From positions 1-54,083 of the forward strand of contig NZ_JAILGZ010000150.1 of NCBI RefSeq assembly GCF_024696245.1: a stretch of DNA of 54,083 nt, in the 5' to 3' direction. Each line of letters starts with the position of its first letter. Within the stretch, counting starts at the first letter, position 1. This document shows positions 1-54,083 of the stretch, piece after piece. The stretch is from Treponema sp. (GTDB taxonomy: Bacteria; Spirochaetota; Spirochaetia; Treponematales; Treponemataceae). The notes beneath the pieces were generated by a model. It searched no databases and was not told the DNA's origin. It saw nothing but the letters and a program-made list of their open reading frames with translations. The position numbers were made by a program, and so were the translations under genes.

Positions 1-702
1 TACAAAAGCCTTTCCCCAGGTCTTATCAAAATAACCGAAACTTTTTTTGGAAGCTACAACGTATTCTTCCCCGTTAAAGATTATTTCACCATTAAAATCT
101 GTTTTTGCACCAAAGGCTGCCCAGTTAACATCTTTTGAAGAATAATTTTTCTGGAATTCAATTTTCTGATCAAACCTAAGGTTCCATTCCATCCAGCCTG
201 CATTGCCTAAATACTCAGGCTTATGAAGAAGTTCATCTTTTGTTACTGCGACCCTTCCTACTGAATAATCATCAGAAAGAACGCATTCCGGTCTTTCTTC
301 CGGACCTACACTGAGAATAAAATTTGCATCATTAATTTTTAACTGACTGAAAGGATAATAATTATTTATCTGACTTCCACCCTTAGAAAGAATACCGGCC
401 TTTACCATAACAAAAGAAGGCTGTACAAGGTTTTCTGTAGTAAAAGTCTTTGCAGATTCCGTACCGGCAAGAGCATACTGAAGGTCTGCCTCATTACCTG
501 AAAATCTATTTTTAAACCCAAGAATAACTTCATCAGGAGATAAGGCCGGATTCACTACATAATATTCAATATAGAAAGTCTTCTCTTCTCCTGTCTTACG
601 GCTTATTCCGCAAGTTATAAGTCTCCAGCAGTCAAAACCTGCCTTACGCAAAGAACCTTTCAGCATGTAGCGGCTGTTACGCCTGATTTTCTTTACATCC
701 AT
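1..702 (-). CDS. Tocopherol-cyclase-like (lipocalin-like) protein, 3' end outside the window
   Basis: An open frame of 234 codons runs from ATG at 702 to the window edge, so the C-terminus is missing. There is no signal peptide or obvious membrane segment. The visible part is rich in beta-strand patterns with spaced aromatic residues. Near the edge comes a GNAGWMEWNL stretch, and about 60 residues later KSFGYFDKTWGKAF. The pattern 'Gly-Tyr-x-Asp-Lys-x-Trp-Gly' and an upstream 'W-x-W-x-L' strand recall the bacterial tocopherol cyclase-like family, which has two lipocalin-like barrels and mostly unknown substrates. I have no evidence that tocopherol is made here. A GGTGG element precedes the ATG by 8 bases. 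It is separated from the next gene by a hairpin-bearing gap, so it is probably its own unit. The gene is clear; the family call is moderate and from memory. Confidence 0.6.
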   Translation of the reverse strand, partial: MDVKKIRRNSRYMLKGSLRKAGFDCWRLITCGISRKTGEEKTFYIEYYVVNPALSPDEVILGFKNRFSGNEADLQYALAGTESAKTFTTENLVQPSFVMVKAGILSKGGSQINNYYPFSQLKINDANFILSVGPEERPECVLSDDYSVGRVAVTKDELLHKPEYLGNAGWMEWNLRFDQKIEFQKNYSSKDVNWAAFGAKTDFNGEIIFNGEEYVVASKKSFGYFDKTWGKAFV

Positions 703-716
703 ATATAAATCCACCC

Positions 717-755
717 AAAAACAATGAACTAGCTGTAACTACTCTTATTGTTTTT
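717..755 (-). terminator. Possible hairpin terminator downstream of the 72-residue gene
   Basis: Nine-base arms at 717–725 and 747–755 (AAAAACAAT / ATTGTTTTT) are perfectly complementary around a 21-base loop. On the minus strand the second arm ends in a short T tract, directly after the stop at 773. The long loop and A/T-rich stem make it a weak terminator candidate. Confidence 0.3.
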
Positions 756-772
756 CGGCAGATTTATTACGG

Positions 773-991
773 TTATTTAAACATTTTATCTAAAGATTTT
801 GAAAACTCTTTTTTTTCGTCCTGAAAATTTGCTTCAAGATATTCAAAACAATCTACTGCACTTTTCTGACAATGTTCATACCATATTTTATATAATTCAG
901 GTTCAAAATCTTCTCCAGGATAAGGAGCGCCCTGAAGATTTGATACAAGCTGCTTCAATAATTCAACTAAAATTTTAGTTCTTTTATCCAT
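773..991 (-). CDS. Hypothetical small protein, 72 residues
   Basis: I do not recognise this family. It is a small, charged, predicted cytosolic and mostly helical protein with no signal peptide or transmembrane segment. Two cysteines (CQKSAVDC) and a tryptophan in the middle are its most distinctive residues. The start is well supported: an AAGGAG ribosome-binding site sits 6 bases before the ATG at 991. It lies 29 bases downstream of the M16C peptidase gene on the same strand, and a weak hairpin follows its stop, so it is probably the last gene of the fliG1–peptidase transcript. The good ribosome-binding site and clean spacing argue for a real gene. Function unknown. Confidence 0.7.
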   Translation of the reverse strand: MDKRTKILVELLKQLVSNLQGAPYPGEDFEPELYKIWYEHCQKSAVDCFEYLEANFQDEKKEFSKSLDKMFK

Positions 992-1020
992 AATTATCTC
1001 CTTTCAATACATAACTTTAA

Positions 1021-4000
1021 TTATAAGGTCAAAATGATAATTTTTCCACACCTTTTTTTAATATCTTCCGTTATAAAGCTTTGTGGGGCTGCTATAACGG
1101 TTTTTCCTTCTTTTTTTGCCTTTTTATACCTGGCTATTGATTCCTTCATATCATCTACAGTCAATTCAAAAAGTCTGTCGATATATCTTTTATTATCTTC
1201 GTTTGTATGACCATAAAGTTCCCTGGTAAGGGCCCTGCTTCCCTTTATTTCCGGAGTATCAGGAGTAATCATGTAAGAATAAAGACCTATTACTGACTTT
1301 TCTACCACATCCCTGTCCAGGTTATTTTCATCAAAATTCTTAATTATATCCAGGCAGGTATCTACGGAATCAAAAGGCTTTGGATCCCTGTAAGTAGCAA
1401 ACAAAGTAGCTTCCCTGTCTCCGCTTACTGACATGGAAACACCATAGGCTCCACCTTCTGTACGAACCCTCTGCCAGAGATCAGTATTTTCAAGATAATG
1501 AGAATAAAGCTCATCTTCCATAAATTCCTTAGTATCCCAGCCGGAATTTTTTACAATATGAGCTGCATAACCTACTCCGCCGGTAATAATAAAAACTTCA
1601 TCAAAATCAGGATTATGTTTATTAATTACCTGAACATCCTTTACATCATTCAAATCTGTAAGGGAATAAAATTTTTCTACAGGAATCTTTCTTTTTGCTT
1701 TAAGTGGACAAAGATGAACCTTATCAATAAAGGAAGAAAGCCTGACTTTTGCTCCATCCAGACTCTCTTTTTCTCCAATAACCTGAATAAGGCTGCCACC
1801 TTTTTTTACCTGAGCAAAAATCTTTCTTAATTTGCGGGCAATTTTTTTTACCGGCATGGAATTCATTTTTTTAAGGGCAAGAATCTGACTGTAACCGTCT
1901 ATAAGCTCTGACACGGCTCCGTTTCTTGATGACCTGCTGCAGGCTCTTGTAGAAATATATCCATAAGAAGAAGCAGACAACTGAGAAGCAGCCGCAGAAT
2001 ACATGGCTTTTATAGAAGTCCTGATTCTGTCCAGATCCTTAAAATCTACTTTGTTAAAAAAATCTTCCAAAAGGGCAAAAACTTTTTCTTCATACTCATT
2101 TAAATAATTGAATGAGAAAACAATCCATTCCCTTCCGGCTTCCAGAGGATTTTCCTTTACATAGTCCTGACATTTTTTTGCAACATCAGAGGATTTAATA
2201 TAACAGCTGAAACTTCCTGTAACCTTCTGAATTTTTAAAACCCCCTGATCCCAGGACAGGCCTTTCCATCCGCATTTTGTAACAAGACTGCAGAAAACAG
2301 GAAGATACAAATAATCTTCTGCTTTTAGTACATCAGCCGGAAAAAGAATCCTTACGTAAGTAATGCCGTTTGTATTTTCATTATTAAGTAAAAGGGGAAT
2401 GCCTGATAAAGAAAGCCTTGAAGTTTTAATGAAATTATACTTTTTTTTCAGATCAGATGCTTTAAGATGAGGAATACAGTTAAGCTTAGAAGCTGATTCT
2501 TCTTTATTCTGAAAATCATGCATCTCTTCTACAAGAGCTTTTAATTCTTCCGGAGAAGACTTGCTGATTATTTTCTGTATAATCTTTTGTTCATCTTCTT
2601 CCCTTTTTTTATTCCAGTCAGGATCAGGTATAGTTGTGACTAATGTCCATAAAGGATTATCAAGGAGATACTTTTTAATAATCTGGTTTATATAGGAAGG
2701 ATCTTCCTTTATCCTCTTTTTTAACTTTTCAAGAGCCTGAGAAAATAAAATAATCTTCCATGGTTTATCTCCATAACACCAGCTTCTTAAAGCCTGACGC
2801 ATATAAACCATGGAATAAGGGCCACCCATCCTTACAATTTCCCTGTTCATAAATTCAAAATCCATTAAGGATGTTTCTATTTCATCTTCTGTAAGTCCTT
2901 CCCTTACAATTCTTTCCAGTTCTGCAATTACAACCTTTCTGATTTCTTCAGCCTTTTCTTTTTCTACTCCTGCCATTCCCACAGTAATAACAGGATCCAG
3001 TCTGGCCAGGGTACAGCCTATGTTAGGACTTAATTCAGCACCCAGACCAGATTTACGAAGGGCTTTTCCAACCGGAGTTGAATCATTACGCCAGAGAGTA
3101 TTGATTAAAAAGAGCAGTTCAATATTCATAAGTGAAATGTCTTTTTTTGTCTCTTTTGCAGGAACCTTCCAGTTAAGGTCGACCACACATTTACTGTCTT
3201 CCTTTTCTTCACAGGGGCCATAAGCTTCTACATAATGTTCAGGCTCATCTTCCGGGCTTTCAAAATCAATTACGGCAGGTTTTCCCCAGGACTTACATTT
3301 AGCAATTATATTTTCATTAAGGAAATCCAGCTGTTCCTCTGTTGCTATATCACCGTAAAGAAAAACCCTGCAGTTTGCAGTACAGTAATATTTTTTATGA
3401 AAGGCTTTAAATTCCTTATAAGTAAGATTTGGAATTTCCAGAGGATCACCACCTGACACATAGCCATAGCAGGAATCTTTACTTAAAGAATTACAATCAG
3501 CTTTATTTGCAAGATAATAAAGACTTGAAAAAACACCCTTCATTTCATTATAAACAACACCCTGAAGGGAAGGCTTATTTTTATTGTCATATTCAAGGCG
3601 GCAGCATTCCTGACTGAATATTTCTTTTTTTAATAAAGGAAAAAACACTGCATCTGCATAAACAGACATAAGATTATAATAATCAGCTTTCTCTACTGAA
3701 CTTGCAGGATATACTGTTCTGTCCACTGAAGTATAGGCATTTAAATAAGTATTTATACTCTGTTTTGAAAGCTGAATAAAAGGATCTTTTAATGGATATT
3801 TTTTTGAACCGCACAATACGCTGTGTTCAATAACGTGAGCTACTCCAGTTGAATTTGAAGGAGGTGTATTAAAGGTAAATGAAAATAAATTTTCAGGATC
3901 CTTATTTAATAAATGAAAAACTTCCATTCCTGATTCTTTATGCTTAAGATAAATTCCTGTGGACTTACAATCAGGAATTCTTTTTACATCAAGAACTTCA

Positions 4001-4029
4001 AATCCCTTATATACCTGACCTTTTTTCAT
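1021..4029 (-). CDS. M16C family zinc metallopeptidase (presequence protease/insulinase-like)
   Basis: A 1002-residue protein in the size class of the single-chain M16C peptidases (PreP, Cym1, falcilysin; about 1000 residues in four domains), which degrade unfolded peptides inside a closing chamber. The inverted zinc motif HxxEH is seen as HVIEHSVLCGS near residue 65, followed by KYPLKDPF as in the PreP group. An EYDNK/GVVYNEMKGVFSS block lies near residue 150–170, where the distal zinc-binding glutamate is expected. In the C-terminal half, the conserved Arg/Tyr pair of M16 enzymes fits RTEGGAYGVSMS. There is no signal peptide, so it should act in the cytoplasm. I place the start at ATG 4029, six bases after AGGAG; a TTG at 4035 abuts the ribosome-binding site and is unlikely. 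It lies 9 bases downstream of fliG1. Confidence 0.9.
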   Translation of the reverse strand: MKKGQVYKGFEVLDVKRIPDCKSTGIYLKHKESGMEVFHLLNKDPENLFSFTFNTPPSNSTGVAHVIEHSVLCGSKKYPLKDPFIQLSKQSINTYLNAYTSVDRTVYPASSVEKADYYNLMSVYADAVFFPLLKKEIFSQECCRLEYDNKNKPSLQGVVYNEMKGVFSSLYYLANKADCNSLSKDSCYGYVSGGDPLEIPNLTYKEFKAFHKKYYCTANCRVFLYGDIATEEQLDFLNENIIAKCKSWGKPAVIDFESPEDEPEHYVEAYGPCEEKEDSKCVVDLNWKVPAKETKKDISLMNIELLFLINTLWRNDSTPVGKALRKSGLGAELSPNIGCTLARLDPVITVGMAGVEKEKAEEIRKVVIAELERIVREGLTEDEIETSLMDFEFMNREIVRMGGPYSMVYMRQALRSWCYGDKPWKIILFSQALEKLKKRIKEDPSYINQIIKKYLLDNPLWTLVTTIPDPDWNKKREEDEQKIIQKIISKSSPEELKALVEEMHDFQNKEESASKLNCIPHLKASDLKKKYNFIKTSRLSLSGIPLLLNNENTNGITYVRILFPADVLKAEDYLYLPVFCSLVTKCGWKGLSWDQGVLKIQKVTGSFSCYIKSSDVAKKCQDYVKENPLEAGREWIVFSFNYLNEYEEKVFALLEDFFNKVDFKDLDRIRTSIKAMYSAAASQLSASSYGYISTRACSRSSRNGAVSELIDGYSQILALKKMNSMPVKKIARKLRKIFAQVKKGGSLIQVIGEKESLDGAKVRLSSFIDKVHLCPLKAKRKIPVEKFYSLTDLNDVKDVQVINKHNPDFDEVFIITGGVGYAAHIVKNSGWDTKEFMEDELYSHYLENTDLWQRVRTEGGAYGVSMSVSGDREATLFATYRDPKPFDSVDTCLDIIKNFDENNLDRDVVEKSVIGLYSYMITPDTPEIKGSRALTRELYGHTNEDNKRYIDRLFELTVDDMKESIARYKKAKKEGKTVIAAPQSFITEDIKKRCGKIIILTL

Positions 4030-4038
4030 TAACAACTC

Positions 4039-5448
4039 CTATTCAACATACTGCCAGTCATCCCTGCCCTTAATACGCAGCTGACCATTTTCCCAGGCCC
4101 TTCTAAGTTCAGAAAAGAATTTTGAAGAAATTTTTTCTACGTCTGACTTTAAGAAAACCTGCATAAGACTTTCTTCCGTAAGAATAACTGACTTTCTGTT
4201 TTTAGAAACATTATTTAATATTTTATTACGGAAGTCTTCACTCTTACCGTGAATTAAAAGGGCAATTTCGCTTTCATTCATTACATGAAGTTTATCCTGA
4301 ATAAAGCGGTCGTCGGCATTAACAATATCATCCTGGGTAAAAAGCCTGTCCCTGAGATCCATGGCTAAAACAGGATTAGATTCACTTATACCTTCAAGAA
4401 TATTTGTTTCCTTATCCGGACTCATGCGTTTAAGGATTTCTGCAAGAACACTTCTTCCATCAAGATTTTCTGAATTTTCTGTATTCTGGGTAAGCATTTT
4501 CTGCCTGAGGCTTTTTGAAATCTGTTCAAGTACATCAGGAGATACACTTTCCATTTTTGCCAGTCTTAGAATAATCTGGGACTTGCTTGCCTTATCCATA
4601 CTGTTAATTACTGCAGCTGCTTTTTTTGCTTCAAGCTGGGAAAGAACAAGAGCCTGTACTCCAATGCTTTCTCCCTGAATTAAAAGTGATATTCTGTCTC
4701 CGTCTGCATCACTTAAAAAATCAAAGGGATTCTGTCTGATATTGCCTATGCTTTTATTTAAAACTTCTTCTGCCTTTTTACTTCCGTAGGCTTTTGTAAG
4801 CATGGCCCTGGCTGTGTCAACGCCACCCTCTTCCCGGGATTTTTCTAAAAGGCTGTTAAATTCCTTAAGGATTTCCTGACTTTCTTCCGGACTTACACTT
4901 CTTATTGAAGCAAGTTCAGGAATTATTTTTTCTGTCTGCTCTTCTGTAAGATGAGGCAGGATTTTTGCAGCTTCATCAAGGCCAATAATAATAAGAAACT
5001 TTGCAACCCTGCGGTAAAGACTGTCTCCCTGAATTTTTTTTTCAGGACTTTCTTCTTCCGGAACTTTTATAAGGCCTCCGGAAATCAAAACATCTGCAGC
5101 TTCCTTTACATCCTGACTGTTAACGGATTTTTTTTCTTCAAACCAGACTCCGGTCTTTGCAGCCATTTCTGAATCAGCCCTGGTCTTTTCATCAGCCTTT
5201 TTCTTTGCCATAAAGGAATCAAGCTTTGTATTTATTTTTTCAAAAATTGCCCGGTGAATAAGAGGTTCATGTCCCCCTTCTGCATTGCGCCTGATTTGAG
5301 AAGAAATACTTTCTACTTTATTTTCTTTTTCCTGGTTAAAACTGAATTTATTACCACTGTCTGGTGAACTGTTTTTTTTATATGCACCTAATGCGTACTC
5401 ATCAAAATTCATTTTGTCCATTCTATCCCAATAAATACTTTTTGTCAT
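4039..5448 (-). CDS. fliG1: FliG1-type flagellar motor switch protein paralogue
   Basis: The C-terminal two thirds (from about residue 145 of 469) match the FliG architecture. A middle domain contains repeated 'LDEAAKILPHL…' and 'VLSQLEAKKAAAVINSM' helices resembling the FliG EHPQR region. A C-terminal domain has DDIVNADDRFIQ and NNVSKNRKSVIL in place of the usual EDIV-LDDRSIQ and NMSKRA segments, and ends in the FliG-like 'WENGQLRIKG'. The first ~140 residues are charged and not FliG-like, making the protein longer than the usual ~340. The classic GPVR turn is absent. Spirochaetes commonly carry two fliG genes: FliG2 in the main motility operon and the divergent FliG1 elsewhere. No other flagellar gene is adjacent, which fits FliG1. 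There is no ribosome-binding site before ATG 5448, and a TATAAT sits only 4 bases upstream, so the message may be leaderless or start slightly downstream. Confidence 0.8.
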   Translation of the reverse strand: MTKSIYWDRMDKMNFDEYALGAYKKNSSPDSGNKFSFNQEKENKVESISSQIRRNAEGGHEPLIHRAIFEKINTKLDSFMAKKKADEKTRADSEMAAKTGVWFEEKKSVNSQDVKEAADVLISGGLIKVPEEESPEKKIQGDSLYRRVAKFLIIIGLDEAAKILPHLTEEQTEKIIPELASIRSVSPEESQEILKEFNSLLEKSREEGGVDTARAMLTKAYGSKKAEEVLNKSIGNIRQNPFDFLSDADGDRISLLIQGESIGVQALVLSQLEAKKAAAVINSMDKASKSQIILRLAKMESVSPDVLEQISKSLRQKMLTQNTENSENLDGRSVLAEILKRMSPDKETNILEGISESNPVLAMDLRDRLFTQDDIVNADDRFIQDKLHVMNESEIALLIHGKSEDFRNKILNNVSKNRKSVILTEESLMQVFLKSDVEKISSKFFSELRRAWENGQLRIKGRDDWQYVE

Positions 5449-5452
5449 GAAA

Positions 5453-5480
5453 ATTATAGCTTATATGCTTATATTGTAAA
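5453..5480 (-). promoter_or_regulatory. Predicted sigma70-type promoter of fliG1
   Basis: On the minus strand TTTACA (5480–5475) is followed after 16 bases by a perfect TATAAT (5458–5453). The ATG of fliG1 begins 4 bases after the -10 box, so initiation at the usual distance would fall on the start codon. The -35 hexamer overlaps that of the divergent sulP promoter. Confidence 0.5.
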
Positions 5481-5502
5481 AACTCGATAAAAATAGCATT
5501 AT
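5474..5502 (+). promoter_or_regulatory. Predicted sigma70-type promoter of sulP
   Basis: TTGTAA (5474–5479) and CATTAT (5497–5502) are separated by 17 bases and lie 28 bases upstream of the sulP ATG. This leaves room for a short leader with a GAGAGG ribosome-binding site. The -35 is shared base for base, one position shifted, with the fliG1 promoter on the other strand. Confidence 0.45.
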
Positions 5503-5530
5503 AGACAGCGTTAAAACATTGGAGAGGATT

Positions 5531-7225
5531 ATGTTTAAACCACAAATCATCAGTTCTTTAAAAAACTATTCAGCATCAAAATTTGCCAGCGATTTTACAG
5601 CCGGTATTATTGTAGGAATAGTTGCATTGCCACTGGCAATTGCCTTTGGGGTTGCAAGCGGAGTAACAGCTGCAGCCGGTATATTTACTGCAATCATAGC
5701 AGGCTTCTGTATTTCTGCCTTTGGTGGAAGTACGGTACAGATTGGCGGCCCTACAGGAGCCTTTACTGTAATCGTTTACGGAATATTTGCAAAATACGGT
5801 ATGTCCGGTCTTGCAACAGCAACAGTCCTTGCAGGAATTCTTCTTATTCTCCTTGGCGTTTTCAAAATGGGCGGTCTTGTAAAATTCATTCCATATACAA
5901 TCGTAACTGGATTTACAGCCGGTATTGCAGTAACAATTGCCGGTGGCCAGATAGGAAGTTTCTTTGGACTTACAGTTGCCATCAGTGAAGCAAATCCTGT
6001 AACAATTCTTGGAGAAAGCTACACCAAAATGCCTGGAGACTTTCTTCCAAAAATGATTGCCTTTGGAAAATTCTTCAATACAATTGACTGGTATTCATTT
6101 ATCATGGCTGCATCAAGCCTTGCCTTCCTTTTTATATGGAACCGCTTTATTAAAAAAATCCCTGGCTCCCTTATTGTAATTATTGTAACTACTGTAGTAA
6201 GCGTAATCCTTGCTAAACACGGACTTAAAACAGCTACTATCGGAGCAATTCCTACATCACTTCCAAAACCCAGCCTTCCGGATTTTGGTATAAAGACAAT
6301 TACTTCACTTTTCCCTACAGCAGTTTCAATTGCAGTTCTTGCAGCCATTGAATCCCTTCTTTCGGCAGCTGTAGCTGACGGTATGACCGGAGACAAACAT
6401 GACTCTGACACAGAACTTATCGGCCAGGGAATTGCAAATATTGTTTCTCCATTATTTGGTGGAATCCCTGCAACAGGTGCTATTGCCCGTACAGCTACAA
6501 ACATTAAAAATGGCGGCCGTACTCCTGTAGCCGGAATCATTCATGCCCTTACCCTTCTTGTAATTCTTTTATTTGCAGGAAAATACGCATCCCTTATTCC
6601 TATGGCTGCCCTTGCCGCAGTTCTTGTTAATGTTGCATGGAACATGGCAGGCTTTCCTGCTATAAATGCCCTTCTTAAAGGTCAGAAATCAGACATCTGT
6701 GTATTTACAGTAACTTTCCTTATTACAGTATTTATTGACCTTACAGTAGCAATTGAAGTAGGACTGGGATTTGCAGCCTTCTTCTTTATTAAGAAAATGA
6801 TTGACCTGTCAGAAGTTCAGAACAACAGGGAAACCCTTACAGGTGGTATTTCTGCCTCTGCAGATATGCCGGAAGAAAAACTTGATATTCCTGAAGGTGC
6901 AGTTGTTTACGAAATTGACGGACCTCTTTTCTTTGGAACAGTAAGAAAGTTTGAAGTTGCAATGGAAAATGCAGGTGTTTCTTATAAAGTCCTTATCTTA
7001 AGAATGAGAAAAACAATTTATCTTGACGCCGGCGGAATTAAAGCCCTTGAACAGGCAAAAGCGGCCTGTGACAGAAAGGGAATAACAATCGTTCTTTCCG
7101 GTATTCATACCCAGCCTTACATGCTCTGTGAAAAAACAGGAATGGCAGATAAATTAGGCCGGGAAAATATCTGTGAAAACATTAATCTTGCCCTTGAACG
7201 TTCAAGACAGATTCTCAACAAATAG
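5531..7225 (+). CDS. SulP family anion permease with C-terminal STAS domain
   Basis: A 564-residue inner-membrane transporter of the SulP/SLC26 family (bicarbonate, sulfate or other anions). Residues ~1–410 are a series of hydrophobic segments with the SulP-type openings 'DFTAGIIVGIVALPLAIAFG', the Gly-rich 'FGGSTVQIGGPTGAFTVIV' and 'FGGIPATGAIARTATNIKNGG'. Residues ~450–555 form a cytoplasmic STAS domain starting at VVYEIDGPLFFG, with the conserved 'DAGGIKALEQ' turn. The substrate cannot be read from sequence; the 'IPATGAIARTATN' form is also common in bicarbonate-type members. The ATG at 5531 is preceded by GAGAGG; an upstream TTG at 5519 lies before the ribosome-binding site and is rejected. 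The gene is transcribed alone, divergent from fliG1 and convergent with the ankyrin gene. Confidence 0.92.
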   Translation: MFKPQIISSLKNYSASKFASDFTAGIIVGIVALPLAIAFGVASGVTAAAGIFTAIIAGFCISAFGGSTVQIGGPTGAFTVIVYGIFAKYGMSGLATATVLAGILLILLGVFKMGGLVKFIPYTIVTGFTAGIAVTIAGGQIGSFFGLTVAISEANPVTILGESYTKMPGDFLPKMIAFGKFFNTIDWYSFIMAASSLAFLFIWNRFIKKIPGSLIVIIVTTVVSVILAKHGLKTATIGAIPTSLPKPSLPDFGIKTITSLFPTAVSIAVLAAIESLLSAAVADGMTGDKHDSDTELIGQGIANIVSPLFGGIPATGAIARTATNIKNGGRTPVAGIIHALTLLVILLFAGKYASLIPMAALAAVLVNVAWNMAGFPAINALLKGQKSDICVFTVTFLITVFIDLTVAIEVGLGFAAFFFIKKMIDLSEVQNNRETLTGGISASADMPEEKLDIPEGAVVYEIDGPLFFGTVRKFEVAMENAGVSYKVLILRMRKTIYLDAGGIKALEQAKAACDRKGITIVLSGIHTQPYMLCEKTGMADKLGRENICENINLALERSRQILNK

Positions 7226-7265
7226 ATAATAAATCACATAGCTTAAACACCACTAAAGTGTTATA

Positions 7266-7299
7266 TACCCCTTTTACAAAACCAAAAGTAAAGGGGGTA
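7266..7299. terminator. Hairpin between convergent sulP and ankyrin genes
   Basis: Twelve-base arms TACCCCTTTTAC (7266–7277) and GTAAAGGGGGTA (7288–7299) pair with one G·T wobble around a 10-base A-rich loop. The hairpin lies between two converging stops (7225 and 7319), as expected of a bidirectional terminator. No long T tract follows on either strand, so its efficiency is uncertain. Confidence 0.55.
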
Positions 7300-7318
7300 A
7301 ACCTCAACTGAAATTCAG

Positions 7319-9712
7319 CTATTTTTCCATTTCAAGATAACCAAGAAAACACCAGCCGATTGTTCCCTTAGGAATCCTTTTTTCTTCGCTGTCAACGCTT
7401 CCCGAGAGGATTTCAACCTTAACCCAGCAGGAATGAATGCCGTCAATTATTTCCATGTTTTCTGCATCGAGGACCTTAACTCTGGTACCTTTCCTGATTG
7501 CCGTAATGGTAGTACTCTGCCTGTCACTGCTGGAACGAATCCTTAAATTTTCCGTTGCCCTCAAGGTCTTGTTTTTATATTTCTTTATAAGCCCGTTGTA
7601 CACCGCACATTTTTTGTCATAATCAATGCTTCCATCCGGAAAGTATTTTCTTATAATTGAAAAAGTTTCATACCGCTGAATAGAACGTATATAAGATGTC
7701 TGTGTGGCAAAAGGATCTCCGCCGTATTCAATCAGGAGCTGGATTATATCTTCCTCCCCGCCTCTGCAGAGGTCTGCCGTAATGGTCAATCCTTCATCAT
7801 TAAGCTTAGCGTCAGGATCTGCTCCTGCTTCAAGAAGAGCCTTAACCACATCGTATGAATTGTACTTCCATGCACACATGGAAAGAACGGTTTCGTTTGT
7901 CCTGTCCTTGAACATCATTGAAAGGTCAGGCTCGTACTTAAGGAGAAGCTGGACCATTTCAAGGTTCAGCTTCTCTGCTGCAAGATAAAGAACGGTAACG
8001 TCATCTTTTTTCTGCCTTTTGTTTATGTCAGCACCTTTATCAAGAATCATTTTTGCAAGCTTCAGGTTTTTGTTGAAAACTGCATAGTACAATGGCGTGT
8101 ATCCGCTTGAATCATAATCATCAAATCCAGAAGGAATTCCCTTCTTGAGCATTTCTACAGCCCTGTCGGTATAGTTGTATTCAACAAGTTCAACAAAAGA
8201 ATATTCCTTGTCTTCCTTTATGCTTGCCTTCAATAATTCTATGGAGGCTGAAATTTCAGGATTAAACTTTACATCTTTTTCGCATTCATCAAGACAGGTC
8301 AGGTCGTATTCATCCCGAAGGGAAAGATCTGTACCGGCATCAATGAGGAACTTAATCATTCCGGGATGCTTACGGCAGTTGAATACAGGAGTCTGTCCGT
8401 AGCGTCCCCTGGCATTAACGTTTGCGCCGTTCTGAACAAGGGCTTCAATAATTTTCGTGTAATCCATAAGGCTTGAGCATGCAATATGAAGTGGAGTCTC
8501 CCTGTCGTTCCCGAAAAAATTTATGTCACTCTTTGTTGAAAGGAATTTTATTATTTCAGCAATTTCCTTTTCCTTTTCCATTATCCTGGAATAATAGAAG
8601 ATTTCGTCCCTGTTTTTACATGTAACAATAGTAACAAAATATAAAAGAGGAGTCATTCCTTCTTCATCCCGGGAATTAAAGTTGAATCCCTTTTTATCAA
8701 GGAATTTATAGCAGTCAAGGTCAAGGAGAACAGCACAGGACATGCCCACATTGTAACCATCATTTGCAGATGCATTCACATCTGCCTTATTGTCAGCAAG
8801 ATACTTGATGATTTCAGGACCGCTGGTCCAGTTCTGTCCTGCATAGATAATGGGGGTATAGCCGCTTTTTGTTACAGCATTTACATCAGCACCCTTTTCA
8901 ACAAGGAACTTCACAAGCTTCAGGCTGTCTTCTGTGTCTGAGCGGATTGCCAGATGCAGCGGTGTATATTTATATTTATCGTCTGCAAAAGTAACGTCTG
9001 CACCTTTTGATACCATAAGCTTTACCAGGGACAGGTCGCCAATTGAACAGGCCTCATTCAGGGGATATCTTCCATCTCCATCCATACGGTTAACGTCAGC
9101 TCCGTTTTCCACAAGGAGCTTTGTTAGAGGAACATTCTCGTTATAAAGAGCATAGGTCAAAGGTGTAAATGTATCATCCCGGAAAGTATTTACGGGAGCT
9201 CCTGCCTTAATGATTTTTGTTACAAGATTCAGGTCAACGTCCTTGTTCCTGCAAAGTTCAAAAAGAACAGTATCATTTTCATTGTCCTTAACCTTTACGT
9301 CGGCTTTGTTTTTCAAAAGATATTCAATGATGCGGATGTCATTTTTATTTCCGATGTGGGAAACTGCATAAAGAAGGGGCGTACTTCCGCTGTCAGAGGC
9401 TGCATTAATGTCCGCTCCGTTCTTAACAAGATAATCTGCAAGTTTCAGGAATGTATCTGGTTCATAATTATATTCTTCAAGAGCCTTGAAAAATAAAGTT
9501 ACGCCCCCCTTATACCTGTAGTTAACATCGATATATTTTTTTTCAAGTGCTTCCTTAAATTCTGAATCTTCACCATAAAGCAGGGCCAGGTTGCTTACTG
9601 CCCGAGATTCATTCTGATACCGTCTGATATAATAGTCCTTATCTTTTGCAAAGCAGTTCAATGAAGCAACTGCAAGGAATGTAAGCAGAATCAGTCTGTT
9701 AATCTTTTTCAT
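7319..9712 (-). CDS. Exported ankyrin-repeat protein with C-terminal SH3-like domain
   Basis: A 797-residue protein with an N-terminal signal sequence (Lys-rich start, hydrophobic core to about residue 20, then CFAKDKDYY). The single cysteine at residue 20 could make it a lipoprotein under the loose spirochaetal lipobox rules, but cleavage after CFA is equally plausible. From about residue 45 to 690 it consists of ankyrin repeats, each with a recognisable 'TPLhxA' and 'LLxxGADVN' core; I estimate 15–18. The last ~80 residues (LRATENLRIRSSSDRQSTTI… to GWCFLGYLEM) resemble a bacterial SH3 domain that may bind cell wall or protein. The likely location is periplasm or envelope, as a binding scaffold. 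GAGG lies 7 bases before the ATG. It is monocistronic, with no functional clue from neighbours. Confidence 0.88.
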   Translation of the reverse strand: MKKINRLILLTFLAVASLNCFAKDKDYYIRRYQNESRAVSNLALLYGEDSEFKEALEKKYIDVNYRYKGGVTLFFKALEEYNYEPDTFLKLADYLVKNGADINAASDSGSTPLLYAVSHIGNKNDIRIIEYLLKNKADVKVKDNENDTVLFELCRNKDVDLNLVTKIIKAGAPVNTFRDDTFTPLTYALYNENVPLTKLLVENGADVNRMDGDGRYPLNEACSIGDLSLVKLMVSKGADVTFADDKYKYTPLHLAIRSDTEDSLKLVKFLVEKGADVNAVTKSGYTPIIYAGQNWTSGPEIIKYLADNKADVNASANDGYNVGMSCAVLLDLDCYKFLDKKGFNFNSRDEEGMTPLLYFVTIVTCKNRDEIFYYSRIMEKEKEIAEIIKFLSTKSDINFFGNDRETPLHIACSSLMDYTKIIEALVQNGANVNARGRYGQTPVFNCRKHPGMIKFLIDAGTDLSLRDEYDLTCLDECEKDVKFNPEISASIELLKASIKEDKEYSFVELVEYNYTDRAVEMLKKGIPSGFDDYDSSGYTPLYYAVFNKNLKLAKMILDKGADINKRQKKDDVTVLYLAAEKLNLEMVQLLLKYEPDLSMMFKDRTNETVLSMCAWKYNSYDVVKALLEAGADPDAKLNDEGLTITADLCRGGEEDIIQLLIEYGGDPFATQTSYIRSIQRYETFSIIRKYFPDGSIDYDKKCAVYNGLIKKYKNKTLRATENLRIRSSSDRQSTTITAIRKGTRVKVLDAENMEIIDGIHSCWVKVEILSGSVDSEEKRIPKGTIGWCFLGYLEMEK

Positions 9713-10009
9713 TCGTAATCCTCAATCTCCCGAAGGCTTTTCTAATAGTATATACTTATATTTATATTTTATTAAGGGTTTATTAAGGAATGTGTATAAT
9801 ATTTAAGACCAGCGTAAACTTATATCAATCTTTTATATTTTATACGGGCATGGAGTAAACCCTTAAACCTGCCCCATCATTTAAAAACTATCATAAATTT
9901 TCTACATCAGAAGTTATTTAAAAAAGTGTATTCTTACTCACTCCTGCAGCATTTCCATTTTTAGCTGCAGTTCAAATGCCAGGGAAGGAGATCTTTACAA
10001 GATTCAGCT
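9713..10009. other. Intergenic region with a perfect 7-bp GC-rich hairpin and a stray TATAAT
   Basis: This is most of the only non-coding stretch above 300 bases (9713–10089). Besides the ankyrin promoter it contains TATAAT on the plus strand at 9795–9800. It also holds an inverted repeat CTGCAGC/GCTGCAG (9944–9950 and 9964–9970, 13-base loop) without a T tract. I see no convincing coding sequence in it. A small plus-strand transcript is possible but unsupported beyond these two elements. Confidence 0.4.
9747..9775 (-). promoter_or_regulatory. Possible promoter of the ankyrin-repeat gene
   Basis: On the minus strand TTAATA (9775–9770) and TATACT (9752–9747) are separated by 17 bases and lie 35 bases before the ATG at 9712. 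Each hexamer matches the consensus at 4 or 5 positions. The surroundings are very A/T-rich, so chance matches are common. Confidence 0.35.
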
Positions 10010-10042
10010 AAAAAAAAAGCCCGTACAAAAAAATGCACGGGC
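10010..10042 (-). terminator. Rho-independent terminator of the oad operon
   Basis: On the minus strand the sequence GCCCGTGC…GTACGGGC (10042–10019) forms a stem of six perfect G/C-rich pairs, extended across a mismatch, around a T-rich loop. A run of nine T residues (10018–10010) follows at once. It lies 48 bases past the oadB stop. Confidence 0.85.
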
Positions 10043-10089
10043 TCTTAAGGATATTGCCAGACTTTTACAAGCCCGGCAGTAATCTTTTA

Positions 10090-11568
10090 TTATTTTGCAA
10101 ATGTAGCGATGAATACACCTGCTGCAATTGCTGTTCCGATAACACCAGAAACATTTGGTCCCATAGCATTCATCAGAAGGAAGTTTGAAGGATCGTATTC
10201 AAGTCCTACTTTATTTGAAACGCGGGCAGCCATTGGAACGGCACTAACACCTGCACTACCAATAAGTGGATTGATTTTCTTTCCCTTTGGAAGGAATACG
10301 TTCATAAGCTTAGCCATAAGAACACCTGTAGCACTTGCAACACAGAATGCAACAAGACCAAGAATAATAATACCGAATGACTTACCATTAATAATCTTTT
10401 CCGGAGTCATCTGGCTTCCTACACCAAGTGAAAGAAGGATAGAAACGATATTCATCATTTCATTTTCCATAGTCTTAGAAAGGCGTTCTACAACACCACA
10501 CTGCTTAACGAAGTTACCGAATGCAAGCATACCGATAAGTGGAGCAGCAGATGGAAGAAGAAGCATTGTAAGAACAATAAGCATCATTGGGAAGAGAACC
10601 TTCTCTGCCTTGCTTACAGGACGAAGCTGATCCATATGAATCATACGTTCCTTTTTAGTTGTAAGGGCCTTCATAATAGGAGGCTGAATCATTGGAACGA
10701 GGGCCATGTAAGAATAAGCAGCAACTGCAATTACAGCCATAAGTTCAGGAGCAAGCTTGGCACTAACATAAATTGATGTAGGACCATCTGCACCACCGAT
10801 AATGGCAATTGCACTTGCCTGAAGAATATTATAGTCAAATACTCCAGGAATAAGGTTAAGAAGTGATACACCGAACAATGTAAAGAATACACCAAACTGT
10901 GCAGCACCACCAAGAAGAGCCATCTTAGGGTTAGCAATAAGAGGACCAAAGTCAGTCATTGCTCCAATTCCCATAAAGATAAGCATAGGGAAGAATTCGT
11001 TTCCTACACCGGCATTGTAAATGATGCTGAGCATACCATCAGGTGGAAGCCCCATGTTTGCACCAGGAATATTTACAAGTACTGTACCAAATCCGATTGG
11101 GATAAGAAGAAGTGGTTCAAAACCTCTTCCTGCACCAAGGTAAATGATAAGAAAGCCGATGGCAATCATTATAAGATACTGATATCCAGGAGCTTTTTTA
11201 CCTGCAAAAGGATCTTCCTTTTCTACTTCTACAGCTTCTTCAGCTGCAGCAGTCTGACCCTTTGAGTGAATCATCTGATAGATACCTGTAGTTTCCCAGA
11301 GATTCTTAAGGAATGAAGCAGGACGGATATCATGCTTTCCATTCCAGTTTTCTGTTCCAGGAATAACACGGTCCATACCAGTATTATCTTTTTCTGCAGC
11401 AGCATCTGTCTTTACTTCATCTGACTGAGCAAGTACAAGATTACTGTCTGAAGAAATAACATCTTTTGTAAGTGCAGTCTTCATGATTCCCATGATTCCT
11501 GCAACTGCCATGATTGCAATCATTATGAATGCAATTTTTTTATTATTTTCAGTCTTTGAAAAAGGCAT
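10090..11568 (-). CDS. oadB: Oxaloacetate decarboxylase beta subunit (sodium pump)
   Basis: The membrane subunit of the biotin-dependent, Na+-translocating decarboxylase. It decarboxylates carboxybiotin and uses the energy to export sodium. Conserved features include [13 protein letters not shown] near residue 150, and [19 protein letters not shown] near 258–274, whose Asp261 corresponds to the essential sodium- and proton-binding aspartate of the family. There are about ten hydrophobic segments. The family homology begins around residue 86 ([15 protein letters not shown]). The first ~85 residues form an extra hydrophobic segment (about 11–30) followed by a polar stretch, and a second polar insert (about 103–128, rich in Ala, Glu and Lys) precedes the core; total length is 492 against about 430 typically. 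It is the last gene of oadGAB, 29 bases after oadA, and a strong terminator follows. Confidence 0.93.
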
Positions 11569-11597
11569 CTTTACTTCCTATAAATGTAGTCCCACAA

Positions 11598-13670
11598 TTA
11601 CTGAATTTCAGCAACTGGCTGTCCATTGGCAATCTGAGTTCCTGCAGTAGCAAGGAAATGAACTTTACCGTCACATGGAGCCTTGATTTCAAGTTCCATC
11701 TTCATTGATTCAATGATTACGATATTGTCACCCTTCTTTACTGAAGTTCCTTCATTAACTGCATTTCTAAGATAAACACCTGCAACTGGTGCATTTACTT
11801 TTGTTCCACCGGCAGATACTGGTGCAGCAGCTGGAGCTGGAGCAGCAGCTGGTGCTGATACTGGAGCTGCAGCAGGTGCAGGAGCAGCAGCAACGCCACC
11901 GATAGAAGCAAGAACCTGACCGTTCTGAATCTGGCTTCCTGTAGCAACAGAGTATGTAATTGTACCTGCTTCAGTAGCCTTAACTTCAAGTTCCATCTTC
12001 ATTGATTCAATGATGATAACAGTGTCTCCCTTGTTTACTTTTGTTCCGTTAGCAAAGCACTGCTTAAGGAGAGTTCCTGCTACAGGTGCCTTAACGTCAA
12101 CACCACCTGTTACTACAGGAGCGGCAGCTGCTGCCTGAGCTGGAGCTGCACCGGCTGCACCAAATGCAACTGCATAAGGAGTACCGTTAACGTTAATGTT
12201 GCCCTTTCCGTCAGAAGTAACTGCGTAAGAAGAACCATTAACAGTGATTGTATATGAACCGCCGTTAGAAGAAGCAGCAGCTTTTGGAGCTTCTTTAAGG
12301 CCGAATGTCTTTTCTGCATCAACAGGACCATTCTTGCGTTCTGCAAAGAACTTAGGAGCTACTTTAGGGAACATTGCATAAGTAAGAGCATCTTCTACAG
12401 AACCGTCACCACCATTCTGCTTTGATTCTTCTACCATTTTGTCCCATTCAGGAGCAATATTATCAGCTGGACGGCATGTAATTACAGCATCCATCTTGTT
12501 AAGTTCAAGAGCCTTCTTTACAAGGTCAGCATTTGGTTCTGCAGGGAGCTTACCGTATTTTCCAACCAGGAGGTCACGGAATTCACCTGTCATTCTTTCA
12601 TAACGACCAAAGAGTACGTTAAATACAGCCTGTGTTCCTACAATCTGTGATGTAGGTGTTACAAGAGGAACATAACCAATGTCCTTGTGAACAAGTGGAA
12701 GTTCAGCAAGTACGGCATCCATCTTGTCTGCTGCACCCTGCTGCTTGAGCTGTGATTCAAGGTTAGAAAGCATACCGCCTGGAACCTGTGAAAGAAGAAT
12801 ACGTGTATCAGCACCAAGGAACTTAGATTCAAGTGAAGCATAGTGCTTGCGTACTTCGCGGAAGTAAGCTGCGATTTCAAGAAGTGCCTTTACGTCAAGT
12901 TCAGTATCGAATTCTGACCCCTTAAGCATTTCTACGATAGTTTCTGTAGGTGAATGTGAAGTACCCATAGACATAGAAGAAATTGCAGTATCAAGAATAT
13001 CTGCACCAGCTTCTACAGCCTTAAGTTCAGTAGCAACAGAAAGACCTGTTGTTGAGTGAGTATGGATTTCTACAGGAAGGTCACAAGCCTTCTTTACTGC
13101 CTTTACAAGTTCATAAGCATCATAAGGCTTAAGAAGACCAGACATATCCTTAATACAGATTGAATCTGCACCAAATTCAGCATATGTTTTTGCAAGTTCT
13201 GCATATTTTTCGATTGTATGGAAAGGAGTTACGGCATAAGAAATAGCCATCTGAACATGCTTTCCTGTCTTTTTTGCAGCTTTTGTAGCTCTTTCAAGGT
13301 TACGTGGATCGTTACATGCATCAAAAATTCTGAATACATCAATACCGTTTTTAGCAGCTGTTTCTACGAACTTATCAACAACATCATCTGCATAGTGGCG
13401 GTAACCAAGAAGGTTCTGACCACGGAGAAGCATCATAATCTTGTTGTTAGGAAGTGCTGCATGAAGTTTGCGGAGGCGTTCCCAAGGATCTTCGTTAAGG
13501 AAGCGGATACAAGAGTCATAAGTAGCTCCACCCCATCCTTCGATAAATTTATAACCGATTTTATCAAGCATCGGACATGCAGGAAGCATATCTGCCGTAG
13601 TCATACGTGTTGCATGAAGCGACTGATGAGCGTCACGGATTGCAAGTTCTGAAATTCCAACTTTTGCCAT
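11598..13670 (-). CDS. oadA: Oxaloacetate decarboxylase alpha subunit with two tandem biotinyl domains
   Basis: The carboxyltransferase subunit of the sodium-pumping decarboxylase; it moves CO2 from oxaloacetate to biotin. The N-terminal barrel (about 1–290) has the metal-site pattern RDAHQSLHATRM (residues 12–23), CIKDMSGLL around the lysine that takes part in CO2 transfer, and EIHTHSTTGLS with the two metal-binding histidines. A conserved carboxylase domain follows to about 460, then a short 'YTITVNGSSYAV' strand segment. The C-terminus holds two biotinyl domains, each with the motif ESMKM; the biotin lysines are Lys558 and Lys657. An Ala/Pro-rich linker of about 30 residues joins them. Most family members have one such domain (about 590–600 residues in all), so the 690-residue length reflects a duplication. 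It lies between oadG and oadB in one operon. Confidence 0.95.
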   Translation of the reverse strand: MAKVGISELAIRDAHQSLHATRMTTADMLPACPMLDKIGYKFIEGWGGATYDSCIRFLNEDPWERLRKLHAALPNNKIMMLLRGQNLLGYRHYADDVVDKFVETAAKNGIDVFRIFDACNDPRNLERATKAAKKTGKHVQMAISYAVTPFHTIEKYAELAKTYAEFGADSICIKDMSGLLKPYDAYELVKAVKKACDLPVEIHTHSTTGLSVATELKAVEAGADILDTAISSMSMGTSHSPTETIVEMLKGSEFDTELDVKALLEIAAYFREVRKHYASLESKFLGADTRILLSQVPGGMLSNLESQLKQQGAADKMDAVLAELPLVHKDIGYVPLVTPTSQIVGTQAVFNVLFGRYERMTGEFRDLLVGKYGKLPAEPNADLVKKALELNKMDAVITCRPADNIAPEWDKMVEESKQNGGDGSVEDALTYAMFPKVAPKFFAERKNGPVDAEKTFGLKEAPKAAASSNGGSYTITVNGSSYAVTSDGKGNINVNGTPYAVAFGAAGAAPAQAAAAAPVVTGGVDVKAPVAGTLLKQCFANGTKVNKGDTVIIIESMKMELEVKATEAGTITYSVATGSQIQNGQVLASIGGVAAAPAPAAAPVSAPAAAPAPAAAPVSAGGTKVNAPVAGVYLRNAVNEGTSVKKGDNIVIIESMKMELEIKAPCDGKVHFLATAGTQIANGQPVAEIQ

Positions 13671-13701
13671 AAAAATAAACCCCTTTTATATTATTTTGAT
13701 T

Positions 13702-13959
13702 TTATACCGATTCTTTTTCGTGTACAGCAGCGGCAATTGCTGCAATAACTGCACCATTATCCTGGGCACTGGCCACAGGTGCTGTTCCAGATGAAGACGA
13801 TGTGTCTTTTTTATCAGAAACCTTATCAAGATGACATGCCTTAATAAAAGCATGAAGAAGAGTCATTGCTCCAATCATAATAATAAGGAAGCCGAATACG
13901 ACACACATACCAAGCAGAGTAAGTATTCCGCTTTGCTCAAGCATTTGTGCTATTGTCAT
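13702..13959 (-). CDS. oadG: Oxaloacetate decarboxylase gamma subunit
   Basis: An 85-residue protein with one membrane segment (about residues 13–38, LTLLGMCVVFGFLIIMIGAM) and a polar, Ser/Ala-rich cytosolic tail. This is the layout of OadG, the small subunit that assembles the alpha and beta subunits. Sequence alone would be weak because the family diverges quickly, but its position as the first gene immediately before oadA and oadB makes the call secure. The ATG at 13959 has GGAGG 5 bases upstream. The typical C-terminal histidine zinc site is not obvious here; only one His lies near the end. Confidence 0.85.
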   Translation of the reverse strand: MTIAQMLEQSGILTLLGMCVVFGFLIIMIGAMTLLHAFIKACHLDKVSDKKDTSSSSGTAPVASAQDNGAVIAAIAAAVHEKESV

Positions 13960-13973
13960 AATTCCTCCAAAAA

Positions 13974-13989
13974 AAAGCTTTATAGCTTT
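13974..13989 (-). promoter_or_regulatory. Small hairpin at the 5' end of the oad message
   Basis: On the minus strand AAAGC (13989–13985), a six-base loop and GCTTT (13978–13974) form a hairpin that runs into eight T residues and then the GGAGG ribosome-binding site of oadG. It begins where transcription from the predicted promoter should start. It could stabilise the 5' end or mildly attenuate; only the sequence pattern supports it. Confidence 0.3.
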
Positions 13990-13993
13990 GGAG

Positions 13994-14022
13994 ATTATAG
14001 TTTAAAGAGGCAATTATTACAA
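13994..14022 (-). promoter_or_regulatory. Predicted sigma70-type promoter of oadGAB
   Basis: TTGTAA (14022–14017), a 17-base spacer and a perfect TATAAT (13999–13994) on the minus strand, 34 bases before the oadG ATG. Confidence 0.65.
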
Positions 14023-14087
14023 TAATTGGGACAAAGATAAAATAAAAATTCAGGGTAAGAATCTATTAAAAAAAGAGAATATTTTTT

Positions 14088-15305
14088 TTATTCAAGGAAT
14101 TCAGAAAATAAAGAAGCAGCATCTATGCCGTTAATTACCCTTCCCGGACCATAACTTTTTATAAGGTTAGTCCTTCCGTCTTCAAGATGACGGCTTGTAA
14201 TTCCATGGTGAATTGAAACGTCTGCCTCTAAAAGAGCTGAATAATGATCAGCCAGCCTTACAAGTTTTCCGTCAACAGGTTCAAATTCATCATAGTTATA
14301 GTCTGCATTAAGCTTTTCAAAGGAAACGGCAAAAGCCTTGTCATCAAAAATAACCCTGTTCTCAAATTCATCACTTGTAAAATAAAGAATCTCATCCTTA
14401 TAAAAATCTTCCATAAGTGGAACAAGGTCAGAAGCTACAATCTGATCCTCTATTTTCTTTACGATTTCAGGCAGCCCGTCAGTGGCCTGTTTAACAGGAG
14501 AAATAATATCCCTGGTAACGCTTTCCGGCAGGTCATGAAAAAGGGCACTGAAAAAATTATTGTAGATTCTTCTTGAACACATTTTTACAGGAGCTTCCCT
14601 TAAAAAAAGCAGGGTAAGGACTGCAACAAAAAAACAGTGTCCCAAAACAGATGTAGCAGGAACTCTTGGAGTCTGATTCCACCTGGTCTGAAACCTGAGC
14701 TGTTCTATACGCATAAGGAATTCATAGGGCTTTTGTTTAGTCATAAGAAGCTGCAGGCCCCGCAAATCAAGAAAGCCCTGAAGCTGGGCATTAAGTTCAC
14801 GGCGGATTTTTTCCATTCTGTCACTTTCATTTACAGGACTTATCATCTCCAGTTCCCGTAAAGTTGAATAACGGTGGGCAGCCTTAAAAATATGAAGGGC
14901 AGCTTTCTGTTCTTCAGTAAGGATGCAGTTTCCCCCAAGACTCTCTATATAGGTAGAAAAACGATTGTAAAGATCTTCATCATCAATATAAGGCCGGTAC
15001 TGCTCTAAAACCCAGTGATTAAGCTTTACATATTCTTCAGGAAAATTCTGCTTTATAAGGGTCTGAACAGGAGCCTTAATGTCACAAAGCTGAATTTTGC
15101 GCAGAAGATGGAATACAGATGCATAAATCATCCATTCCCAGTCAATTTTAACACCCCGGTTTTCCTCATATTTTGCAATAATATAAGCAACAACCATTTT
15201 TTCTGCTTCCTTATCCATTTCTACAACTTCAAAAGGGCGGACAAGATCTGTCCATCGTTCAATAGAGAAAGCTTCAAATATCTTTAGGGCGAATTCTTTT
15301 TTCAT
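14088..15305 (-). CDS. HD-domain phosphohydrolase-like protein
   Basis: A 405-residue predicted cytosolic protein. The second half contains an HD metal-binding domain: His in VLGHCFFVAV (about residue 224), the FHDLPESVTRDIISP segment (about 257–271) with the paired His-Asp and following Glu, and a later conserved Asp in RLADHYSALLEAD. The pattern 'HDLPE…DI' is like the HD_3/YfbR group, whose studied members are nucleotide phosphohydrolases; the substrate here is unknown. The first ~200 residues are helical with no domain I recognise. The start codon overlaps the stop of the upstream gene (TAATG), so it is translationally coupled and is the last gene of the five-gene degT-like–nadK–recN operon. 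The fold call is firm, the function open. Confidence 0.8.
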   Translation of the reverse strand: MKKEFALKIFEAFSIERWTDLVRPFEVVEMDKEAEKMVVAYIIAKYEENRGVKIDWEWMIYASVFHLLRKIQLCDIKAPVQTLIKQNFPEEYVKLNHWVLEQYRPYIDDEDLYNRFSTYIESLGGNCILTEEQKAALHIFKAAHRYSTLRELEMISPVNESDRMEKIRRELNAQLQGFLDLRGLQLLMTKQKPYEFLMRIEQLRFQTRWNQTPRVPATSVLGHCFFVAVLTLLFLREAPVKMCSRRIYNNFFSALFHDLPESVTRDIISPVKQATDGLPEIVKKIEDQIVASDLVPLMEDFYKDEILYFTSDEFENRVIFDDKAFAVSFEKLNADYNYDEFEPVDGKLVRLADHYSALLEADVSIHHGITSRHLEDGRTNLIKSYGPGRVINGIDAASLFSEFLE

Positions 15306-16108
15306 TAGCGGCTGGCACCTGTCTTCTGGTCATTTTCCATTTTTTCTTTCCATACAACAGCCTTTTTACGGATTTCTTCTGAATCTTCCTTTTCACCAAG
15401 AATCATGGCTATACGGCGTAAAGCAATAAGGAAGTTTATGGCCATACGCATATCGTCAATACGTCTTGTAGAAAGTTCATAACGGTCACGGTATTCTGAT
15501 GCACTTCTGTCCAGAATCTTCTTTAAAAGCCTGATGTATTTTACAGTATCTTCATAATCAGAACTGCGGGGATCATAATAATCTTTTGCAGCCTGCTTCA
15601 TATCAAGAAGGTTTTTAGCAACAACGGCAAACCTTCCCCTGAGTTCAACAAAAGACCATTTCCACTTGGAATTATCTCCAAAGGCATCTACCAGCATCTG
15701 GGTCACAAGCCCCAGCTTTCGTACAAGATAAAAGCGCTTTTCTAAAGGAGTATTGCTGATAGTCTGAAGTTTAGGTTCAATTTCGCTGTATGGGCAGTCA
15801 ACTACATTGGATACTACTTCTTCAAGGTAAATAACTGCCTTATAAATCATTTTTCTTGCATCATTAAGGGCATCATTATTCTTTGTTTCCAGAATAGTGA
15901 CAGACAGACTGTTAATGGAAATATACAGGGTAGCTACATAAATCATCTCTTCACAAAGAAGAAGCTTTTTATATTCAACACCGCCTGAATCACGCTTCAT
16001 GACAGTAAGAATATCCTTTTCTTTTTTAAGGGACTCTTCGATTTTAGCTTTAACCGGCTTTGCTTTATCTGCAAAGTCTTCACGGCTTTCCTGAGTGATA
16101 TTTGCCAT
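15305..16108 (-). CDS. Hypothetical helical protein between recN and the HD-domain gene
   Basis: A 267-residue protein I cannot assign to a family. It is Lys/Glu-rich and almost wholly helical by composition, without signal peptide or membrane segment. A 'LLLCEEMIYVATLYISINSL' stretch is the most hydrophobic part, and several Arg-rich helices follow near the end. Both ends overlap neighbours by a single base (TAATG at each junction), so it is co-translated with RecN and the HD protein. Conserved coupling suggests a cytosolic role with one of them, but nothing in the sequence shows which. Confidence 0.7.
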   Translation of the reverse strand: MANITQESREDFADKAKPVKAKIEESLKKEKDILTVMKRDSGGVEYKKLLLCEEMIYVATLYISINSLSVTILETKNNDALNDARKMIYKAVIYLEEVVSNVVDCPYSEIEPKLQTISNTPLEKRFYLVRKLGLVTQMLVDAFGDNSKWKWSFVELRGRFAVVAKNLLDMKQAAKDYYDPRSSDYEDTVKYIRLLKKILDRSASEYRDRYELSTRRIDDMRMAINFLIALRRIAMILGEKEDSEEIRKKAVVWKEKMENDQKTGASR

Positions 16109-17823
16109 TAAAATCCTCCGAATTTCTGCAGCATGGCTCTTGCATGGTCAAGGGATTCCCCGGAACTTGAATCTCCAGAAAGCATACGGGCTATTTCCTT
16201 AACCCTGTCCTCGCCTTCCACAGGAAATACAGAAGTTGCAGTAGAATTTCCTTCAACACCCTTCTTTATCTTAATCTGATTATCGGCATAAACTGCAATA
16301 CTGGCAAGATGAGTTATACAAAGAACCTGCAGTTCTGAAGCAAGTTTTTTCATATGTTCACCTACAGCTACTGCAACTTCTCCGCCAATACCTGTATCAA
16401 TTTCGTCAAAAATAAGGGTTCCTGCTGTATCTGCAGCAGAAAGTATGGTTTTAAGGGCCAGCATTACACGGCTAAGTTCACCGCCGGAAGCTATACGTGC
16501 AAGAGGAAGCATAGGGCTGCCCGGATTGGCGCTTATAAGGAATTCAATATTATCAATTCCATAAGGACCACACTTCTGCTCTACAAGGCTGCCTTCCTTT
16601 TCTGTAAGGTTAACCTTAAATCTGGTATCCTTCATACCCAGCTTACAGAGAATTGCTTCTACTGCCCCGGACATTTTACTTGAAGCTTCCTGTCTTCTGA
16701 CACTTATTGCCTTTGCTTCAGTATACACCTCTTTTTCAAGCTGTGCGATTTCTTTTTCCAGAGAAGATTTATCATTACCCTGCCCTGTAAGCTTTTCCAG
16801 TTCATCCCTGGCCTTACGGGCATATTCATTTACATCTGCCACAGTAGAATTAATGCCGGATACATACTTTTTCTTAAGTTTATTAATCAGCTCAAGACGG
16901 TCCTGTACTTCTGCAAGACGTTCCGGGTCAAAAACCAGTTCATTCTTATACCTGCGGAATTCCCTGGCTATATCTTCTGCTTCGTAATAAGAGTTCTCTA
17001 CCCTTTCATTAAGGTTCTGCAGTTCCGGATCAAGGGAAAGTGCATGGGAAGAACTGCCCCTGAGCCTCTTATATATAGAAAGAATTCCACTGCCATCTTC
17101 ACCTTCAAGCATTGAAGTAATTTCTTCTATATCTGAATAAAGCTTTTCATAAGAAGAAAGACGACTTTCTTCTGCAGACAGCTGTTCATCTTCTCCTTCT
17201 TTAAGACGGGCTTCTTCTATTTCCGTTACGGCAAAGTTCAGCATATCGATTCTTGCTTCCCTTTCTGCTTCATTTGTATTCATGGAAGAAAGAATTTCCC
17301 TTTTTTCTACAAGCCGGTTATAAAGTCCTGTAAATGCCTGAACCTGAGGAACTATATCTGCATAAATATCAAGATAACGGCGGTGCTGACTTACCTTCAT
17401 AAGGGACTGCTGTTCATGCTGACCGTGAAGATCTACAAGATAAGTTGCAAAATCTGCCAGATCTGCCTTTGTAACCGGAACTCCACCAATCCAGGCGGAA
17501 GTTTTGCCTGTATCCCTTACAAGGCGGCGTAAAAGAATACGTCCCTCATCAGCTTCTATACCATGCTCTTCAAGCCAGTCCCAGGCACTTTCCAGACTTC
17601 CTTTTTTTTCTTCAAGTAAAAAGCTTCCGCTTACCTGAGCTTCGTGACAGCCTGTCCTGATCTGCTCAAGACCCGCCTTTCCTCCTAAAAGAAAAGCAAG
17701 GCTGCCTATGAGAATGGACTTACCTGCACCTGTTTCGCCGCTTAAAACAGTAAAACCTTTATTAAAATCTACATGAGCACTGTCTATCAGGGCAAAATTT
17801 TTTATATCAAGTTCTTCAAGCAC
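16108..17823 (-). CDS. recN: DNA repair protein RecN
   Basis: An SMC-like ATPase acting in double-strand break repair. Of 571 residues, the N-terminal head opens MLEELDIKNFALID and has the Walker A motif GETGAGKS at 29–36. A long coiled-coil region spans about 160–380. The C-terminal head has the ABC signature ASGGELSRVMLALK, the Walker B 'TLIFDEIDTGIGGE' and the 'CITHLASIA' H-loop. This order is diagnostic for RecN and the length is normal. It overlaps nadK by 8 bases; the recN–nadK pairing is frequent in bacteria. Confidence 0.97.
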   Translation of the reverse strand: MLEELDIKNFALIDSAHVDFNKGFTVLSGETGAGKSILIGSLAFLLGGKAGLEQIRTGCHEAQVSGSFLLEEKKGSLESAWDWLEEHGIEADEGRILLRRLVRDTGKTSAWIGGVPVTKADLADFATYLVDLHGQHEQQSLMKVSQHRRYLDIYADIVPQVQAFTGLYNRLVEKREILSSMNTNEAEREARIDMLNFAVTEIEEARLKEGEDEQLSAEESRLSSYEKLYSDIEEITSMLEGEDGSGILSIYKRLRGSSSHALSLDPELQNLNERVENSYYEAEDIAREFRRYKNELVFDPERLAEVQDRLELINKLKKKYVSGINSTVADVNEYARKARDELEKLTGQGNDKSSLEKEIAQLEKEVYTEAKAISVRRQEASSKMSGAVEAILCKLGMKDTRFKVNLTEKEGSLVEQKCGPYGIDNIEFLISANPGSPMLPLARIASGGELSRVMLALKTILSAADTAGTLIFDEIDTGIGGEVAVAVGEHMKKLASELQVLCITHLASIAVYADNQIKIKKGVEGNSTATSVFPVEGEDRVKEIARMLSGDSSSGESLDHARAMLQKFGGF

Positions 17824-18670
17824 GGGGACCTCCGGACCAGTTTAGCTTACTTTGAAGGGCACTGTAGAATTTTTCCTGGGTGGAACCAATTATCCGTGCC
17901 TTATATTTTGAAATACCAGAAATTATTACATCACCAGTTTGTAATGGAAAATCAATCTGACCGTCTGCCACAAGTACTATATCTACCCTTGAAGGCAGAA
18001 CCCTCATGGCAATTTCACCTTCCGGCCCTAAAACCAGAGGCCTTGCAGACAGACTGAAAGAACTTATAGGTGTAAGTACAACTGCATTAAGGGAAGGTTC
18101 TACAATAGGCCCCCCTGCAGCTGCTGAATATGCTGTCGAACCGGTGGCTGTAGAAACAATAACTCCGGTAGATTTAAATGAACCTAAAAGAGCCCTGTTG
18201 TAGGCAACTTCAAGATTAACAAGACCGGAAGCAGTTGTACCAGAAATTACAGTATCATTCATACAGCGGCTTTTAAAAACTGAACGTCCGCCCCTTAATA
18301 CTTCTGATTCAAGAAGGTTTCTCTCGCTTATAAGAGACTTTCCACTAAGGTATTCTTCCAGTTCTTTCTGCCACATATCCTTCTGAACCCCTGCAAGAAA
18401 ACCAAATTCCCCAAGATTAACAGGGAAAACAGGTATTCCATAAAGGGCACATTCCCTGGCTGCAAAAAGTACTGTTCCGTCACCTCCAAGGGTAACTGCA
18501 AAATCATAGCCGGAAAAATCTACGGGAAGATTCCTTGTATGGGCATCCTTTCCGTCATAGGCATACAAATCTGCCTTAAGTCCCTTTGACTCAAGATAGG
18601 TCTTTATGTCACCGGCAATGCGGTCTGCGTCTTTCTTAAATGTATTAACCAGAATAAGACTTTTTTCCAT
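17816..18670 (-). CDS. nadK: NAD kinase
   Basis: Phosphorylates NAD to NADP in the cytosol. The 284-residue protein has the family hallmark GGDGT at residues 62–66 and a conserved NDT motif (NE/D segment, 'CMNDTVISG'). It also has the glycine-rich 'VSTATGSTAYSAAAGGPIV' nucleotide-binding loop and 'LVLGPEGEIAMRVL' near the C-terminal sheet. Length is typical. GGAG lies upstream of ATG 18670, inside the end of the preceding gene's spacer. It is second in the operon, overlapping recN by 8 bases. Confidence 0.96.
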   Translation of the reverse strand: MEKSLILVNTFKKDADRIAGDIKTYLESKGLKADLYAYDGKDAHTRNLPVDFSGYDFAVTLGGDGTVLFAARECALYGIPVFPVNLGEFGFLAGVQKDMWQKELEEYLSGKSLISERNLLESEVLRGGRSVFKSRCMNDTVISGTTASGLVNLEVAYNRALLGSFKSTGVIVSTATGSTAYSAAAGGPIVEPSLNAVVLTPISSFSLSARPLVLGPEGEIAMRVLPSRVDIVLVADGQIDFPLQTGDVIISGISKYKARIIGSTQEKFYSALQSKLNWSGGPRA

Positions 18671-18683
18671 CAGCGCTCCGCTA

Positions 18684-19787
18684 TTACGGTAACGAAGAAA
18701 GTACCTTTACGATACGGGAGGCATCCTTCTGACCCAGTCTTGGATACAAAGGAAAAAGAGCACACCTTAAAAGCAGGGAATTGGCACAAATACACTGAGA
18801 AGAAAGTTCTTCCTGCTTAAAGGCAATTACAGAGTTTTCAAAAGCCTGACGTACTTCTATTCCTTTTTTCTGGGCATAAAGTTTTACGTCTTTAAAACCG
18901 GAATTAAGTACAAGAGGGAATGAGTATATAGTAGAATTATTATCCTGACCCCTTACAAAAGTCTTGTGTCTGCCTGACATAACGGCTCTTGAAAAAAGGG
19001 TAAAGAGTTCCTGTCTTACTTTTTCGTTTCTGGTAAATTCCTTAAGTTCAACAAAAGCCAGGGCTGCATTCATATCAGGCATAAAGTCTGTAGAAGGAGC
19101 CTGGTCGGCTATTGCCTTAAGGGGACTCCATTCACGGCGTTTAGGAGCAATAACAAGGGCTCCGCCTCCGGCTGTTACAATATCATGCTCTTCCATTCCA
19201 AGAATTGCATACAGTCCGTACATACCTGCCCTGCGGCCTTTTTCCTCTTCCTTTGCTGAATCAGAAGAAGATGCAGGTGCAGAATCTGCTTCAGGCTGCT
19301 CTTCTTCGTATTCAGCAGGATAATAAGAAAGGGCTGAATGAGATATTTCTTCGATTACAGGTATTTCCAGGGCAAGATACTGCCTTATATCCGGAAGAAT
19401 TCCCATTGTTTCACTTAAAATAAGAAGTCTTCCGCCGTTTTTTATTGCTTCTTCTACGGTTTCTACACTTACCAGGGCATTTTCTTCCTGAACATCAAGA
19501 ATCATTGTCTTATACCCAAGCTTTTCAAGAGTTACGTAAAGCCAGTAAGGAGCAAGGGCACTGATCATAACAGCACTGTCTTTATCAAGATTTATTGCTT
19601 TAAGAACGTATTCAAGGGCAATTGCAGGACTTCTGACAGCTACAGCACCGTCACAGCCGGTTAATTCTTTGGCTGTCTGTACAAGTCTAAGGGTCATTTC
19701 TCCAGGACCGATTTTTTCGTCAACCATACAGGTAAGTACGGCTTCCATTTCCCGTCTCCTGATTGTGGAACTATAAGTCTGTATCAT
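18684..19787 (-). CDS. DegT/DnrJ/EryC1/StrS-fold protein lacking the PLP lysine
   Basis: A 367-residue protein with the overall layout of sugar aminotransferases of the DegT family. Near residue 45 CDGAVAVRSPAIALEYVL corresponds to 'VxxSGTxAL', near 92–99 YKTMILDV to 'PVFVDVD', near 143–151 PVIEEISHS to 'VIEDxAQA', and near 201–209 HDIVTAGGG to 'KxLTTGEGG'. At the position of the Schiff-base lysine it has His201, and the PLP-ring aspartate is Glu147. A Glu/Ser/Ala-rich insert (about 158–185) interrupts the domain. A normal aminotransferase reaction is therefore unlikely. A Lys-to-His change is known in the dehydratase ColD, which still uses PLP, but there is no sugar pathway here; the neighbours are nadK and recN. 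It is the first gene of its operon, and the ribosome-binding site is weak. Confidence 0.7.
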   Translation of the reverse strand: MIQTYSSTIRRREMEAVLTCMVDEKIGPGEMTLRLVQTAKELTGCDGAVAVRSPAIALEYVLKAINLDKDSAVMISALAPYWLYVTLEKLGYKTMILDVQEENALVSVETVEEAIKNGGRLLILSETMGILPDIRQYLALEIPVIEEISHSALSYYPAEYEEEQPEADSAPASSSDSAKEEEKGRRAGMYGLYAILGMEEHDIVTAGGGALVIAPKRREWSPLKAIADQAPSTDFMPDMNAALAFVELKEFTRNEKVRQELFTLFSRAVMSGRHKTFVRGQDNNSTIYSFPLVLNSGFKDVKLYAQKKGIEVRQAFENSVIAFKQEELSSQCICANSLLLRCALFPLYPRLGQKDASRIVKVLSSLP

Positions 19788-19873
19788 TTTTTAAAATATT
19801 CCTTAATTAAAAAATATGAGTGTTTAATCTGTAAGAATTCACTGTTTTAAGAGTAAAATATTTTTAAATACAA

Positions 19874-19899
19874 GGCAACCGGTTTTTATCCCGGATGCC
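19874..19899 (-). terminator. Terminator of cheW
   Basis: On the minus strand GGCATCCGG and CCGGTTGCC form an eight-pair stem with one T·T mismatch around an A-rich loop, just past the cheW stop at 19907. A T-rich but interrupted tract (TTGTATTT) follows. Good stem, modest T tract. Confidence 0.6.
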
Positions 19900-19906
19900 C
19901 TTAGAT

Positions 19907-20413
19907 TTACTTTTCTTCTTCGTCTTCAGAATCATCACCAAGCATCTTCTGAAGTTCTTTTGCACTAAAGAGCTTACGGATGTCCATAATAATAAGGTAG
20001 GAATTATCCTGCTGGACAACTCCCTGAATATATTCTGTACCAATACCGCTGAGCATCTGAGGCGGAGCCTTTATTTCTGCTGAATTAACAGGTACTACCC
20101 TGGCAATACGGTCAATAATAATACCTATCTTATTACCTTCAATATCAAGGATGATAAATCCACCATCATCATCGGTAAGATCACCGTCTGAGTCCTTAGC
20201 AAGCTTTGTAATATAAAAACGCTTATGAAGGTTCATAATCGGGATAATTTCACTGCGAAGATTGATGATTCCTTCTACATAATATGGAGCATTAGGAATC
20301 GGACGAACCGGCTGTACCTTTACGATTTCCTTGACGTCCATAATGTCCACGCCGTACAATTCATCACCGAGTTGAAAAGTAACAAGCTGAAACTGAGTAT
20401 TTTCTTCGGCCAT
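19907..20413 (-). CDS. cheW: Chemotaxis coupling protein CheW
   Basis: A 168-residue single-domain adaptor that links chemoreceptors to the kinase CheA in the cytoplasm. The family signature is complete: QLVTFQLGDELYGVDI at 8–23, 'VKEIVKVQPVRPIPNAP' and 'VEGIINLRSEIIPIMNL', which holds the conserved Asn-Leu-Arg segment, then 'IDRIARVV' and 'YIQGVVQQDNSYLIIMDI'. The C-terminus is an acidic tail (DDSEDEEEK). It stands alone with its own promoter and terminator, with no other chemotaxis gene in the window. AGGAG lies 7 bases before ATG 20413. Confidence 0.96.
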   Translation of the reverse strand: MAEENTQFQLVTFQLGDELYGVDIMDVKEIVKVQPVRPIPNAPYYVEGIINLRSEIIPIMNLHKRFYITKLAKDSDGDLTDDDGGFIILDIEGNKIGIIIDRIARVVPVNSAEIKAPPQMLSGIGTEYIQGVVQQDNSYLIIMDIRKLFSAKELQKMLGDDSEDEEEK

Positions 20414-20436
20414 TTAAAATCTCCTGTATTACTATA

Positions 20437-20465
20437 ATTTTAATACACAAATCGCATTCAGACAA
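20437..20465 (-). promoter_or_regulatory. Predicted promoter of cheW
   Basis: TTGTCT (20465–20460) and TAAAAT (20442–20437) on the minus strand are separated by 17 bases and lie 23 bases before the cheW ATG. Each hexamer has a good consensus match. Confidence 0.5.
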
Positions 20466-20489
20466 CTACAAGGGAATAAAAAAAATCCT

Positions 20490-21263
20490 TCAGTCTACGG
20501 TAAAGAGGGTTATTACCTGAATTTTCCTTACTCCTGCAGCCTTTAAAAGAGCAGAACAGCTTTCTGCCGTAACTCCTGTAGTGTAAACATCATCTAAAAG
20601 GACAAGCTCTTCCGGAAGACAGCTGCAGTCTTCTGCAAGGACGTAACTTGAACCCCTTTTATTAATTCTGCCGGCCCGGTCAAGCTTTTTCTGCTGCTCA
20701 CTGTCAACCCTTGCTAAAAAAGTCCCGGTTTTAAATCCATACAGATTTTTCAGATACCAGCATAATTCCTTAATCTGATCCCAGCCTTTTTTATGTAGTT
20801 TACCTGGTCTTGGAGGGACACCTGTAATCATGGGATAATTTTTGTCCGGGTAAAGTTTTTTCATTGCAAGAGAAACAAATCCGGCAAAAACAAGTGATAA
20901 AAGCCTGCAGTTTTCCATCTTCCACATAAAGAGAAGGTTTTTCTTCCATAACCTGTAAGAAAAAAGAGGAAAAGCTCCGTCTGCACTTACCAGAATCCTT
21001 TCCTTACGGCATTCCATGCAGATATCCTTCTCGCTTAAAAGAAGTTTTCCGCATACAGAACATCTGGGGTAATTACTTTCTACTTCCATGCCACAAAGTT
21101 CCAGACAGTCTTTACACAAGACCAGACCGGAGCCTGGAGAACCACAGCGGGGACATATCTGACTGGACAATAAACCTGAGAGAAACCGATGTAAAATTGT
21201 AACGAGCCAGACATATGCTTTTATCACTTTGTTCACATATATATATTTGCATCGCCACAACAA
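20490..21263 (-). CDS. comF: ComF family phosphoribosyltransferase-like protein
   Basis: A zinc finger followed by a phosphoribosyltransferase domain, as in ComF/GntX proteins linked to DNA uptake and replication-fork roles. The N-terminal finger has CxxC pairs at Cys37/40, 50/53, 68/71 and 82/85, numbered from TTG 21263. The PRPP loop is seen near the C-terminus as VLLDDVYTTGVTAESCS. Mid-protein GVPPRPGKLHKKGWDQ corresponds to the family's 'PVPlhxxRxxxRGfNQ'. The start is uncertain: TTG 21263 and several GTG codons are in frame, and none has a good ribosome-binding site, so the protein may begin 10–30 residues further in. It is last in the run behind mutS and the nitroreductase. Confidence 0.85.
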   Translation of the reverse strand: MLWRCKYIYVNKVIKAYVWLVTILHRFLSGLLSSQICPRCGSPGSGLVLCKDCLELCGMEVESNYPRCSVCGKLLLSEKDICMECRKERILVSADGAFPLFSYRLWKKNLLFMWKMENCRLLSLVFAGFVSLAMKKLYPDKNYPMITGVPPRPGKLHKKGWDQIKELCWYLKNLYGFKTGTFLARVDSEQQKKLDRAGRINKRGSSYVLAEDCSCLPEELVLLDDVYTTGVTAESCSALLKAAGVRKIQVITLFTVD

Positions 21264-21299
21264 AAAACACCATTTTCAGGCAAAAAAATAAAAAAATTT

Positions 21300-21812
21300 T
21301 TATAAATAACTTACAGTCTCGCTGATTGCCTTACGAAGGTTATGGTTTGCAAGAGGACCTGCTCCGTCTGCTGCAAATCCAAGGTCAAGGAGCATAAGAA
21401 CTTCTTCATTTTCTGGAAGGCCAAAAACTGTCCTTACTTTTTCCGGGTCAAAATTATTAAGCCAGCAGGACTGAACTCCAAGAGCCTGGGCTGCCAGCAT
21501 CATGTGGGTTGCAACAATAGAAGCATCCTCTGCACCGGATGTCCTCTTCTGTCCAGGATAAGTAAAAACATTATTATTATCAAAAGCTACAAGAACAACT
21601 GTTGTTGCGCCGTAACGGCATGGAGTTACTTCATCAACTTTCTTAAGGGCATCAGGACTCTGAAGAACATAAATACGCTGTTCCTGAAGATTCTTTGCTG
21701 TTGGGGCAAGACGGCCTGCTTCAAGAATTGAATCAAGCTCTTCCTTTGAAATAACCTTACTGCTGTATTTTTTGCAGGAATAACGGTCTTTTGCAAGCTG
21801 TAAAAAATCCAT
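21300..21812 (-). CDS. Nitroreductase family flavoprotein
   Basis: A 170-residue FMN-dependent oxidoreductase of the short nitroreductase class. The N-terminal signature AKDRYSCKKYSSKVISKEEL matches the family's 'RRSxRxF' FMN-phosphate site, with the second element 'EAGRLAPTAKNLQ'. The middle segment 'DASIVATHMMLAAQALGVQSCWLNNF' is the usual helix lining the flavin. The physiological substrate cannot be told from sequence; ferredoxin- or NAD(P)H-linked detoxification is possible. ATG 21812 is preceded by AAGGAG at 6 bases. It lies 36 bases downstream of mutS and may be co-transcribed. Confidence 0.92.
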   Translation of the reverse strand: MDFLQLAKDRYSCKKYSSKVISKEELDSILEAGRLAPTAKNLQEQRIYVLQSPDALKKVDEVTPCRYGATTVVLVAFDNNNVFTYPGQKRTSGAEDASIVATHMMLAAQALGVQSCWLNNFDPEKVRTVFGLPENEEVLMLLDLGFAADGAGPLANHNLRKAISETVSYL

Positions 21813-21848
21813 AATTCATCTCCTTTGTAATTTGAATATAATACAATC

Positions 21849-24455
21849 TCAGCGTCCTGATAAAGTATGCTTCCACCTTGCAATAGTCTGCAAAGCCTGA
21901 ATCGGAGTCATTGCATCAGTTTCTATAGAAAGTATTTCATCAAGAATAAGTTCTTCATCACTAAAAAGCCCTCCGGTAATGGAAAGAGGCTGGGCTTTCT
22001 GAGGCTTTTCTTCCTCAAAAGTAACCTGGCCGGCATTTATTACAGGCTTTTCTTCTGCTTCTCCCTGTATTTTTTCAAGAATAGTCTGGGCTCTTTTTAT
22101 TACAGCCTCAGGGACTCCTGCAAGACGGGCTACGTGAATACCATAGGAATTCTGGCTTGAACCTGGAATAACCTTACGGAGGAATACAACATCACTTGTA
22201 CTTTCATCTACTGCCATGCAGAGTTTTTTTGCAGCAGCAGCCTCCATTCTTGTAAGTTCATGATAATGGGTAGCAAAAAGAGTCTTGCACTTTATTCTTT
22301 CAAGAAGATATTCGCTTACAGCCCAGGCTATGGAAAGACCGTCTTCCGTACTTGTACCACGGCCAACTTCGTCCATAATTACCAGTGATTTTTCCGTAGC
22401 GCTTCTTAAAATACGGGCAGTTTCAGTCATTTCTACAAGAAAGGTTGATTCACCCTTGGCAAGATTGTCGCTGGCTCCTACCCTGCAGAAAATCCTGTCT
22501 ACAATCCCCATATGGGCATAAGAAGCAGGAACGTAACTTCCTGTCTGAGCAAGAAGGCTTATAAGGGCATTCTGTCTTAAGAAAGTACTTTTACCTGCCA
22601 TATTAGGACCGGTAATCAAGGCAAATGTACATCCGTCTTCAGAACATAAGGAAAGATTATTAGGTACAAATTCACCCTGTGGAATATGAGCTTCTACAAC
22701 AGGATGGCGGCCATCCCTTACATCAAAAATATTCCCTGTATCAAGAAGGGGCCTTACCCAGTTTTGACGGACAGCTGCTTCTGCAAAAGAAGAAGTAACA
22801 TCAGCATAGGCGATTTCCCTGGCTGTCTGCTGAAGATAAGGTACATATTCCTTAAGCTTATTTCTTACTTCAAGAAAAAGATCCCTTTCCAGTTCCAGAA
22901 TTTTTGTATCAGATTCATTAAGGTTTGACTCCAGTTCCTGAAGCTTTTCTGTTGTATATCGGTCTGCATTCACCAGGGTACGGCGCATTATAAAATGAGA
23001 AGGGACCTTATCCAGCTTACCCTTGCTTACTTCTATAAAGTAACCCATGTTGCCGCTCTTTTTAATCTTAAGGTTCTGAATGCCTGTGGAATTTCTTTCT
23101 TCTTCTGCATAGTCTTCAAGAACCTGATTAAAGTTATCATGAACCTGACGCCAGTGATCCAGTTCCTGAGACCAGCCGCTTTTTATAATACCGCCATCTG
23201 TAAGACTTGTTGCCGGATCTTCAAGAATGGAATTCTCTATAAGGTTAATTATTGATAAAGCAGTATTCTGCTCCATTACTGCAAAGTTGCATTCACCAAG
23301 AATTCCCTGAATGTTAAGCCACAAAGCAAGACTTGAACGTAAAGCCTGAAGGTCCTTACCGTGAGCCTTATCCATTGCGATTCTGCAGGCAAGTCTTTCT
23401 ACGTCAAGGATTCCATCCAGTTCATCCCTTACACGACGAAGAAGGGTCCTGTCCTTTACAAAAAGTTCTACGTGATCCTGACGGGCATTTATTGCCTTTA
23501 CATCAGTCAGGGCAAAAGTAAGCCATTCCCTCATCATGCGGCTGCCCATAGCTGTACGGGTATAATTTACACACTCAAGAAGGGAATACTGACTTGTTCC
23601 ATCCCTTAAGTTCTGAGTTATTTCCAGATTACGGCGGGATGAATCATCCATAACCACATATTCGCAGTCATTATAAAGCTGTATGGATTTTATATGAGGA
23701 GAAGCTGCATTAGTTGTTTTTGAAACATAGTCCAGAAGAAAACCTGCACTCATTACTTCTACAGATGTTTCTGTAAGGGAAAAAGACCTTAAATTTGCAG
23801 TTCCAAACTGTTCCGTAAGCCTGGAGTATCCGCTTTCAAGACTAAAGTTCCAGTCAGGATAATAACTTACTGCCATTGAATCAAACAAAGCTATTGTATC
23901 CTGAATTACTCTGTTGCTTCTGAGACTTTCAGGAAGAATAAGTTCCCTTGGATTGCAGCGTCCCAGTTCTTTTGGAAAATTTTCCCCAAGGGAAGATGTA
24001 TCAAAGGAAGTTGCCTTAAACTCTCCGGTTGTAACATCAATAAAAGAAAAAGCTGTTTTTTTCCCGTGAACACAAAGGGAAGCGAGAAAATTATTTATAC
24101 CGCCGTCCAGGTATTCGCTTTCTACGGCAGTACCCGGGGTAATTATTTCTATAACTTTTCTTTCTGTAAGTCCTTTACCAGGAGCCGGAATATCCCCTAC
24201 CTGTTCTGCAATAGCAATTTTTTTTCCAAGACGAAGAAGTCTGGCAATATAAATCTTTGCTGCATGATAAGGAATACCACACATAGGATTAGTGCCCCTG
24301 TGAGTAAGGGTAAGATTTAAGAGACGTGAAACTTCAACGGCATCTTCGTTGAACATTTCATAAAAATCGCCCAGTCTGAAAAATAAAACTTCACCAGGAT
24401 GCTGCTGTTTTATTCCAAGGTACTGGGCGAAAAGAGGAGTGATTTCATCAGCCAT
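21849..24455 (-). CDS. mutS: DNA mismatch repair protein MutS
   Basis: An 868-residue MutS1-type protein. The mismatch-reading motif is present as FRLGDFYEMF, with the Phe-x-Glu wedge residues. The core and clamp follow, then the ATPase with Walker A GPNMAGKST at 616–624, 'VIMDEVGRGTSTEDG' (Walker B and signature) and 'LFATHYHEL'. The C-terminal helix-turn-helix region is present. A complete, normal-length protein. It begins 1 base after the skp stop, so it is translationally linked to the envelope genes upstream; I recall the same order in T. pallidum (tp0325–tp0328). Confidence 0.98.
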   Translation of the reverse strand: MADEITPLFAQYLGIKQQHPGEVLFFRLGDFYEMFNEDAVEVSRLLNLTLTHRGTNPMCGIPYHAAKIYIARLLRLGKKIAIAEQVGDIPAPGKGLTERKVIEIITPGTAVESEYLDGGINNFLASLCVHGKKTAFSFIDVTTGEFKATSFDTSSLGENFPKELGRCNPRELILPESLRSNRVIQDTIALFDSMAVSYYPDWNFSLESGYSRLTEQFGTANLRSFSLTETSVEVMSAGFLLDYVSKTTNAASPHIKSIQLYNDCEYVVMDDSSRRNLEITQNLRDGTSQYSLLECVNYTRTAMGSRMMREWLTFALTDVKAINARQDHVELFVKDRTLLRRVRDELDGILDVERLACRIAMDKAHGKDLQALRSSLALWLNIQGILGECNFAVMEQNTALSIINLIENSILEDPATSLTDGGIIKSGWSQELDHWRQVHDNFNQVLEDYAEEERNSTGIQNLKIKKSGNMGYFIEVSKGKLDKVPSHFIMRRTLVNADRYTTEKLQELESNLNESDTKILELERDLFLEVRNKLKEYVPYLQQTAREIAYADVTSSFAEAAVRQNWVRPLLDTGNIFDVRDGRHPVVEAHIPQGEFVPNNLSLCSEDGCTFALITGPNMAGKSTFLRQNALISLLAQTGSYVPASYAHMGIVDRIFCRVGASDNLAKGESTFLVEMTETARILRSATEKSLVIMDEVGRGTSTEDGLSIAWAVSEYLLERIKCKTLFATHYHELTRMEAAAAKKLCMAVDESTSDVVFLRKVIPGSSQNSYGIHVARLAGVPEAVIKRAQTILEKIQGEAEEKPVINAGQVTFEEEKPQKAQPLSITGGLFSDEELILDEILSIETDAMTPIQALQTIARWKHTLSGR

Positions 24456-24456
24456 T

Positions 24457-24993
24457 CTACTCGCCGCTTATTCCTAAACGGGAAATAACTTCGTCAGTAA
24501 CATCAACAGAAGGACTGTACCAGAGAATGGCATTATTCTGCTGAAGACTGAGAATCATACTGTAGCCTCCGGTTTCTGCAACCCTTTCAAGAGTGCTGTA
24601 GAGCTTTTTGTAAAATTCATTATTATTCTGAAGGGAAGTCTCAAGAGTTTTAAGTTCCATATTCTTTGCATTTGTATACTCATTGAGGTATTCAGTTTTT
24701 TTAGTAATCTGCTGTTCTACCTTAAGGGCATCAGAATCTTTACCTGCACGCTGATATTCAAGTTTTTTATCATGAAGACCCTGGATTTCAGAAACAAGCT
24801 TATTGATTTCTTTCTGGAACTCAGCTTTTTTACTTTCATAATTACGTACAGAAGAAGAATCCCTGTAGTAAGCCTGATATACACGGGCTGTATCAACTAC
24901 GGCAAATTTTGTAATCTGCTGAGCAAAAAGACCTGAAGCTGAACATATAAGTGTCAGGCCAAGAACAATAAAATACTTTCTTAAAGATTTCAT
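24457..24993 (-). CDS. skp: OmpH/Skp-like periplasmic chaperone
   Basis: A 178-residue exported protein. The signal peptide spans about 1–24 (ending GLFAQQ), followed by 'KFAVVDTARVYQAYY', the typical Skp/OmpH opening strand and helix. A long charged coiled-coil arm region (about 55–125) is followed by a short C-terminal segment 'ILWYSPSVDVTDEVISRLGI', much as in other OmpH proteins that end with 'DxTxxVI'. Skp trimers hold unfolded outer-membrane proteins for the Bam machine. Its place directly after bamA supports the call. A GGGGG tract lies just before ATG 24993. Confidence 0.92.
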   Translation of the reverse strand: MKSLRKYFIVLGLTLICSASGLFAQQITKFAVVDTARVYQAYYRDSSSVRNYESKKAEFQKEINKLVSEIQGLHDKKLEYQRAGKDSDALKVEQQITKKTEYLNEYTNAKNMELKTLETSLQNNNEFYKKLYSTLERVAETGGYSMILSLQQNNAILWYSPSVDVTDEVISRLGISGE

Positions 24994-25005
24994 ATTACCC
25001 CCGGA

Positions 25006-27480
25006 CTAATAGTTAATATTAGTGAATGAGAACTTAAAGTGGAAATTACTATACCATTTATTTGAATTAGGGTCACCGTCCTGGTCACACCATACAACTT
25101 CACCGTTTTCTACCTTAAATGTGTTTGCAAAAAGAAGCCTGATAGGAAGCTGTGGAATAGTAAAGCGGATGCTTGGTCCAAAACTGTAATACCAGTCATC
25201 TTCACAAAGATTATTAAAGAAATCATCTACAGAATCTTTAATTGCAATTGCATCAAAGAAGCCGTCTATTGCAAGAACTCCAGGTACTAAAGGCATACGA
25301 AGTTCAAGGTAGTTGCTCCATACTGTACAGCCTCTTCCGGCATCAGTGTTGTAGATTTCCCAGCCGCGGCCGTTAAACATACCGTCAATATAAAGCTGAT
25401 TAGACCTCTTAATTGAAGAATCAAAGAAAGGAAACTGCATTGAAAGTCCTGTGTAGCCCATAAGTACAAGCTTAAAGTTCCAGGTTTCGCTGACTGGAAG
25501 ATTAAGAAGGGTAAAATAACGTTCAAGCTTGGTATCAGTACGAAGATAGAATTCCTTTTCTCCCCAGTCAGGTGCAAAAGGAAGGAAGCCCTGTGGCAAA
25601 AGTCCGTACCAGGCAAGACGCTGACTTCCAAACCATCCTGTAGAAGGATCATAAGAAGAGTCACGGGCATCAAATGAGAAAGAAGACCATACTGAGTTTT
25701 TAGGTTCCCAGTTATCACAGTACTGACTTATAGATGAATCGTATGGTACAAAAGCTTCATCATCATAAATATTGTCTATGATACTTCCTGTAACACCACC
25801 CTTAAGGGCAAAGGTTCCGTAGTCCTTAACCCAGCGGTATCCCAGTGATGTACCAAGGCTGAATTCATGCTGCTCATATTCCATATAGTAATTATCATCA
25901 TTAATAGTGCCGGAATAATAATCAAAGAAGTTTCTGAGGGCATAGTTTGTAGAATGAGAATAACCGATATTAAATCCTACACTTATAGGCTTGCCAAAAA
26001 GCCAGCTCTGTCCGTATCCCAGGTTAACCGACTGCTCTGTTGTAGAAAGGGTTGTTCCCAGAGAAAGGGTACGGCCTTCTCCAAAGACGTTGGAATTCTG
26101 TATTTTTGCATAAAGGGCTACAGGGAAAGCATCAGGGTCACTCATACCGCTGAAGGTAAAACCAAAGTCAAGCTGGGTTGTACCCTGCTCTTCTACGTTA
26201 AAGATAATGTCTACAAGATCACTTTCTGAGCCCTGCTGAACATCCGGCTGAACGGAAGAAAAATACTGCAGGTTATTAAGACTCCTGAAAGCAGTCATGA
26301 TTTTTGCATTTGAAAAAATATCACCTGGTTCAAGAGGAATTTCACGGCGGATAACATAATCCTTTGTTTTTGTATTTCCGTTGATAATTACATGTTCAAC
26401 ATGGCTTCTTGGATTTTCATAAATGCGGAATATATAAGAAATTACTTTATTATCTGTATCCTTATTTACTTCCGGAACAAACTGATTGGAAGTATAGCCG
26501 TTTTCGTAATAAAGATTCTGAACAGCCCATCTTGTCCTTAAAAAGCGGGATTCCTTGTAAATATCTCCGGTTTTAAGGTAAACCAGTTCATTAAGGGTAT
26601 CAGTAGAAAAAACCTTGTTTCCTGTAAAGGTTATTCCACCAAATGTATACTGGGAACCTTCCTGAATTTCAAAAGTAAGGTAGATTTCTTCACGCTGCTT
26701 TTTCTTGTTAAGGACATGATCCTGTTTTACATTAAGAACCCTGGCATCAACGTAACCCCTGTCCTTGTAATATTCAACAATTGCCTTTGTATCTGCTGTA
26801 AGAGCTGATTCCTGAAAAGCTCCTTCACTAAAAAGACCGGCTTCCTTTAAGGAAATCTTACTCTTAAGGGTCTTTGCAGTAACTACAACATTTCCGTTGA
26901 ACTTAATTTCCTTTACAACTGTTTTATTTCCTTCACTAATCTGGAAGAATACATTTACACCTTCGGCAGTTTCTTCTTTAGAAACCTTTACAACAGCCTC
27001 GTTATAACCTGAATCAATGTAGTGATTTCTTACAGACCTTTCATCGATGTAAAGTTTTGATTCATTAAATACATCTTTTTCCTTAAGGGAAATAACCTCT
27101 TTAAGTTCACTGTTGTGAAGGTCAGAATTACCCTTAAAGTAAATCTTGTTTACTACAGGAAGTTCAATTACGGAAATTACAAGGTTTACAGACTTACCCT
27201 TGTCTTTTCCCGGCTGAGCCTGAATGGAAACATCCTGAAAATATTCCAGGGCAAACATCTTGCCGTAAAGTTCAACAATGAGTTCATCATTACAGTTTTT
27301 ATCGATATAGGAACTTGTAATACCTTCAAGGTCCTTCTCTTTTATATTTTTAAGGTTTTTAAACGTTATGGATTTTACTGGTTTATCGTAATACCACTCT
27401 TCCTCCTGGGAAAAAGCTGGTAATGTAAAAAAACTTGCCAAAACAACTAATGCTGCAATGAAACTGTGCCTGAAGCGCAT
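25006..27480 (-). CDS. bamA: Outer-membrane protein assembly factor BamA
   Basis: An 824-residue Omp85 protein. The signal peptide spans about 1–25. Five POTRA domains can be read from their repeated openings: VKSITFKNLKNIKEKDL (~35), VNKIYFKGNSDLHNSEL (~110), VVKEIKFNGNVVVTAKTL (~188), 'FGGITFTGNKVFSTDTL' (~278) and 'VEHVIINGNTKTKDYV' (~363). The barrel runs from about 450 to an aromatic C-terminus (FKFSFTNINY) suited to barrel insertion. In this family it folds beta-barrel proteins into the outer membrane. It is flanked by tamB upstream and skp downstream in one operon. GAGG lies upstream of ATG 27480. Confidence 0.97.
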   Translation of the reverse strand: MRFRHSFIAALVVLASFFTLPAFSQEEEWYYDKPVKSITFKNLKNIKEKDLEGITSSYIDKNCNDELIVELYGKMFALEYFQDVSIQAQPGKDKGKSVNLVISVIELPVVNKIYFKGNSDLHNSELKEVISLKEKDVFNESKLYIDERSVRNHYIDSGYNEAVVKVSKEETAEGVNVFFQISEGNKTVVKEIKFNGNVVVTAKTLKSKISLKEAGLFSEGAFQESALTADTKAIVEYYKDRGYVDARVLNVKQDHVLNKKKQREEIYLTFEIQEGSQYTFGGITFTGNKVFSTDTLNELVYLKTGDIYKESRFLRTRWAVQNLYYENGYTSNQFVPEVNKDTDNKVISYIFRIYENPRSHVEHVIINGNTKTKDYVIRREIPLEPGDIFSNAKIMTAFRSLNNLQYFSSVQPDVQQGSESDLVDIIFNVEEQGTTQLDFGFTFSGMSDPDAFPVALYAKIQNSNVFGEGRTLSLGTTLSTTEQSVNLGYGQSWLFGKPISVGFNIGYSHSTNYALRNFFDYYSGTINDDNYYMEYEQHEFSLGTSLGYRWVKDYGTFALKGGVTGSIIDNIYDDEAFVPYDSSISQYCDNWEPKNSVWSSFSFDARDSSYDPSTGWFGSQRLAWYGLLPQGFLPFAPDWGEKEFYLRTDTKLERYFTLLNLPVSETWNFKLVLMGYTGLSMQFPFFDSSIKRSNQLYIDGMFNGRGWEIYNTDAGRGCTVWSNYLELRMPLVPGVLAIDGFFDAIAIKDSVDDFFNNLCEDDWYYSFGPSIRFTIPQLPIRLLFANTFKVENGEVVWCDQDGDPNSNKWYSNFHFKFSFTNINY

Positions 27481-27495
27481 AAACTTCCTCTTAAA

Positions 27496-30400
27496 TTAAA
27501 AATTAAACCGCCATGAAAGCGTAATAGATGTTGACTGAACCCAGGTCTGCTGCAAACTTTCCATATCAGGAGCAAAACTCCAGCGGATATTTGCAAACGG
27601 TGACTCAAGTTCAAGACCCATCTCAGGATGAAAAACAAGCCCTCCAGAGAATTCATCGCCGGTCGTATTTTTATTTTCGTCATACGTCCAGTTCATCATG
27701 GCATCAACATAAATATTGCTTCCAAAGTATTTACCAATATAAACAGTCGTATTATCAAATAAGTTACTTATCAGAGCCCCTTTTTCGGTTTCACTGTTCA
27801 TGTTGAATCCCTGTTTAATGGAATTCTGAACAAGGGTTGTACGAACAGAGAATATATCAAAATTGCACAAATCACGCAACGCACCTTCAAGCTGCCTCAT
27901 AAATGTAACCTGAACACTATAATCCAGACCACTTACAAGCATTTCTGAGGCAGATGAACTGTCTCCGGAAATAATCTGACCTAAAATTTCCATAAGTTCA
28001 GCTTCTGACTTGGCAGGAGAAGAAGAAAGGACCGGGTCAAATTCAGAAACATGCTGCTTTATGGCAGACATGGTTATAAGAACCGGGTCTCCTGTAGCAT
28101 CACGCTCGTTTATCTGTCCCCTTAAAGTAACCAGAGGGTCAAAATTAGACTGATTTTCATTAAGGCTTATACTTCCCTCTTTAAGATAGAAGTTTCTGTT
28201 AAGGTAAGATACCTCTCCTCCCCTTAAGACAACATCTCCCTTAAGGCTCCATAAACCTGCATCCGTATCCATAGTAAGGTAAAGATCCGTATTAGGAGCT
28301 ATAAGGGTTCTGATAAACGGCTTTACTTCTACCTCTACCTTCTGGGCAATACGGACTTTTGCATCAATATAAAAACTAAGGGTATTAAACCATTCTTCAA
28401 ATTCTATATCTGCCTGTGTCGGCTGGGAAAAATCTATTAAAGGCATACCTGTATTGGTAATAACATTAGCCTTGGTATCATGGACTGTAAAATCTCCGTC
28501 TATGGTAATATCATCACCTTCCCAGACCATGGAACCGTTTCCACTGGCCTGCCCCGTAACCCTTAGGGTAGGAATCTTAACGTCAAAAGGAATATCCTTA
28601 TTTTTTTCTGTCCTTACATTTACTTCAAAACATTCTATCTTCCAGCGGTCAAGACTGAGTTTTACACTTCCGTTTAAAAGTCCCTTCTTTACTTTAAAGA
28701 GGGATTCAGGGAGTTCAATTTCGTCCTGGGTAATCTGAATAAGAAGAGGAGCAGCTGTAAAATGTTCAGGAACATAATCAGGAAAGTTAAAGTCTATATT
28801 TTCTACAAGAGCTTCACCATCAAGATTAGGATCTGTCAGGAGTCCGGAAAGATTCAGCTGACCGGAAACAATTCCATCATGTACATAGAATCCGTTGGAA
28901 TTAAAAAGGAATGAAACTTTTTTAACGTCAACATAAATATTGCTGACGTTAAGGTCTACTATCATATCCTTAAAGCTGCCGGAAGCATCAAAATGAATAG
29001 GCTTATCATCCAGGATAGAAAAGTTAAGGGTTCCGTCATCCAGATATTCGCCATAGGCTCCCAGGTATTCGTTGGTCATTACGTCTATACGGCCAGGAGA
29101 CCTGATTATAGAAAAATGAAGGGGCGGTGCATCCTTACCTAAAGTTCCACCAGGCTGTTCACAGTCAATTTCAAGGGCAAAGGATTCAGGAAGAAAGCCA
29201 CCATCGTTTTCAAAAGGAGAAAGATTTTCTGCCTTCATGGTAAGGGGAACATTTAAAGTCTGATCACCAAAGACAGCATCCAGTACACACTGCGCATTAC
29301 CGTCAAAGTCCTTAAGATTAAAGAAACCGGAAAAGTTTTTCATAGAAAAATCCGTCCAGCTGGCAGAAAAATCCGGAACACTAATATTTTCTTCCATATA
29401 TGCTGCACTTCCTTTAAGGAAAAGTGGTGCCCCGGCAACCTGCATGGAGAAATTAGAAAGATTTACCGTTACATAAGGATTTTCTACAGTACCACTAAAG
29501 GTAACAGTGGCAGAAAACTTTTCATCATCAGGCTGGGTAGAAAAAATATGTCTTAAAGAAAAATCAGTAATATCAGCCTGGGCGTTAAAAAAGCAGTTTG
29601 TCATAAGATTATCCATGGTAAGCTTTTCCTGAAGGGGATTTGTAAAGGAACCGTTTACAACAATGGATTCACTTGTTAAAGGATTGTTCAGGATAATCTG
29701 AGTGTTAAAGGAATCAAATACATCTCCGTTAATATTCCAGAGACCATAGGCACTTCCTTCAAATGTAGAAAAGGAATCTGAATAATTAAGGCTGTTTAAT
29801 ACAAGGCCGGAATAGTCTGCCTTTCCCATAAAGGAAACTTTAGGATGCATGGAAAGATTACCGGTAAACTCTTCTGCTTCAAACTTTGAGATTTCTACGT
29901 AAAAGTCATCAGACTCAGGAACGGAAAAAGCTATTTCTGTTGTAAAATCAAAAATAAAGCCTGCTGCACTTACAGGAAGGGAAGTCATTTCTACAGCCCC
30001 GGAAATACCACGGTCAAAGTTAACAACAAGGTTAAAGCCATAGTTGCCGCTTATGTTAAGCCACTCTCCCAGGGAATAAATACCGTTAAGCTGATATGGA
30101 ATATTGTTTACAGTTACATCTGACTGAAAGATAGCCTGCTCATCTTCCGGTGAATATTCAGCATTAAGAACAGCCATAAAGGAATTGGAACCATAGTTAA
30201 GACCTGCCTGACTAACATGAAGGGAGCGTTCCGTACCGTCAAAAGAAAGGATAACGAACTGACGGTCTTCCTTTGTGTTTGCAAAGAGGGCGTTAGGACA
30301 GTTATAGGTAATGGTTTTAAAGTCTGTAGAAACATACATTTCAGTAGACATAATGTAAGGCTCAAGACTGTCTGCCATGGAAGAAATTGAATCAGATCCC

Positions 30401-31965
30401 TTTTCATCCAGAAACCAGCCTGCAGCAGAGACGATTCCATCAAGAAAGAAATTATTTACGGATATTACAGCCTGAAAATCCCCTCCGTCTTCCAGGGACA
30501 GGGCTCCGTCTATCCTTAAGGAAGAAGGCTTACTGGAAAGGAGATTAAAATCATCATGACTGAAATCATTCATATTGAATGTAAATTCCAGGGAATTCTT
30601 TTTATTATAAAGGTCCAGCTCCAGCCATGAAAATTTACGCTGGCCAAAATTAAATTCCGGAATATAAAAGACTGTGGAATTTTTTGCCGGATCCACAAAA
30701 AGATCAAAGGAAATGCTGTTACCGTTAGGAAGGTTAAGGTAATGAACCTGACCTGATCCCTTAGGCTGCATTCTTGCAAGATCAAAAGTTCCGGCAAATT
30801 CTGCGCTGGCAAATTCACCATCAGCAGTAAAATAATTAAGCCTTACGCTTTTTGAGTCACCCTTTATGTCAAAGTCCAGGCTCTGCCCTTTAGCAAAAAT
30901 ATTTCTTGAAAAGATAAAGGAAGTTTTACTCTTCCAGTCAAGTTCACCACTTAAAAGACCTGCATGAAGGCTTGTTGCCGTAGTAAGCCTTGAACCGTTC
31001 CACTGAAGCAGCTCCTCCTCCGTAGAAGGAATCTTTACCATTTTAAAAGGATTAAGTTCCGTACTACGGAATTCTGCATCAAGATTACCGCTGTCTGCAT
31101 CCACTGAAGCAAAAAGGTTATATGGAAGATTATACTGAACTGTACGGACATTTATTTTTCCGGATGCATAGGTTGCAAGAACAGACAGATCCCTGAGGGA
31201 ATAAGAAGCAGAAGGAAGATTATCCAGAGAAACAAGAAGGGAGCTGCCGTCAATCTGATTCTGCAATTCTCCCTTCATATCTACAGTAAAGCCTGCCCTT
31301 TTATATCCCATCATCTTAAGTTTGCTGCTGGCATTACCGGAAAGAGTACCTGTAAGGGAAGAGCCGGCCTTATTCTTTTTAATCTGGGCTTCATTAATTT
31401 TTGCATAGTAATCATCCCCGTCTATGGAACAGTGAAAGTTTACGTTACGCACATCTACATCAAAAGGAAGCCTGAAGAGGATATCCTTTATACTTTTTCT
31501 AAGACTGTGGGAAATAAAGGCATCATCCTGATCTTCTTCCTGCATGTCTGCTATAAGAGTCTGAATCTTGTTCTGCACGTTACTGCATTTCTGGCTGTCA
31601 TAATCAAAGTCTACATCCAGAATGGACAACTCTGTAAAGGCATGTTCCAGATCCTTACGTAAAAATTCCCTGATACTGTAATTAATATTTATCTTATTAA
31701 TTGTAAGGATTTTTTCTCCTGTACTTACATCGCACACAGATATTCCCCGAATGCGGATTCCTGTAAGAATGGAAGGAGACATGGATTCGTATTTTAAAAG
31801 GAGACCGGTTTTTTGAGACAGATAGTCATTAAAGTTTTTTTCGTACTTATTGAATGTGGAATTAATTGCCCTGTAAAAAGGCCGGAGCATAAAAAATACA
31901 GCCGTAAGTATGAGAATGAATAGAAGTGTTCCGGTAATAGTCCGTAAAATTACCTTTTTTTTCAT
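27496..31965 (-). CDS. tamB: TamB-like translocation and assembly module protein (DUF490)
   Basis: A 1489-residue protein anchored by one N-terminal membrane helix (about 8–30). A very long beta-rich region spans the periplasm; TamB and AsmA-type proteins form an extended groove that moves lipids or helps insert outer-membrane proteins. The C-terminal TamB domain (about 1150–1489) is recognisable: 'VRGGEVSYLNRNFYL'-like strands, 'GSISLNENQSNFDPLVTLRG', 'MSAIKQHVSEFDPVLSSSPAKSEAELMEILGQ' compressed into the familiar 'P-x-LS-x-P-x-LS-x-xE' pattern, and an aromatic end (LSWRFNF). It is first in the block tamB-bamA-skp-mutS, with bamA starting 16 bases after its stop. There is no clear ribosome-binding site at ATG 31965. 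Confidence 0.9.
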   Translation of the reverse strand: MKKKVILRTITGTLLFILILTAVFFMLRPFYRAINSTFNKYEKNFNDYLSQKTGLLLKYESMSPSILTGIRIRGISVCDVSTGEKILTINKININYSIREFLRKDLEHAFTELSILDVDFDYDSQKCSNVQNKIQTLIADMQEEDQDDAFISHSLRKSIKDILFRLPFDVDVRNVNFHCSIDGDDYYAKINEAQIKKNKAGSSLTGTLSGNASSKLKMMGYKRAGFTVDMKGELQNQIDGSSLLVSLDNLPSASYSLRDLSVLATYASGKINVRTVQYNLPYNLFASVDADSGNLDAEFRSTELNPFKMVKIPSTEEELLQWNGSRLTTATSLHAGLLSGELDWKSKTSFIFSRNIFAKGQSLDFDIKGDSKSVRLNYFTADGEFASAEFAGTFDLARMQPKGSGQVHYLNLPNGNSISFDLFVDPAKNSTVFYIPEFNFGQRKFSWLELDLYNKKNSLEFTFNMNDFSHDDFNLLSSKPSSLRIDGALSLEDGGDFQAVISVNNFFLDGIVSAAGWFLDEKGSDSISSMADSLEPYIMSTEMYVSTDFKTITYNCPNALFANTKEDRQFVILSFDGTERSLHVSQAGLNYGSNSFMAVLNAEYSPEDEQAIFQSDVTVNNIPYQLNGIYSLGEWLNISGNYGFNLVVNFDRGISGAVEMTSLPVSAAGFIFDFTTEIAFSVPESDDFYVEISKFEAEEFTGNLSMHPKVSFMGKADYSGLVLNSLNYSDSFSTFEGSAYGLWNINGDVFDSFNTQIILNNPLTSESIVVNGSFTNPLQEKLTMDNLMTNCFFNAQADITDFSLRHIFSTQPDDEKFSATVTFSGTVENPYVTVNLSNFSMQVAGAPLFLKGSAAYMEENISVPDFSASWTDFSMKNFSGFFNLKDFDGNAQCVLDAVFGDQTLNVPLTMKAENLSPFENDGGFLPESFALEIDCEQPGGTLGKDAPPLHFSIIRSPGRIDVMTNEYLGAYGEYLDDGTLNFSILDDKPIHFDASGSFKDMIVDLNVSNIYVDVKKVSFLFNSNGFYVHDGIVSGQLNLSGLLTDPNLDGEALVENIDFNFPDYVPEHFTAAPLLIQITQDEIELPESLFKVKKGLLNGSVKLSLDRWKIECFEVNVRTEKNKDIPFDVKIPTLRVTGQASGNGSMVWEGDDITIDGDFTVHDTKANVITNTGMPLIDFSQPTQADIEFEEWFNTLSFYIDAKVRIAQKVEVEVKPFIRTLIAPNTDLYLTMDTDAGLWSLKGDVVLRGGEVSYLNRNFYLKEGSISLNENQSNFDPLVTLRGQINERDATGDPVLITMSAIKQHVSEFDPVLSSSPAKSEAELMEILGQIISGDSSSASEMLVSGLDYSVQVTFMRQLEGALRDLCNFDIFSVRTTLVQNSIKQGFNMNSETEKGALISNLFDNTTVYIGKYFGSNIYVDAMMNWTYDENKNTTGDEFSGGLVFHPEMGLELESPFANIRWSFAPDMESLQQTWVQSTSITLSWRFNF

Positions 31966-31978
31966 TTAAAGTACGCCG

Positions 31979-32006
31979 TTGCAATTTTATCATCTATCGC
32001 TAAAAT
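31979..32006 (+). promoter_or_regulatory. Predicted promoter of tmk
   Basis: TTGCAA (31979–31984) and TAAAAT (32001–32006) are separated by 16 bases and lie 33 bases before the tmk ATG. The leader holds a GGGGGA ribosome-binding site. A weaker minus-strand TAAAAT for tamB (31989–31984) overlaps the same -35, so the divergent promoters interleave. Confidence 0.45.
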
Positions 32007-32038
32007 AATGAAGAAGTTTATACAGGGGGAACAATAAG

Positions 32039-32680
32039 ATGCTGCTGAAGAATTTTATCGTATTTGAAGGAATAGACGGAGCCGGAACCACAACCCAGCT
32101 TAATCTCCTTAAAGAAATGCCGGAAAGCAGGGATTTTTTATACACTGCAGAACCGTCAAAAGCACCAACCGGCCTTTTTTTACGCCAGATGCTCAAAGGT
32201 GACTTTAAAATTACAAACGAAACTTCAGCCTACCTTTTTGCAGCCGACAGAAACCAGCATGTAAACGGAGACCTTATTACAGAAGGCTCAACCCTTATAA
32301 GCGGAATCAAAAATGCCTGTCTGTCAGGAAAAATCGTAATCAGCGACAGATATTTTTTCTCAAGCCTTGCATACCAGAGCATAGACTGCCCTAAGGAACT
32401 GCCTGTCAGACTTAACAGCGGATTTCCCCTGCCCCAGCTTCTCTTTTACTTTGACATAGAAGCAAAAGATGCCTTAAAAAGGGTTGATTCCAGGGGAGAA
32501 AGGGAAATATACGAAAAGGAAGATTTTCTTACTAAAACTGTAAATGAATACCGCCGTGTTATTGATGAATATGCCCTGTCCGGCAAAAAAGAAGGCATGA
32601 AAACCGTTATTATTGATGCCTGCCTTTCAAAAGAAGAAATTGCAGCCCTGATTCAAAAAGAAATAAAAGCCATCCTTTAA
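32039..32680 (+). CDS. tmk: Thymidylate kinase
   Basis: Phosphorylates dTMP to dTDP. The 213-residue protein has the P-loop FEGIDGAGTTTQ near residue 9–20; the second Thr replaces the Lys-Ser/Thr of the usual GKST, a change seen in some spirochaetal and other thymidylate kinases. It also has 'YTAEPSKAPTG' (the ExP motif), the 'ISDRYFFSSLAYQS' DRY motif and a short lid segment 'SRGEREIYEKEDFL'. It starts the plus-strand block, divergent from tamB. The next gene follows closely. Confidence 0.92.
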   Translation: MLLKNFIVFEGIDGAGTTTQLNLLKEMPESRDFLYTAEPSKAPTGLFLRQMLKGDFKITNETSAYLFAADRNQHVNGDLITEGSTLISGIKNACLSGKIVISDRYFFSSLAYQSIDCPKELPVRLNSGFPLPQLLFYFDIEAKDALKRVDSRGEREIYEKEDFLTKTVNEYRRVIDEYALSGKKEGMKTVIIDACLSKEEIAALIQKEIKAIL

Positions 32681-32723
32681 TTTGCAGCTAATAGAGAAAG
32701 ACTTAAATGCCGATACTAGAAGC

Positions 32724-33338
32724 ATGAAGAAGGTTCTTAAAATATTCATGCTTCTGGCCCTGCTTTTTTTTACTGCAGCAAGTTCTCCTGCATGGATATG
32801 CAAATATAAGGAAGATTATCTTAAACTCTACCATGTTCACTACGGACAAAATTCCGATGACTGCCTTGAAAACATCTACTGGCTGGAACAGGCAGTAAAG
32901 GCAGACTTTGCAAACCCTCTTTATGCCTGCACAAAAATCACCAATGAAGAAGAATGGGAAAAATACCGTTATCTCTTTATGCTCCATATAAACCTTAAGC
33001 TCATTGAACAGCACCTGCGTCTGGGCCGTATTTACGATAAAAGTGCAGCATATTTTTACGATGCTCCATATAAAGATGAATATCTGAGAAACCTTAAAAC
33101 AGCAAAAGAAGCCTACACCATCTGCTATACCTACTGGGAAGAAGCAAAAATCTGGGCAGAAAAGGCAAATACTGGAAAATTCAGGTTTCTTATACTTACC
33201 GGCATACAGAACTGGGAAGATGAAAGGGAAAGAGTTTCTACAGGCAGCCTTAACTATCAGAAAATTCTTGACCGGGAACTTACCAGACTTAACAAGGTAA
33301 TTGATGACCTCGTTGCAATGGAAGGCAAAAATTATTAA
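32724..33338 (+). CDS. Hypothetical exported protein
   Basis: I do not recognise a family. From ATG 32724 the 204-residue protein has a signal peptide (KKVLKIFMLLALLFFTAAS, likely cut near residue 23). A helical domain rich in Tyr, Trp and Cys follows (for example 'YLKLYHVHYGQNSDDCLEN' and 'CYTYWEEAKIWAEKA'), suggesting a small periplasmic all-helical, possibly TPR-like protein. An in-frame TTG at 32682 would add 14 residues before the signal peptide and has no ribosome-binding site. It sits between tmk and aroB, which share no pathway with it, so context does not help. Confidence 0.75.
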   Translation: MKKVLKIFMLLALLFFTAASSPAWICKYKEDYLKLYHVHYGQNSDDCLENIYWLEQAVKADFANPLYACTKITNEEEWEKYRYLFMLHINLKLIEQHLRLGRIYDKSAAYFYDAPYKDEYLRNLKTAKEAYTICYTYWEEAKIWAEKANTGKFRFLILTGIQNWEDERERVSTGSLNYQKILDRELTRLNKVIDDLVAMEGKNY

Positions 33339-33347
33339 ACTCAATAC

Positions 33348-34505
33348 ATGAGTGTAAAAGAAACAGATACTTTCGTTTTAAAATATCCGGAAACTTCAGG
33401 TTTTGATAAAAGTACAATCCATTTTTATTCTGGAGAAGCTGATTTAACCTCCATTTACTTTAATCAGGAAGAAAACAGCATTAAAAGGCTTTTTGTTACC
33501 GACACAAATATTGCCGGACTGAGCTGCATGAAATCTTTTCTTTGTCACTTTATGAAAGCAGAGGACATTTCTTCCATTAAAATTGACAGCACCTATTCAG
33601 CAGGCAATGACTGTCTCCTGATTCTTGGACCAGGGGAATCCTTTAAAACAATACAGAACGTCCTTAAAATAGTAAGTACAGCCCTTGATGCAGACTTTAA
33701 CAGAAACTCCCTTTTTATTTCTATTGGAGGGGGTGTTCTTTGTGACATGACAGGTTTTGCTGCCAGCATGTTTAAAAGAGGTATTGAAGTTGAATTTGTA
33801 CCTACCACCCTTCTTGCTGATGTTGATGCAGCAATCGGAGGCAAAACCGGCTGTGACTTTGATTCCTATAAAAATATGATTGGTGCCTTTTATCCTGCAA
33901 GAGCCCTTCATGTATTCAGCAGTTTTATAGAAAATCTCCCTCAAAAGGAATATATATCCGGTCTGGCAGAAGCCATTAAAACAGCCTTCCTCTTTTCTCC
34001 GGAAATGACAAAGCTCTTTAAAGAAAAAAAAGAAGAAGTACTTAAAAGGGATCCTGTTATTGTAAACCGCCTTATATCTGAATGTGCCAAGGCAAAAGCC
34101 TCTGTTGTATATGAAGATTTTAAGGAAAAAGGAAGAAGGGCTTTTCTTAACCTGGGCCATACTTTTGGTCATGCCCTGGAATCAGTAGCAGGTTTAGGTT
34201 CCGTTACTCACGGTGAAGGAGTTGCCTGGGGAAGTGCCAGAGCTGCAGACCTTGCCTTTAACCTTGGCCTTTGTACAAAAGAATATGCTGATGAATGCAA
34301 GTCTATCCTTGCTTCCTACGGTTATGATACAAAAAGCATTCCATCCTGCCTTTCTGCAGATAAAACTGAAGAACTTCTTAAAGCCATGCACAAGGACAAG
34401 AAAAATAATTCATCCTCTGTAAGGGTAATCATTCAAAAAGATTTTCAGGATACCCTTATAAAGGAAGTATCAGATTCTGACATTCTTAAGGTACTGAAGG
34501 CATAA
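33348..34505 (+). CDS. aroB: 3-dehydroquinate synthase
   Basis: Second step of the shikimate pathway, converting DAHP to 3-dehydroquinate with NAD and a divalent metal. The 385-residue protein has the NAD loop SIGGGVLCDMTGFAAS, then 'RGIEVEFVPTTLLADVDAAIGGKTG' with the catalytic Lys. The metal ligands are seen as 'EAIKTAFL' (Glu) and in 'NLGHTFGHALE' and 'THGEGVAWG' (His). Length and order are normal. Its start is 9 bases after the preceding stop and its stop lies 1 base before the next ATG. No other shikimate gene is in the window. Confidence 0.95.
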   Translation: MSVKETDTFVLKYPETSGFDKSTIHFYSGEADLTSIYFNQEENSIKRLFVTDTNIAGLSCMKSFLCHFMKAEDISSIKIDSTYSAGNDCLLILGPGESFKTIQNVLKIVSTALDADFNRNSLFISIGGGVLCDMTGFAASMFKRGIEVEFVPTTLLADVDAAIGGKTGCDFDSYKNMIGAFYPARALHVFSSFIENLPQKEYISGLAEAIKTAFLFSPEMTKLFKEKKEEVLKRDPVIVNRLISECAKAKASVVYEDFKEKGRRAFLNLGHTFGHALESVAGLGSVTHGEGVAWGSARAADLAFNLGLCTKEYADECKSILASYGYDTKSIPSCLSADKTEELLKAMHKDKKNNSSSVRVIIQKDFQDTLIKEVSDSDILKVLKA

Positions 34506-34506
34506 A

Positions 34507-35682
34507 ATGTTTAGCAGAGAACACTATTTTGACAGCGCAGCAACAAGTTTTCCTGATGCAGATATTTTAAGGGAAGCTTTAGAATATTCCCTTCAACACT
34601 GGGCCAATCCATCCAGTATTCATGCAGCCGGCTCTGATGCAAAAAAAGCTCTGGAAGCCTGCCGTTCAGAATGTGCAGCTGCCCTGGGAGTAAAGCCTCA
34701 GACTTTATTTTTTACTTCCGGCGGTACAGAAAGTGACCATATTCCCCTTCTCTCAGTATTATCCCGTCCTCAAAAAGGCAGTGTTATTGTAAGTGCTATA
34801 GAACATCCTGCCCTTAGGGAAATGTCTAAGATGATGACAAATACAGGATGGAAGACAATTACGGTTAATCCGGATAAAAACGGCTTTATTCAGCCGGAAA
34901 GTATTATAAATGCCCTTCAGGATGATACGGTTTTTGTAACGGTAATGGCTGTTAATAACGAAACCGGTGCGGTTCAGGATATTGAAGGAATAGCAGATGC
35001 TTTAAGTGAGTACTCTGCTAATCACAGAAAAGTTTTCTTTCATGTAGACTGTGTCCAGGCTGCAGGCAAGATTCCTTTTGACTTAAACCATAAGGGCATT
35101 GATTCTGCTGCCTTTAGCGGTCATAAAATTCACGGTCCAAGGGGAATCGGTCTTCTTTACCTTAACAGGGAAATCAACTCCTTTTTAAAAGGGGGCGGTC
35201 AGGAAAAATCCGTTCGCTCAGGAACAGAAAATCTCTTTGGCGCAAAGGCCCTGGCCCTTTGTCTTAAAAAATACCATCTGTCTCAAAAAAATCCTCAGAC
35301 AATGGAAGCCCTTAAGAATCAGGAAGTAATAACTTCTTCGTTTATACGTAAAATAAGCAGCTTTAAAAACTGCACTATTATTCCCCACTGCAGGGGTCAG
35401 GAAGGAGACAGCCACAAGTTTTCTCCTTATGTTCTCCAGGCTTCTTTTGCAGGGATACCGGGACAGGTAATGGAAAGGGCTTTAAGTGAAAAAGGCTTTT
35501 ATATTTCTACTGGAAGTGCCTGTTCTTCAAATCATGCAGGCCGTCCTGTCCTTGATACAATGCAGCTGAGTGCAAAAGAAAAGGAAAGTGCCGTTAGGTT
35601 CAGTTTTGATTCAAAGTGCAGTCAGCAGGACATTGACCAGCTCTATCAGGCTCTGGAAGAAATCGTAAAATTATTCACTTGA
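34507..35682 (+). CDS. Cysteine desulfurase (NifS/IscS family)
   Basis: A PLP enzyme that takes sulfur from cysteine for Fe–S clusters or tRNA thiolation. All key residues are present in the 391-residue protein: 'SGGTESDH' phosphate-binding loop (71–78), His100, Asp181 and Gln184 in 'HVDCVQAAGK', the PLP lysine Lys207 in SGHKIHGPRGIG, and the persulfide Cys339 in 'STGSACSSNH'. The short Cys-loop and missing long insertion place it in group I (NifS/IscS) rather than SufS. No iscU or thiI follows, so the sulfur acceptor is unknown. It is directly downstream of aroB, with stop and start 1 base apart. Confidence 0.93.
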   Translation: MFSREHYFDSAATSFPDADILREALEYSLQHWANPSSIHAAGSDAKKALEACRSECAAALGVKPQTLFFTSGGTESDHIPLLSVLSRPQKGSVIVSAIEHPALREMSKMMTNTGWKTITVNPDKNGFIQPESIINALQDDTVFVTVMAVNNETGAVQDIEGIADALSEYSANHRKVFFHVDCVQAAGKIPFDLNHKGIDSAAFSGHKIHGPRGIGLLYLNREINSFLKGGGQEKSVRSGTENLFGAKALALCLKKYHLSQKNPQTMEALKNQEVITSSFIRKISSFKNCTIIPHCRGQEGDSHKFSPYVLQASFAGIPGQVMERALSEKGFYISTGSACSSNHAGRPVLDTMQLSAKEKESAVRFSFDSKCSQQDIDQLYQALEEIVKLFT

Positions 35683-35707
35683 TATTAAAAGTGCAATCTG
35701 CTATATT
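35679..35707 (+). promoter_or_regulatory. Predicted promoter of the PUR-domain gene
   Basis: TTGATA (35679–35684), a 17-base spacer and TATATT (35702–35707). The -35 overlaps the cysteine desulfurase stop codon region. It gives a leader of about 60 bases before the ATG at 35774. Confidence 0.6.
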
Positions 35708-35719
35708 AGCCCAAGTCGG

Positions 35720-35733
35720 GTGCATTTCTGCAC
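35720..35733 (+). promoter_or_regulatory. Leader hairpin before the PUR-domain gene
   Basis: GTGCA and TGCAC (35720–35724, 35729–35733) pair around a 4-base loop, followed by GTTTT. It sits within the first 20 bases of the predicted transcript. It might end readthrough from upstream, protect the 5' end, or be bound by the encoded RNA-binding protein; none is shown. Confidence 0.35.
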
Positions 35734-35773
35734 GTTTTATTAAATCATCTTATCTTTAGGGAAGGACAGTAAA

Positions 35774-36226
35774 ATGGCTATCAGAGGAGAACTTTTTACA
35801 AATCAGGTAAATCTTGATAACAGAAGCTATTACTTTAATGTGAAGGAAAATCGTAACGGAGACATCTTCCTCCAGATCGTAGAAAGCAAAATTAAAGACG
35901 GAGAAGAACGTCGTGACATCGTTGTATTTGCAGATGACATGAAGGACTTTTTTAAGGGACTTGATGAATCTCTTACTTACATCGACAAAGTAAAGAAAGA
36001 AAGAGCAAAACTCAGGGCAGAAAAAAAGGCTGCCAAGGCTGCTAAATTCAATCCTGATGGAGCAGAAGCAGAAAAAACAGCAAAGAAGGTTTACCGCCGT
36101 AAGGGAGAAAGCCGTCTTGTTGCAGAAAAAAGAGCAGAAAAAAAGGATGATGGAATCAAGCGCACAGGAAAAGTAATCCACATTACTTCTAAAAGAAGCG
36201 CTGATTCAGAAAAAACAGAATACTAA
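35774..36226 (+). CDS. PUR-domain nucleic-acid-binding protein (BpuR-like)
   Basis: A 150-residue protein whose first ~75 residues (IRGELFTNQVNLDNRSYYFNV… then 'NRNGDIFLQIVESKI' and 'IVVFADDMKDFF') match the compact bacterial PUR domain, a four-strand-plus-helix unit that dimerises and binds DNA and RNA. The rest is a Lys/Ala/Glu-rich basic tail with many short KKAAKAAK-type stretches, likely disordered and nucleic-acid binding. In Borrelia the homologue BpuR binds DNA and RNA and reduces its own translation. The ribosome-binding site GGAAGG precedes the ATG by 8 bases. It is monocistronic, convergent with rnhB. Confidence 0.88.
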   Translation: MAIRGELFTNQVNLDNRSYYFNVKENRNGDIFLQIVESKIKDGEERRDIVVFADDMKDFFKGLDESLTYIDKVKKERAKLRAEKKAAKAAKFNPDGAEAEKTAKKVYRRKGESRLVAEKRAEKKDDGIKRTGKVIHITSKRSADSEKTEY

Positions 36227-36245
36227 TAAAAGCCCTTAAAAAGCT

Positions 36246-36836
36246 TTAGTATTTGAATGAAAGCCGCTGGATGGGAGAAGGTCCTATCTGGCGGCATATT
36301 TGTTTATGGGCAGGTGTAGGATATCCCTTGTGTTTTGCATAACCATATTCCGGATAAAGCTTGTCATAATCCATCATTATTGCATCACGGCAGGTCTTTG
36401 CAAGAATACTGGCAGCCATTACGTAAGGATATTTTCCGTCTGCCTTAGGTTCACACCTTACAGTACATTCAACATCAGGAACAAAAGTACCATCAGTTAC
36501 AGCAAGTATTTCTTTTTCTGAAGGCATCTGAATTGAATTCTTTTTACACCATTCAGGAAGTTTTATCAGCATCATTTTATAGGCAAGCTGCATGGCTTTA
36601 AGGCTGGCATTTAAAATATTAATTTTATCTATTTCTTCGTGATTAATAAGACCTATACCCCAGCAGGCCTTTTCTTTAATAACTGCTTCTGCAGCCTGAC
36701 GCTTTTTTTCTGAAAGTTTTTTACTGTCATTAAGTATTTCTACAGGAAAATCTTCTGGCAATATAACACAGGCAGCACTTACAGGACCGGCAAGAGGCCC
36801 CCTGCCTGCTTCATCAAAACCGGCATAAAGGTTCAT
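36246..36836 (-). CDS. rnhB: Ribonuclease HII
   Basis: Cuts the RNA strand of RNA–DNA hybrids and removes misincorporated ribonucleotides. The 196-residue protein begins MNLYAGFDEAGRGPLAGPV, with catalytic Asp8 and Glu9 in the DEAGRG motif. It also has 'LNDSKKLSEKKR', 'TDGTFVP' (third acidic residue) and 'AASILAKTCRD' (fourth Asp region), ending 'YGYAKHKGYPTPAH'. I use ATG 36836, which has GAGG 6 bases upstream, instead of the in-frame TTG at 36848. It starts 9 bases after the stop of the upstream exported protein gene and is the end of the long minus-strand run. Confidence 0.96.
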   Translation of the reverse strand: MNLYAGFDEAGRGPLAGPVSAACVILPEDFPVEILNDSKKLSEKKRQAAEAVIKEKACWGIGLINHEEIDKINILNASLKAMQLAYKMMLIKLPEWCKKNSIQMPSEKEILAVTDGTFVPDVECTVRCEPKADGKYPYVMAASILAKTCRDAIMMDYDKLYPEYGYAKHKGYPTPAHKQICRQIGPSPIQRLSFKY

Positions 36837-36844
36837 AAAATACC

Positions 36845-38938
36845 TCAATTAAGATTAATGATTGTATTTTCTGACAGGGAACGGATATTAGTGTTAATGT
36901 CCTGCCAGAGATAGGCTTCACTGGAATTTTTTGTATCAAGCTGAAGATTAAATGTATTTCCGCTTATATAAGCTGCAGCTGATGCAAGTTCAAGGCTGTG
37001 TCCGCTTCTTCCAATAAGGTAAAACTGATTGGACGCTGCATTAAGGATTCCACCGTGAATGGTAAAGTTTACACAGTTTGGTGCAGAAGAAGTAATCCTG
37101 CTGTCCTGTACCTGAAGATCTGAATCAGATGCAGAAAGGACACAGGCATAAGACTGGGACTGAAGGGTAAGACCGGTCTGACTTAAATTTAACTTAGATG
37201 ATAAGGAATCAATCAGTATACCGTCACCAATATAAATACCTACTAATTCGCAGTTAACAAGATTAAGCTCTGCGTTTTCAAGACTTATAAGGGGAAGTTC
37301 TCCATCCCGGGAAGAATCATCGCTTCGTTCAATTATACAGCCTGATATTTCTGCATTTGCTCCCTTTATCTTTATGGCAGCCTGCGGCGGAAGAATAAAA
37401 CGGGCATTTGTACAAATAAAAGAACAGTCTTTTTCTATTACGGACAGAGGACGACTTATATTTATCTCGCCGCTTACATGAAGTCTTGTAGATTTTCTTG
37501 AATTAATTACAGAAAGGGCTTCTTCAAAAGTAGTAAAAGGATTTGACCAGCTTCCATCATGTTCAGAAGAAATGCTTTCTGAAGAAGGCCTGAGGTAATA
37601 GTTATACTGGTCTACAACTACATTGTATTCAGAAACAGGACTTACATTCCCTGCCTTATCTTTAGACCAGGCACTTACCTTAAAATAGGCAGCCTTTCTT
37701 GAAGGAGACTGAAGGACAATTACAGAATCATCATATTCCTTAAAAGTGCCGGAATAATACTTTGAAAGTTCGGGGAATGAAGATTCTTCAAAACCAGTAT
37801 CAGATTCTACAGGTTCACTTACTGAATAAAAAATCTTACATCCTTCTTCTTCTGATTTTATCTTAACGTTAACTTCCTTTCTTGCAAAAGCTGATTCAGC
37901 AGAAGATACAAATACAGGAGGCAGAGGCTTTTCCCTGTCTACATAAAAATCAGCCTTAACGGTTCCATGATAAACATTGTCACAGTAAACCTTTAAAGTA
38001 CAGGTACGTTCCAGAGTATTTCCTTCAAAAGTATCAGCCTGTATAGTCTGATAAAGTCTGTCTGAATTAAGGGCAAATCTGTAGGAAGTATCCGAACATA
38101 AAAACTGACAGCTGCCGTCTGGATTATTCTTTACGGTAAAAAGGGGTTCCGGAGGAATAATGTATTCAGACACAGGATTACCCTCTTCATAGGCAATTGA
38201 CTGCCAGCGTACGGTATGGGGAATGCTTCTGTCCAGGTACACTTTATCCCTGGAAGCAGTCCAGAACTCATCATCTATCTGATAAATAAGGTTTTCACCG
38301 GTATAAGTAAATTCAGTCCAGTTATCAATTGTAAAGGGAATACTGCGGCTGATAAGTTTTTCTGTTGAAGAAGCTTCGTAAATCCTGATTACAAAATGCC
38401 ATTTAAGGGAGCCCTTACTTAAAGTACAGGCAGCATAATGTTCAAGAATATTACTTTTGTTTATAAAAAGACTGCGTCCTTTTTCCATTACAGGAGAGTT
38501 ATTTAATGAATAATAAAAATCTTCCGGAATATAAAACTCACTGCCGGGAGTATATTTTAGAATAGGATTTGAATTAATGTTCTGAATTAAAAGGGCCGTA
38601 TCAGAATCTGCCGTAGAAAAAGAAGAAGGCCTTACACTGTAATTAACAGTATAGTCTGAACGTACTCCGTTTTTAGAAACAGCGGCAATCCTTACCTTTA
38701 CATCCCCTATCTCGTCAATTACCACCGGTCCGTCATAAGAAAAACCGGAAACAAGAGGATCGCTTCCTGTAAGGGAATAATAAACTTCACTTCCATCAGA
38801 AGTATTAATAACCAGAGGCTGAACATTAACCCACTGACCTGGAGCAGGAGAAAGAATATCGCTGGAAGAAAAAGCTGCAGCTGATGAAAGGCATAAAGAG
38901 AAAAGTAAAGAAGTAACAATAGCGGCAGTCTTTTTCAT
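36845..38938 (-). CDS. Exported protein with chitobiase-like C-terminal-type domain and beta-helix
   Basis: A 697-residue secreted protein. The signal peptide spans about 1–23. Near residues 30–105 lies a CHB_HEX_C-like beta domain, recognisable by 'SDGSEVYYSLTGSDPLVSG…YDGPVVI'; a second copy is suggested near 360–440 by 'EEGCKIFYSVSEPVES…'. From about 455 ('GSWSNPFTTFEEALSVINS') begins a region typical of right-handed parallel beta-helix proteins: an 'area–title' segment, then many short strands with hydrophobic/Asn turns ('ISGCIIERS', 'LNLVNCELVGIYIGDG', 'AYISGNTFNLQL'). No catalytic residues of a lyase or glycosidase can be named, so binding or surface structure is as likely as enzymatic activity. 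It is 3 bases downstream of the phosphoribosyltransferase gene. Confidence 0.82.
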   Translation of the reverse strand: MKKTAAIVTSLLFSLCLSSAAAFSSSDILSPAPGQWVNVQPLVINTSDGSEVYYSLTGSDPLVSGFSYDGPVVIDEIGDVKVRIAAVSKNGVRSDYTVNYSVRPSSFSTADSDTALLIQNINSNPILKYTPGSEFYIPEDFYYSLNNSPVMEKGRSLFINKSNILEHYAACTLSKGSLKWHFVIRIYEASSTEKLISRSIPFTIDNWTEFTYTGENLIYQIDDEFWTASRDKVYLDRSIPHTVRWQSIAYEEGNPVSEYIIPPEPLFTVKNNPDGSCQFLCSDTSYRFALNSDRLYQTIQADTFEGNTLERTCTLKVYCDNVYHGTVKADFYVDREKPLPPVFVSSAESAFARKEVNVKIKSEEEGCKIFYSVSEPVESDTGFEESSFPELSKYYSGTFKEYDDSVIVLQSPSRKAAYFKVSAWSKDKAGNVSPVSEYNVVVDQYNYYLRPSSESISSEHDGSWSNPFTTFEEALSVINSRKSTRLHVSGEINISRPLSVIEKDCSFICTNARFILPPQAAIKIKGANAEISGCIIERSDDSSRDGELPLISLENAELNLVNCELVGIYIGDGILIDSLSSKLNLSQTGLTLQSQSYACVLSASDSDLQVQDSRITSSAPNCVNFTIHGGILNAASNQFYLIGRSGHSLELASAAAYISGNTFNLQLDTKNSSEAYLWQDINTNIRSLSENTIINLN

Positions 38939-38941
38939 TTT

Positions 38942-39556
38942 TTATTTTTTATCCTGTTTAAAAAGTGGTTCAAGAATATTTCTAAGTTCCGGGTAAGGCT
39001 TATAATAATTCTCTTCAAGTTCAGTTTCTGTAAGTCCCACCAGTTCATGGCTGTTATAGTTAATCCATGGATTCTGTTCCGGATTATTGATTTCAAACTT
39101 TCTGCACCAGTAATCAGGACGTACAGGAGGCTGTTCCTTATAATGATAAACCTTATAATCGTGTACAACAACCTTAATATTTTCTCTTGGCACACCTTTT
39201 TCAAGAAGAATGCTTACAAGGTAATTAAGGGTTCTGCCTGAATCATAAATATCGTCAACCAGCATAACCTTATCACCCATACGAAGATATTCCGGAGAAT
39301 AAGTCCATCCGTCAATTCTTACTGATTCATGTTTTGAAACATCAGTATAACTTCTGGCAACAACTGCTGCATACAAAACCGGTTTATGATCCTTAAGGGC
39401 AACCTTGTAATATTCACTTATTACATTTGCCATGTAGGCACCACCCCTTAAAGATGTGTAAATAATATCAGGTACAAAGTTATCCTGACGGTAAATTTTA
39501 TCTGCAAGTATGAGGGCATTATTTCTTACTTCGTCATACTGTAAAAATTCTTTCAT
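38942..39556 (-). CDS. Purine-type phosphoribosyltransferase
   Basis: A 204-residue type I phosphoribosyltransferase. The PRPP-binding signature is VMLVDDIYDSGRTLNYLV at about 97–114, and 'YTSLRGGAYMANVISEYY' near 33–50 is the pyrophosphate loop. The C-terminal ~60 residues, rich in Tyr, Trp and Pro ('RPDYWCRKFE…NPEQNPWINYNSHEL'), form the hood and resemble xanthine/hypoxanthine-type enzymes, so purine base salvage is the most likely job. Which base is used cannot be read. AGGAG lies before ATG 39556. It is downstream of clpC on the same strand. Confidence 0.82.
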   Translation of the reverse strand: MKEFLQYDEVRNNALILADKIYRQDNFVPDIIYTSLRGGAYMANVISEYYKVALKDHKPVLYAAVVARSYTDVSKHESVRIDGWTYSPEYLRMGDKVMLVDDIYDSGRTLNYLVSILLEKGVPRENIKVVVHDYKVYHYKEQPPVRPDYWCRKFEINNPEQNPWINYNSHELVGLTETELEENYYKPYPELRNILEPLFKQDKK

Positions 39557-39595
39557 TTATTTTATCTCCTGCTCTTATTTTAATTATACAAGGTT

Positions 39596-42142
39596 TTAAA
39601 CATTTTCAACAAGTAAAGCCTGTTGTGTTTTATTTTCGTGCTTTTCCTTCTTAAACTTAACGGTGAGTTTTTCGCCATTGTAATCTACCATTACAGTTGC
39701 CGAACTTCCCCTCTTACCGGAAAGAATAAGGGTTGCAAGTTCATCTTCGATTTCCCTTTCTATAAGGCGGCGCAGCGGGCGGGCACCCATAGAAGGGTCA
39801 TAGCCGTGTTCAATAAGATATTCCCTGGCCTTTGGTTTTATGCAGAGGGAAAGGTCCTGCTCACCCAGTCTCAGTTCCAGTTCCCTGAGCTGAATGTTAA
39901 GGATGGCATCAATCTGCTTTTTATCCAGAGGGTTAAAGACAACAATATCATCTACACGGTTAAGAAGTTCCGGTGTCATAATACGCTTAAGTTCTTCCAT
40001 TGCACTGGACTTAATGTCCTCGTAAGGAAGTACACCGGTAGAAGATGTAGAAAAGCCCATTCTGTTTTCTGCCATAATGTTTCTTGCACCGGCATTACTT
40101 GTCATAATGACGATAGTATTCCTGAAGCTTATGGTGTGTCCCAGGTTATCAGAAAGTTCACCTTCTTCAAGCATCTGTAAAAGAAGATTAAATATATCTG
40201 AATGAGCCTTTTCAATTTCATCAAGAAGAACTACGGAATATGGATGCTGCCTTACTTTTTCTGTTAAAGTACCACCTTCGTCATAACCAATGTATCCCGG
40301 AGGTGCACCTACCAGTCTTGAAGCATTATGCTTTTCCATATAGTCACTCATATCAACCCTGATAAGGGCATCTTCCGTTCCAAAAAGAAATTTAGCAAGA
40401 GTCTTTGCAAGCTGAGTTTTACCAACACCTGTAGGTCCAAGGAAAATAAAGGAACCGATAGGACGCTTAACCGAAGACACCCCTGCCCTGTTTCTTCTTA
40501 CGGCACTGCAGATAAGCTTAACTGCATCATCCTGACCAATCACAGTCTGATGAATATAATCTTCCATCTTTACAAGACGATGGCTTTCTCCATCATCCAG
40601 CTGTTCAACATCGATGCCTGTATTAAGGCTGATAATTGAAAGCACATCATCAAGAGTAACATGCTTTGCATTAGAGTTGCCGCTGTTTTTCCATTCACGG
40701 TTAACTTCATCAAGACGATGTTTAAGCTGGCCGACTTTGTCACGGATAAGGGCTGCCTTTTCATAATCCTGCTGCTGAACAAGAAGGGATTTTTCTTCTA
40801 CAAGTTCCTGGATATTTTTTTCTATCTCATAAAATTCTTCAGGACGTTCATCATCAAGTATTTTCTTTGCAGCACCAGCTTCATCAAGAACATCAATTGC
40901 CTTATCAGGAAGATAGCGTTCAGAAATATAACGGGCACTGTACTTAACTATTGCAGGAATAACATCATCATCGTAAATAACATTGTGGAATTCTTCATAC
41001 TTACGTTTTAATCCCTGAAGTATGGCAATGCTCTCTATCTGGTCAGGTTCATTTACAACAATCTTCTGAAACCTTCTGGCAAGGGCACTGTCCTTTTCAA
41101 AGTACTTTCTGTACTCCTTACTGGTTGTAGCTCCAATAACCTGAATCTCACCACGGCTCAAAGCAGGTTTCATCATGTTACTTGCATCCATTGAACCTTC
41201 CGGTCCGCCGGCACCAATTATAGTATGAATTTCATCAATAAAAAGAATTACATTCTTACTTTCACTGATTTCCTTCATAACTCTTTTCATTCTTTCTTCA
41301 AATTCACCACGGTACTTTGTTCCCGCAATCATTGCAGCAAGATCAAGACAGAGCACCCTTTTATCAAGAAGATTCTTAGGAACCATACCCTTTACGATTC
41401 TTGCAGCCAGTCCTTCTACAACAGCTGTTTTTCCAACACCTGGTTCACCTACAAGAATAGGATTATTTTTCTGCCTTCTGCTTAAAATCTGAATAAGACG
41501 CTGAATCTCATTACCACGGCCTATTACAGGATCTGCCTCATCTTCCTGAGCCTTACGGGTAAGGTCACGGCTGAAAGTTTCAAGAACTGAATTAGCATTG
41601 GCCTTTCTTCTGCTGCTGCCGTCTGACATAAGAAGTTCACCGTCAGCTCCTGGAATTCCAGGCTTAAAGGAAGAATCAATTCTTGCAGAAGAAGGAACTT
41701 TCTTTTCTACATCTGCAACTGCACTTCTAAGCTGATCATAAGTTATTCCAGCCTTCTTAAAATAATTATTCATTAGGGAAGGATTTTCGCATACTGCACC
41801 TAAAAGAAAATGTTCAGTACCAATATAAGAAAGGTTTGACCTTAAAGCTTCTCCCTGGGCAAGTTCCAGAACATTCTTAAGACGCTGGGACTGAGGAAGA
41901 TCGTATACTTCTATGTCTGCAATCTTAGCTGTCATGCTCTGTTCAATTGCAAGCTGAAGGGTAAGAACATTCATTCTTAAAGTACGGAGGGTAATATAAC
42001 CAAGACCATCCCCTGATTTTAAAAGTGCAAGAATAAGATGCTCAGGTTCAAGAGTTGTACTTCCCAGTTTATATGCTTCATCCGGAGCAAGTGCTACAAG
42101 AAGACGTTTTGCTCTTGGGGAAAAATTCAAATTGATCATCAT
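39596..42142 (-). CDS. clpC: ATP-dependent Clp protease ATPase subunit ClpC
   Basis: An AAA+ unfoldase that feeds ClpP. It has 848 residues: an N-domain (about 1–150) with two repeats, the first centred on 'EPEHLILAL' (Glu34) and the second on 'GTEHFLLG' (Glu110), which align with the phosphoarginine-pocket glutamates Glu32 and Glu106 of Bacillus subtilis ClpC. The first AAA+ module has GEPGVGKT, then a UVR-type middle segment '[15 protein letters not shown]' (the M-domain of ClpC), and a second AAA+ module with [12 protein letters not shown]. The ClpP loop tripeptide is not certain. Two adjacent ATGs (42142 and 42139) lie after GGAGG; the second has the better spacing. It follows mcsB by 8 bases. 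Confidence 0.95.
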
Positions 42143-42150
42143 AAGCCTCC

Positions 42151-43266
42151 TTAAACCGTAAGTATTACGTTGTCAAAAGCTTCCTGCAAAGTAAGGGCAC
42201 GAAGCATTTCTATTTTTCTTACAGGCTTTTCGTTAAAATCATTTTCATATTTAAAGGACCCGTTTTTCATTACAAACTCAAGGTGTCCGTTTTGTATTCT
42301 ATATAATAACGCATGCAGCTGCTCATCATCGATCCCGCTTAAGACACCAAGATCCCTGGCAAACTTAAGCATGCTTATTATATCTATGGCTTCCCTTAAG
42401 GTAATAAAAATACTTGCCCTTGCTACAGCCATACTGCGTTTCATGCTGTTCCTTATATCGGTCTTTAATAAAGCAAAGACCTGACTTCTGGCATTTCTTT
42501 CCATATCTATAATCTTTTTAATTTCAGAAGCAGCACTGGCTGTCTGTTCAAATTCACTGCCGGATACACTGCTGAAATTTTCCAGATTATAAAAATAACC
42601 AAGGGCTGCACCGGAAGAATTAAGGGAAGTAATGGCTGTTGCTCCTCCTGACCCGAAAGATGCAGAAAGAATAAAACCATCTTCTGCACATTCCCTTACC
42701 AGTGCCGGAATCTTCTTTAAAAGTGACAGAGATGGAAGATGAAGCCTTACAGAAATTTTCATACCGCTGCCTGAATCAAGAAGACTGGAGTTTAAATAAC
42801 CAAAGTCATAACTTGCAGCAAACTGCACATACTTCTGTATCTTATCATCAAAGGAACTAACCTTATCGTAAGTCTTTTCTATATCAAATCCTGCAGTATA
42901 GGAAGACATACAAATATGATCCTTTACATTTACTGTTCCTGAAAACCTTCCGTCGTTACGAAGAATGATTCCCCCTTCTGTCTGAAGTTCAGATTCCAGG
43001 ATTTCCCTTTCTGCCATTATCCTTGAACTTACCTTGTCTAAGGCACTTATATTTATGGCATGAAAATTTTCTCCGTCTACTTTATTAAAAGCATCCATAA
43101 GTATTGCCTGAATCCTTTCATTTTCTCCAGGAGAAAGTCTTGAAGGAAAAGGAAAGTTTGCAAGATTACGGGAAAGCCTTATCTTTGTAGAAAGAGCAAC
43201 ATCGTTTTCGTTACCACACTGGGCATACCAGGCATCATTGAGATTAGTCTCAGTCTTCACCTTCAT
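42151..43266 (-). CDS. mcsB: McsB-like phosphagen-kinase-fold protein, likely catalytically inactive
   Basis: 371 residues from ATG 43266. The N-terminus matches the McsB pattern ('NDVALSTKIRLSRNLANFPFPSR' against 'SDIVLSSRIRLARN'), and there is an 'LHLPSL' strand at 175–180 and a C-terminal helical domain at about 240–371. Catalytic residues have been lost: the NEEDH motif is NVKDH (113–117), the CPTN loop is S161-L-L-D, and the second catalytic glutamate of 'GEGSEA' has no counterpart around 200–222. Phosphate-binding arginines are Lys28, Cys119 and Lys170. It is therefore probably a pseudokinase, although the C-terminal 'EKPVRKIEMLR' may keep part of the phosphoarginine-reading helix. The start overlaps mcsA by 17 bases; GTG 43260 has better spacing to GGAGG. 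Neighbours mcsA and clpC fix its identity. Confidence 0.85.
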   Translation of the reverse strand: MKVKTETNLNDAWYAQCGNENDVALSTKIRLSRNLANFPFPSRLSPGENERIQAILMDAFNKVDGENFHAINISALDKVSSRIMAEREILESELQTEGGIILRNDGRFSGTVNVKDHICMSSYTAGFDIEKTYDKVSSFDDKIQKYVQFAASYDFGYLNSSLLDSGSGMKISVRLHLPSLSLLKKIPALVRECAEDGFILSASFGSGGATAITSLNSSGAALGYFYNLENFSSVSGSEFEQTASAASEIKKIIDMERNARSQVFALLKTDIRNSMKRSMAVARASIFITLREAIDIISMLKFARDLGVLSGIDDEQLHALLYRIQNGHLEFVMKNGSFKYENDFNEKPVRKIEMLRALTLQEAFDNVILTV

Positions 43267-43795
43267 GCCTCCATCTTTCACTGTCATCACCTTCAGAAAC
43301 TGAAGTTTTTTCCAGAGCCTTAAGATAATCCCTGTACATGGCAGCCTTTTCATAATCTTCCTTTTCCAAGGCAGCATTAAGTTTGTTCTGCAATGCTATT
43401 CTGTCCGTTAAAACAGAGTGAAAGCTTGCCAGTCGGGAAGGCATCTTTCCTGTGTAACTTCCTGTAACACCCCGACTTTCATAAAATTTTTTTATGTCAT
43501 CCTTAAAAATAGCATAGCACTCAGGACAACCGGCATTACCTGTCTTTTTTATACTGCCAAGACTTGTTCCGCACACAGGACACATTTTATTATCCTGAGC
43601 TGCAATTTTTTTAGAAACAGAAGCAAGTTCCTTAAAAAGATTACCAATGGAAGAGGAAATTGAGGATGGATCAGATGTAATACCACGCTCCAGTGCACAT
43701 TCCATACAAATGTTCACCTTGCGCTTCTGACCATTTACAGTGGTCTGCTCCAGAAAAATTACTGCTTCTCTCTCGTGACAAAAATCGCAAATCAT
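43250..43795 (-). CDS. mcsA: McsA, zinc-finger activator of the McsB/ClpC system
   Basis: A 181-residue protein with the McsA layout. The N-terminal zinc module starts MICDFCHEREAV, with Cys3 and Cys6 and then 'NICMECALERG'. A second pair of CxxC motifs follows (CPVCG and CPEC, about residues 73–94). A C-terminal UVR motif ('LEKEDYEKAAMYRDYLKAL', about 140–165) is like that used to bind ClpC. In firmicutes McsA activates McsB and helps load ClpC. All four CxxC motifs are intact here, unlike the catalytic sites of its partner. A weak minus-strand TAAAAT and GAGG lie just before ATG 43795. I see no CtsR-type operator, and no ctsR gene lies nearby. Confidence 0.9.
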   Translation of the reverse strand: MICDFCHEREAVIFLEQTTVNGQKRKVNICMECALERGITSDPSSISSSIGNLFKELASVSKKIAAQDNKMCPVCGTSLGSIKKTGNAGCPECYAIFKDDIKKFYESRGVTGSYTGKMPSRLASFHSVLTDRIALQNKLNAALEKEDYEKAAMYRDYLKALEKTSVSEGDDSERWRHEGED

Positions 43796-43833
43796 ATTAA
43801 ATCCTCATTTAAATGATTCTATTTTATCATATA

Positions 43834-45159
43834 TCAGTTTTTACGCAAAGTATCCATTGGTTTTTCTTTTGCGGCCTTAAGGGCAGGTAAAAGTGAAACT
43901 AAAAGTGAAAGAATAAGGGTAAAGAAAACAATAAATATAAGTTCTCCTCCGGGAATCTCTATTTCTATTTTCTGAATATAATAAGAAGGGTCCAGCAGAT
44001 GAAAATCAGAAGAAGAACCCAGCCCTGTAAAGAAATTAACGATTCTTTCTATAAAAGTAATTATATAATTAATATTAACGGCAGCAAATAATCCTGCAGG
44101 AAGTCCTATAAGTACACCCCCAAGACCACAGCCCAGTCCTGTAATTATAAAAGCCAGGGCTATTCCATAAGGAGATGCCCCTGTACTTTTAAGGATTGCT
44201 ATTTCCCGGCTCCTTTCCATTACAATCATTACTAAAGCTGAACTTATGTTAATGCTTGCCACCAGAACAATAAGAAGCATTATAAGAAGAAGCATAAGCT
44301 TTGTAGAAGAAAAGTTTTCTGTCTGGGAAGCATTTAATTCCTTCCAGGTATAAAGCTTTGCAAAATCAAAGTATGCATTTTCCTTATCAGATTGGAGCCA
44401 GGCATTTACATTCTGGTAAACCCGGTTTAACTCAGGAGAAAAAGGATCTTCCGTAGAAAGATTAATACAGTATTCCCTTCCCGATAAAGACAGGGCAGAA
44501 AAAGAATCAGAAATAGAAATAAAAATCCAGAGCTGGTCCAGTTCCTGATAACCTGAAGAAATAATTCCTTTAACCTTAAAAACAGAGGCTTTTGGAGACA
44601 TTTTTCCTGTACTTGAATTAATGGTTATTATAGTAAGGCTGTCCCCGGTTTTTAAAGAAAGCCTTTCTGCCATTTTATTACTTACAAGAGCACTTCTACC
44701 TTCTGACAAATCACAGCTTCCTTCTACTAAGTCAAAAAGGGAAGAAAAATATTTGTTTTTAGAAAAAAGATCACTCTCTACCCCTCTTACCATAGCTCCT
44801 GTTCTTATACCACCTTTAGAAGCAAGGGCCTGACTTCTTACTTCCGGCACAGCATCCTTTACACCATCAATTTTTTTTACGGAAGAAGCTGTCATAAGAA
44901 AATCACTTTCTCCGGAAACATGTCGGGACATGGAATCATAAGTAATCTGAAGATCTCCTGTTGCAAGATGAATCATACGGCTTGTCATTCCCTGAATCAT
45001 ACTCTGGCTTATTACCAGAACTGCAATAAGGGGAACAAGACTTATTCCAATACAAAGCATGGCTCCCTTTAAACTTTTACGTCCAAGGAGATCCCTGCCA
45101 TCTCTTGACCGGGGAAAAAGTATTCTTGATGCATAAAAAAAACTTGCTGCTGCTTTCAT
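43834..45159 (-). CDS. lolE: Lipoprotein-releasing ABC transporter permease (LolE/LolC family)
   Basis: A 441-residue inner-membrane permease with one helix near residue 33–55, a large periplasmic domain (about 60–280), and three helices near 287–310, 330–360 and 405–430. The cytoplasmic turn 'MVIMERSREIAILKSTGASP' after the second helix is diagnostic of the LolC/E (MacB-like) group. The complex extracts outer-membrane lipoproteins from the inner membrane. It is the third gene of lolC-lolD-lolE, and its ATG overlaps the lolD stop by one base (TGATG). C or E designation is by position only. Confidence 0.9.
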   Translation of the reverse strand: MKAAASFFYASRILFPRSRDGRDLLGRKSLKGAMLCIGISLVPLIAVLVISQSMIQGMTSRMIHLATGDLQITYDSMSRHVSGESDFLMTASSVKKIDGVKDAVPEVRSQALASKGGIRTGAMVRGVESDLFSKNKYFSSLFDLVEGSCDLSEGRSALVSNKMAERLSLKTGDSLTIITINSSTGKMSPKASVFKVKGIISSGYQELDQLWIFISISDSFSALSLSGREYCINLSTEDPFSPELNRVYQNVNAWLQSDKENAYFDFAKLYTWKELNASQTENFSSTKLMLLLIMLLIVLVASINISSALVMIVMERSREIAILKSTGASPYGIALAFIITGLGCGLGGVLIGLPAGLFAAVNINYIITFIERIVNFFTGLGSSSDFHLLDPSYYIQKIEIEIPGGELIFIVFFTLILSLLVSLLPALKAAKEKPMDTLRKN

Positions 45160-45842
45160 CAGTTTTCCTTTACAAGTTTTCTGTTTTCAAGAAAGTAAGT
45201 AATGCTGCCTTTTTTAGCAAGCTTCATATCGTGAGTTACCATAAGAAGGCTTTTTTTATAGCGTTTTGTAATATTAAAAAGAAGGTCTCCGATTAAAAGG
45301 GCATTCTCAGGATCAAGGTTTCCTGTTGGCTCATCAGCAAGAACAATCTGAGGATCATTAATTAAAGAACGGGCAACAGCAACCCTCTGCCTTTCTCCAC
45401 CGGACAACTGACCTGGAAGATGAGAAGCCCTGTCAGCAAGTCCCACATCCTCAAGAAGAGCCCTGGCCTTTTCCATAGCACTTTTTTTAGGTACACCTGC
45501 CATATAAGCCGGAAGAAAAACATTTTCCAGTGCAGTAAAATCCTTAAGAAGATGATGAAACTGAAAAACCAGACCAAGAACCTTCTGTCTAAAGACAGTA
45601 AGTTCTTCTTCCTTAAGATTATTAAGGTTTTCCCCCTTCATTATTACACTTCCTGAATCAGGATGATCAAGAGCTGCAATAATATTAAGAAGAGTAGATT
45701 TTCCACTACCGCTTTTTCCGGCTATAACTACACTTTCTCCTTCATGAACCTGAAGATTAAGGTTTTCAAAAAGGAGAATATTTTCTACAGGAGTTACAAA
45801 TGATTTTTTTAAATCCTTTACATCAAGAATAAGATTACTCAT
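45159..45842 (-). CDS. lolD: Lipoprotein-releasing ABC transporter ATPase LolD
   Basis: A 227-residue ABC ATPase. Walker A is GKSGSGKST at 42–50, the Q-loop is in 'VFQFHHLLKDFTALENV', the signature is 'LSGGERQRVAVARSL', Walker B is 'IVLADEPTGNLDPEN' and the H-loop is in 'LMVTHDMKLA'. The 'FQFHHLL' segment is characteristic of LolD-type subunits. The gene lies between the two permeases, overlapping the upstream one by 8 bases and the downstream one by 1, so all three are co-translated. Confidence 0.95.
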   Translation of the reverse strand: MSNLILDVKDLKKSFVTPVENILLFENLNLQVHEGESVVIAGKSGSGKSTLLNIIAALDHPDSGSVIMKGENLNNLKEEELTVFRQKVLGLVFQFHHLLKDFTALENVFLPAYMAGVPKKSAMEKARALLEDVGLADRASHLPGQLSGGERQRVAVARSLINDPQIVLADEPTGNLDPENALLIGDLLFNITKRYKKSLLMVTHDMKLAKKGSITYFLENRKLVKEN

Positions 45843-47112
45843 CTCTGAGAACCTCCGTTACAGAAACTTTTAGAAGCTTTCTACCTGCAAGGAAAGAAGC
45901 TGCTACTGATGAAAAAACACCAAAGATAAAAATTAAAAATATTTCACCAAATTCCATACGTGGTGGAATACGGGCATAAACATTAAACATAGTATTTTCA
46001 GAAAGATACTCAAGGGAGGCTGGAGAAGAAAGCCAGGTAATAAAATATTCAAATAAATACTGAAGTCTGGACATTACCCTGAATACAAATGACATATTGG
46101 ATGTAATCACCAGTCCCAGGGCTAAACCGCTGACAGCTCCCTTAAAACCGGTAATAAATCCCTGAAGAAGAAAAATACTTTTTAACTCCCTCTGGTAAGC
46201 ACCAAAAACTTCAAGAAGGGCACACTCACTTTTTCTCTGATAAATAAGTTTTTTCATACCATTGTGAATGTTAATGGCTACCACTAAAAAAATTAGAAGA
46301 ACCATTAAGAGAAGAATATTTTTTTCCATACGAAGGGCACCAAAGAAACTTCTGTTAAAATCTGTCCATGGCAAAACCTCTGAATCAGGAAAAGCTTTTT
46401 TTATGGAAGGAATAAGGGAATTAACCTGAGAAATATCCTTAAGTTTAAGGCCGTAATTAAGCAGGGCTTTTTTACCAAAATTATTTTTACCTGCTTCAAG
46501 ATTAACAAAGGAATAAGCTGAATTAAGTTCCGGATAGCCGGAATAAAAAACTCCCCTGACAGTAAAAATACGGGACTGAGATAAAAGGCTTACATCACTG
46601 GAACCACTCATGGCTGCAATACAGATTTTGCTTCCTGTATTAACACCAAGAGCACGGGCAATGGAGTTTCCGATTACAATGGAATCAGGTGTATCAAGAT
46701 TAAAACTTCCGGAAATAATATTAAGTTCCTTCATAAAATTTTTATCTTTAAGGGCAGCGTCAATATCAATACTTCTGATCAGGGATGCACACTGCTGACC
46801 TGAATTAACGGCTAAAAGTCCCTGAGCATCATAAAAAGAAGTTACGTTTTTTATTCTATCGTCCTTACTGCACCAGGAAGAAAATTCACTCTCATCTGTA
46901 ATATTCCTTACATTAACATGGTAAGAAGAAACTTCAAGAATGGCATCTATAAAAGTCATCTGAAAGCCATTCATTACACTCATAATTACGACCAGGGCAA
47001 GTACACCAAAACATATACCTAAGGAAGCAAGTCTTGAAGTTCCCCTGGAATCAATTTTAGAAAAACGTCTGGAAATAAAATAAATCCACTTTAACTTTGA
47101 CGATAAATTCAC
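45835..47112 (-). CDS. lolC: Lipoprotein-releasing ABC transporter permease (LolC/LolE family)
   Basis: A 425-residue permease with the same fold as its partner but clearly divergent from it. The N-terminus 'FISRRFSKIDSRGTSRLASLGI' is typical of LolC/LolE, with the first helix at about 25–45. The periplasmic domain spans about 55–255, and three more helices follow (about 265–285, 315–340 and 385–410). The cytoplasmic turn is 'LIYQRKSECALLEVFGAYQRELKSIFLLQG' in short. It belongs to a heteromeric Lol complex with LolD and the second permease. The gene begins 4 bases after the stop of the upstream hypothetical gene. C or E designation is by position only. Confidence 0.88.
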   Translation of the reverse strand: MNLSSKLKWIYFISRRFSKIDSRGTSRLASLGICFGVLALVVIMSVMNGFQMTFIDAILEVSSYHVNVRNITDESEFSSWCSKDDRIKNVTSFYDAQGLLAVNSGQQCASLIRSIDIDAALKDKNFMKELNIISGSFNLDTPDSIVIGNSIARALGVNTGSKICIAAMSGSSDVSLLSQSRIFTVRGVFYSGYPELNSAYSFVNLEAGKNNFGKKALLNYGLKLKDISQVNSLIPSIKKAFPDSEVLPWTDFNRSFFGALRMEKNILLLMVLLIFLVVAINIHNGMKKLIYQRKSECALLEVFGAYQRELKSIFLLQGFITGFKGAVSGLALGLVITSNMSFVFRVMSRLQYLFEYFITWLSSPASLEYLSENTMFNVYARIPPRMEFGEIFLIFIFGVFSSVAASFLAGRKLLKVSVTEVLRDE

Positions 47113-47116
47113 TCTG

Positions 47117-48103
47117 CTACCTCTGAACTTCCTGATTATTATAGAAGACAGTTTCCTTTACCTTAATGCCATGTTCGTAAAGAACCTGCATTTTAAAATC
47201 ATCATCAAAATAATAAGTAATGATTTTTTTCTTATCATCAATATTCTTTTTTGAAACACGGAGAACATTGTTTTCGTAGAAATCTTCATCAGGGCTTTCG
47301 GCAAAATCCTTGTAGTCATAAAGATATCTCTGCTTAAACTTTACTTTTGATTTATTGCCGGATGTTATATATTCATTATATTTTTTTTCTTTAATACGGT
47401 TTTCTTCATCATAAATAAGAAACTGCTCAGACTGAATCAGCCTTCCCTTTTCTTCGTTCATAACCCATTTTTTTATTGAAGTGCACTTACCATTCTGGTT
47501 ATAAATATTTTCTGTATAGGTCTGACTTTCCTTATCACTTTCATAAGTTCTGTAAAGATTTTTTTCTTCACTGTCTGAATATTCAAAAATTATTGTTCTT
47601 ACAGGATCTGCTCCCAGCTGGCTTTTACTCTTCCAGAAAGTTTTTTCCCTTAAAAGATTATCATCTCCGTAAAGCCTTTGAATAATTTCATTACTGTTTA
47701 CGCTTACTAAAGCAGTCCCCTGAGGAAGTTTTAAAACAGAAAGCTTTTCTTCTCCATACTGAAAGTAAGAAAGGGTGTTGTCATTTTTTCTATAGAAAGC
47801 TTCAGGAATATTAACTTCTCCCCCTTCTATAGCCCCTTCGCTTTGAGGACCATAAGCCGGGTTTTCAAGAAGATCTGTCAGTTCCAGACCTGCTTCAGAT
47901 TCAAGAAGACCGGCATCCTCTACACTGTCATCAGAATAAAAAAGATTTTCCTGAGGAAGATATTCACCATAATCATAATAATGACGGAATGTTTTCTGGT
48001 ATTCAGCATAGCCGGAGCGTGAAAAATACCACTCCTGAGCTGCAGGTACCTGAGGATTCAAAAAATTTAAAATTGCACCTAAAGACCAGAAAATTATATC
48101 CAT
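47117..48103 (-). CDS. Hypothetical protein between ftsY and lolC
   Basis: A 328-residue protein without a family I can name. The N-terminus (about 1–22) is hydrophobic and may be an uncleaved anchor or a weak signal peptide. From about residue 120 it is built of short beta-strand pairs ending in Asp/Tyr turns ('FLIYDEENRIKEKKYNEY', 'QRYLYDYKDF', 'YFDDDFKMQVLYEHGIK'), resembling the repetitive hairpins of MORN- or YwqK-like proteins; the repeat is loose. Acidic residues dominate the segment at 55–95. It is 14 bases after ftsY and 4 before lolC, so it is co-transcribed with lipoprotein and targeting genes, which makes an envelope role plausible. Confidence 0.7.
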   Translation of the reverse strand: MDIIFWSLGAILNFLNPQVPAAQEWYFSRSGYAEYQKTFRHYYDYGEYLPQENLFYSDDSVEDAGLLESEAGLELTDLLENPAYGPQSEGAIEGGEVNIPEAFYRKNDNTLSYFQYGEEKLSVLKLPQGTALVSVNSNEIIQRLYGDDNLLREKTFWKSKSQLGADPVRTIIFEYSDSEEKNLYRTYESDKESQTYTENIYNQNGKCTSIKKWVMNEEKGRLIQSEQFLIYDEENRIKEKKYNEYITSGNKSKVKFKQRYLYDYKDFAESPDEDFYENNVLRVSKKNIDDKKKIITYYFDDDFKMQVLYEHGIKVKETVFYNNQEVQR

Positions 48104-48117
48104 AAAAAATCCTGCTT

Positions 48118-48993
48118 TTATTTTGCACTCATAAATTCGTCAATATATTTTTCACAATCCATGGAAGCAATATTTTCGTATTTTTCTCCAGTGCAAACAA
48201 AAAGAACCGGAATACCAAGATCCTTTCCAATGGTAACAATTTCTCCACCTTTAGCAGTAGAGTCATATTTTGTAAGGACAAGGGCATCAAGACCTACAGC
48301 CTCATTAAATACCTCTGCCTGACGGACTGCATTCTGTCCTGTAGTTGCATCAATTACAAGAATCTTTTTATAACAGGCTTCATCTGCTTTTGAAGAAGCA
48401 ATTCTGTCAATTTTCTTAAGTTCGTTTACAAGATTTTCTTTATTATGAAGACGACCTGCTGTATCTGCAATTACAAGTCCCCCTCCGGCAGCACGAACAG
48501 ATTCACAGGCATCAAAAACTACAGCACCAGGATCACTTCCCATCTGATGTTTAACAACCCTTACACCAAGTTTTTCTCCATGCATGGCAATCTGATCTAC
48601 AGCAGCAGCCCTGAAAGTATCAGAAGCTGACAATACTACATTGATTCCCTTCTGGCTGTAAAACTTAGCCATCTTTGCAGCACTTGTAGTTTTTCCAACC
48701 CCGTTTACCCCAAGCAGCATATACACATTTACTTTTGAAGGATCAGGATTAAAGTCAGTTTTTTTAACGTAAGACAAAAGCATTTTTTTAAGCTGGGCAG
48801 CAACCTCTTCTTCTCCGGAAATCTTTTCTTCCCTGCAAACTTTTTCCAGGGCATCTACAATTTCTACAGCAGACTTTGCACCAAGATCACCTTCTATAAG
48901 GGCATCTGTAAGTTCTTCAAAAAAATCATCCCCGGCCCCCTTGTACAAACCAAAAAGAGATTTTAATTTCTGACCAAAAGTAAGTTTTGCCAT
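48118..48993 (-). CDS. ftsY: Signal recognition particle receptor FtsY
   Basis: GTPase that docks the SRP–ribosome complex at the membrane. The 291-residue protein consists almost only of the NG domain: an N-terminal helical bundle to about 85, then GVNGVGKTTSAAK (G1), 'SASDTFRAAAVDQI', 'IADTAGRLHNKENLV' (G3) and 'LTKYDSTAKGGEIVTI' (G4/closing loop). The acidic A domain of E. coli FtsY is absent, as in many small bacterial FtsY proteins. I choose ATG 48993, which has AGGA 9 bases upstream; ATG 49002 would sit one base from it. It is followed at 14 bases by the hypothetical gene before lolC. Confidence 0.95.
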   Translation of the reverse strand: MAKLTFGQKLKSLFGLYKGAGDDFFEELTDALIEGDLGAKSAVEIVDALEKVCREEKISGEEEVAAQLKKMLLSYVKKTDFNPDPSKVNVYMLLGVNGVGKTTSAAKMAKFYSQKGINVVLSASDTFRAAAVDQIAMHGEKLGVRVVKHQMGSDPGAVVFDACESVRAAGGGLVIADTAGRLHNKENLVNELKKIDRIASSKADEACYKKILVIDATTGQNAVRQAEVFNEAVGLDALVLTKYDSTAKGGEIVTIGKDLGIPVLFVCTGEKYENIASMDCEKYIDEFMSAK

Positions 48994-49010
48994 TTTTACC
49001 ATTCCTGTAT

Positions 49011-50738
49011 TTAATTATTTATATCTGTATCTGAAGAAGACTTAACGGAAGTATCTTCTTCAGGATTATTTTTTACGGACAACTTTTCTTCTATCATTGA
49101 ATTCAGACTGGCCTTATACCAGTCCTCTGCTTTAAGAATATCCCTTTCTTTTGCAGGAACTGCATAAACCGGAAGGGCCTTATTTGCAGTCCTTAAATAT
49201 CTTACCAGTTCAAAGGCAAATAAACATGCACAGCCTATTGTAACCCCAGTACTTATAGTCTGATATGTATTCCACTTATTAATCTCATCCACATTGGTAT
49301 AAGTACCAGCATTATAACCGTTAACCATATTCTGATAACGGCCCTGAGAATACAAAGTAAAAGGCAGTGAAAGCACAAGAAGGGAATAGGAACGGTACAT
49401 CCATATTCTTCTTTTTTCTATCTGGGCTGCCACATCTGTAGATTTTCCCTTTACCATTATATCAGACATGGACTCTGAAAGATTTTCCGGAATGTAATAA
49501 AAATAATAGGAAGAATCACTGTCAGAAACAACCTGACCAATAACAGCATTGCCGTTAACCGTAACAGGAACAGAAAGCATGTCATCTGCTATTTTACCGC
49601 TTAACTTTCCATCTGCATAAACAGTAGAAAGAACAGGATACCTGAGATAAAGAAGAACCTGCCCCTTATTTTCTTTTTCCATGGGAACTTCAACAGTAAA
49701 TTTTCTGTCACCTTCAAAATTGTAGGTTATGGATTTTGTCATATAATTTTTTGCAGAAAATTCCAGTGTATGAATTCCTGAATCAAAAATGAGTCTTGAA
49801 TAATTAGAGAATACAACTCCGTCAACAGTAACAACAGGAATAACTTCTTCTTCGGAAGAAATATTTACATTCACTTCTACAGGACGGCTGTTAAGGATTT
49901 TTGGAATCATATAGCGGGCAATGTTTGAAGCAATGGACATACAGTCGTTTAAGCTCCCTACTTCCGTTACAGTTCCTGCATTTTTTGCACCAGGATAAAT
50001 ATAAAGGGAAGCAGTTACAGAGGCGTAGTCACCATAGACTGTAATGCTTCCGCATATAAGGCCGTTAATCTTTTTTGATACAACTTCTTTTTCAAACTTA
50101 CGGCCTGTATAAGCATCCGCTGTAATTTCATCAGAAAAAGAAAGAAGTGAAGTACTGTCATTATTATAAAAAACAAGGGTTTCTGCGGAAGGATAATCAA
50201 CAAGATCTTCTTCTTCCTCTGAGTCAGAAAAAGGATTAAATGGAAAAAAAGAAAATCTTCCCTTAGACTCATCTTCTTCTGTATTTTCAGCACCGGCCTT
50301 TCTTTTTTCTACCTGAGCCTTTGCCTTTTCACAGTTACTGATATTTTCCTGAATCTGCTGCTGAATCTCTTCTATTTTTTCGTTTTCTGCAGCTATAAGC
50401 TTTTTTAATTTACGGGGATTATCTTCCGTTAAAACAAGTGAATCTCTTGTCTGAACTTCCTTGGACAGCTGAAGAAAAAGACTCTGCCTTTCCGTAAGAT
50501 ATTCATTAAGTTTACGGTCCAGCAGTTCTTCATCTGTTGTCATTCTGGCAGGACTGTCTGCTATACGTTCAAGAATAAGGGATGGAAGAATTGTTGCAGC
50601 TGATTCCTGGGCAGAAGAAACAGGAGTCTTTCTTGTAAAAGTAAATTTCGTTGCTGCAAGAGTCCAGTTATCACAAAAAGAAACTCCACCTGAAATGAGG
50701 AGAAAAAGAACTATACAGCAGCGAAAACTTTTCTTCAT
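49011..50738 (-). CDS. Exported hypothetical protein with PEGA-like region
   Basis: A 575-residue protein with a signal peptide (about 1–22, ending GVSFCDNW; a lipoprotein cysteine is not clear). An acidic coiled-coil-like segment spans about 65–150, then a cluster of Asp/Glu around 160–180. From about 285 to 400 two beta segments ('VVTVDGVVFSNYSRLIFDSGIHTLEFSAKNY' in part, and 'LSTVYADGKLSGKI') look like PEGA-type domains, which commonly occur in envelope proteins. Two hydrophobic segments lie near 450–470 and 500–520, so the C-terminus is membrane-associated. It sits 3 bases after prfB and 8 before ftsY. Not a family I can name. Confidence 0.72.
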   Translation of the reverse strand: MKKSFRCCIVLFLLISGGVSFCDNWTLAATKFTFTRKTPVSSAQESAATILPSLILERIADSPARMTTDEELLDRKLNEYLTERQSLFLQLSKEVQTRDSLVLTEDNPRKLKKLIAAENEKIEEIQQQIQENISNCEKAKAQVEKRKAGAENTEEDESKGRFSFFPFNPFSDSEEEEDLVDYPSAETLVFYNNDSTSLLSFSDEITADAYTGRKFEKEVVSKKINGLICGSITVYGDYASVTASLYIYPGAKNAGTVTEVGSLNDCMSIASNIARYMIPKILNSRPVEVNVNISSEEEVIPVVTVDGVVFSNYSRLIFDSGIHTLEFSAKNYMTKSITYNFEGDRKFTVEVPMEKENKGQVLLYLRYPVLSTVYADGKLSGKIADDMLSVPVTVNGNAVIGQVVSDSDSSYYFYYIPENLSESMSDIMVKGKSTDVAAQIEKRRIWMYRSYSLLVLSLPFTLYSQGRYQNMVNGYNAGTYTNVDEINKWNTYQTISTGVTIGCACLFAFELVRYLRTANKALPVYAVPAKERDILKAEDWYKASLNSMIEEKLSVKNNPEEDTSVKSSSDTDINN

Positions 50739-50741
50739 TAA

Positions 50742-51884
50742 TTAATCTTCACCAAGGTCATCATCATCATCAATACCGTCAGAAGCAACTCCCTTCCATT
50801 TGGCACTAAGATATGAATCAAGGAATCCGTCTATATCACCGTCCATAACACCCTGGATGTTACCAACAGAGTATTTTGTACGGTGATCCTTAACCATTGT
50901 ATAAGGCTGGAAAACATAAGAACGAATCTGACTTCCAAAAGAAATATCTTTCTTTTCTCCGGCAAACTTTGAATTCTCCTTTTCCTGCTGATCCTTATAA
51001 TATTCATAAAGTCTTGATCTAAGGATACTCATGGCTGTTGCACGATTCATAAGCTGACTGCGTTCACTGTCACAGGCAACAACTATACCGGTTGGAAGGT
51101 GAGTAAAGCGGACAGCAGATTCAGTTTTATTAACATGCTGACCACCCTTACCACCAGAGCGGTAAGTATCAACACGAAGATCCTTAGGATCAATATTTAC
51201 TTCTATAGAGTCATCAAGTACCGGGAATACATAAACAGAAGAAAAGGAAGTATGACGTCTTGCATTTGCATCAAAAGGAGAAATGCGGACAAGACGGTGA
51301 ACACCTGCCTCACCCTTTGTATAACCAAATACGTAAGGTCCTGAAATCTTCATATTAATTGATTTAAGACCTCCTTCGGCTTCTTCCTGAGAAAGCACTT
51401 CTACCTTATAGCCATGACGTTCAGCCCATCTCTGGTACATACGGGAAAGCATAAAGGTCCAGTCACAGGCCTCTGTTCCACCGGCACCTGCATGAACAGA
51501 AAGGAAGCAGTCATTTTTATCAACTTCATCTGAAAGAAGGTTAAGGATGCTCTGATGGTCATATTCAGCCTTAGCCTTTTCGTACATGGATTTAAGTTCG
51601 TCTTCTACTCCCTGATCCCCTTCTTCCATTCCAAGTTCGTAAAGGGTAAGAAGGTCATCTGCAGTTTTACGAAGTTCTTCCCAGGGTTCAACACGGCCCT
51701 TAAGCATTTTTATATCATTCATTACTTTTGTAGCCTTGTCGTTATCATCCCAGAAACCTTCAGCTGTAGTTAAAGCTTCTTTTTCTGCAATTTTTGCCCG
51801 TATTTCTTCCGGATTAAGACGTGACCATACATCTTCAATATCCTTTTTAAGCTGTTCTACGGGTTCTTTTAAATCTTCAAGCAT
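50742..51884 (-). CDS. prfB: Peptide chain release factor 2, no programmed frameshift
   Basis: Terminates translation at UGA and UAA. The 380-residue protein has the SPF tripeptide anticodon at 202–204, the GGQ motif at 247–249 in 'RSGGKGGQHVNKTESAVR', and 'HAGAGGTEACDW' in domain 2. The reading frame is continuous from ATG 51884 through the region where most bacteria have the in-frame UGA and +1 shift (near codon 25 of E. coli prfB). The autoregulatory frameshift is therefore absent. The C-terminus carries an Asp-rich tail (DDDDLGED). It is the first gene of the long minus-strand run. Confidence 0.96.
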   Translation of the reverse strand: MLEDLKEPVEQLKKDIEDVWSRLNPEEIRAKIAEKEALTTAEGFWDDNDKATKVMNDIKMLKGRVEPWEELRKTADDLLTLYELGMEEGDQGVEDELKSMYEKAKAEYDHQSILNLLSDEVDKNDCFLSVHAGAGGTEACDWTFMLSRMYQRWAERHGYKVEVLSQEEAEGGLKSINMKISGPYVFGYTKGEAGVHRLVRISPFDANARRHTSFSSVYVFPVLDDSIEVNIDPKDLRVDTYRSGGKGGQHVNKTESAVRFTHLPTGIVVACDSERSQLMNRATAMSILRSRLYEYYKDQQEKENSKFAGEKKDISFGSQIRSYVFQPYTMVKDHRTKYSVGNIQGVMDGDIDGFLDSYLSAKWKGVASDGIDDDDDLGED

Positions 51885-51950
51885 ATTACTATCCTAAAAA
51901 TAAATTTTTCTTAATTTAGATACATTGTTTTGAGAAAAATAATGAGGTAT

Positions 51951-52265
51951 TCAATATTTTGGGGCGCGGTCTGATGGAGAAGCAGGCCTGTCAGGAGCCT
52001 TAAACTGGGCTTTTTTCCATTTTTTCTGTTTAAGTTCAGTTATTACAAAAAGACCATTTACAGGAAACTGATACATGCGGATTTTATCATAATAATCAGT
52101 TACCCTGTCCACATCTTTTTTAAGGGAAGAAACAGTTTCTTCGTTAATGCTCATACATTCCCAGCAGGAACGCTGAATTTTTTTAAATCCATACATTGTA
52201 AGGATATTAACGAGAGACTTTGCACTGTCCATTCCACCTGGTTCCACTATTACAGAAACAAACAT
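51951..52265 (-). CDS. Cas2-like ferredoxin-fold protein, orphan and lacking the metal aspartate
   Basis: About 104 residues. The layout is Cas2/VapD-like: strand 1 'MFVSVIVEP', a helix ('DSAKSLVNILTMYGF'), strand 2 'KKIQRSCWECMSINE' (the usual 'xxIQxSVFEC' position), a helix ('TVSSLKKDVDRVTDYYD') and strand 3 'KIRMYQFPVNGLFVITEL'. In Cas2 strand 1 ends in an Asp that binds metal; here it is Val/Glu. There is no cas1, other cas gene or CRISPR array in the window. The frame opens at GTG 52319, but a promoter TTGACA-17-TATCCT lies inside that extension and would start transcription at ATG 52265, so I use that start; ATG 52271 is next best. It lies 66 bases upstream of prfB. The fold call is from pattern alone. 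Confidence 0.6.
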   Translation of the reverse strand: MFVSVIVEPGGMDSAKSLVNILTMYGFKKIQRSCWECMSINEETVSSLKKDVDRVTDYYDKIRMYQFPVNGLFVITELKQKKWKKAQFKAPDRPASPSDRAPKY

Positions 52266-52271
52266 AAACAT

Positions 52272-52300
52272 AGGATAATTAAAACTTCCATACTTGTCAA
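52272..52300 (-). promoter_or_regulatory. Predicted promoter of the Cas2-like gene
   Basis: TTGACA (52300–52295, exact -35 consensus), a 17-base spacer and TATCCT (52277–52272) on the minus strand. The ATG at 52265 begins 6 bases after the -10, so the transcript may be leaderless. The -35 overlaps that of the divergent gene. Confidence 0.45.
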
Positions 52301-52322
52301 ACTGCTTAAATTGAGTCACTAT
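52294..52322 (+). promoter_or_regulatory. Predicted promoter of the exported FN3 gene
   Basis: TTGTCA (52294–52299), 17 bases and CACTAT (52317–52322). The ATG at 52329 lies 6 bases after the -10 and has no ribosome-binding site, again consistent with a leaderless message. The -10 is a weak match. Confidence 0.35.
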
Positions 52323-52328
52323 TTAAAC

Positions 52329-53300
52329 ATGAAGAAAATTATACTTGCGTTTACAATACTTTTTGCCCTCAGCAACAGTCTTTTTGCCCAGTCCCAGAGA
52401 CCAATTGTTTCAGGAATCAATACATCTGCCTCATCTAAAAAAATTGTAGTTTCCTGGAAGCTGCCGGAAAAAACAGAAGGGAGCCATATAACTTCCCTTC
52501 TTATATATAGAAGAAACAGACCTTTTAACTCTACAAAAGACCTTGATAATCTAAAGCCTCTTGCAAAACTTTCTTCTCAGGCAGAAACCTTTGCAGATAC
52601 ACCGGAAGATTATTCTGAATATTTTTATGCCGTTATTTCTGTAACAGGTGAAGGAAGCTGGACAGGCAGTGACCTTTACTATGACGAAGAACTGGATGCA
52701 AAACCAGAAGAAAAAGACGGCAAACCCTTCTATATTATTCTTCCGGGAGTAAACACAACTTCTGAAGGAACAAAACTTAAAAGATATTCAAAAAAGGAAG
52801 CTCAGCCTACAGTTCAGGAAAATACACGAAAAAATGAATATAAAGACGGCCAGCTCAGGGAACAGCCCCTGCCTTACATTGATGTCCTTAACAGCCAGAC
52901 CGAAAAGGAAAGTACAATCTCAAAGGATTCAGAAAATGCAGCCCTTTCCCTTTTAGGAAAAAACTCATCTTCTGCAAAAAAGACCCTGGATATGTATATT
53001 TTTGAAGATGACCTTATAAGCCCTTCCGGTGGAGATGATTATCTTCTTTTTGAAGTACTGAGAAAATCTTTCATTAAGGAAGACTTTAAGCTTGCAGAAA
53101 GTGAACTTAAAAAATTCCTTGCCCAGAACCGTTCAGAAAATGCCAGCAACAGGGCAAACTTTTACCTGGGAGAATCATATTACTTTACAGGAAAATACGC
53201 CTCTGCCCTTTCCTGCTTTCTTCTGGTAGAAGACGAATACCCTGTTCTTGCCAACCGCTGGATTGAAAGTACACTGAATCTTTTTGAAAAAGAAAATTAA
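52329..53300 (+). CDS. Exported protein with fibronectin type III-like and TPR-like regions
   Basis: A 323-residue exported protein. The signal peptide spans about 1–20 ('ILFALSNSLFAQSQ'). Residues ~22–115 look like a fibronectin type III domain ('KKIVVSWKLPEKTEGSHITSLLIYRR…' with the Trp in strand B and 'YFYAVISVTGEGSW' in strand F). A polar linker spans about 120–220. The C-terminal ~90 residues ('LAESELKKFLAQNRSENASNRANFYLGESYYFTGKYASALSCF' in short) read as two or three TPR-like helices, as in outer-membrane assembly TPR proteins. A role in the periplasm or envelope is likely; function unknown. ATG 52329 is the first sensible start before the signal peptide. Its stop overlaps the stop of the convergent gene in the palindrome TTAA. 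Confidence 0.75.
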   Translation: MKKIILAFTILFALSNSLFAQSQRPIVSGINTSASSKKIVVSWKLPEKTEGSHITSLLIYRRNRPFNSTKDLDNLKPLAKLSSQAETFADTPEDYSEYFYAVISVTGEGSWTGSDLYYDEELDAKPEEKDGKPFYIILPGVNTTSEGTKLKRYSKKEAQPTVQENTRKNEYKDGQLREQPLPYIDVLNSQTEKESTISKDSENAALSLLGKNSSSAKKTLDMYIFEDDLISPSGGDDYLLFEVLRKSFIKEDFKLAESELKKFLAQNRSENASNRANFYLGESYYFTGKYASALSCFLLVEDEYPVLANRWIESTLNLFEKEN

Positions 53301-54083
53301 TAAACCTGTTCAATAAGATTTATAAGGGTTGTTTCCTTTACAGGAGATTTTAAACTCTCCTTAAGGGATTCACGCTCTATTGTTTTAGCCTGCTGTGTAG
53401 AAGGAAGGCCCTCCTTATCTGCACCAGGCCGGGTTTCGTTGGCAGCATCTGTCTTTTTAGCTGCTTTCTCTTCCGGAATCTTTACAAGAACAACTTCATC
53501 ATCCTGGTTAAGGGTGTCATAGAAACCTTTCTTTGTATATTTTCCTTCGCAGATTTCTTCATCAACCCTTTCTACAACAAAGCTTCCTATAATATTGGAT
53601 TCATTGTAAGTAAGGCCGGGACCTGAATCTTTTGTAACAATAGTGCCCTTTCTTACAACATCAAATTCTGCTCCCTTTACAATGCCGTCACTTTTTCCAA
53701 GATCTGTAAGGATGGTTCCATTTGCAATCTGTAAAACCTTTCCCCTTACAGGAAGAATATCAAGAACAGCACTACGGAGACGTCTTAAAGATTTTGCAAC
53801 CCTGTCATTCCCTGTTCTGTAAATATGAAATTCAGATGTCTTTGTTCCTGTCCTTGCAGAATACAAAACAGCAGAAATAGTAAAGGAACGTTCCGTTTCA
53901 TCTGTATTAAGAAGAAGGAAATAATCCATACCGGAACTTCTTGCCAGACGATAAGCTTCTCCATATCCAGAAACAGGTTCTGTTTTTACTTCTACAGAAG
54001 TGCTGGCTACCCCGTTAAAAATATTTTTTACACTAAGGGCCAGGATTTCTGCTGAATCAGGATGTAAAAGCTGCACTGTTGTA
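53297..54083 (-). CDS. Hypothetical protein, 5' end outside the window
   Basis: The frame runs open to the window edge, so the N-terminus is missing; 261 residues are visible. The first half has a mixed alpha/beta character ('EILALSVKNIFNG', 'YFLLLNTDETERSFTISAVLYSARTG', the latter quoted in part). Residues ~110–205 form a beta domain beginning 'GKVLQIANGTILTDLGKSDG' and containing 'GAEFDVVRKG', similar to the small C-terminal barrel of FlgT-type and related envelope proteins. The last ~50 residues are Lys/Glu-rich. It is probably a periplasmic or lipoprotein-type protein, but I cannot name a family. Tail-to-tail with the FN3 gene, sharing the stop palindrome. Confidence 0.65.
   Translation of the reverse strand, partial: TTVQLLHPDSAEILALSVKNIFNGVASTSVEVKTEPVSGYGEAYRLARSSGMDYFLLLNTDETERSFTISAVLYSARTGTKTSEFHIYRTGNDRVAKSLRRLRSAVLDILPVRGKVLQIANGTILTDLGKSDGIVKGAEFDVVRKGTIVTKDSGPGLTYNESNIIGSFVVERVDEEICEGKYTKKGFYDTLNQDDEVVLVKIPEEKAAKKTDAANETRPGADKEGLPSTQQAKTIERESLKESLKSPVKETTLINLIEQVY

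Follow-up and report, generated by a model that had tools for sequence, protein, structure and literature searches.

A probable ancient pseudo-aminotransferase of the DegT fold in Treponema and other spirochaetes

The stretch of DNA analysed here (the window, 54,083 nucleotides of a Treponema contig) encodes, next to a gene for NAD kinase, a protein of the DegT/DnrJ/EryC1/StrS superfamily in which the PLP lysine cannot be found at its usual place. This raises the question of whether the protein is an aminotransferase after all, a dehydratase of the ColD type in which histidine has replaced the lysine, as proposed in a preliminary description of the sequence, or a non-enzymatic descendant of such enzymes. 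The open reading frame is intact and its product matches a single Pfam family, DegT_DnrJ_EryC1, over residues 9–363, scoring 65.1 bits against a curated cut-off of 19.8; this match and a DegT fold in the predicted structure place it in the superfamily. Against the NCBIfam models of sugar aminotransferases (ArnB, PseC, LegC-family) the window protein reached at best 46.3 bits with a cut-off of 631, and four further family members fell under every listed cut-off of these models. The AlphaFold (AF2) monomer model, built on an alignment of 81 sequences, falls below a pLDDT of 50 at residues 1–7 and 160–180, and its top structural matches are ArnB (Z 39.4, 2.4 Å over 335 residues) and GDP-perosamine synthase. 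The acidic Ser/Ala insert already noted from the translation is indeed there; its residues 160–180 are disordered in the model, and among the 81 sequences the segment between positions 153 and 186 ranges from 15 to 45 residues. The same genome encodes a second DegT protein (L001) with its lysine intact. Searches of openly licensed literature listed no paper that dealt with the family, as judged by title.

Table 1. Features of the window. Residue numbers are those of the 367-aa product; Treponema counts refer to 81 sequences, whose named loci are the best 80 of 433.
Feature	Coordinates	Strand	Evidence or remark
DegT-fold putative pseudo-aminotransferase, 367 aa	18684..19787	-	PF01041, E 8.5e-18; AF2 mean pLDDT 87.5; ArnB Z 39; dN/dS 0.045
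Arg52 codon, new invariant, three before the former phosphate-binding Thr	19632..19634	-	Arg in 73/73 of the class; canonical (30) mostly Ser/Ala/Gly/Asn
Glu147 codon, corresponding to the Asp that touches PLP N1	19347..19349	-	ArnB Asp160 maps there; Asp in 80/81
Acidic Ser/Ala-rich insert, residues 158-185	19233..19316	-	Largely disordered; relatives differ in length
Glu199 codon, new invariant	19191..19193	-	Glu in 73/73 of the class; canonical Tyr 17, Phe 10, His 3 of 30
His201 codon, variable, immediately ahead of the lysine position	19185..19187	-	His in 9/81; ArnB Ile187 maps there
Asp202 codon, PLP lysine position	19182..19184	-	ArnB Lys188 maps there; canonical Lys 30/30; Asp in 81/81 Treponema
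cheW, 119 bp upstream	19907..20413	-	PF01584, E 9.5e-34
nadK (NAD kinase), 13 bp downstream	17816..18670	-	PF20143, E 8e-27; PF01513, E 2.6e-14
recN	16108..17823	-	TIGR00634 above cut-off, E 3.2e-177
All-helical protein, 267 aa, family unassigned, after recN	15305..16108	-	AF2 mean pLDDT 94.8; no Pfam or NCBIfam match
HD-domain protein (HD_3, YfbR-like), 405 aa, after the 267-aa protein, same gene row	14088..15305	-	

ArnB (UDP-4-amino-4-deoxy-L-arabinose aminotransferase; 1MDO, 4OCA and 8SNG) and the window model share the same fold over their whole length (Z 38.8–39.4, rmsd 2.4–2.5 over 335 residues) at 21–22% identity, and GDP-perosamine synthase (3BN1, 3DR4) matches the model at Z 38.8–38.9. 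The latter uses PLP and has a lysine, named as K186 in the title of 3DR4, at a place where the window protein has none. Absence of the PLP lysine, as first described from the letters, is borne out; its supposed replacement by His201 is not, since Asp202 is the residue found opposite the lysine. In a MAFFT alignment the lysine of 30/30 canonical spirochaete DegT paralogues falls in column 202, and Escherichia coli ArnB aligns with its Lys188 at Asp202 and its Ile187 at His201. An hhalign comparison of two profiles ran without a gap across the motif and set Lys opposite Asp202, and the HMMER match to 7b0m, ungapped over the motif, did the same. The HMMER match to ArnB also pairs Lys with Asp202, but has a one-residue gap seven residues ahead of the lysine. 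Finally, a profile of 21 members from other classes found GDP-perosamine synthase (3bn1) as its best PDB sequence match (E 1.2e-66), with the lysine of that enzyme in the same family column. Among 81 Treponema sequences, whose named loci are the best 80 of 433 relatives and were assigned to Treponema from record titles, column 202 is invariably Asp, and column 201 holds Arg in 36, Lys in 12, Asn in 10, His in 9, Phe in 8, Thr and Gln in two each, and Tyr and Glu in one each.

The loss extends well beyond Treponema. We took a sample of 167 family members, from genomes hand-picked from hit lists. For the MAFFT alignment with the 30 canonical paralogues, family and canonical proteins had been told apart by profile score (family at least 140 bits, the lowest being 154.1; highest canonical score 105.4); that alignment omitted duplicate ORFs, L002–L006 and the 80 named loci from Treponema. 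At column 202 the lysine is missing in 160 of the 167 members, the column being made up of Asp 80, Met 24, Ser 16, Gly 10, Arg 10, His 10, Lys 7, Asn 3, Glu 3 and one each of Thr, Cys, Ala and Gln; all 31 canonical rows have Lys there, and none of the 73 rows of the window's class does (the class, Spirochaetia, is meant here as the sequences marked as the window's class or nearer). A Lys stands in column 201 in a further 15 members, ten of them from this class, and if either register is allowed up to 22 of the 167 would have the residue, leaving it missing in 145. Single members aligned to the canonical profile gave an unstable picture over the motif: of the 43 alignments from the class that span it, 19 set Asp, Ser, Gly or Asn opposite the Lys and 24 shift or misalign, including four (L058 and L060–L062) in which the column-201 Lys pairs with the canonical one; the window protein itself had no motif-spanning alignment among these. 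Judged from the alignments as a whole, the lysine is not conserved in the family under either register. In five members from other classes (L222, L272, L302, L303 and L304) a Lys immediately precedes the lysine column and little else of the PLP site is kept; single-sequence alignment sets this early Lys at the canonical one by way of a one-residue gap.

The register bears directly on the proposed dehydratase. According to the passages of PMC8987622 that treat them, the 3-dehydratases E1, ColD and SpnQ use PMP and carry His in place of the lysine itself. They are thus like the window protein in having a DegT fold without the lysine, and the fold is the same (ColD double mutant 3gr9, Z 36.1; 2gms profile, E 1.5e-17); they differ in that the window protein has Asp at the lysine position, with His201 preceding it, and has lost most of the PLP contacts. 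A nucleotide-sugar 3-dehydratase using His201 as its catalytic base fails as an explanation because Asp202 is invariant in the 81 Treponema sequences (named loci being the best 80 of 433) and column 201 is not, with His in 9 of them; on the grounds of register and variability we rejected it for the window protein and regard it as highly improbable. A survey of whether the His is conserved, suggested with that proposal, turned out against it. Also gone from the cofactor site are the Thr and Ser that bind the phosphate, the aromatic residue at the ring and the Glu, and the scanned neighbours, as had been noticed from the start, are not sugar genes, the flanks being cheW on one side and nadK–recN on the other. 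There are other lineages in which His does lie exactly in the lysine column (10/167, in families f29 and f18: L094, L100, L217, L230, L270, L275, L277, L281, L284 and L301), and because of this position a ColD-like activity is a fair question for those members, though not for the window protein.

We then considered how much else of the PLP site is left. For a relative, Spr1654, the relevant passages of PMC5936713 list these contacts: Lys199; Asp170 and His173, to N1 and O3' respectively; Tyr84, which lies against the ring; two phosphate contacts, Thr59 and Ser194; and Glu205 and Gly206, which act through water. Seven contacts were scored at the ArnB equivalents 64, 89, 160, 163, 183, 188 and 194, with the residues allowed being, in this order, T/S, W/F/Y, D, H/Q/N, S/T, K and E/D; the scores reflect alignment columns rather than distances. 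Canonical enzymes keep all seven in 24 of 31 cases, six in six cases and five in one. The window protein (A, P, E, H, G, D, G) keeps one, with Thr64, Trp89, Ser183, Lys188 and Glu194 of ArnB corresponding to Ala55, Pro80, Gly197, Asp202 and Gly208. Its class (n=73) is similarly depleted, with one contact kept in 8 rows, two in 47, three in 14 and four in 4. Taken contact by contact, the class retains Thr/Ser64 in 12 rows, the aromatic residue in none, Asp160 in 71, His/Gln/Asn163 in 62, Ser/Thr183 in 15, and both Lys and Glu/Asp in none; for the core of the other classes (n=78) the numbers in the same order are 51, 1, 77, 32, 34, 1 and 9, and for the basal rows bearing Lys or Arg (n=16) they are 13, 0, 15, 16, 16, 6 and 0. 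The class has also fixed new residues of its own, with Arg11, Arg52, Glu199 and Asn240 in 73/73 rows and Pro28 in 72/73. A family consensus shows the N-terminal motif TI-x-RKE. The non-enzymatic descendant that the preliminary description had offered as its second option fits the evidence far better than a dehydratase, while leaving some room for a lysine-independent activity.

A working aminotransferase might still draw its lysine from elsewhere in the pocket, and such a residue had been named in advance as something that would overturn the case. We looked for it. Three lysines of the window protein, residues 299, 308 and 361, recur in 60, 66 and 60 of the 73 rows respectively, but none of them aligns with any of the seven PLP-contact columns (in terms of the alignment, not of distances in three dimensions), and the only frequent lysines in the stretches scanned around the contacts are at ArnB columns 68 (27/73) and 187 (10/73). 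The phosphate and aromatic contacts have been lost as well, and we hold a relocated lysine to be very unlikely.

More weight attaches to a B6 protein that does without the lysine, holding PLP or PMP non-covalently as a carrier, a sensor or a PMP enzyme. The Asp that contacts the pyridine N1 is retained in 71/73 rows of the class and 77/78 rows of the other classes, and the His/Gln/Asn at 163 in 62/73 rows of the class; the use of PMP by E1, ColD and SpnQ with a His for the lysine, as reported in the passages of PMC8987622 noted above, offers a precedent. On the other hand the phosphate-binding side chains are mostly lost in the class (12/73 and 15/73 kept), and the aromatic residue and the Glu are lost in all 73 rows, and we consider this reading unlikely. 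The retained Asp would seem odd if nothing PLP-like were bound, and it is the main unexplained point of the family. The Glu147 seen at this column in the window was read correctly from the translation; as a trait it is peculiar to the window protein and its nearest relative, with Asp in 80 of 81 Treponema sequences (named loci being the best 80 of 433) and in 71 of the 73 rows of the class.

With respect to its spread, a homologue was present in 59/59 of the genomes searched in the window's order, the window's own included. Of 247 genomes of the phylum, 194 had a match to the single protein, although ordinary DegT proteins may account for some of these, and the profile from the other classes gave one in 230 of the 247, a count that includes ordinary DegT enzymes. 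A FastTree phylogeny computed without the lysine column grouped the 167 members with a support of 0.898 and, within them, a lysine-less clade of 148 members with 0.916; its outgroup consisted only of 30 canonical spirochaete proteins and ArnB, and these 31 rows did not form one clade after rooting. An IQ-TREE phylogeny of 88 rows, including 24 of the 73 from the class, separated the 30 canonical rows from the family by a 100/100 branch. Outside the clade of 148 lie all seven Lys and ten Arg rows and the pair L079/L080 (Gly and Thr), the placement of this pair and of the Lys row L287 being weak (support 0.394). Because the Arg lineages and L079/L080 fall outside the main lysine-less clade, the loss was not a single event; the simplest reading of the trees would be that the main clade lost the residue once, early on, that a few side lines replaced it independently at later dates, and that inheritance was vertical from then on. 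The Arg rows come from f22, presumed to be Brachyspiraceae, and f50 (L082, L102, L260, L261, L263, L264, L265, L267, L278 and L280). One genus of f22, g74 (L224 and L266), has Lys in the lysine column and is a possible live intermediate of the loss.

The gene is under strong purifying selection. Against its nearest relative (L008) it has a dN of 0.047 and a dS of 1.04, a ratio of about 0.045, compared with 0.107 for NadK (dN 0.126, dS 1.18) and 0.021 for CheW (dN 0.020, dS 0.95), so that it lies under the former and not under the latter; as dS is near 1 all these ratios are rough. The value led us to reject a pseudogene, and it also bears on the idea of a decaying relic retained merely through its place in an operon. 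The best argument for such a relic is that presumed Borreliaceae manage without the gene in 16 of 16 genomes; set against it are the low dN/dS, 21 columns that are invariant across 18 divergent sequences, and retention of the gene in a 1.14 Mb genome (G114, L063) of the same family as the window. We therefore consider decay extremely improbable.

The explanation that we favor, with a probability of roughly 0.7, is that of an ancient pseudo-aminotransferase, passed down vertically, whose pocket has been rebuilt. On this reading of the sequences, a line of the DegT/ArnB fold would have lost its Schiff-base lysine at an early stage in the history of the spirochaetes, and afterwards most of its PLP site, including the Thr and Ser for the phosphate, the aromatic residue at the ring and the Glu; in the class a pocket would have been rebuilt around the invariant Arg52, Glu199 and Asn240 and the nearly always present Asp202, the Asp of column 147 being retained. 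We infer that the window protein does not transaminate, that, like its relatives, it probably forms a homodimer, and that it would bind a partner protein or a ligand other than PLP and serve in regulation or as a scaffold, not as a sugar enzyme. The standard sugar-aminotransferase label of the gene is probably wrong, because the PLP lysine and most other residues of B6 chemistry have been lost in a family that is nevertheless tightly conserved.

In the class, NadK is encoded directly downstream in 68 of 72 loci (duplicates removed, window excluded) according to the script and in 71 of 72 after inspection, the misses at L071, L077 and L093 being overlapping frames and that at L067 a real one. 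CheW is encoded directly upstream in 64 of the 69 loci with room by script, or 66 with the inclusion of L068, a case of overlapping frames, and L048, which has a gap of several hundred bp. A further 59 named Treponema loci (those of the best 80 of 433 remaining after removal of sequences already counted) have NadK next in 57/57 and CheW before in 57/58 cases with room, a point on which a survey of treponemes had been suggested. The order cheW–degT–nadK–recN is conserved in the window's class. Of 127 rows, 123 gave a distance from cheW to degT: zero or overlapping in 23, 1–30 bp in 57, 31–150 bp in 35 and more than 150 bp in 8. Given that cheW lies upstream on the same strand, and that 80 of the 123 loci have no more than 30 bp between the two genes, the gene is probably not the leader of the nadK–recN operon, as had been supposed, although its place ahead of nadK and recN was correctly seen.

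The description of the gene as locked to nadK–recN holds for the class and not for the rest of the phylum. Among members from the other classes, no more than 7 of 34 are followed by NadK, and of the 32 with room upstream, 3 have CheW there; 25 of the 34 adjoin neither gene and have, for example, a PTPS gene or an RlpA/SPOR-type gene as neighbours. Because most of these members lie elsewhere, the case for a functional link with nadK throughout the family is weakened. In six other-class genomes (L079, L080, L213, L214, L215 and L219) the DegT gene is followed by a gene cluster whose representative belongs to the 6-pyruvoyl tetrahydropterin synthase (PTPS) family. The presumed Borreliaceae, 16 genomes of f7 of 0.9–1.8 Mb from the window's own class, had no family match, and in all 16 (L236–L251) cheW adjoins nadK with no DegT gene between them, likely a natural loss. 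A more specific proposal, in which the old PLP pocket has become a site for another ligand and the protein is a putative sensor or partner for NAD kinase or CheW, is one that we think rather improbable; under it the Asp that has been kept might bind the pyridine ring of another compound, for instance nicotinamide.

These observations have a bearing on annotation, for a family-based assignment would turn this DegT-fold gene into an "aminotransferase" and so predict amino-sugar chemistry, when its lineage, found across the phylum, lacks key residues of that chemistry and yet is strongly selected. The pseudo-aminotransferase reading would also make the family a case of the change from enzyme to pseudoenzyme of which possible intermediates (Lys, Arg and His) are still living, and would place next to cheW and nadK a missing piece of spirochaete biology that is open to testing.

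Two minor observations concern the surroundings of these genes. The only sugar-flavoured context among the clusters scanned is shared by L096, L098, L221 and L227, in which genes for an RsmE-type methyltransferase, a WecG-type glycosyltransferase and a GlmU-like hexapeptide protein are followed by the DegT gene and nadK. The 267-aa protein encoded after recN had no relative in searches of Pfam, NCBIfam and PDB sequences, and fold comparisons with its model, with an alignment of 49 of the 64 available relatives, gave nothing clear (top Foldseek hit a designed protein, E 2.9e-3; highest VIA-align Z 12.1). It is nevertheless present in 64 of the 80 named loci from Treponema (best 80 of 433 relatives), several of the others being short contigs, and it is also found in other spirochaete classes.

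Follow-up and report, generated by a model that had tools for sequence, protein, structure and literature searches.

A Cas2-clade protein family outside CRISPR, encoded ahead of release factor 2 in treponemes and related spirochaetes

Cas2 is usually taken as a sign of CRISPR or of a toxin. What, then, is a Cas2-like gene doing directly ahead of prfB, the gene for peptide chain release factor 2 (RF2), in a 54,083-nucleotide stretch of DNA from a Treponema species (hereafter the window)? The original prediction, made from the DNA letters, proposed the similarity to Cas2 and placed the gene between prfB and a divergent gene, and on both points it was right. Cas2-fold proteins outside CRISPR are already known, among them VapD (PMC11980593), BPSL1038 (PMC10491678) and, by fold match, PaaX (8a39). 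The surprising part is the association with RF2, and no paper combining Cas2, orphan and prfB was found in the literature library that was searched. We use the name Cas2L for the non-CRISPR Cas2-clade family, found in Spirochaetota, to which this protein is assigned below.

Extent, fold and conserved residues of Cas2L

The minus-strand open reading frame at 51951-52319 is a genuine gene. It was initially read as protein over its entire span, beginning with the GTG at 52319, and this start must be replaced by the ATG at 52265 when the relatives are aligned. All of them begin at the equivalent of Met-Phe-Val at this ATG, several have in-frame stops within the stretch ahead of it, and the 18 extra codons (54 bases 5' of the ATG) overlap a conserved promoter. 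For these three reasons, the first 18 codons of the longer frame are not protein. The features of the locus are collected in Table 1.

Table 1. Features of the Cas2L locus, with positions in the window
Feature	Position	Strand	Evidence and remarks
Cas2L, Cas2-clade protein, 104 aa	51951..52265	-	ATG start 52265; PF09827 and TIGR01573 above cut-off
Codon 8 (Glu), site of the Cas2 metal-site aspartate	52242..52244	-	118 distinct homologues compared
Predicted sigma-70-type promoter of Cas2L	52272..52300	-	-35 TTGACA 52300-52295; 17-base spacer; -10 TATCCT 52277-52272
prfB, peptide chain release factor 2 (RF2)	50742..51884	-	PF03462 and PF00472; directly 3' of Cas2L
Large envelope-like protein	49011..50738	-	No Pfam match; next after prfB in the putative operon, 3-base gap; order conserved in relatives
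ftsY-type SRP receptor GTPase	48118..49002	-	PF00448 and PF02881; order conserved
Hypothetical protein	47117..48103	-	No Pfam match; next gene in run; conserved operon member
LolC/E-type FtsX permease	45835..47112	-	PF12704 and PF02687; order conserved
Divergent gene	52329..53300	+	No Pfam match; also kept in genomes without Cas2L

The proposed similarity to Cas2 is borne out by profile searches. Cas2L matches PF09827 of Pfam (E 1.2e-6; 29.1 bits, cut-off 23.8) and TIGR01573 of NCBIfam (E 2.9e-6; 27.5 bits, cut-off 24.5), the latter model is matched at E <=0.01 by 29 of 29 aligned relatives, and the only PADLOC models matched are those for Cas2. A structure prediction, which had been suggested as a check, points the same way: the AlphaFold2 model of the single chain, built on the 29-row family alignment, has a mean pLDDT of 90.5 and a Cas2-type ferredoxin-like fold. 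Its best Foldseek match is the Cas2 structure 1zpw (E 9.6e-4), and the top 35 matches are all Cas2, Cas2/3 or VapD. VIA-align superimposes the model on E. coli Cas2 with a Z score of 10.7 (1.6 A over 72 residues), and Z is about 10-11 for many Cas2 chains. The repressor PaaX (8a39) is also among the fold matches, with a Z score of 7.5. Profiles and predicted fold alike thus identify the window protein as a member of the Cas2 clade. A descent from VapD had also been entertained, but the sequence libraries return Cas2 only, and H. influenzae VapD (Foldseek ranks 27 and 30; VIA-align Z 8.6) ranks behind many Cas2 chains in the fold comparison.

Within this clade, Cas2L stands apart. When 63 sampled Cas2L sequences were placed in a tree with 22 Cas2 proteins of sibling genomes, a single branch (support 91/87) separated every Cas2L from the rest, and they did not group with the Cas2 of CRISPR loci. 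The separating branch recurs in 90% of bootstrap trees, although the tree is built from few columns and contains long branches. Comparison of the sequences shows Cas2L to be a clade separate from CRISPR Cas2. The two share a sequence profile, the ferredoxin-like fold, an acidic residue closing strand 1 and the region of E36, D60, R63 and Y65. Unlike CRISPR Cas2, Cas2L carries a QxP motif and an invariant Trp near its C-terminus, lacks cas1 or an array beside it, and very probably belongs to the operon for RF2, its mRNA being predicted to be leaderless.

The protein had been described as lacking the metal-binding aspartate of Cas2. This is correct for the window protein and for 17 others, which have Glu at position 8, the end of strand 1; the remaining 100 of 118 distinct homologues have Asp, and nothing else occurs, so that the residue is acidic in every case. 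Asp is also found in the most distant members, apart from one with Glu, and a quick tree requires about five changes between the two residues. As judged from the alignment, the metal-site acid is retained in kind rather than lost, and the change from Asp to Glu is a conservative one. Six residues (F2, E36, K49, D60, R63 and W83) are invariant across the 118 homologues, which have a median pI of 9.3. Among 70 close pairs, the median dN/dS is 0.037 and the highest value 0.11, and comparison of the coding sequences thus shows Cas2L to be under strong purifying selection.

Two characterized proteins offer useful reference points. LinCas2C of Leptospira, from a type I-C locus without an array, is likewise a spirochaete Cas2 that is thought to be active outside CRISPR, and its DNase activity requires Tyr7, Asp8, Arg33 and Phe39 (PMC9510766). 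Unlike Cas2L, it sits in a cas locus and keeps all four residues, and the fold comparison gives an identity of about 16% between the two. Compared by eye, Cas2L keeps these residues in part: Asp8 corresponds to the Glu of the window protein, Tyr7 is replaced by an aliphatic residue or Cys (V/L/C/I), the Arg of RVQ is replaced by Lys, and Phe39 is often replaced by Trp, the changes at Tyr7 and Arg also setting Cas2L apart from CRISPR Cas2. BPSL1038 of Burkholderia pseudomallei represents a Cas2/VapD nuclease sub-family with a D11(X20)SST motif and, like Cas2L, is a conserved chromosomal Cas2-fold protein found in a genome without CRISPR (PMC10491678). The D(X20)SST motif is absent from the window protein, which has E8 and then K-I-Q at that spacing.

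Predicted promoter and operon with prfB

Among 111 distinct class-level loci, 107 have prfB directly downstream of Cas2L on the same strand. In two of the other four, the sequence ends 159 or 272 bases downstream; in a third (L014, the same place as L122) prfB lies about 2.2 kb downstream, and in the fourth (L097) there is no prfB within 1.5 kb. At L122:1099-1401 and downstream, the 2.2 kb between the genes look like an insertion into the operon. A search of the coding strand between Cas2L and prfB revealed nothing resembling an intrinsic terminator, and the genes 3' of prfB in the window follow one another with gaps of 3-14 bases. In loci that carry Cas2L, prfB is preceded by a Shine-Dalgarno sequence in 124 of 125 cases and by a TATNNT -10 element near its own start in none. 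Cas2L and prfB thus very probably form one operon in the window's class, with Cas2L as its first gene.

The -10 element of the predicted promoter ends 6 bases ahead of the ATG. The full pattern (TTGACA, 17 bases, TATCCT) has this single match in the window, where 0.02 are expected, and 8 matches in the 2.66 Mb genome versus 2 for a reversed control pattern. A local scan ranks the site first of five promoter-like sites, with 10 of 12 bases. A -35/-10 pair that departs from consensus at no more than three bases, and whose end lies 4-9 bases ahead of the ATG, is present in 103 of 118 homologues as opposed to about 5% of shuffled upstream sequences. The -35 is exactly TTGACA in 93 of these 118 and the spacer is 17 bases in 104, and the T, A and final T of the -10 are invariant in the 104 promoters that were aligned. 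Because a transcript start 6-7 bases past the -10 coincides with the ATG, the Cas2L mRNA is predicted to begin at its own ATG or at most two bases from it, and hence to be leaderless. Among other spirochaetes, Leptospira interrogans commonly has mRNAs of this type (PMC5243855). No Rfam elements were found near the locus.

The prfB gene of the window has a peculiarity of its own. A programmed +1 frameshift in RF2 (TGGGGGCGTCTTTGAC) is near universal in related prfB genes, and it has been lost at the 5' end of the window's prfB (51770-51884), where WSRLNPEE, with CTT AAT, is read in a continuous frame without CTTTGA. Several further lineages, some carrying Cas2L and some not, have lost the frameshift too. 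A 2025 survey of prfB frameshifts, in which the words 'operon' and 'Treponema' do not appear, gives 42% for Spirochaetota (PMC12421855). RF3 (TIGR00503) is present in just 5 of 59 genomes, all of them outside the genus, a distribution that carries no information on co-occurrence with Cas2L.

Distribution, CRISPR context and natural losses

Cas2L is present in 30 of 59 relatives, in 58 of the 129 genomes surveyed in the window's genus and in 49 of 296 sampled Spirochaetota, with scores that are clearly set off (79.8 bits for the weakest accepted phylum member). Among cultured species, its carriers include T. ruminis, T. socranskii, T. parvum, T. lecithinolyticum and T. zioleckii. In a scan of 84,980 species, all 80 listed loci are spirochaete or treponeme records, and 111 further loci, unlisted, were confirmed. 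Searches of plasmids, phages and viral contigs gave no match, and on this basis a mobile origin is rejected. Together with the fixed locus, this agrees with the earlier view that the gene is chromosomal and not mobile, and vertical inheritance on the chromosome is supported by the sequence comparisons.

A survey of the locus in treponemes with and without CRISPR, also suggested at the outset, confirmed the linkage to prfB described above and found the presence of Cas2L to be independent of cas1. Specifically, Cas1 was found in 13 of the 30 genomes that carry Cas2L, compared with 11 of the 29 that lack it. With Cas1 similarly frequent in both groups, Cas2L does not follow CRISPR. Cas1 or a CRISPR array would be the expected neighbor of an adaptation Cas2, but in 107 of 111 class-level loci Cas2L is beside prfB. 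As had been predicted, there is no cas gene or repeat array nearby: a crude exact-repeat scan of the window revealed no CRISPR-like array, and the genome to which the window belongs, whose assembly is 99% complete, yielded neither Cas1 nor a second Cas2. It is likely, and we hold with high confidence, that Cas2L is a Cas2-clade family that is inherited vertically, stands outside CRISPR and, in the window's class, shares one operon with prfB.

Genomes that lack Cas2L are instructive. At 19 of 30 such loci, the same type of promoter is located 6-7 bases before the ATG of prfB, mostly without a Shine-Dalgarno sequence; 16 of the genomes form one clade, and the 19 loci are not 19 events. Four others (L202, L213, L214 and L215) retain a consensus promoter upstream of prfB, with a leader and a Shine-Dalgarno sequence. 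The simplest reading of these arrangements is that promoter, Cas2L and prfB form one unit, and that loss of Cas2L would put prfB directly under the promoter. As a separate observation, many treponemes without Cas2L (L192-L217) are predicted to make a leaderless mRNA from prfB, even though RF2 is a translation factor.

Mapped on a prfB tree, the presence and absence of Cas2L require about seven changes, of which at least five are forced by well-supported branches. Repeated loss (some five to seven times) indicates that the gene is dispensable. The core cellular role that had been considered for it is thus plausible as to a cellular role, but 'core' is too strong. The divergent gene is retained after Cas2L has gone and so is not a Cas2L-specific partner. 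Among phylum-distant members (L182-L188), Cas2L lies away from prfB with varying neighbors and mostly with a Shine-Dalgarno sequence. This placement implies that the link to RF2 is younger than the family, and that the biochemical function of Cas2L is likely older than that link.

Possible functions of Cas2L

The best explanation that we can offer joins a vertical, non-CRISPR Cas2L and a prfB operon predicted to be leaderless to a housekeeping role involving nucleic acid, and as a whole it has about an even chance of being right. One mRNA would yield both Cas2L and RF2. The protein would act as a Cas2-type homodimer, which would bind, and probably also cleave, RNA or DNA via its paired acidic residues. 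Cas2L would then be produced alongside RF2 and serve the cell as a housekeeping factor connected with translation or with the turnover of RNA. The step that involves a nuclease or RNA is a guess, and one somewhat more apt to be wrong than right. A bolder proposal seems unlikely to us, namely that a Cas2-fold protein has been drafted into spirochaete translation, where it would share a leaderless mRNA with RF2, act on ribosome-associated RNA or on the RF2 message, and adjust termination.

The main rival casts Cas2L as a regulator of its own operon, one without catalytic activity: as a dimer with the Cas2 fold, it would tune RF2 by binding either the promoter or the mRNA of prfB. The PaaX repressor has a Cas2-like middle domain, and its place among the fold matches, the first position of Cas2L in the operon, the basic character of the protein and the partial retention of Cas2 active-site residues all favor such a role. 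So does a promoter whose conservation extends past its hexamers to a T-rich stretch within the 17-base spacer (52278-52294 in the window) that recurs across genus and family. However, three genomes without the gene (L202, L213 and L214) have this spacer motif too, and most order-level members with the gene do not, which leaves the spacer unsupported as an operator for Cas2L. Moreover, no obvious palindrome was seen in the promoter, and Cas2L lacks a helix-turn-helix or other DNA-binding domain. We regard regulation by Cas2L as a minority possibility.

It is improbable that Cas2L is an orphan toxin like VapD, an mRNA interferase without its antitoxin. Cas2L resembles H. influenzae VapD and HP0315 of H. 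pylori in having a Cas2-like fold, in its independence from CRISPR and in its capacity to stand alone, and stand-alone vapD genes have been described (PMC11980593). Nevertheless, there is no antitoxin-like neighbor, the divergent gene outlasts Cas2L, and a vertically inherited gene fixed in a chromosomal operon, without a match in mobile elements, does not resemble VapD. Pfam, NCBIfam and PADLOC, which may or may not include a VapD-specific model, return Cas2 families only.

The matches to TIGR01573 and to the Cas2 models of PADLOC could also be expected if Cas2L served CRISPR adaptation in trans, away from an array. This is very hard to reconcile with the 17 of 30 Cas2L-bearing genomes, that of the window among them, that have no Cas1, and with the separate Cas2 encoded beside Cas1 in several genomes. 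Finally, the idea that Cas2L replaces the programmed frameshift in the control of RF2, which arose from a first small sample (about 30 genomes without Cas2L) wherein only genomes with Cas2L showed the loss, is rejected as scarcely credible, because the 129 genomes of the genus reveal no association (frameshift lost in 10 of 58 with Cas2L versus 8 of 71 without) and most genomes with Cas2L keep the frameshift.

For those who survey CRISPR systems in treponemes, there is a practical consequence: the NCBI model labels Cas2L as 'CRISPR-associated endonuclease Cas2' above its cut-off, and such surveys can therefore count a false cas2. More broadly, Cas2L is a fixed and selected chromosomal gene that precedes RF2 across a spirochaete order, with or without CRISPR, and it provides a clean system for studying the roles that Cas2 proteins have played, or are able to play, beyond adaptive immunity.
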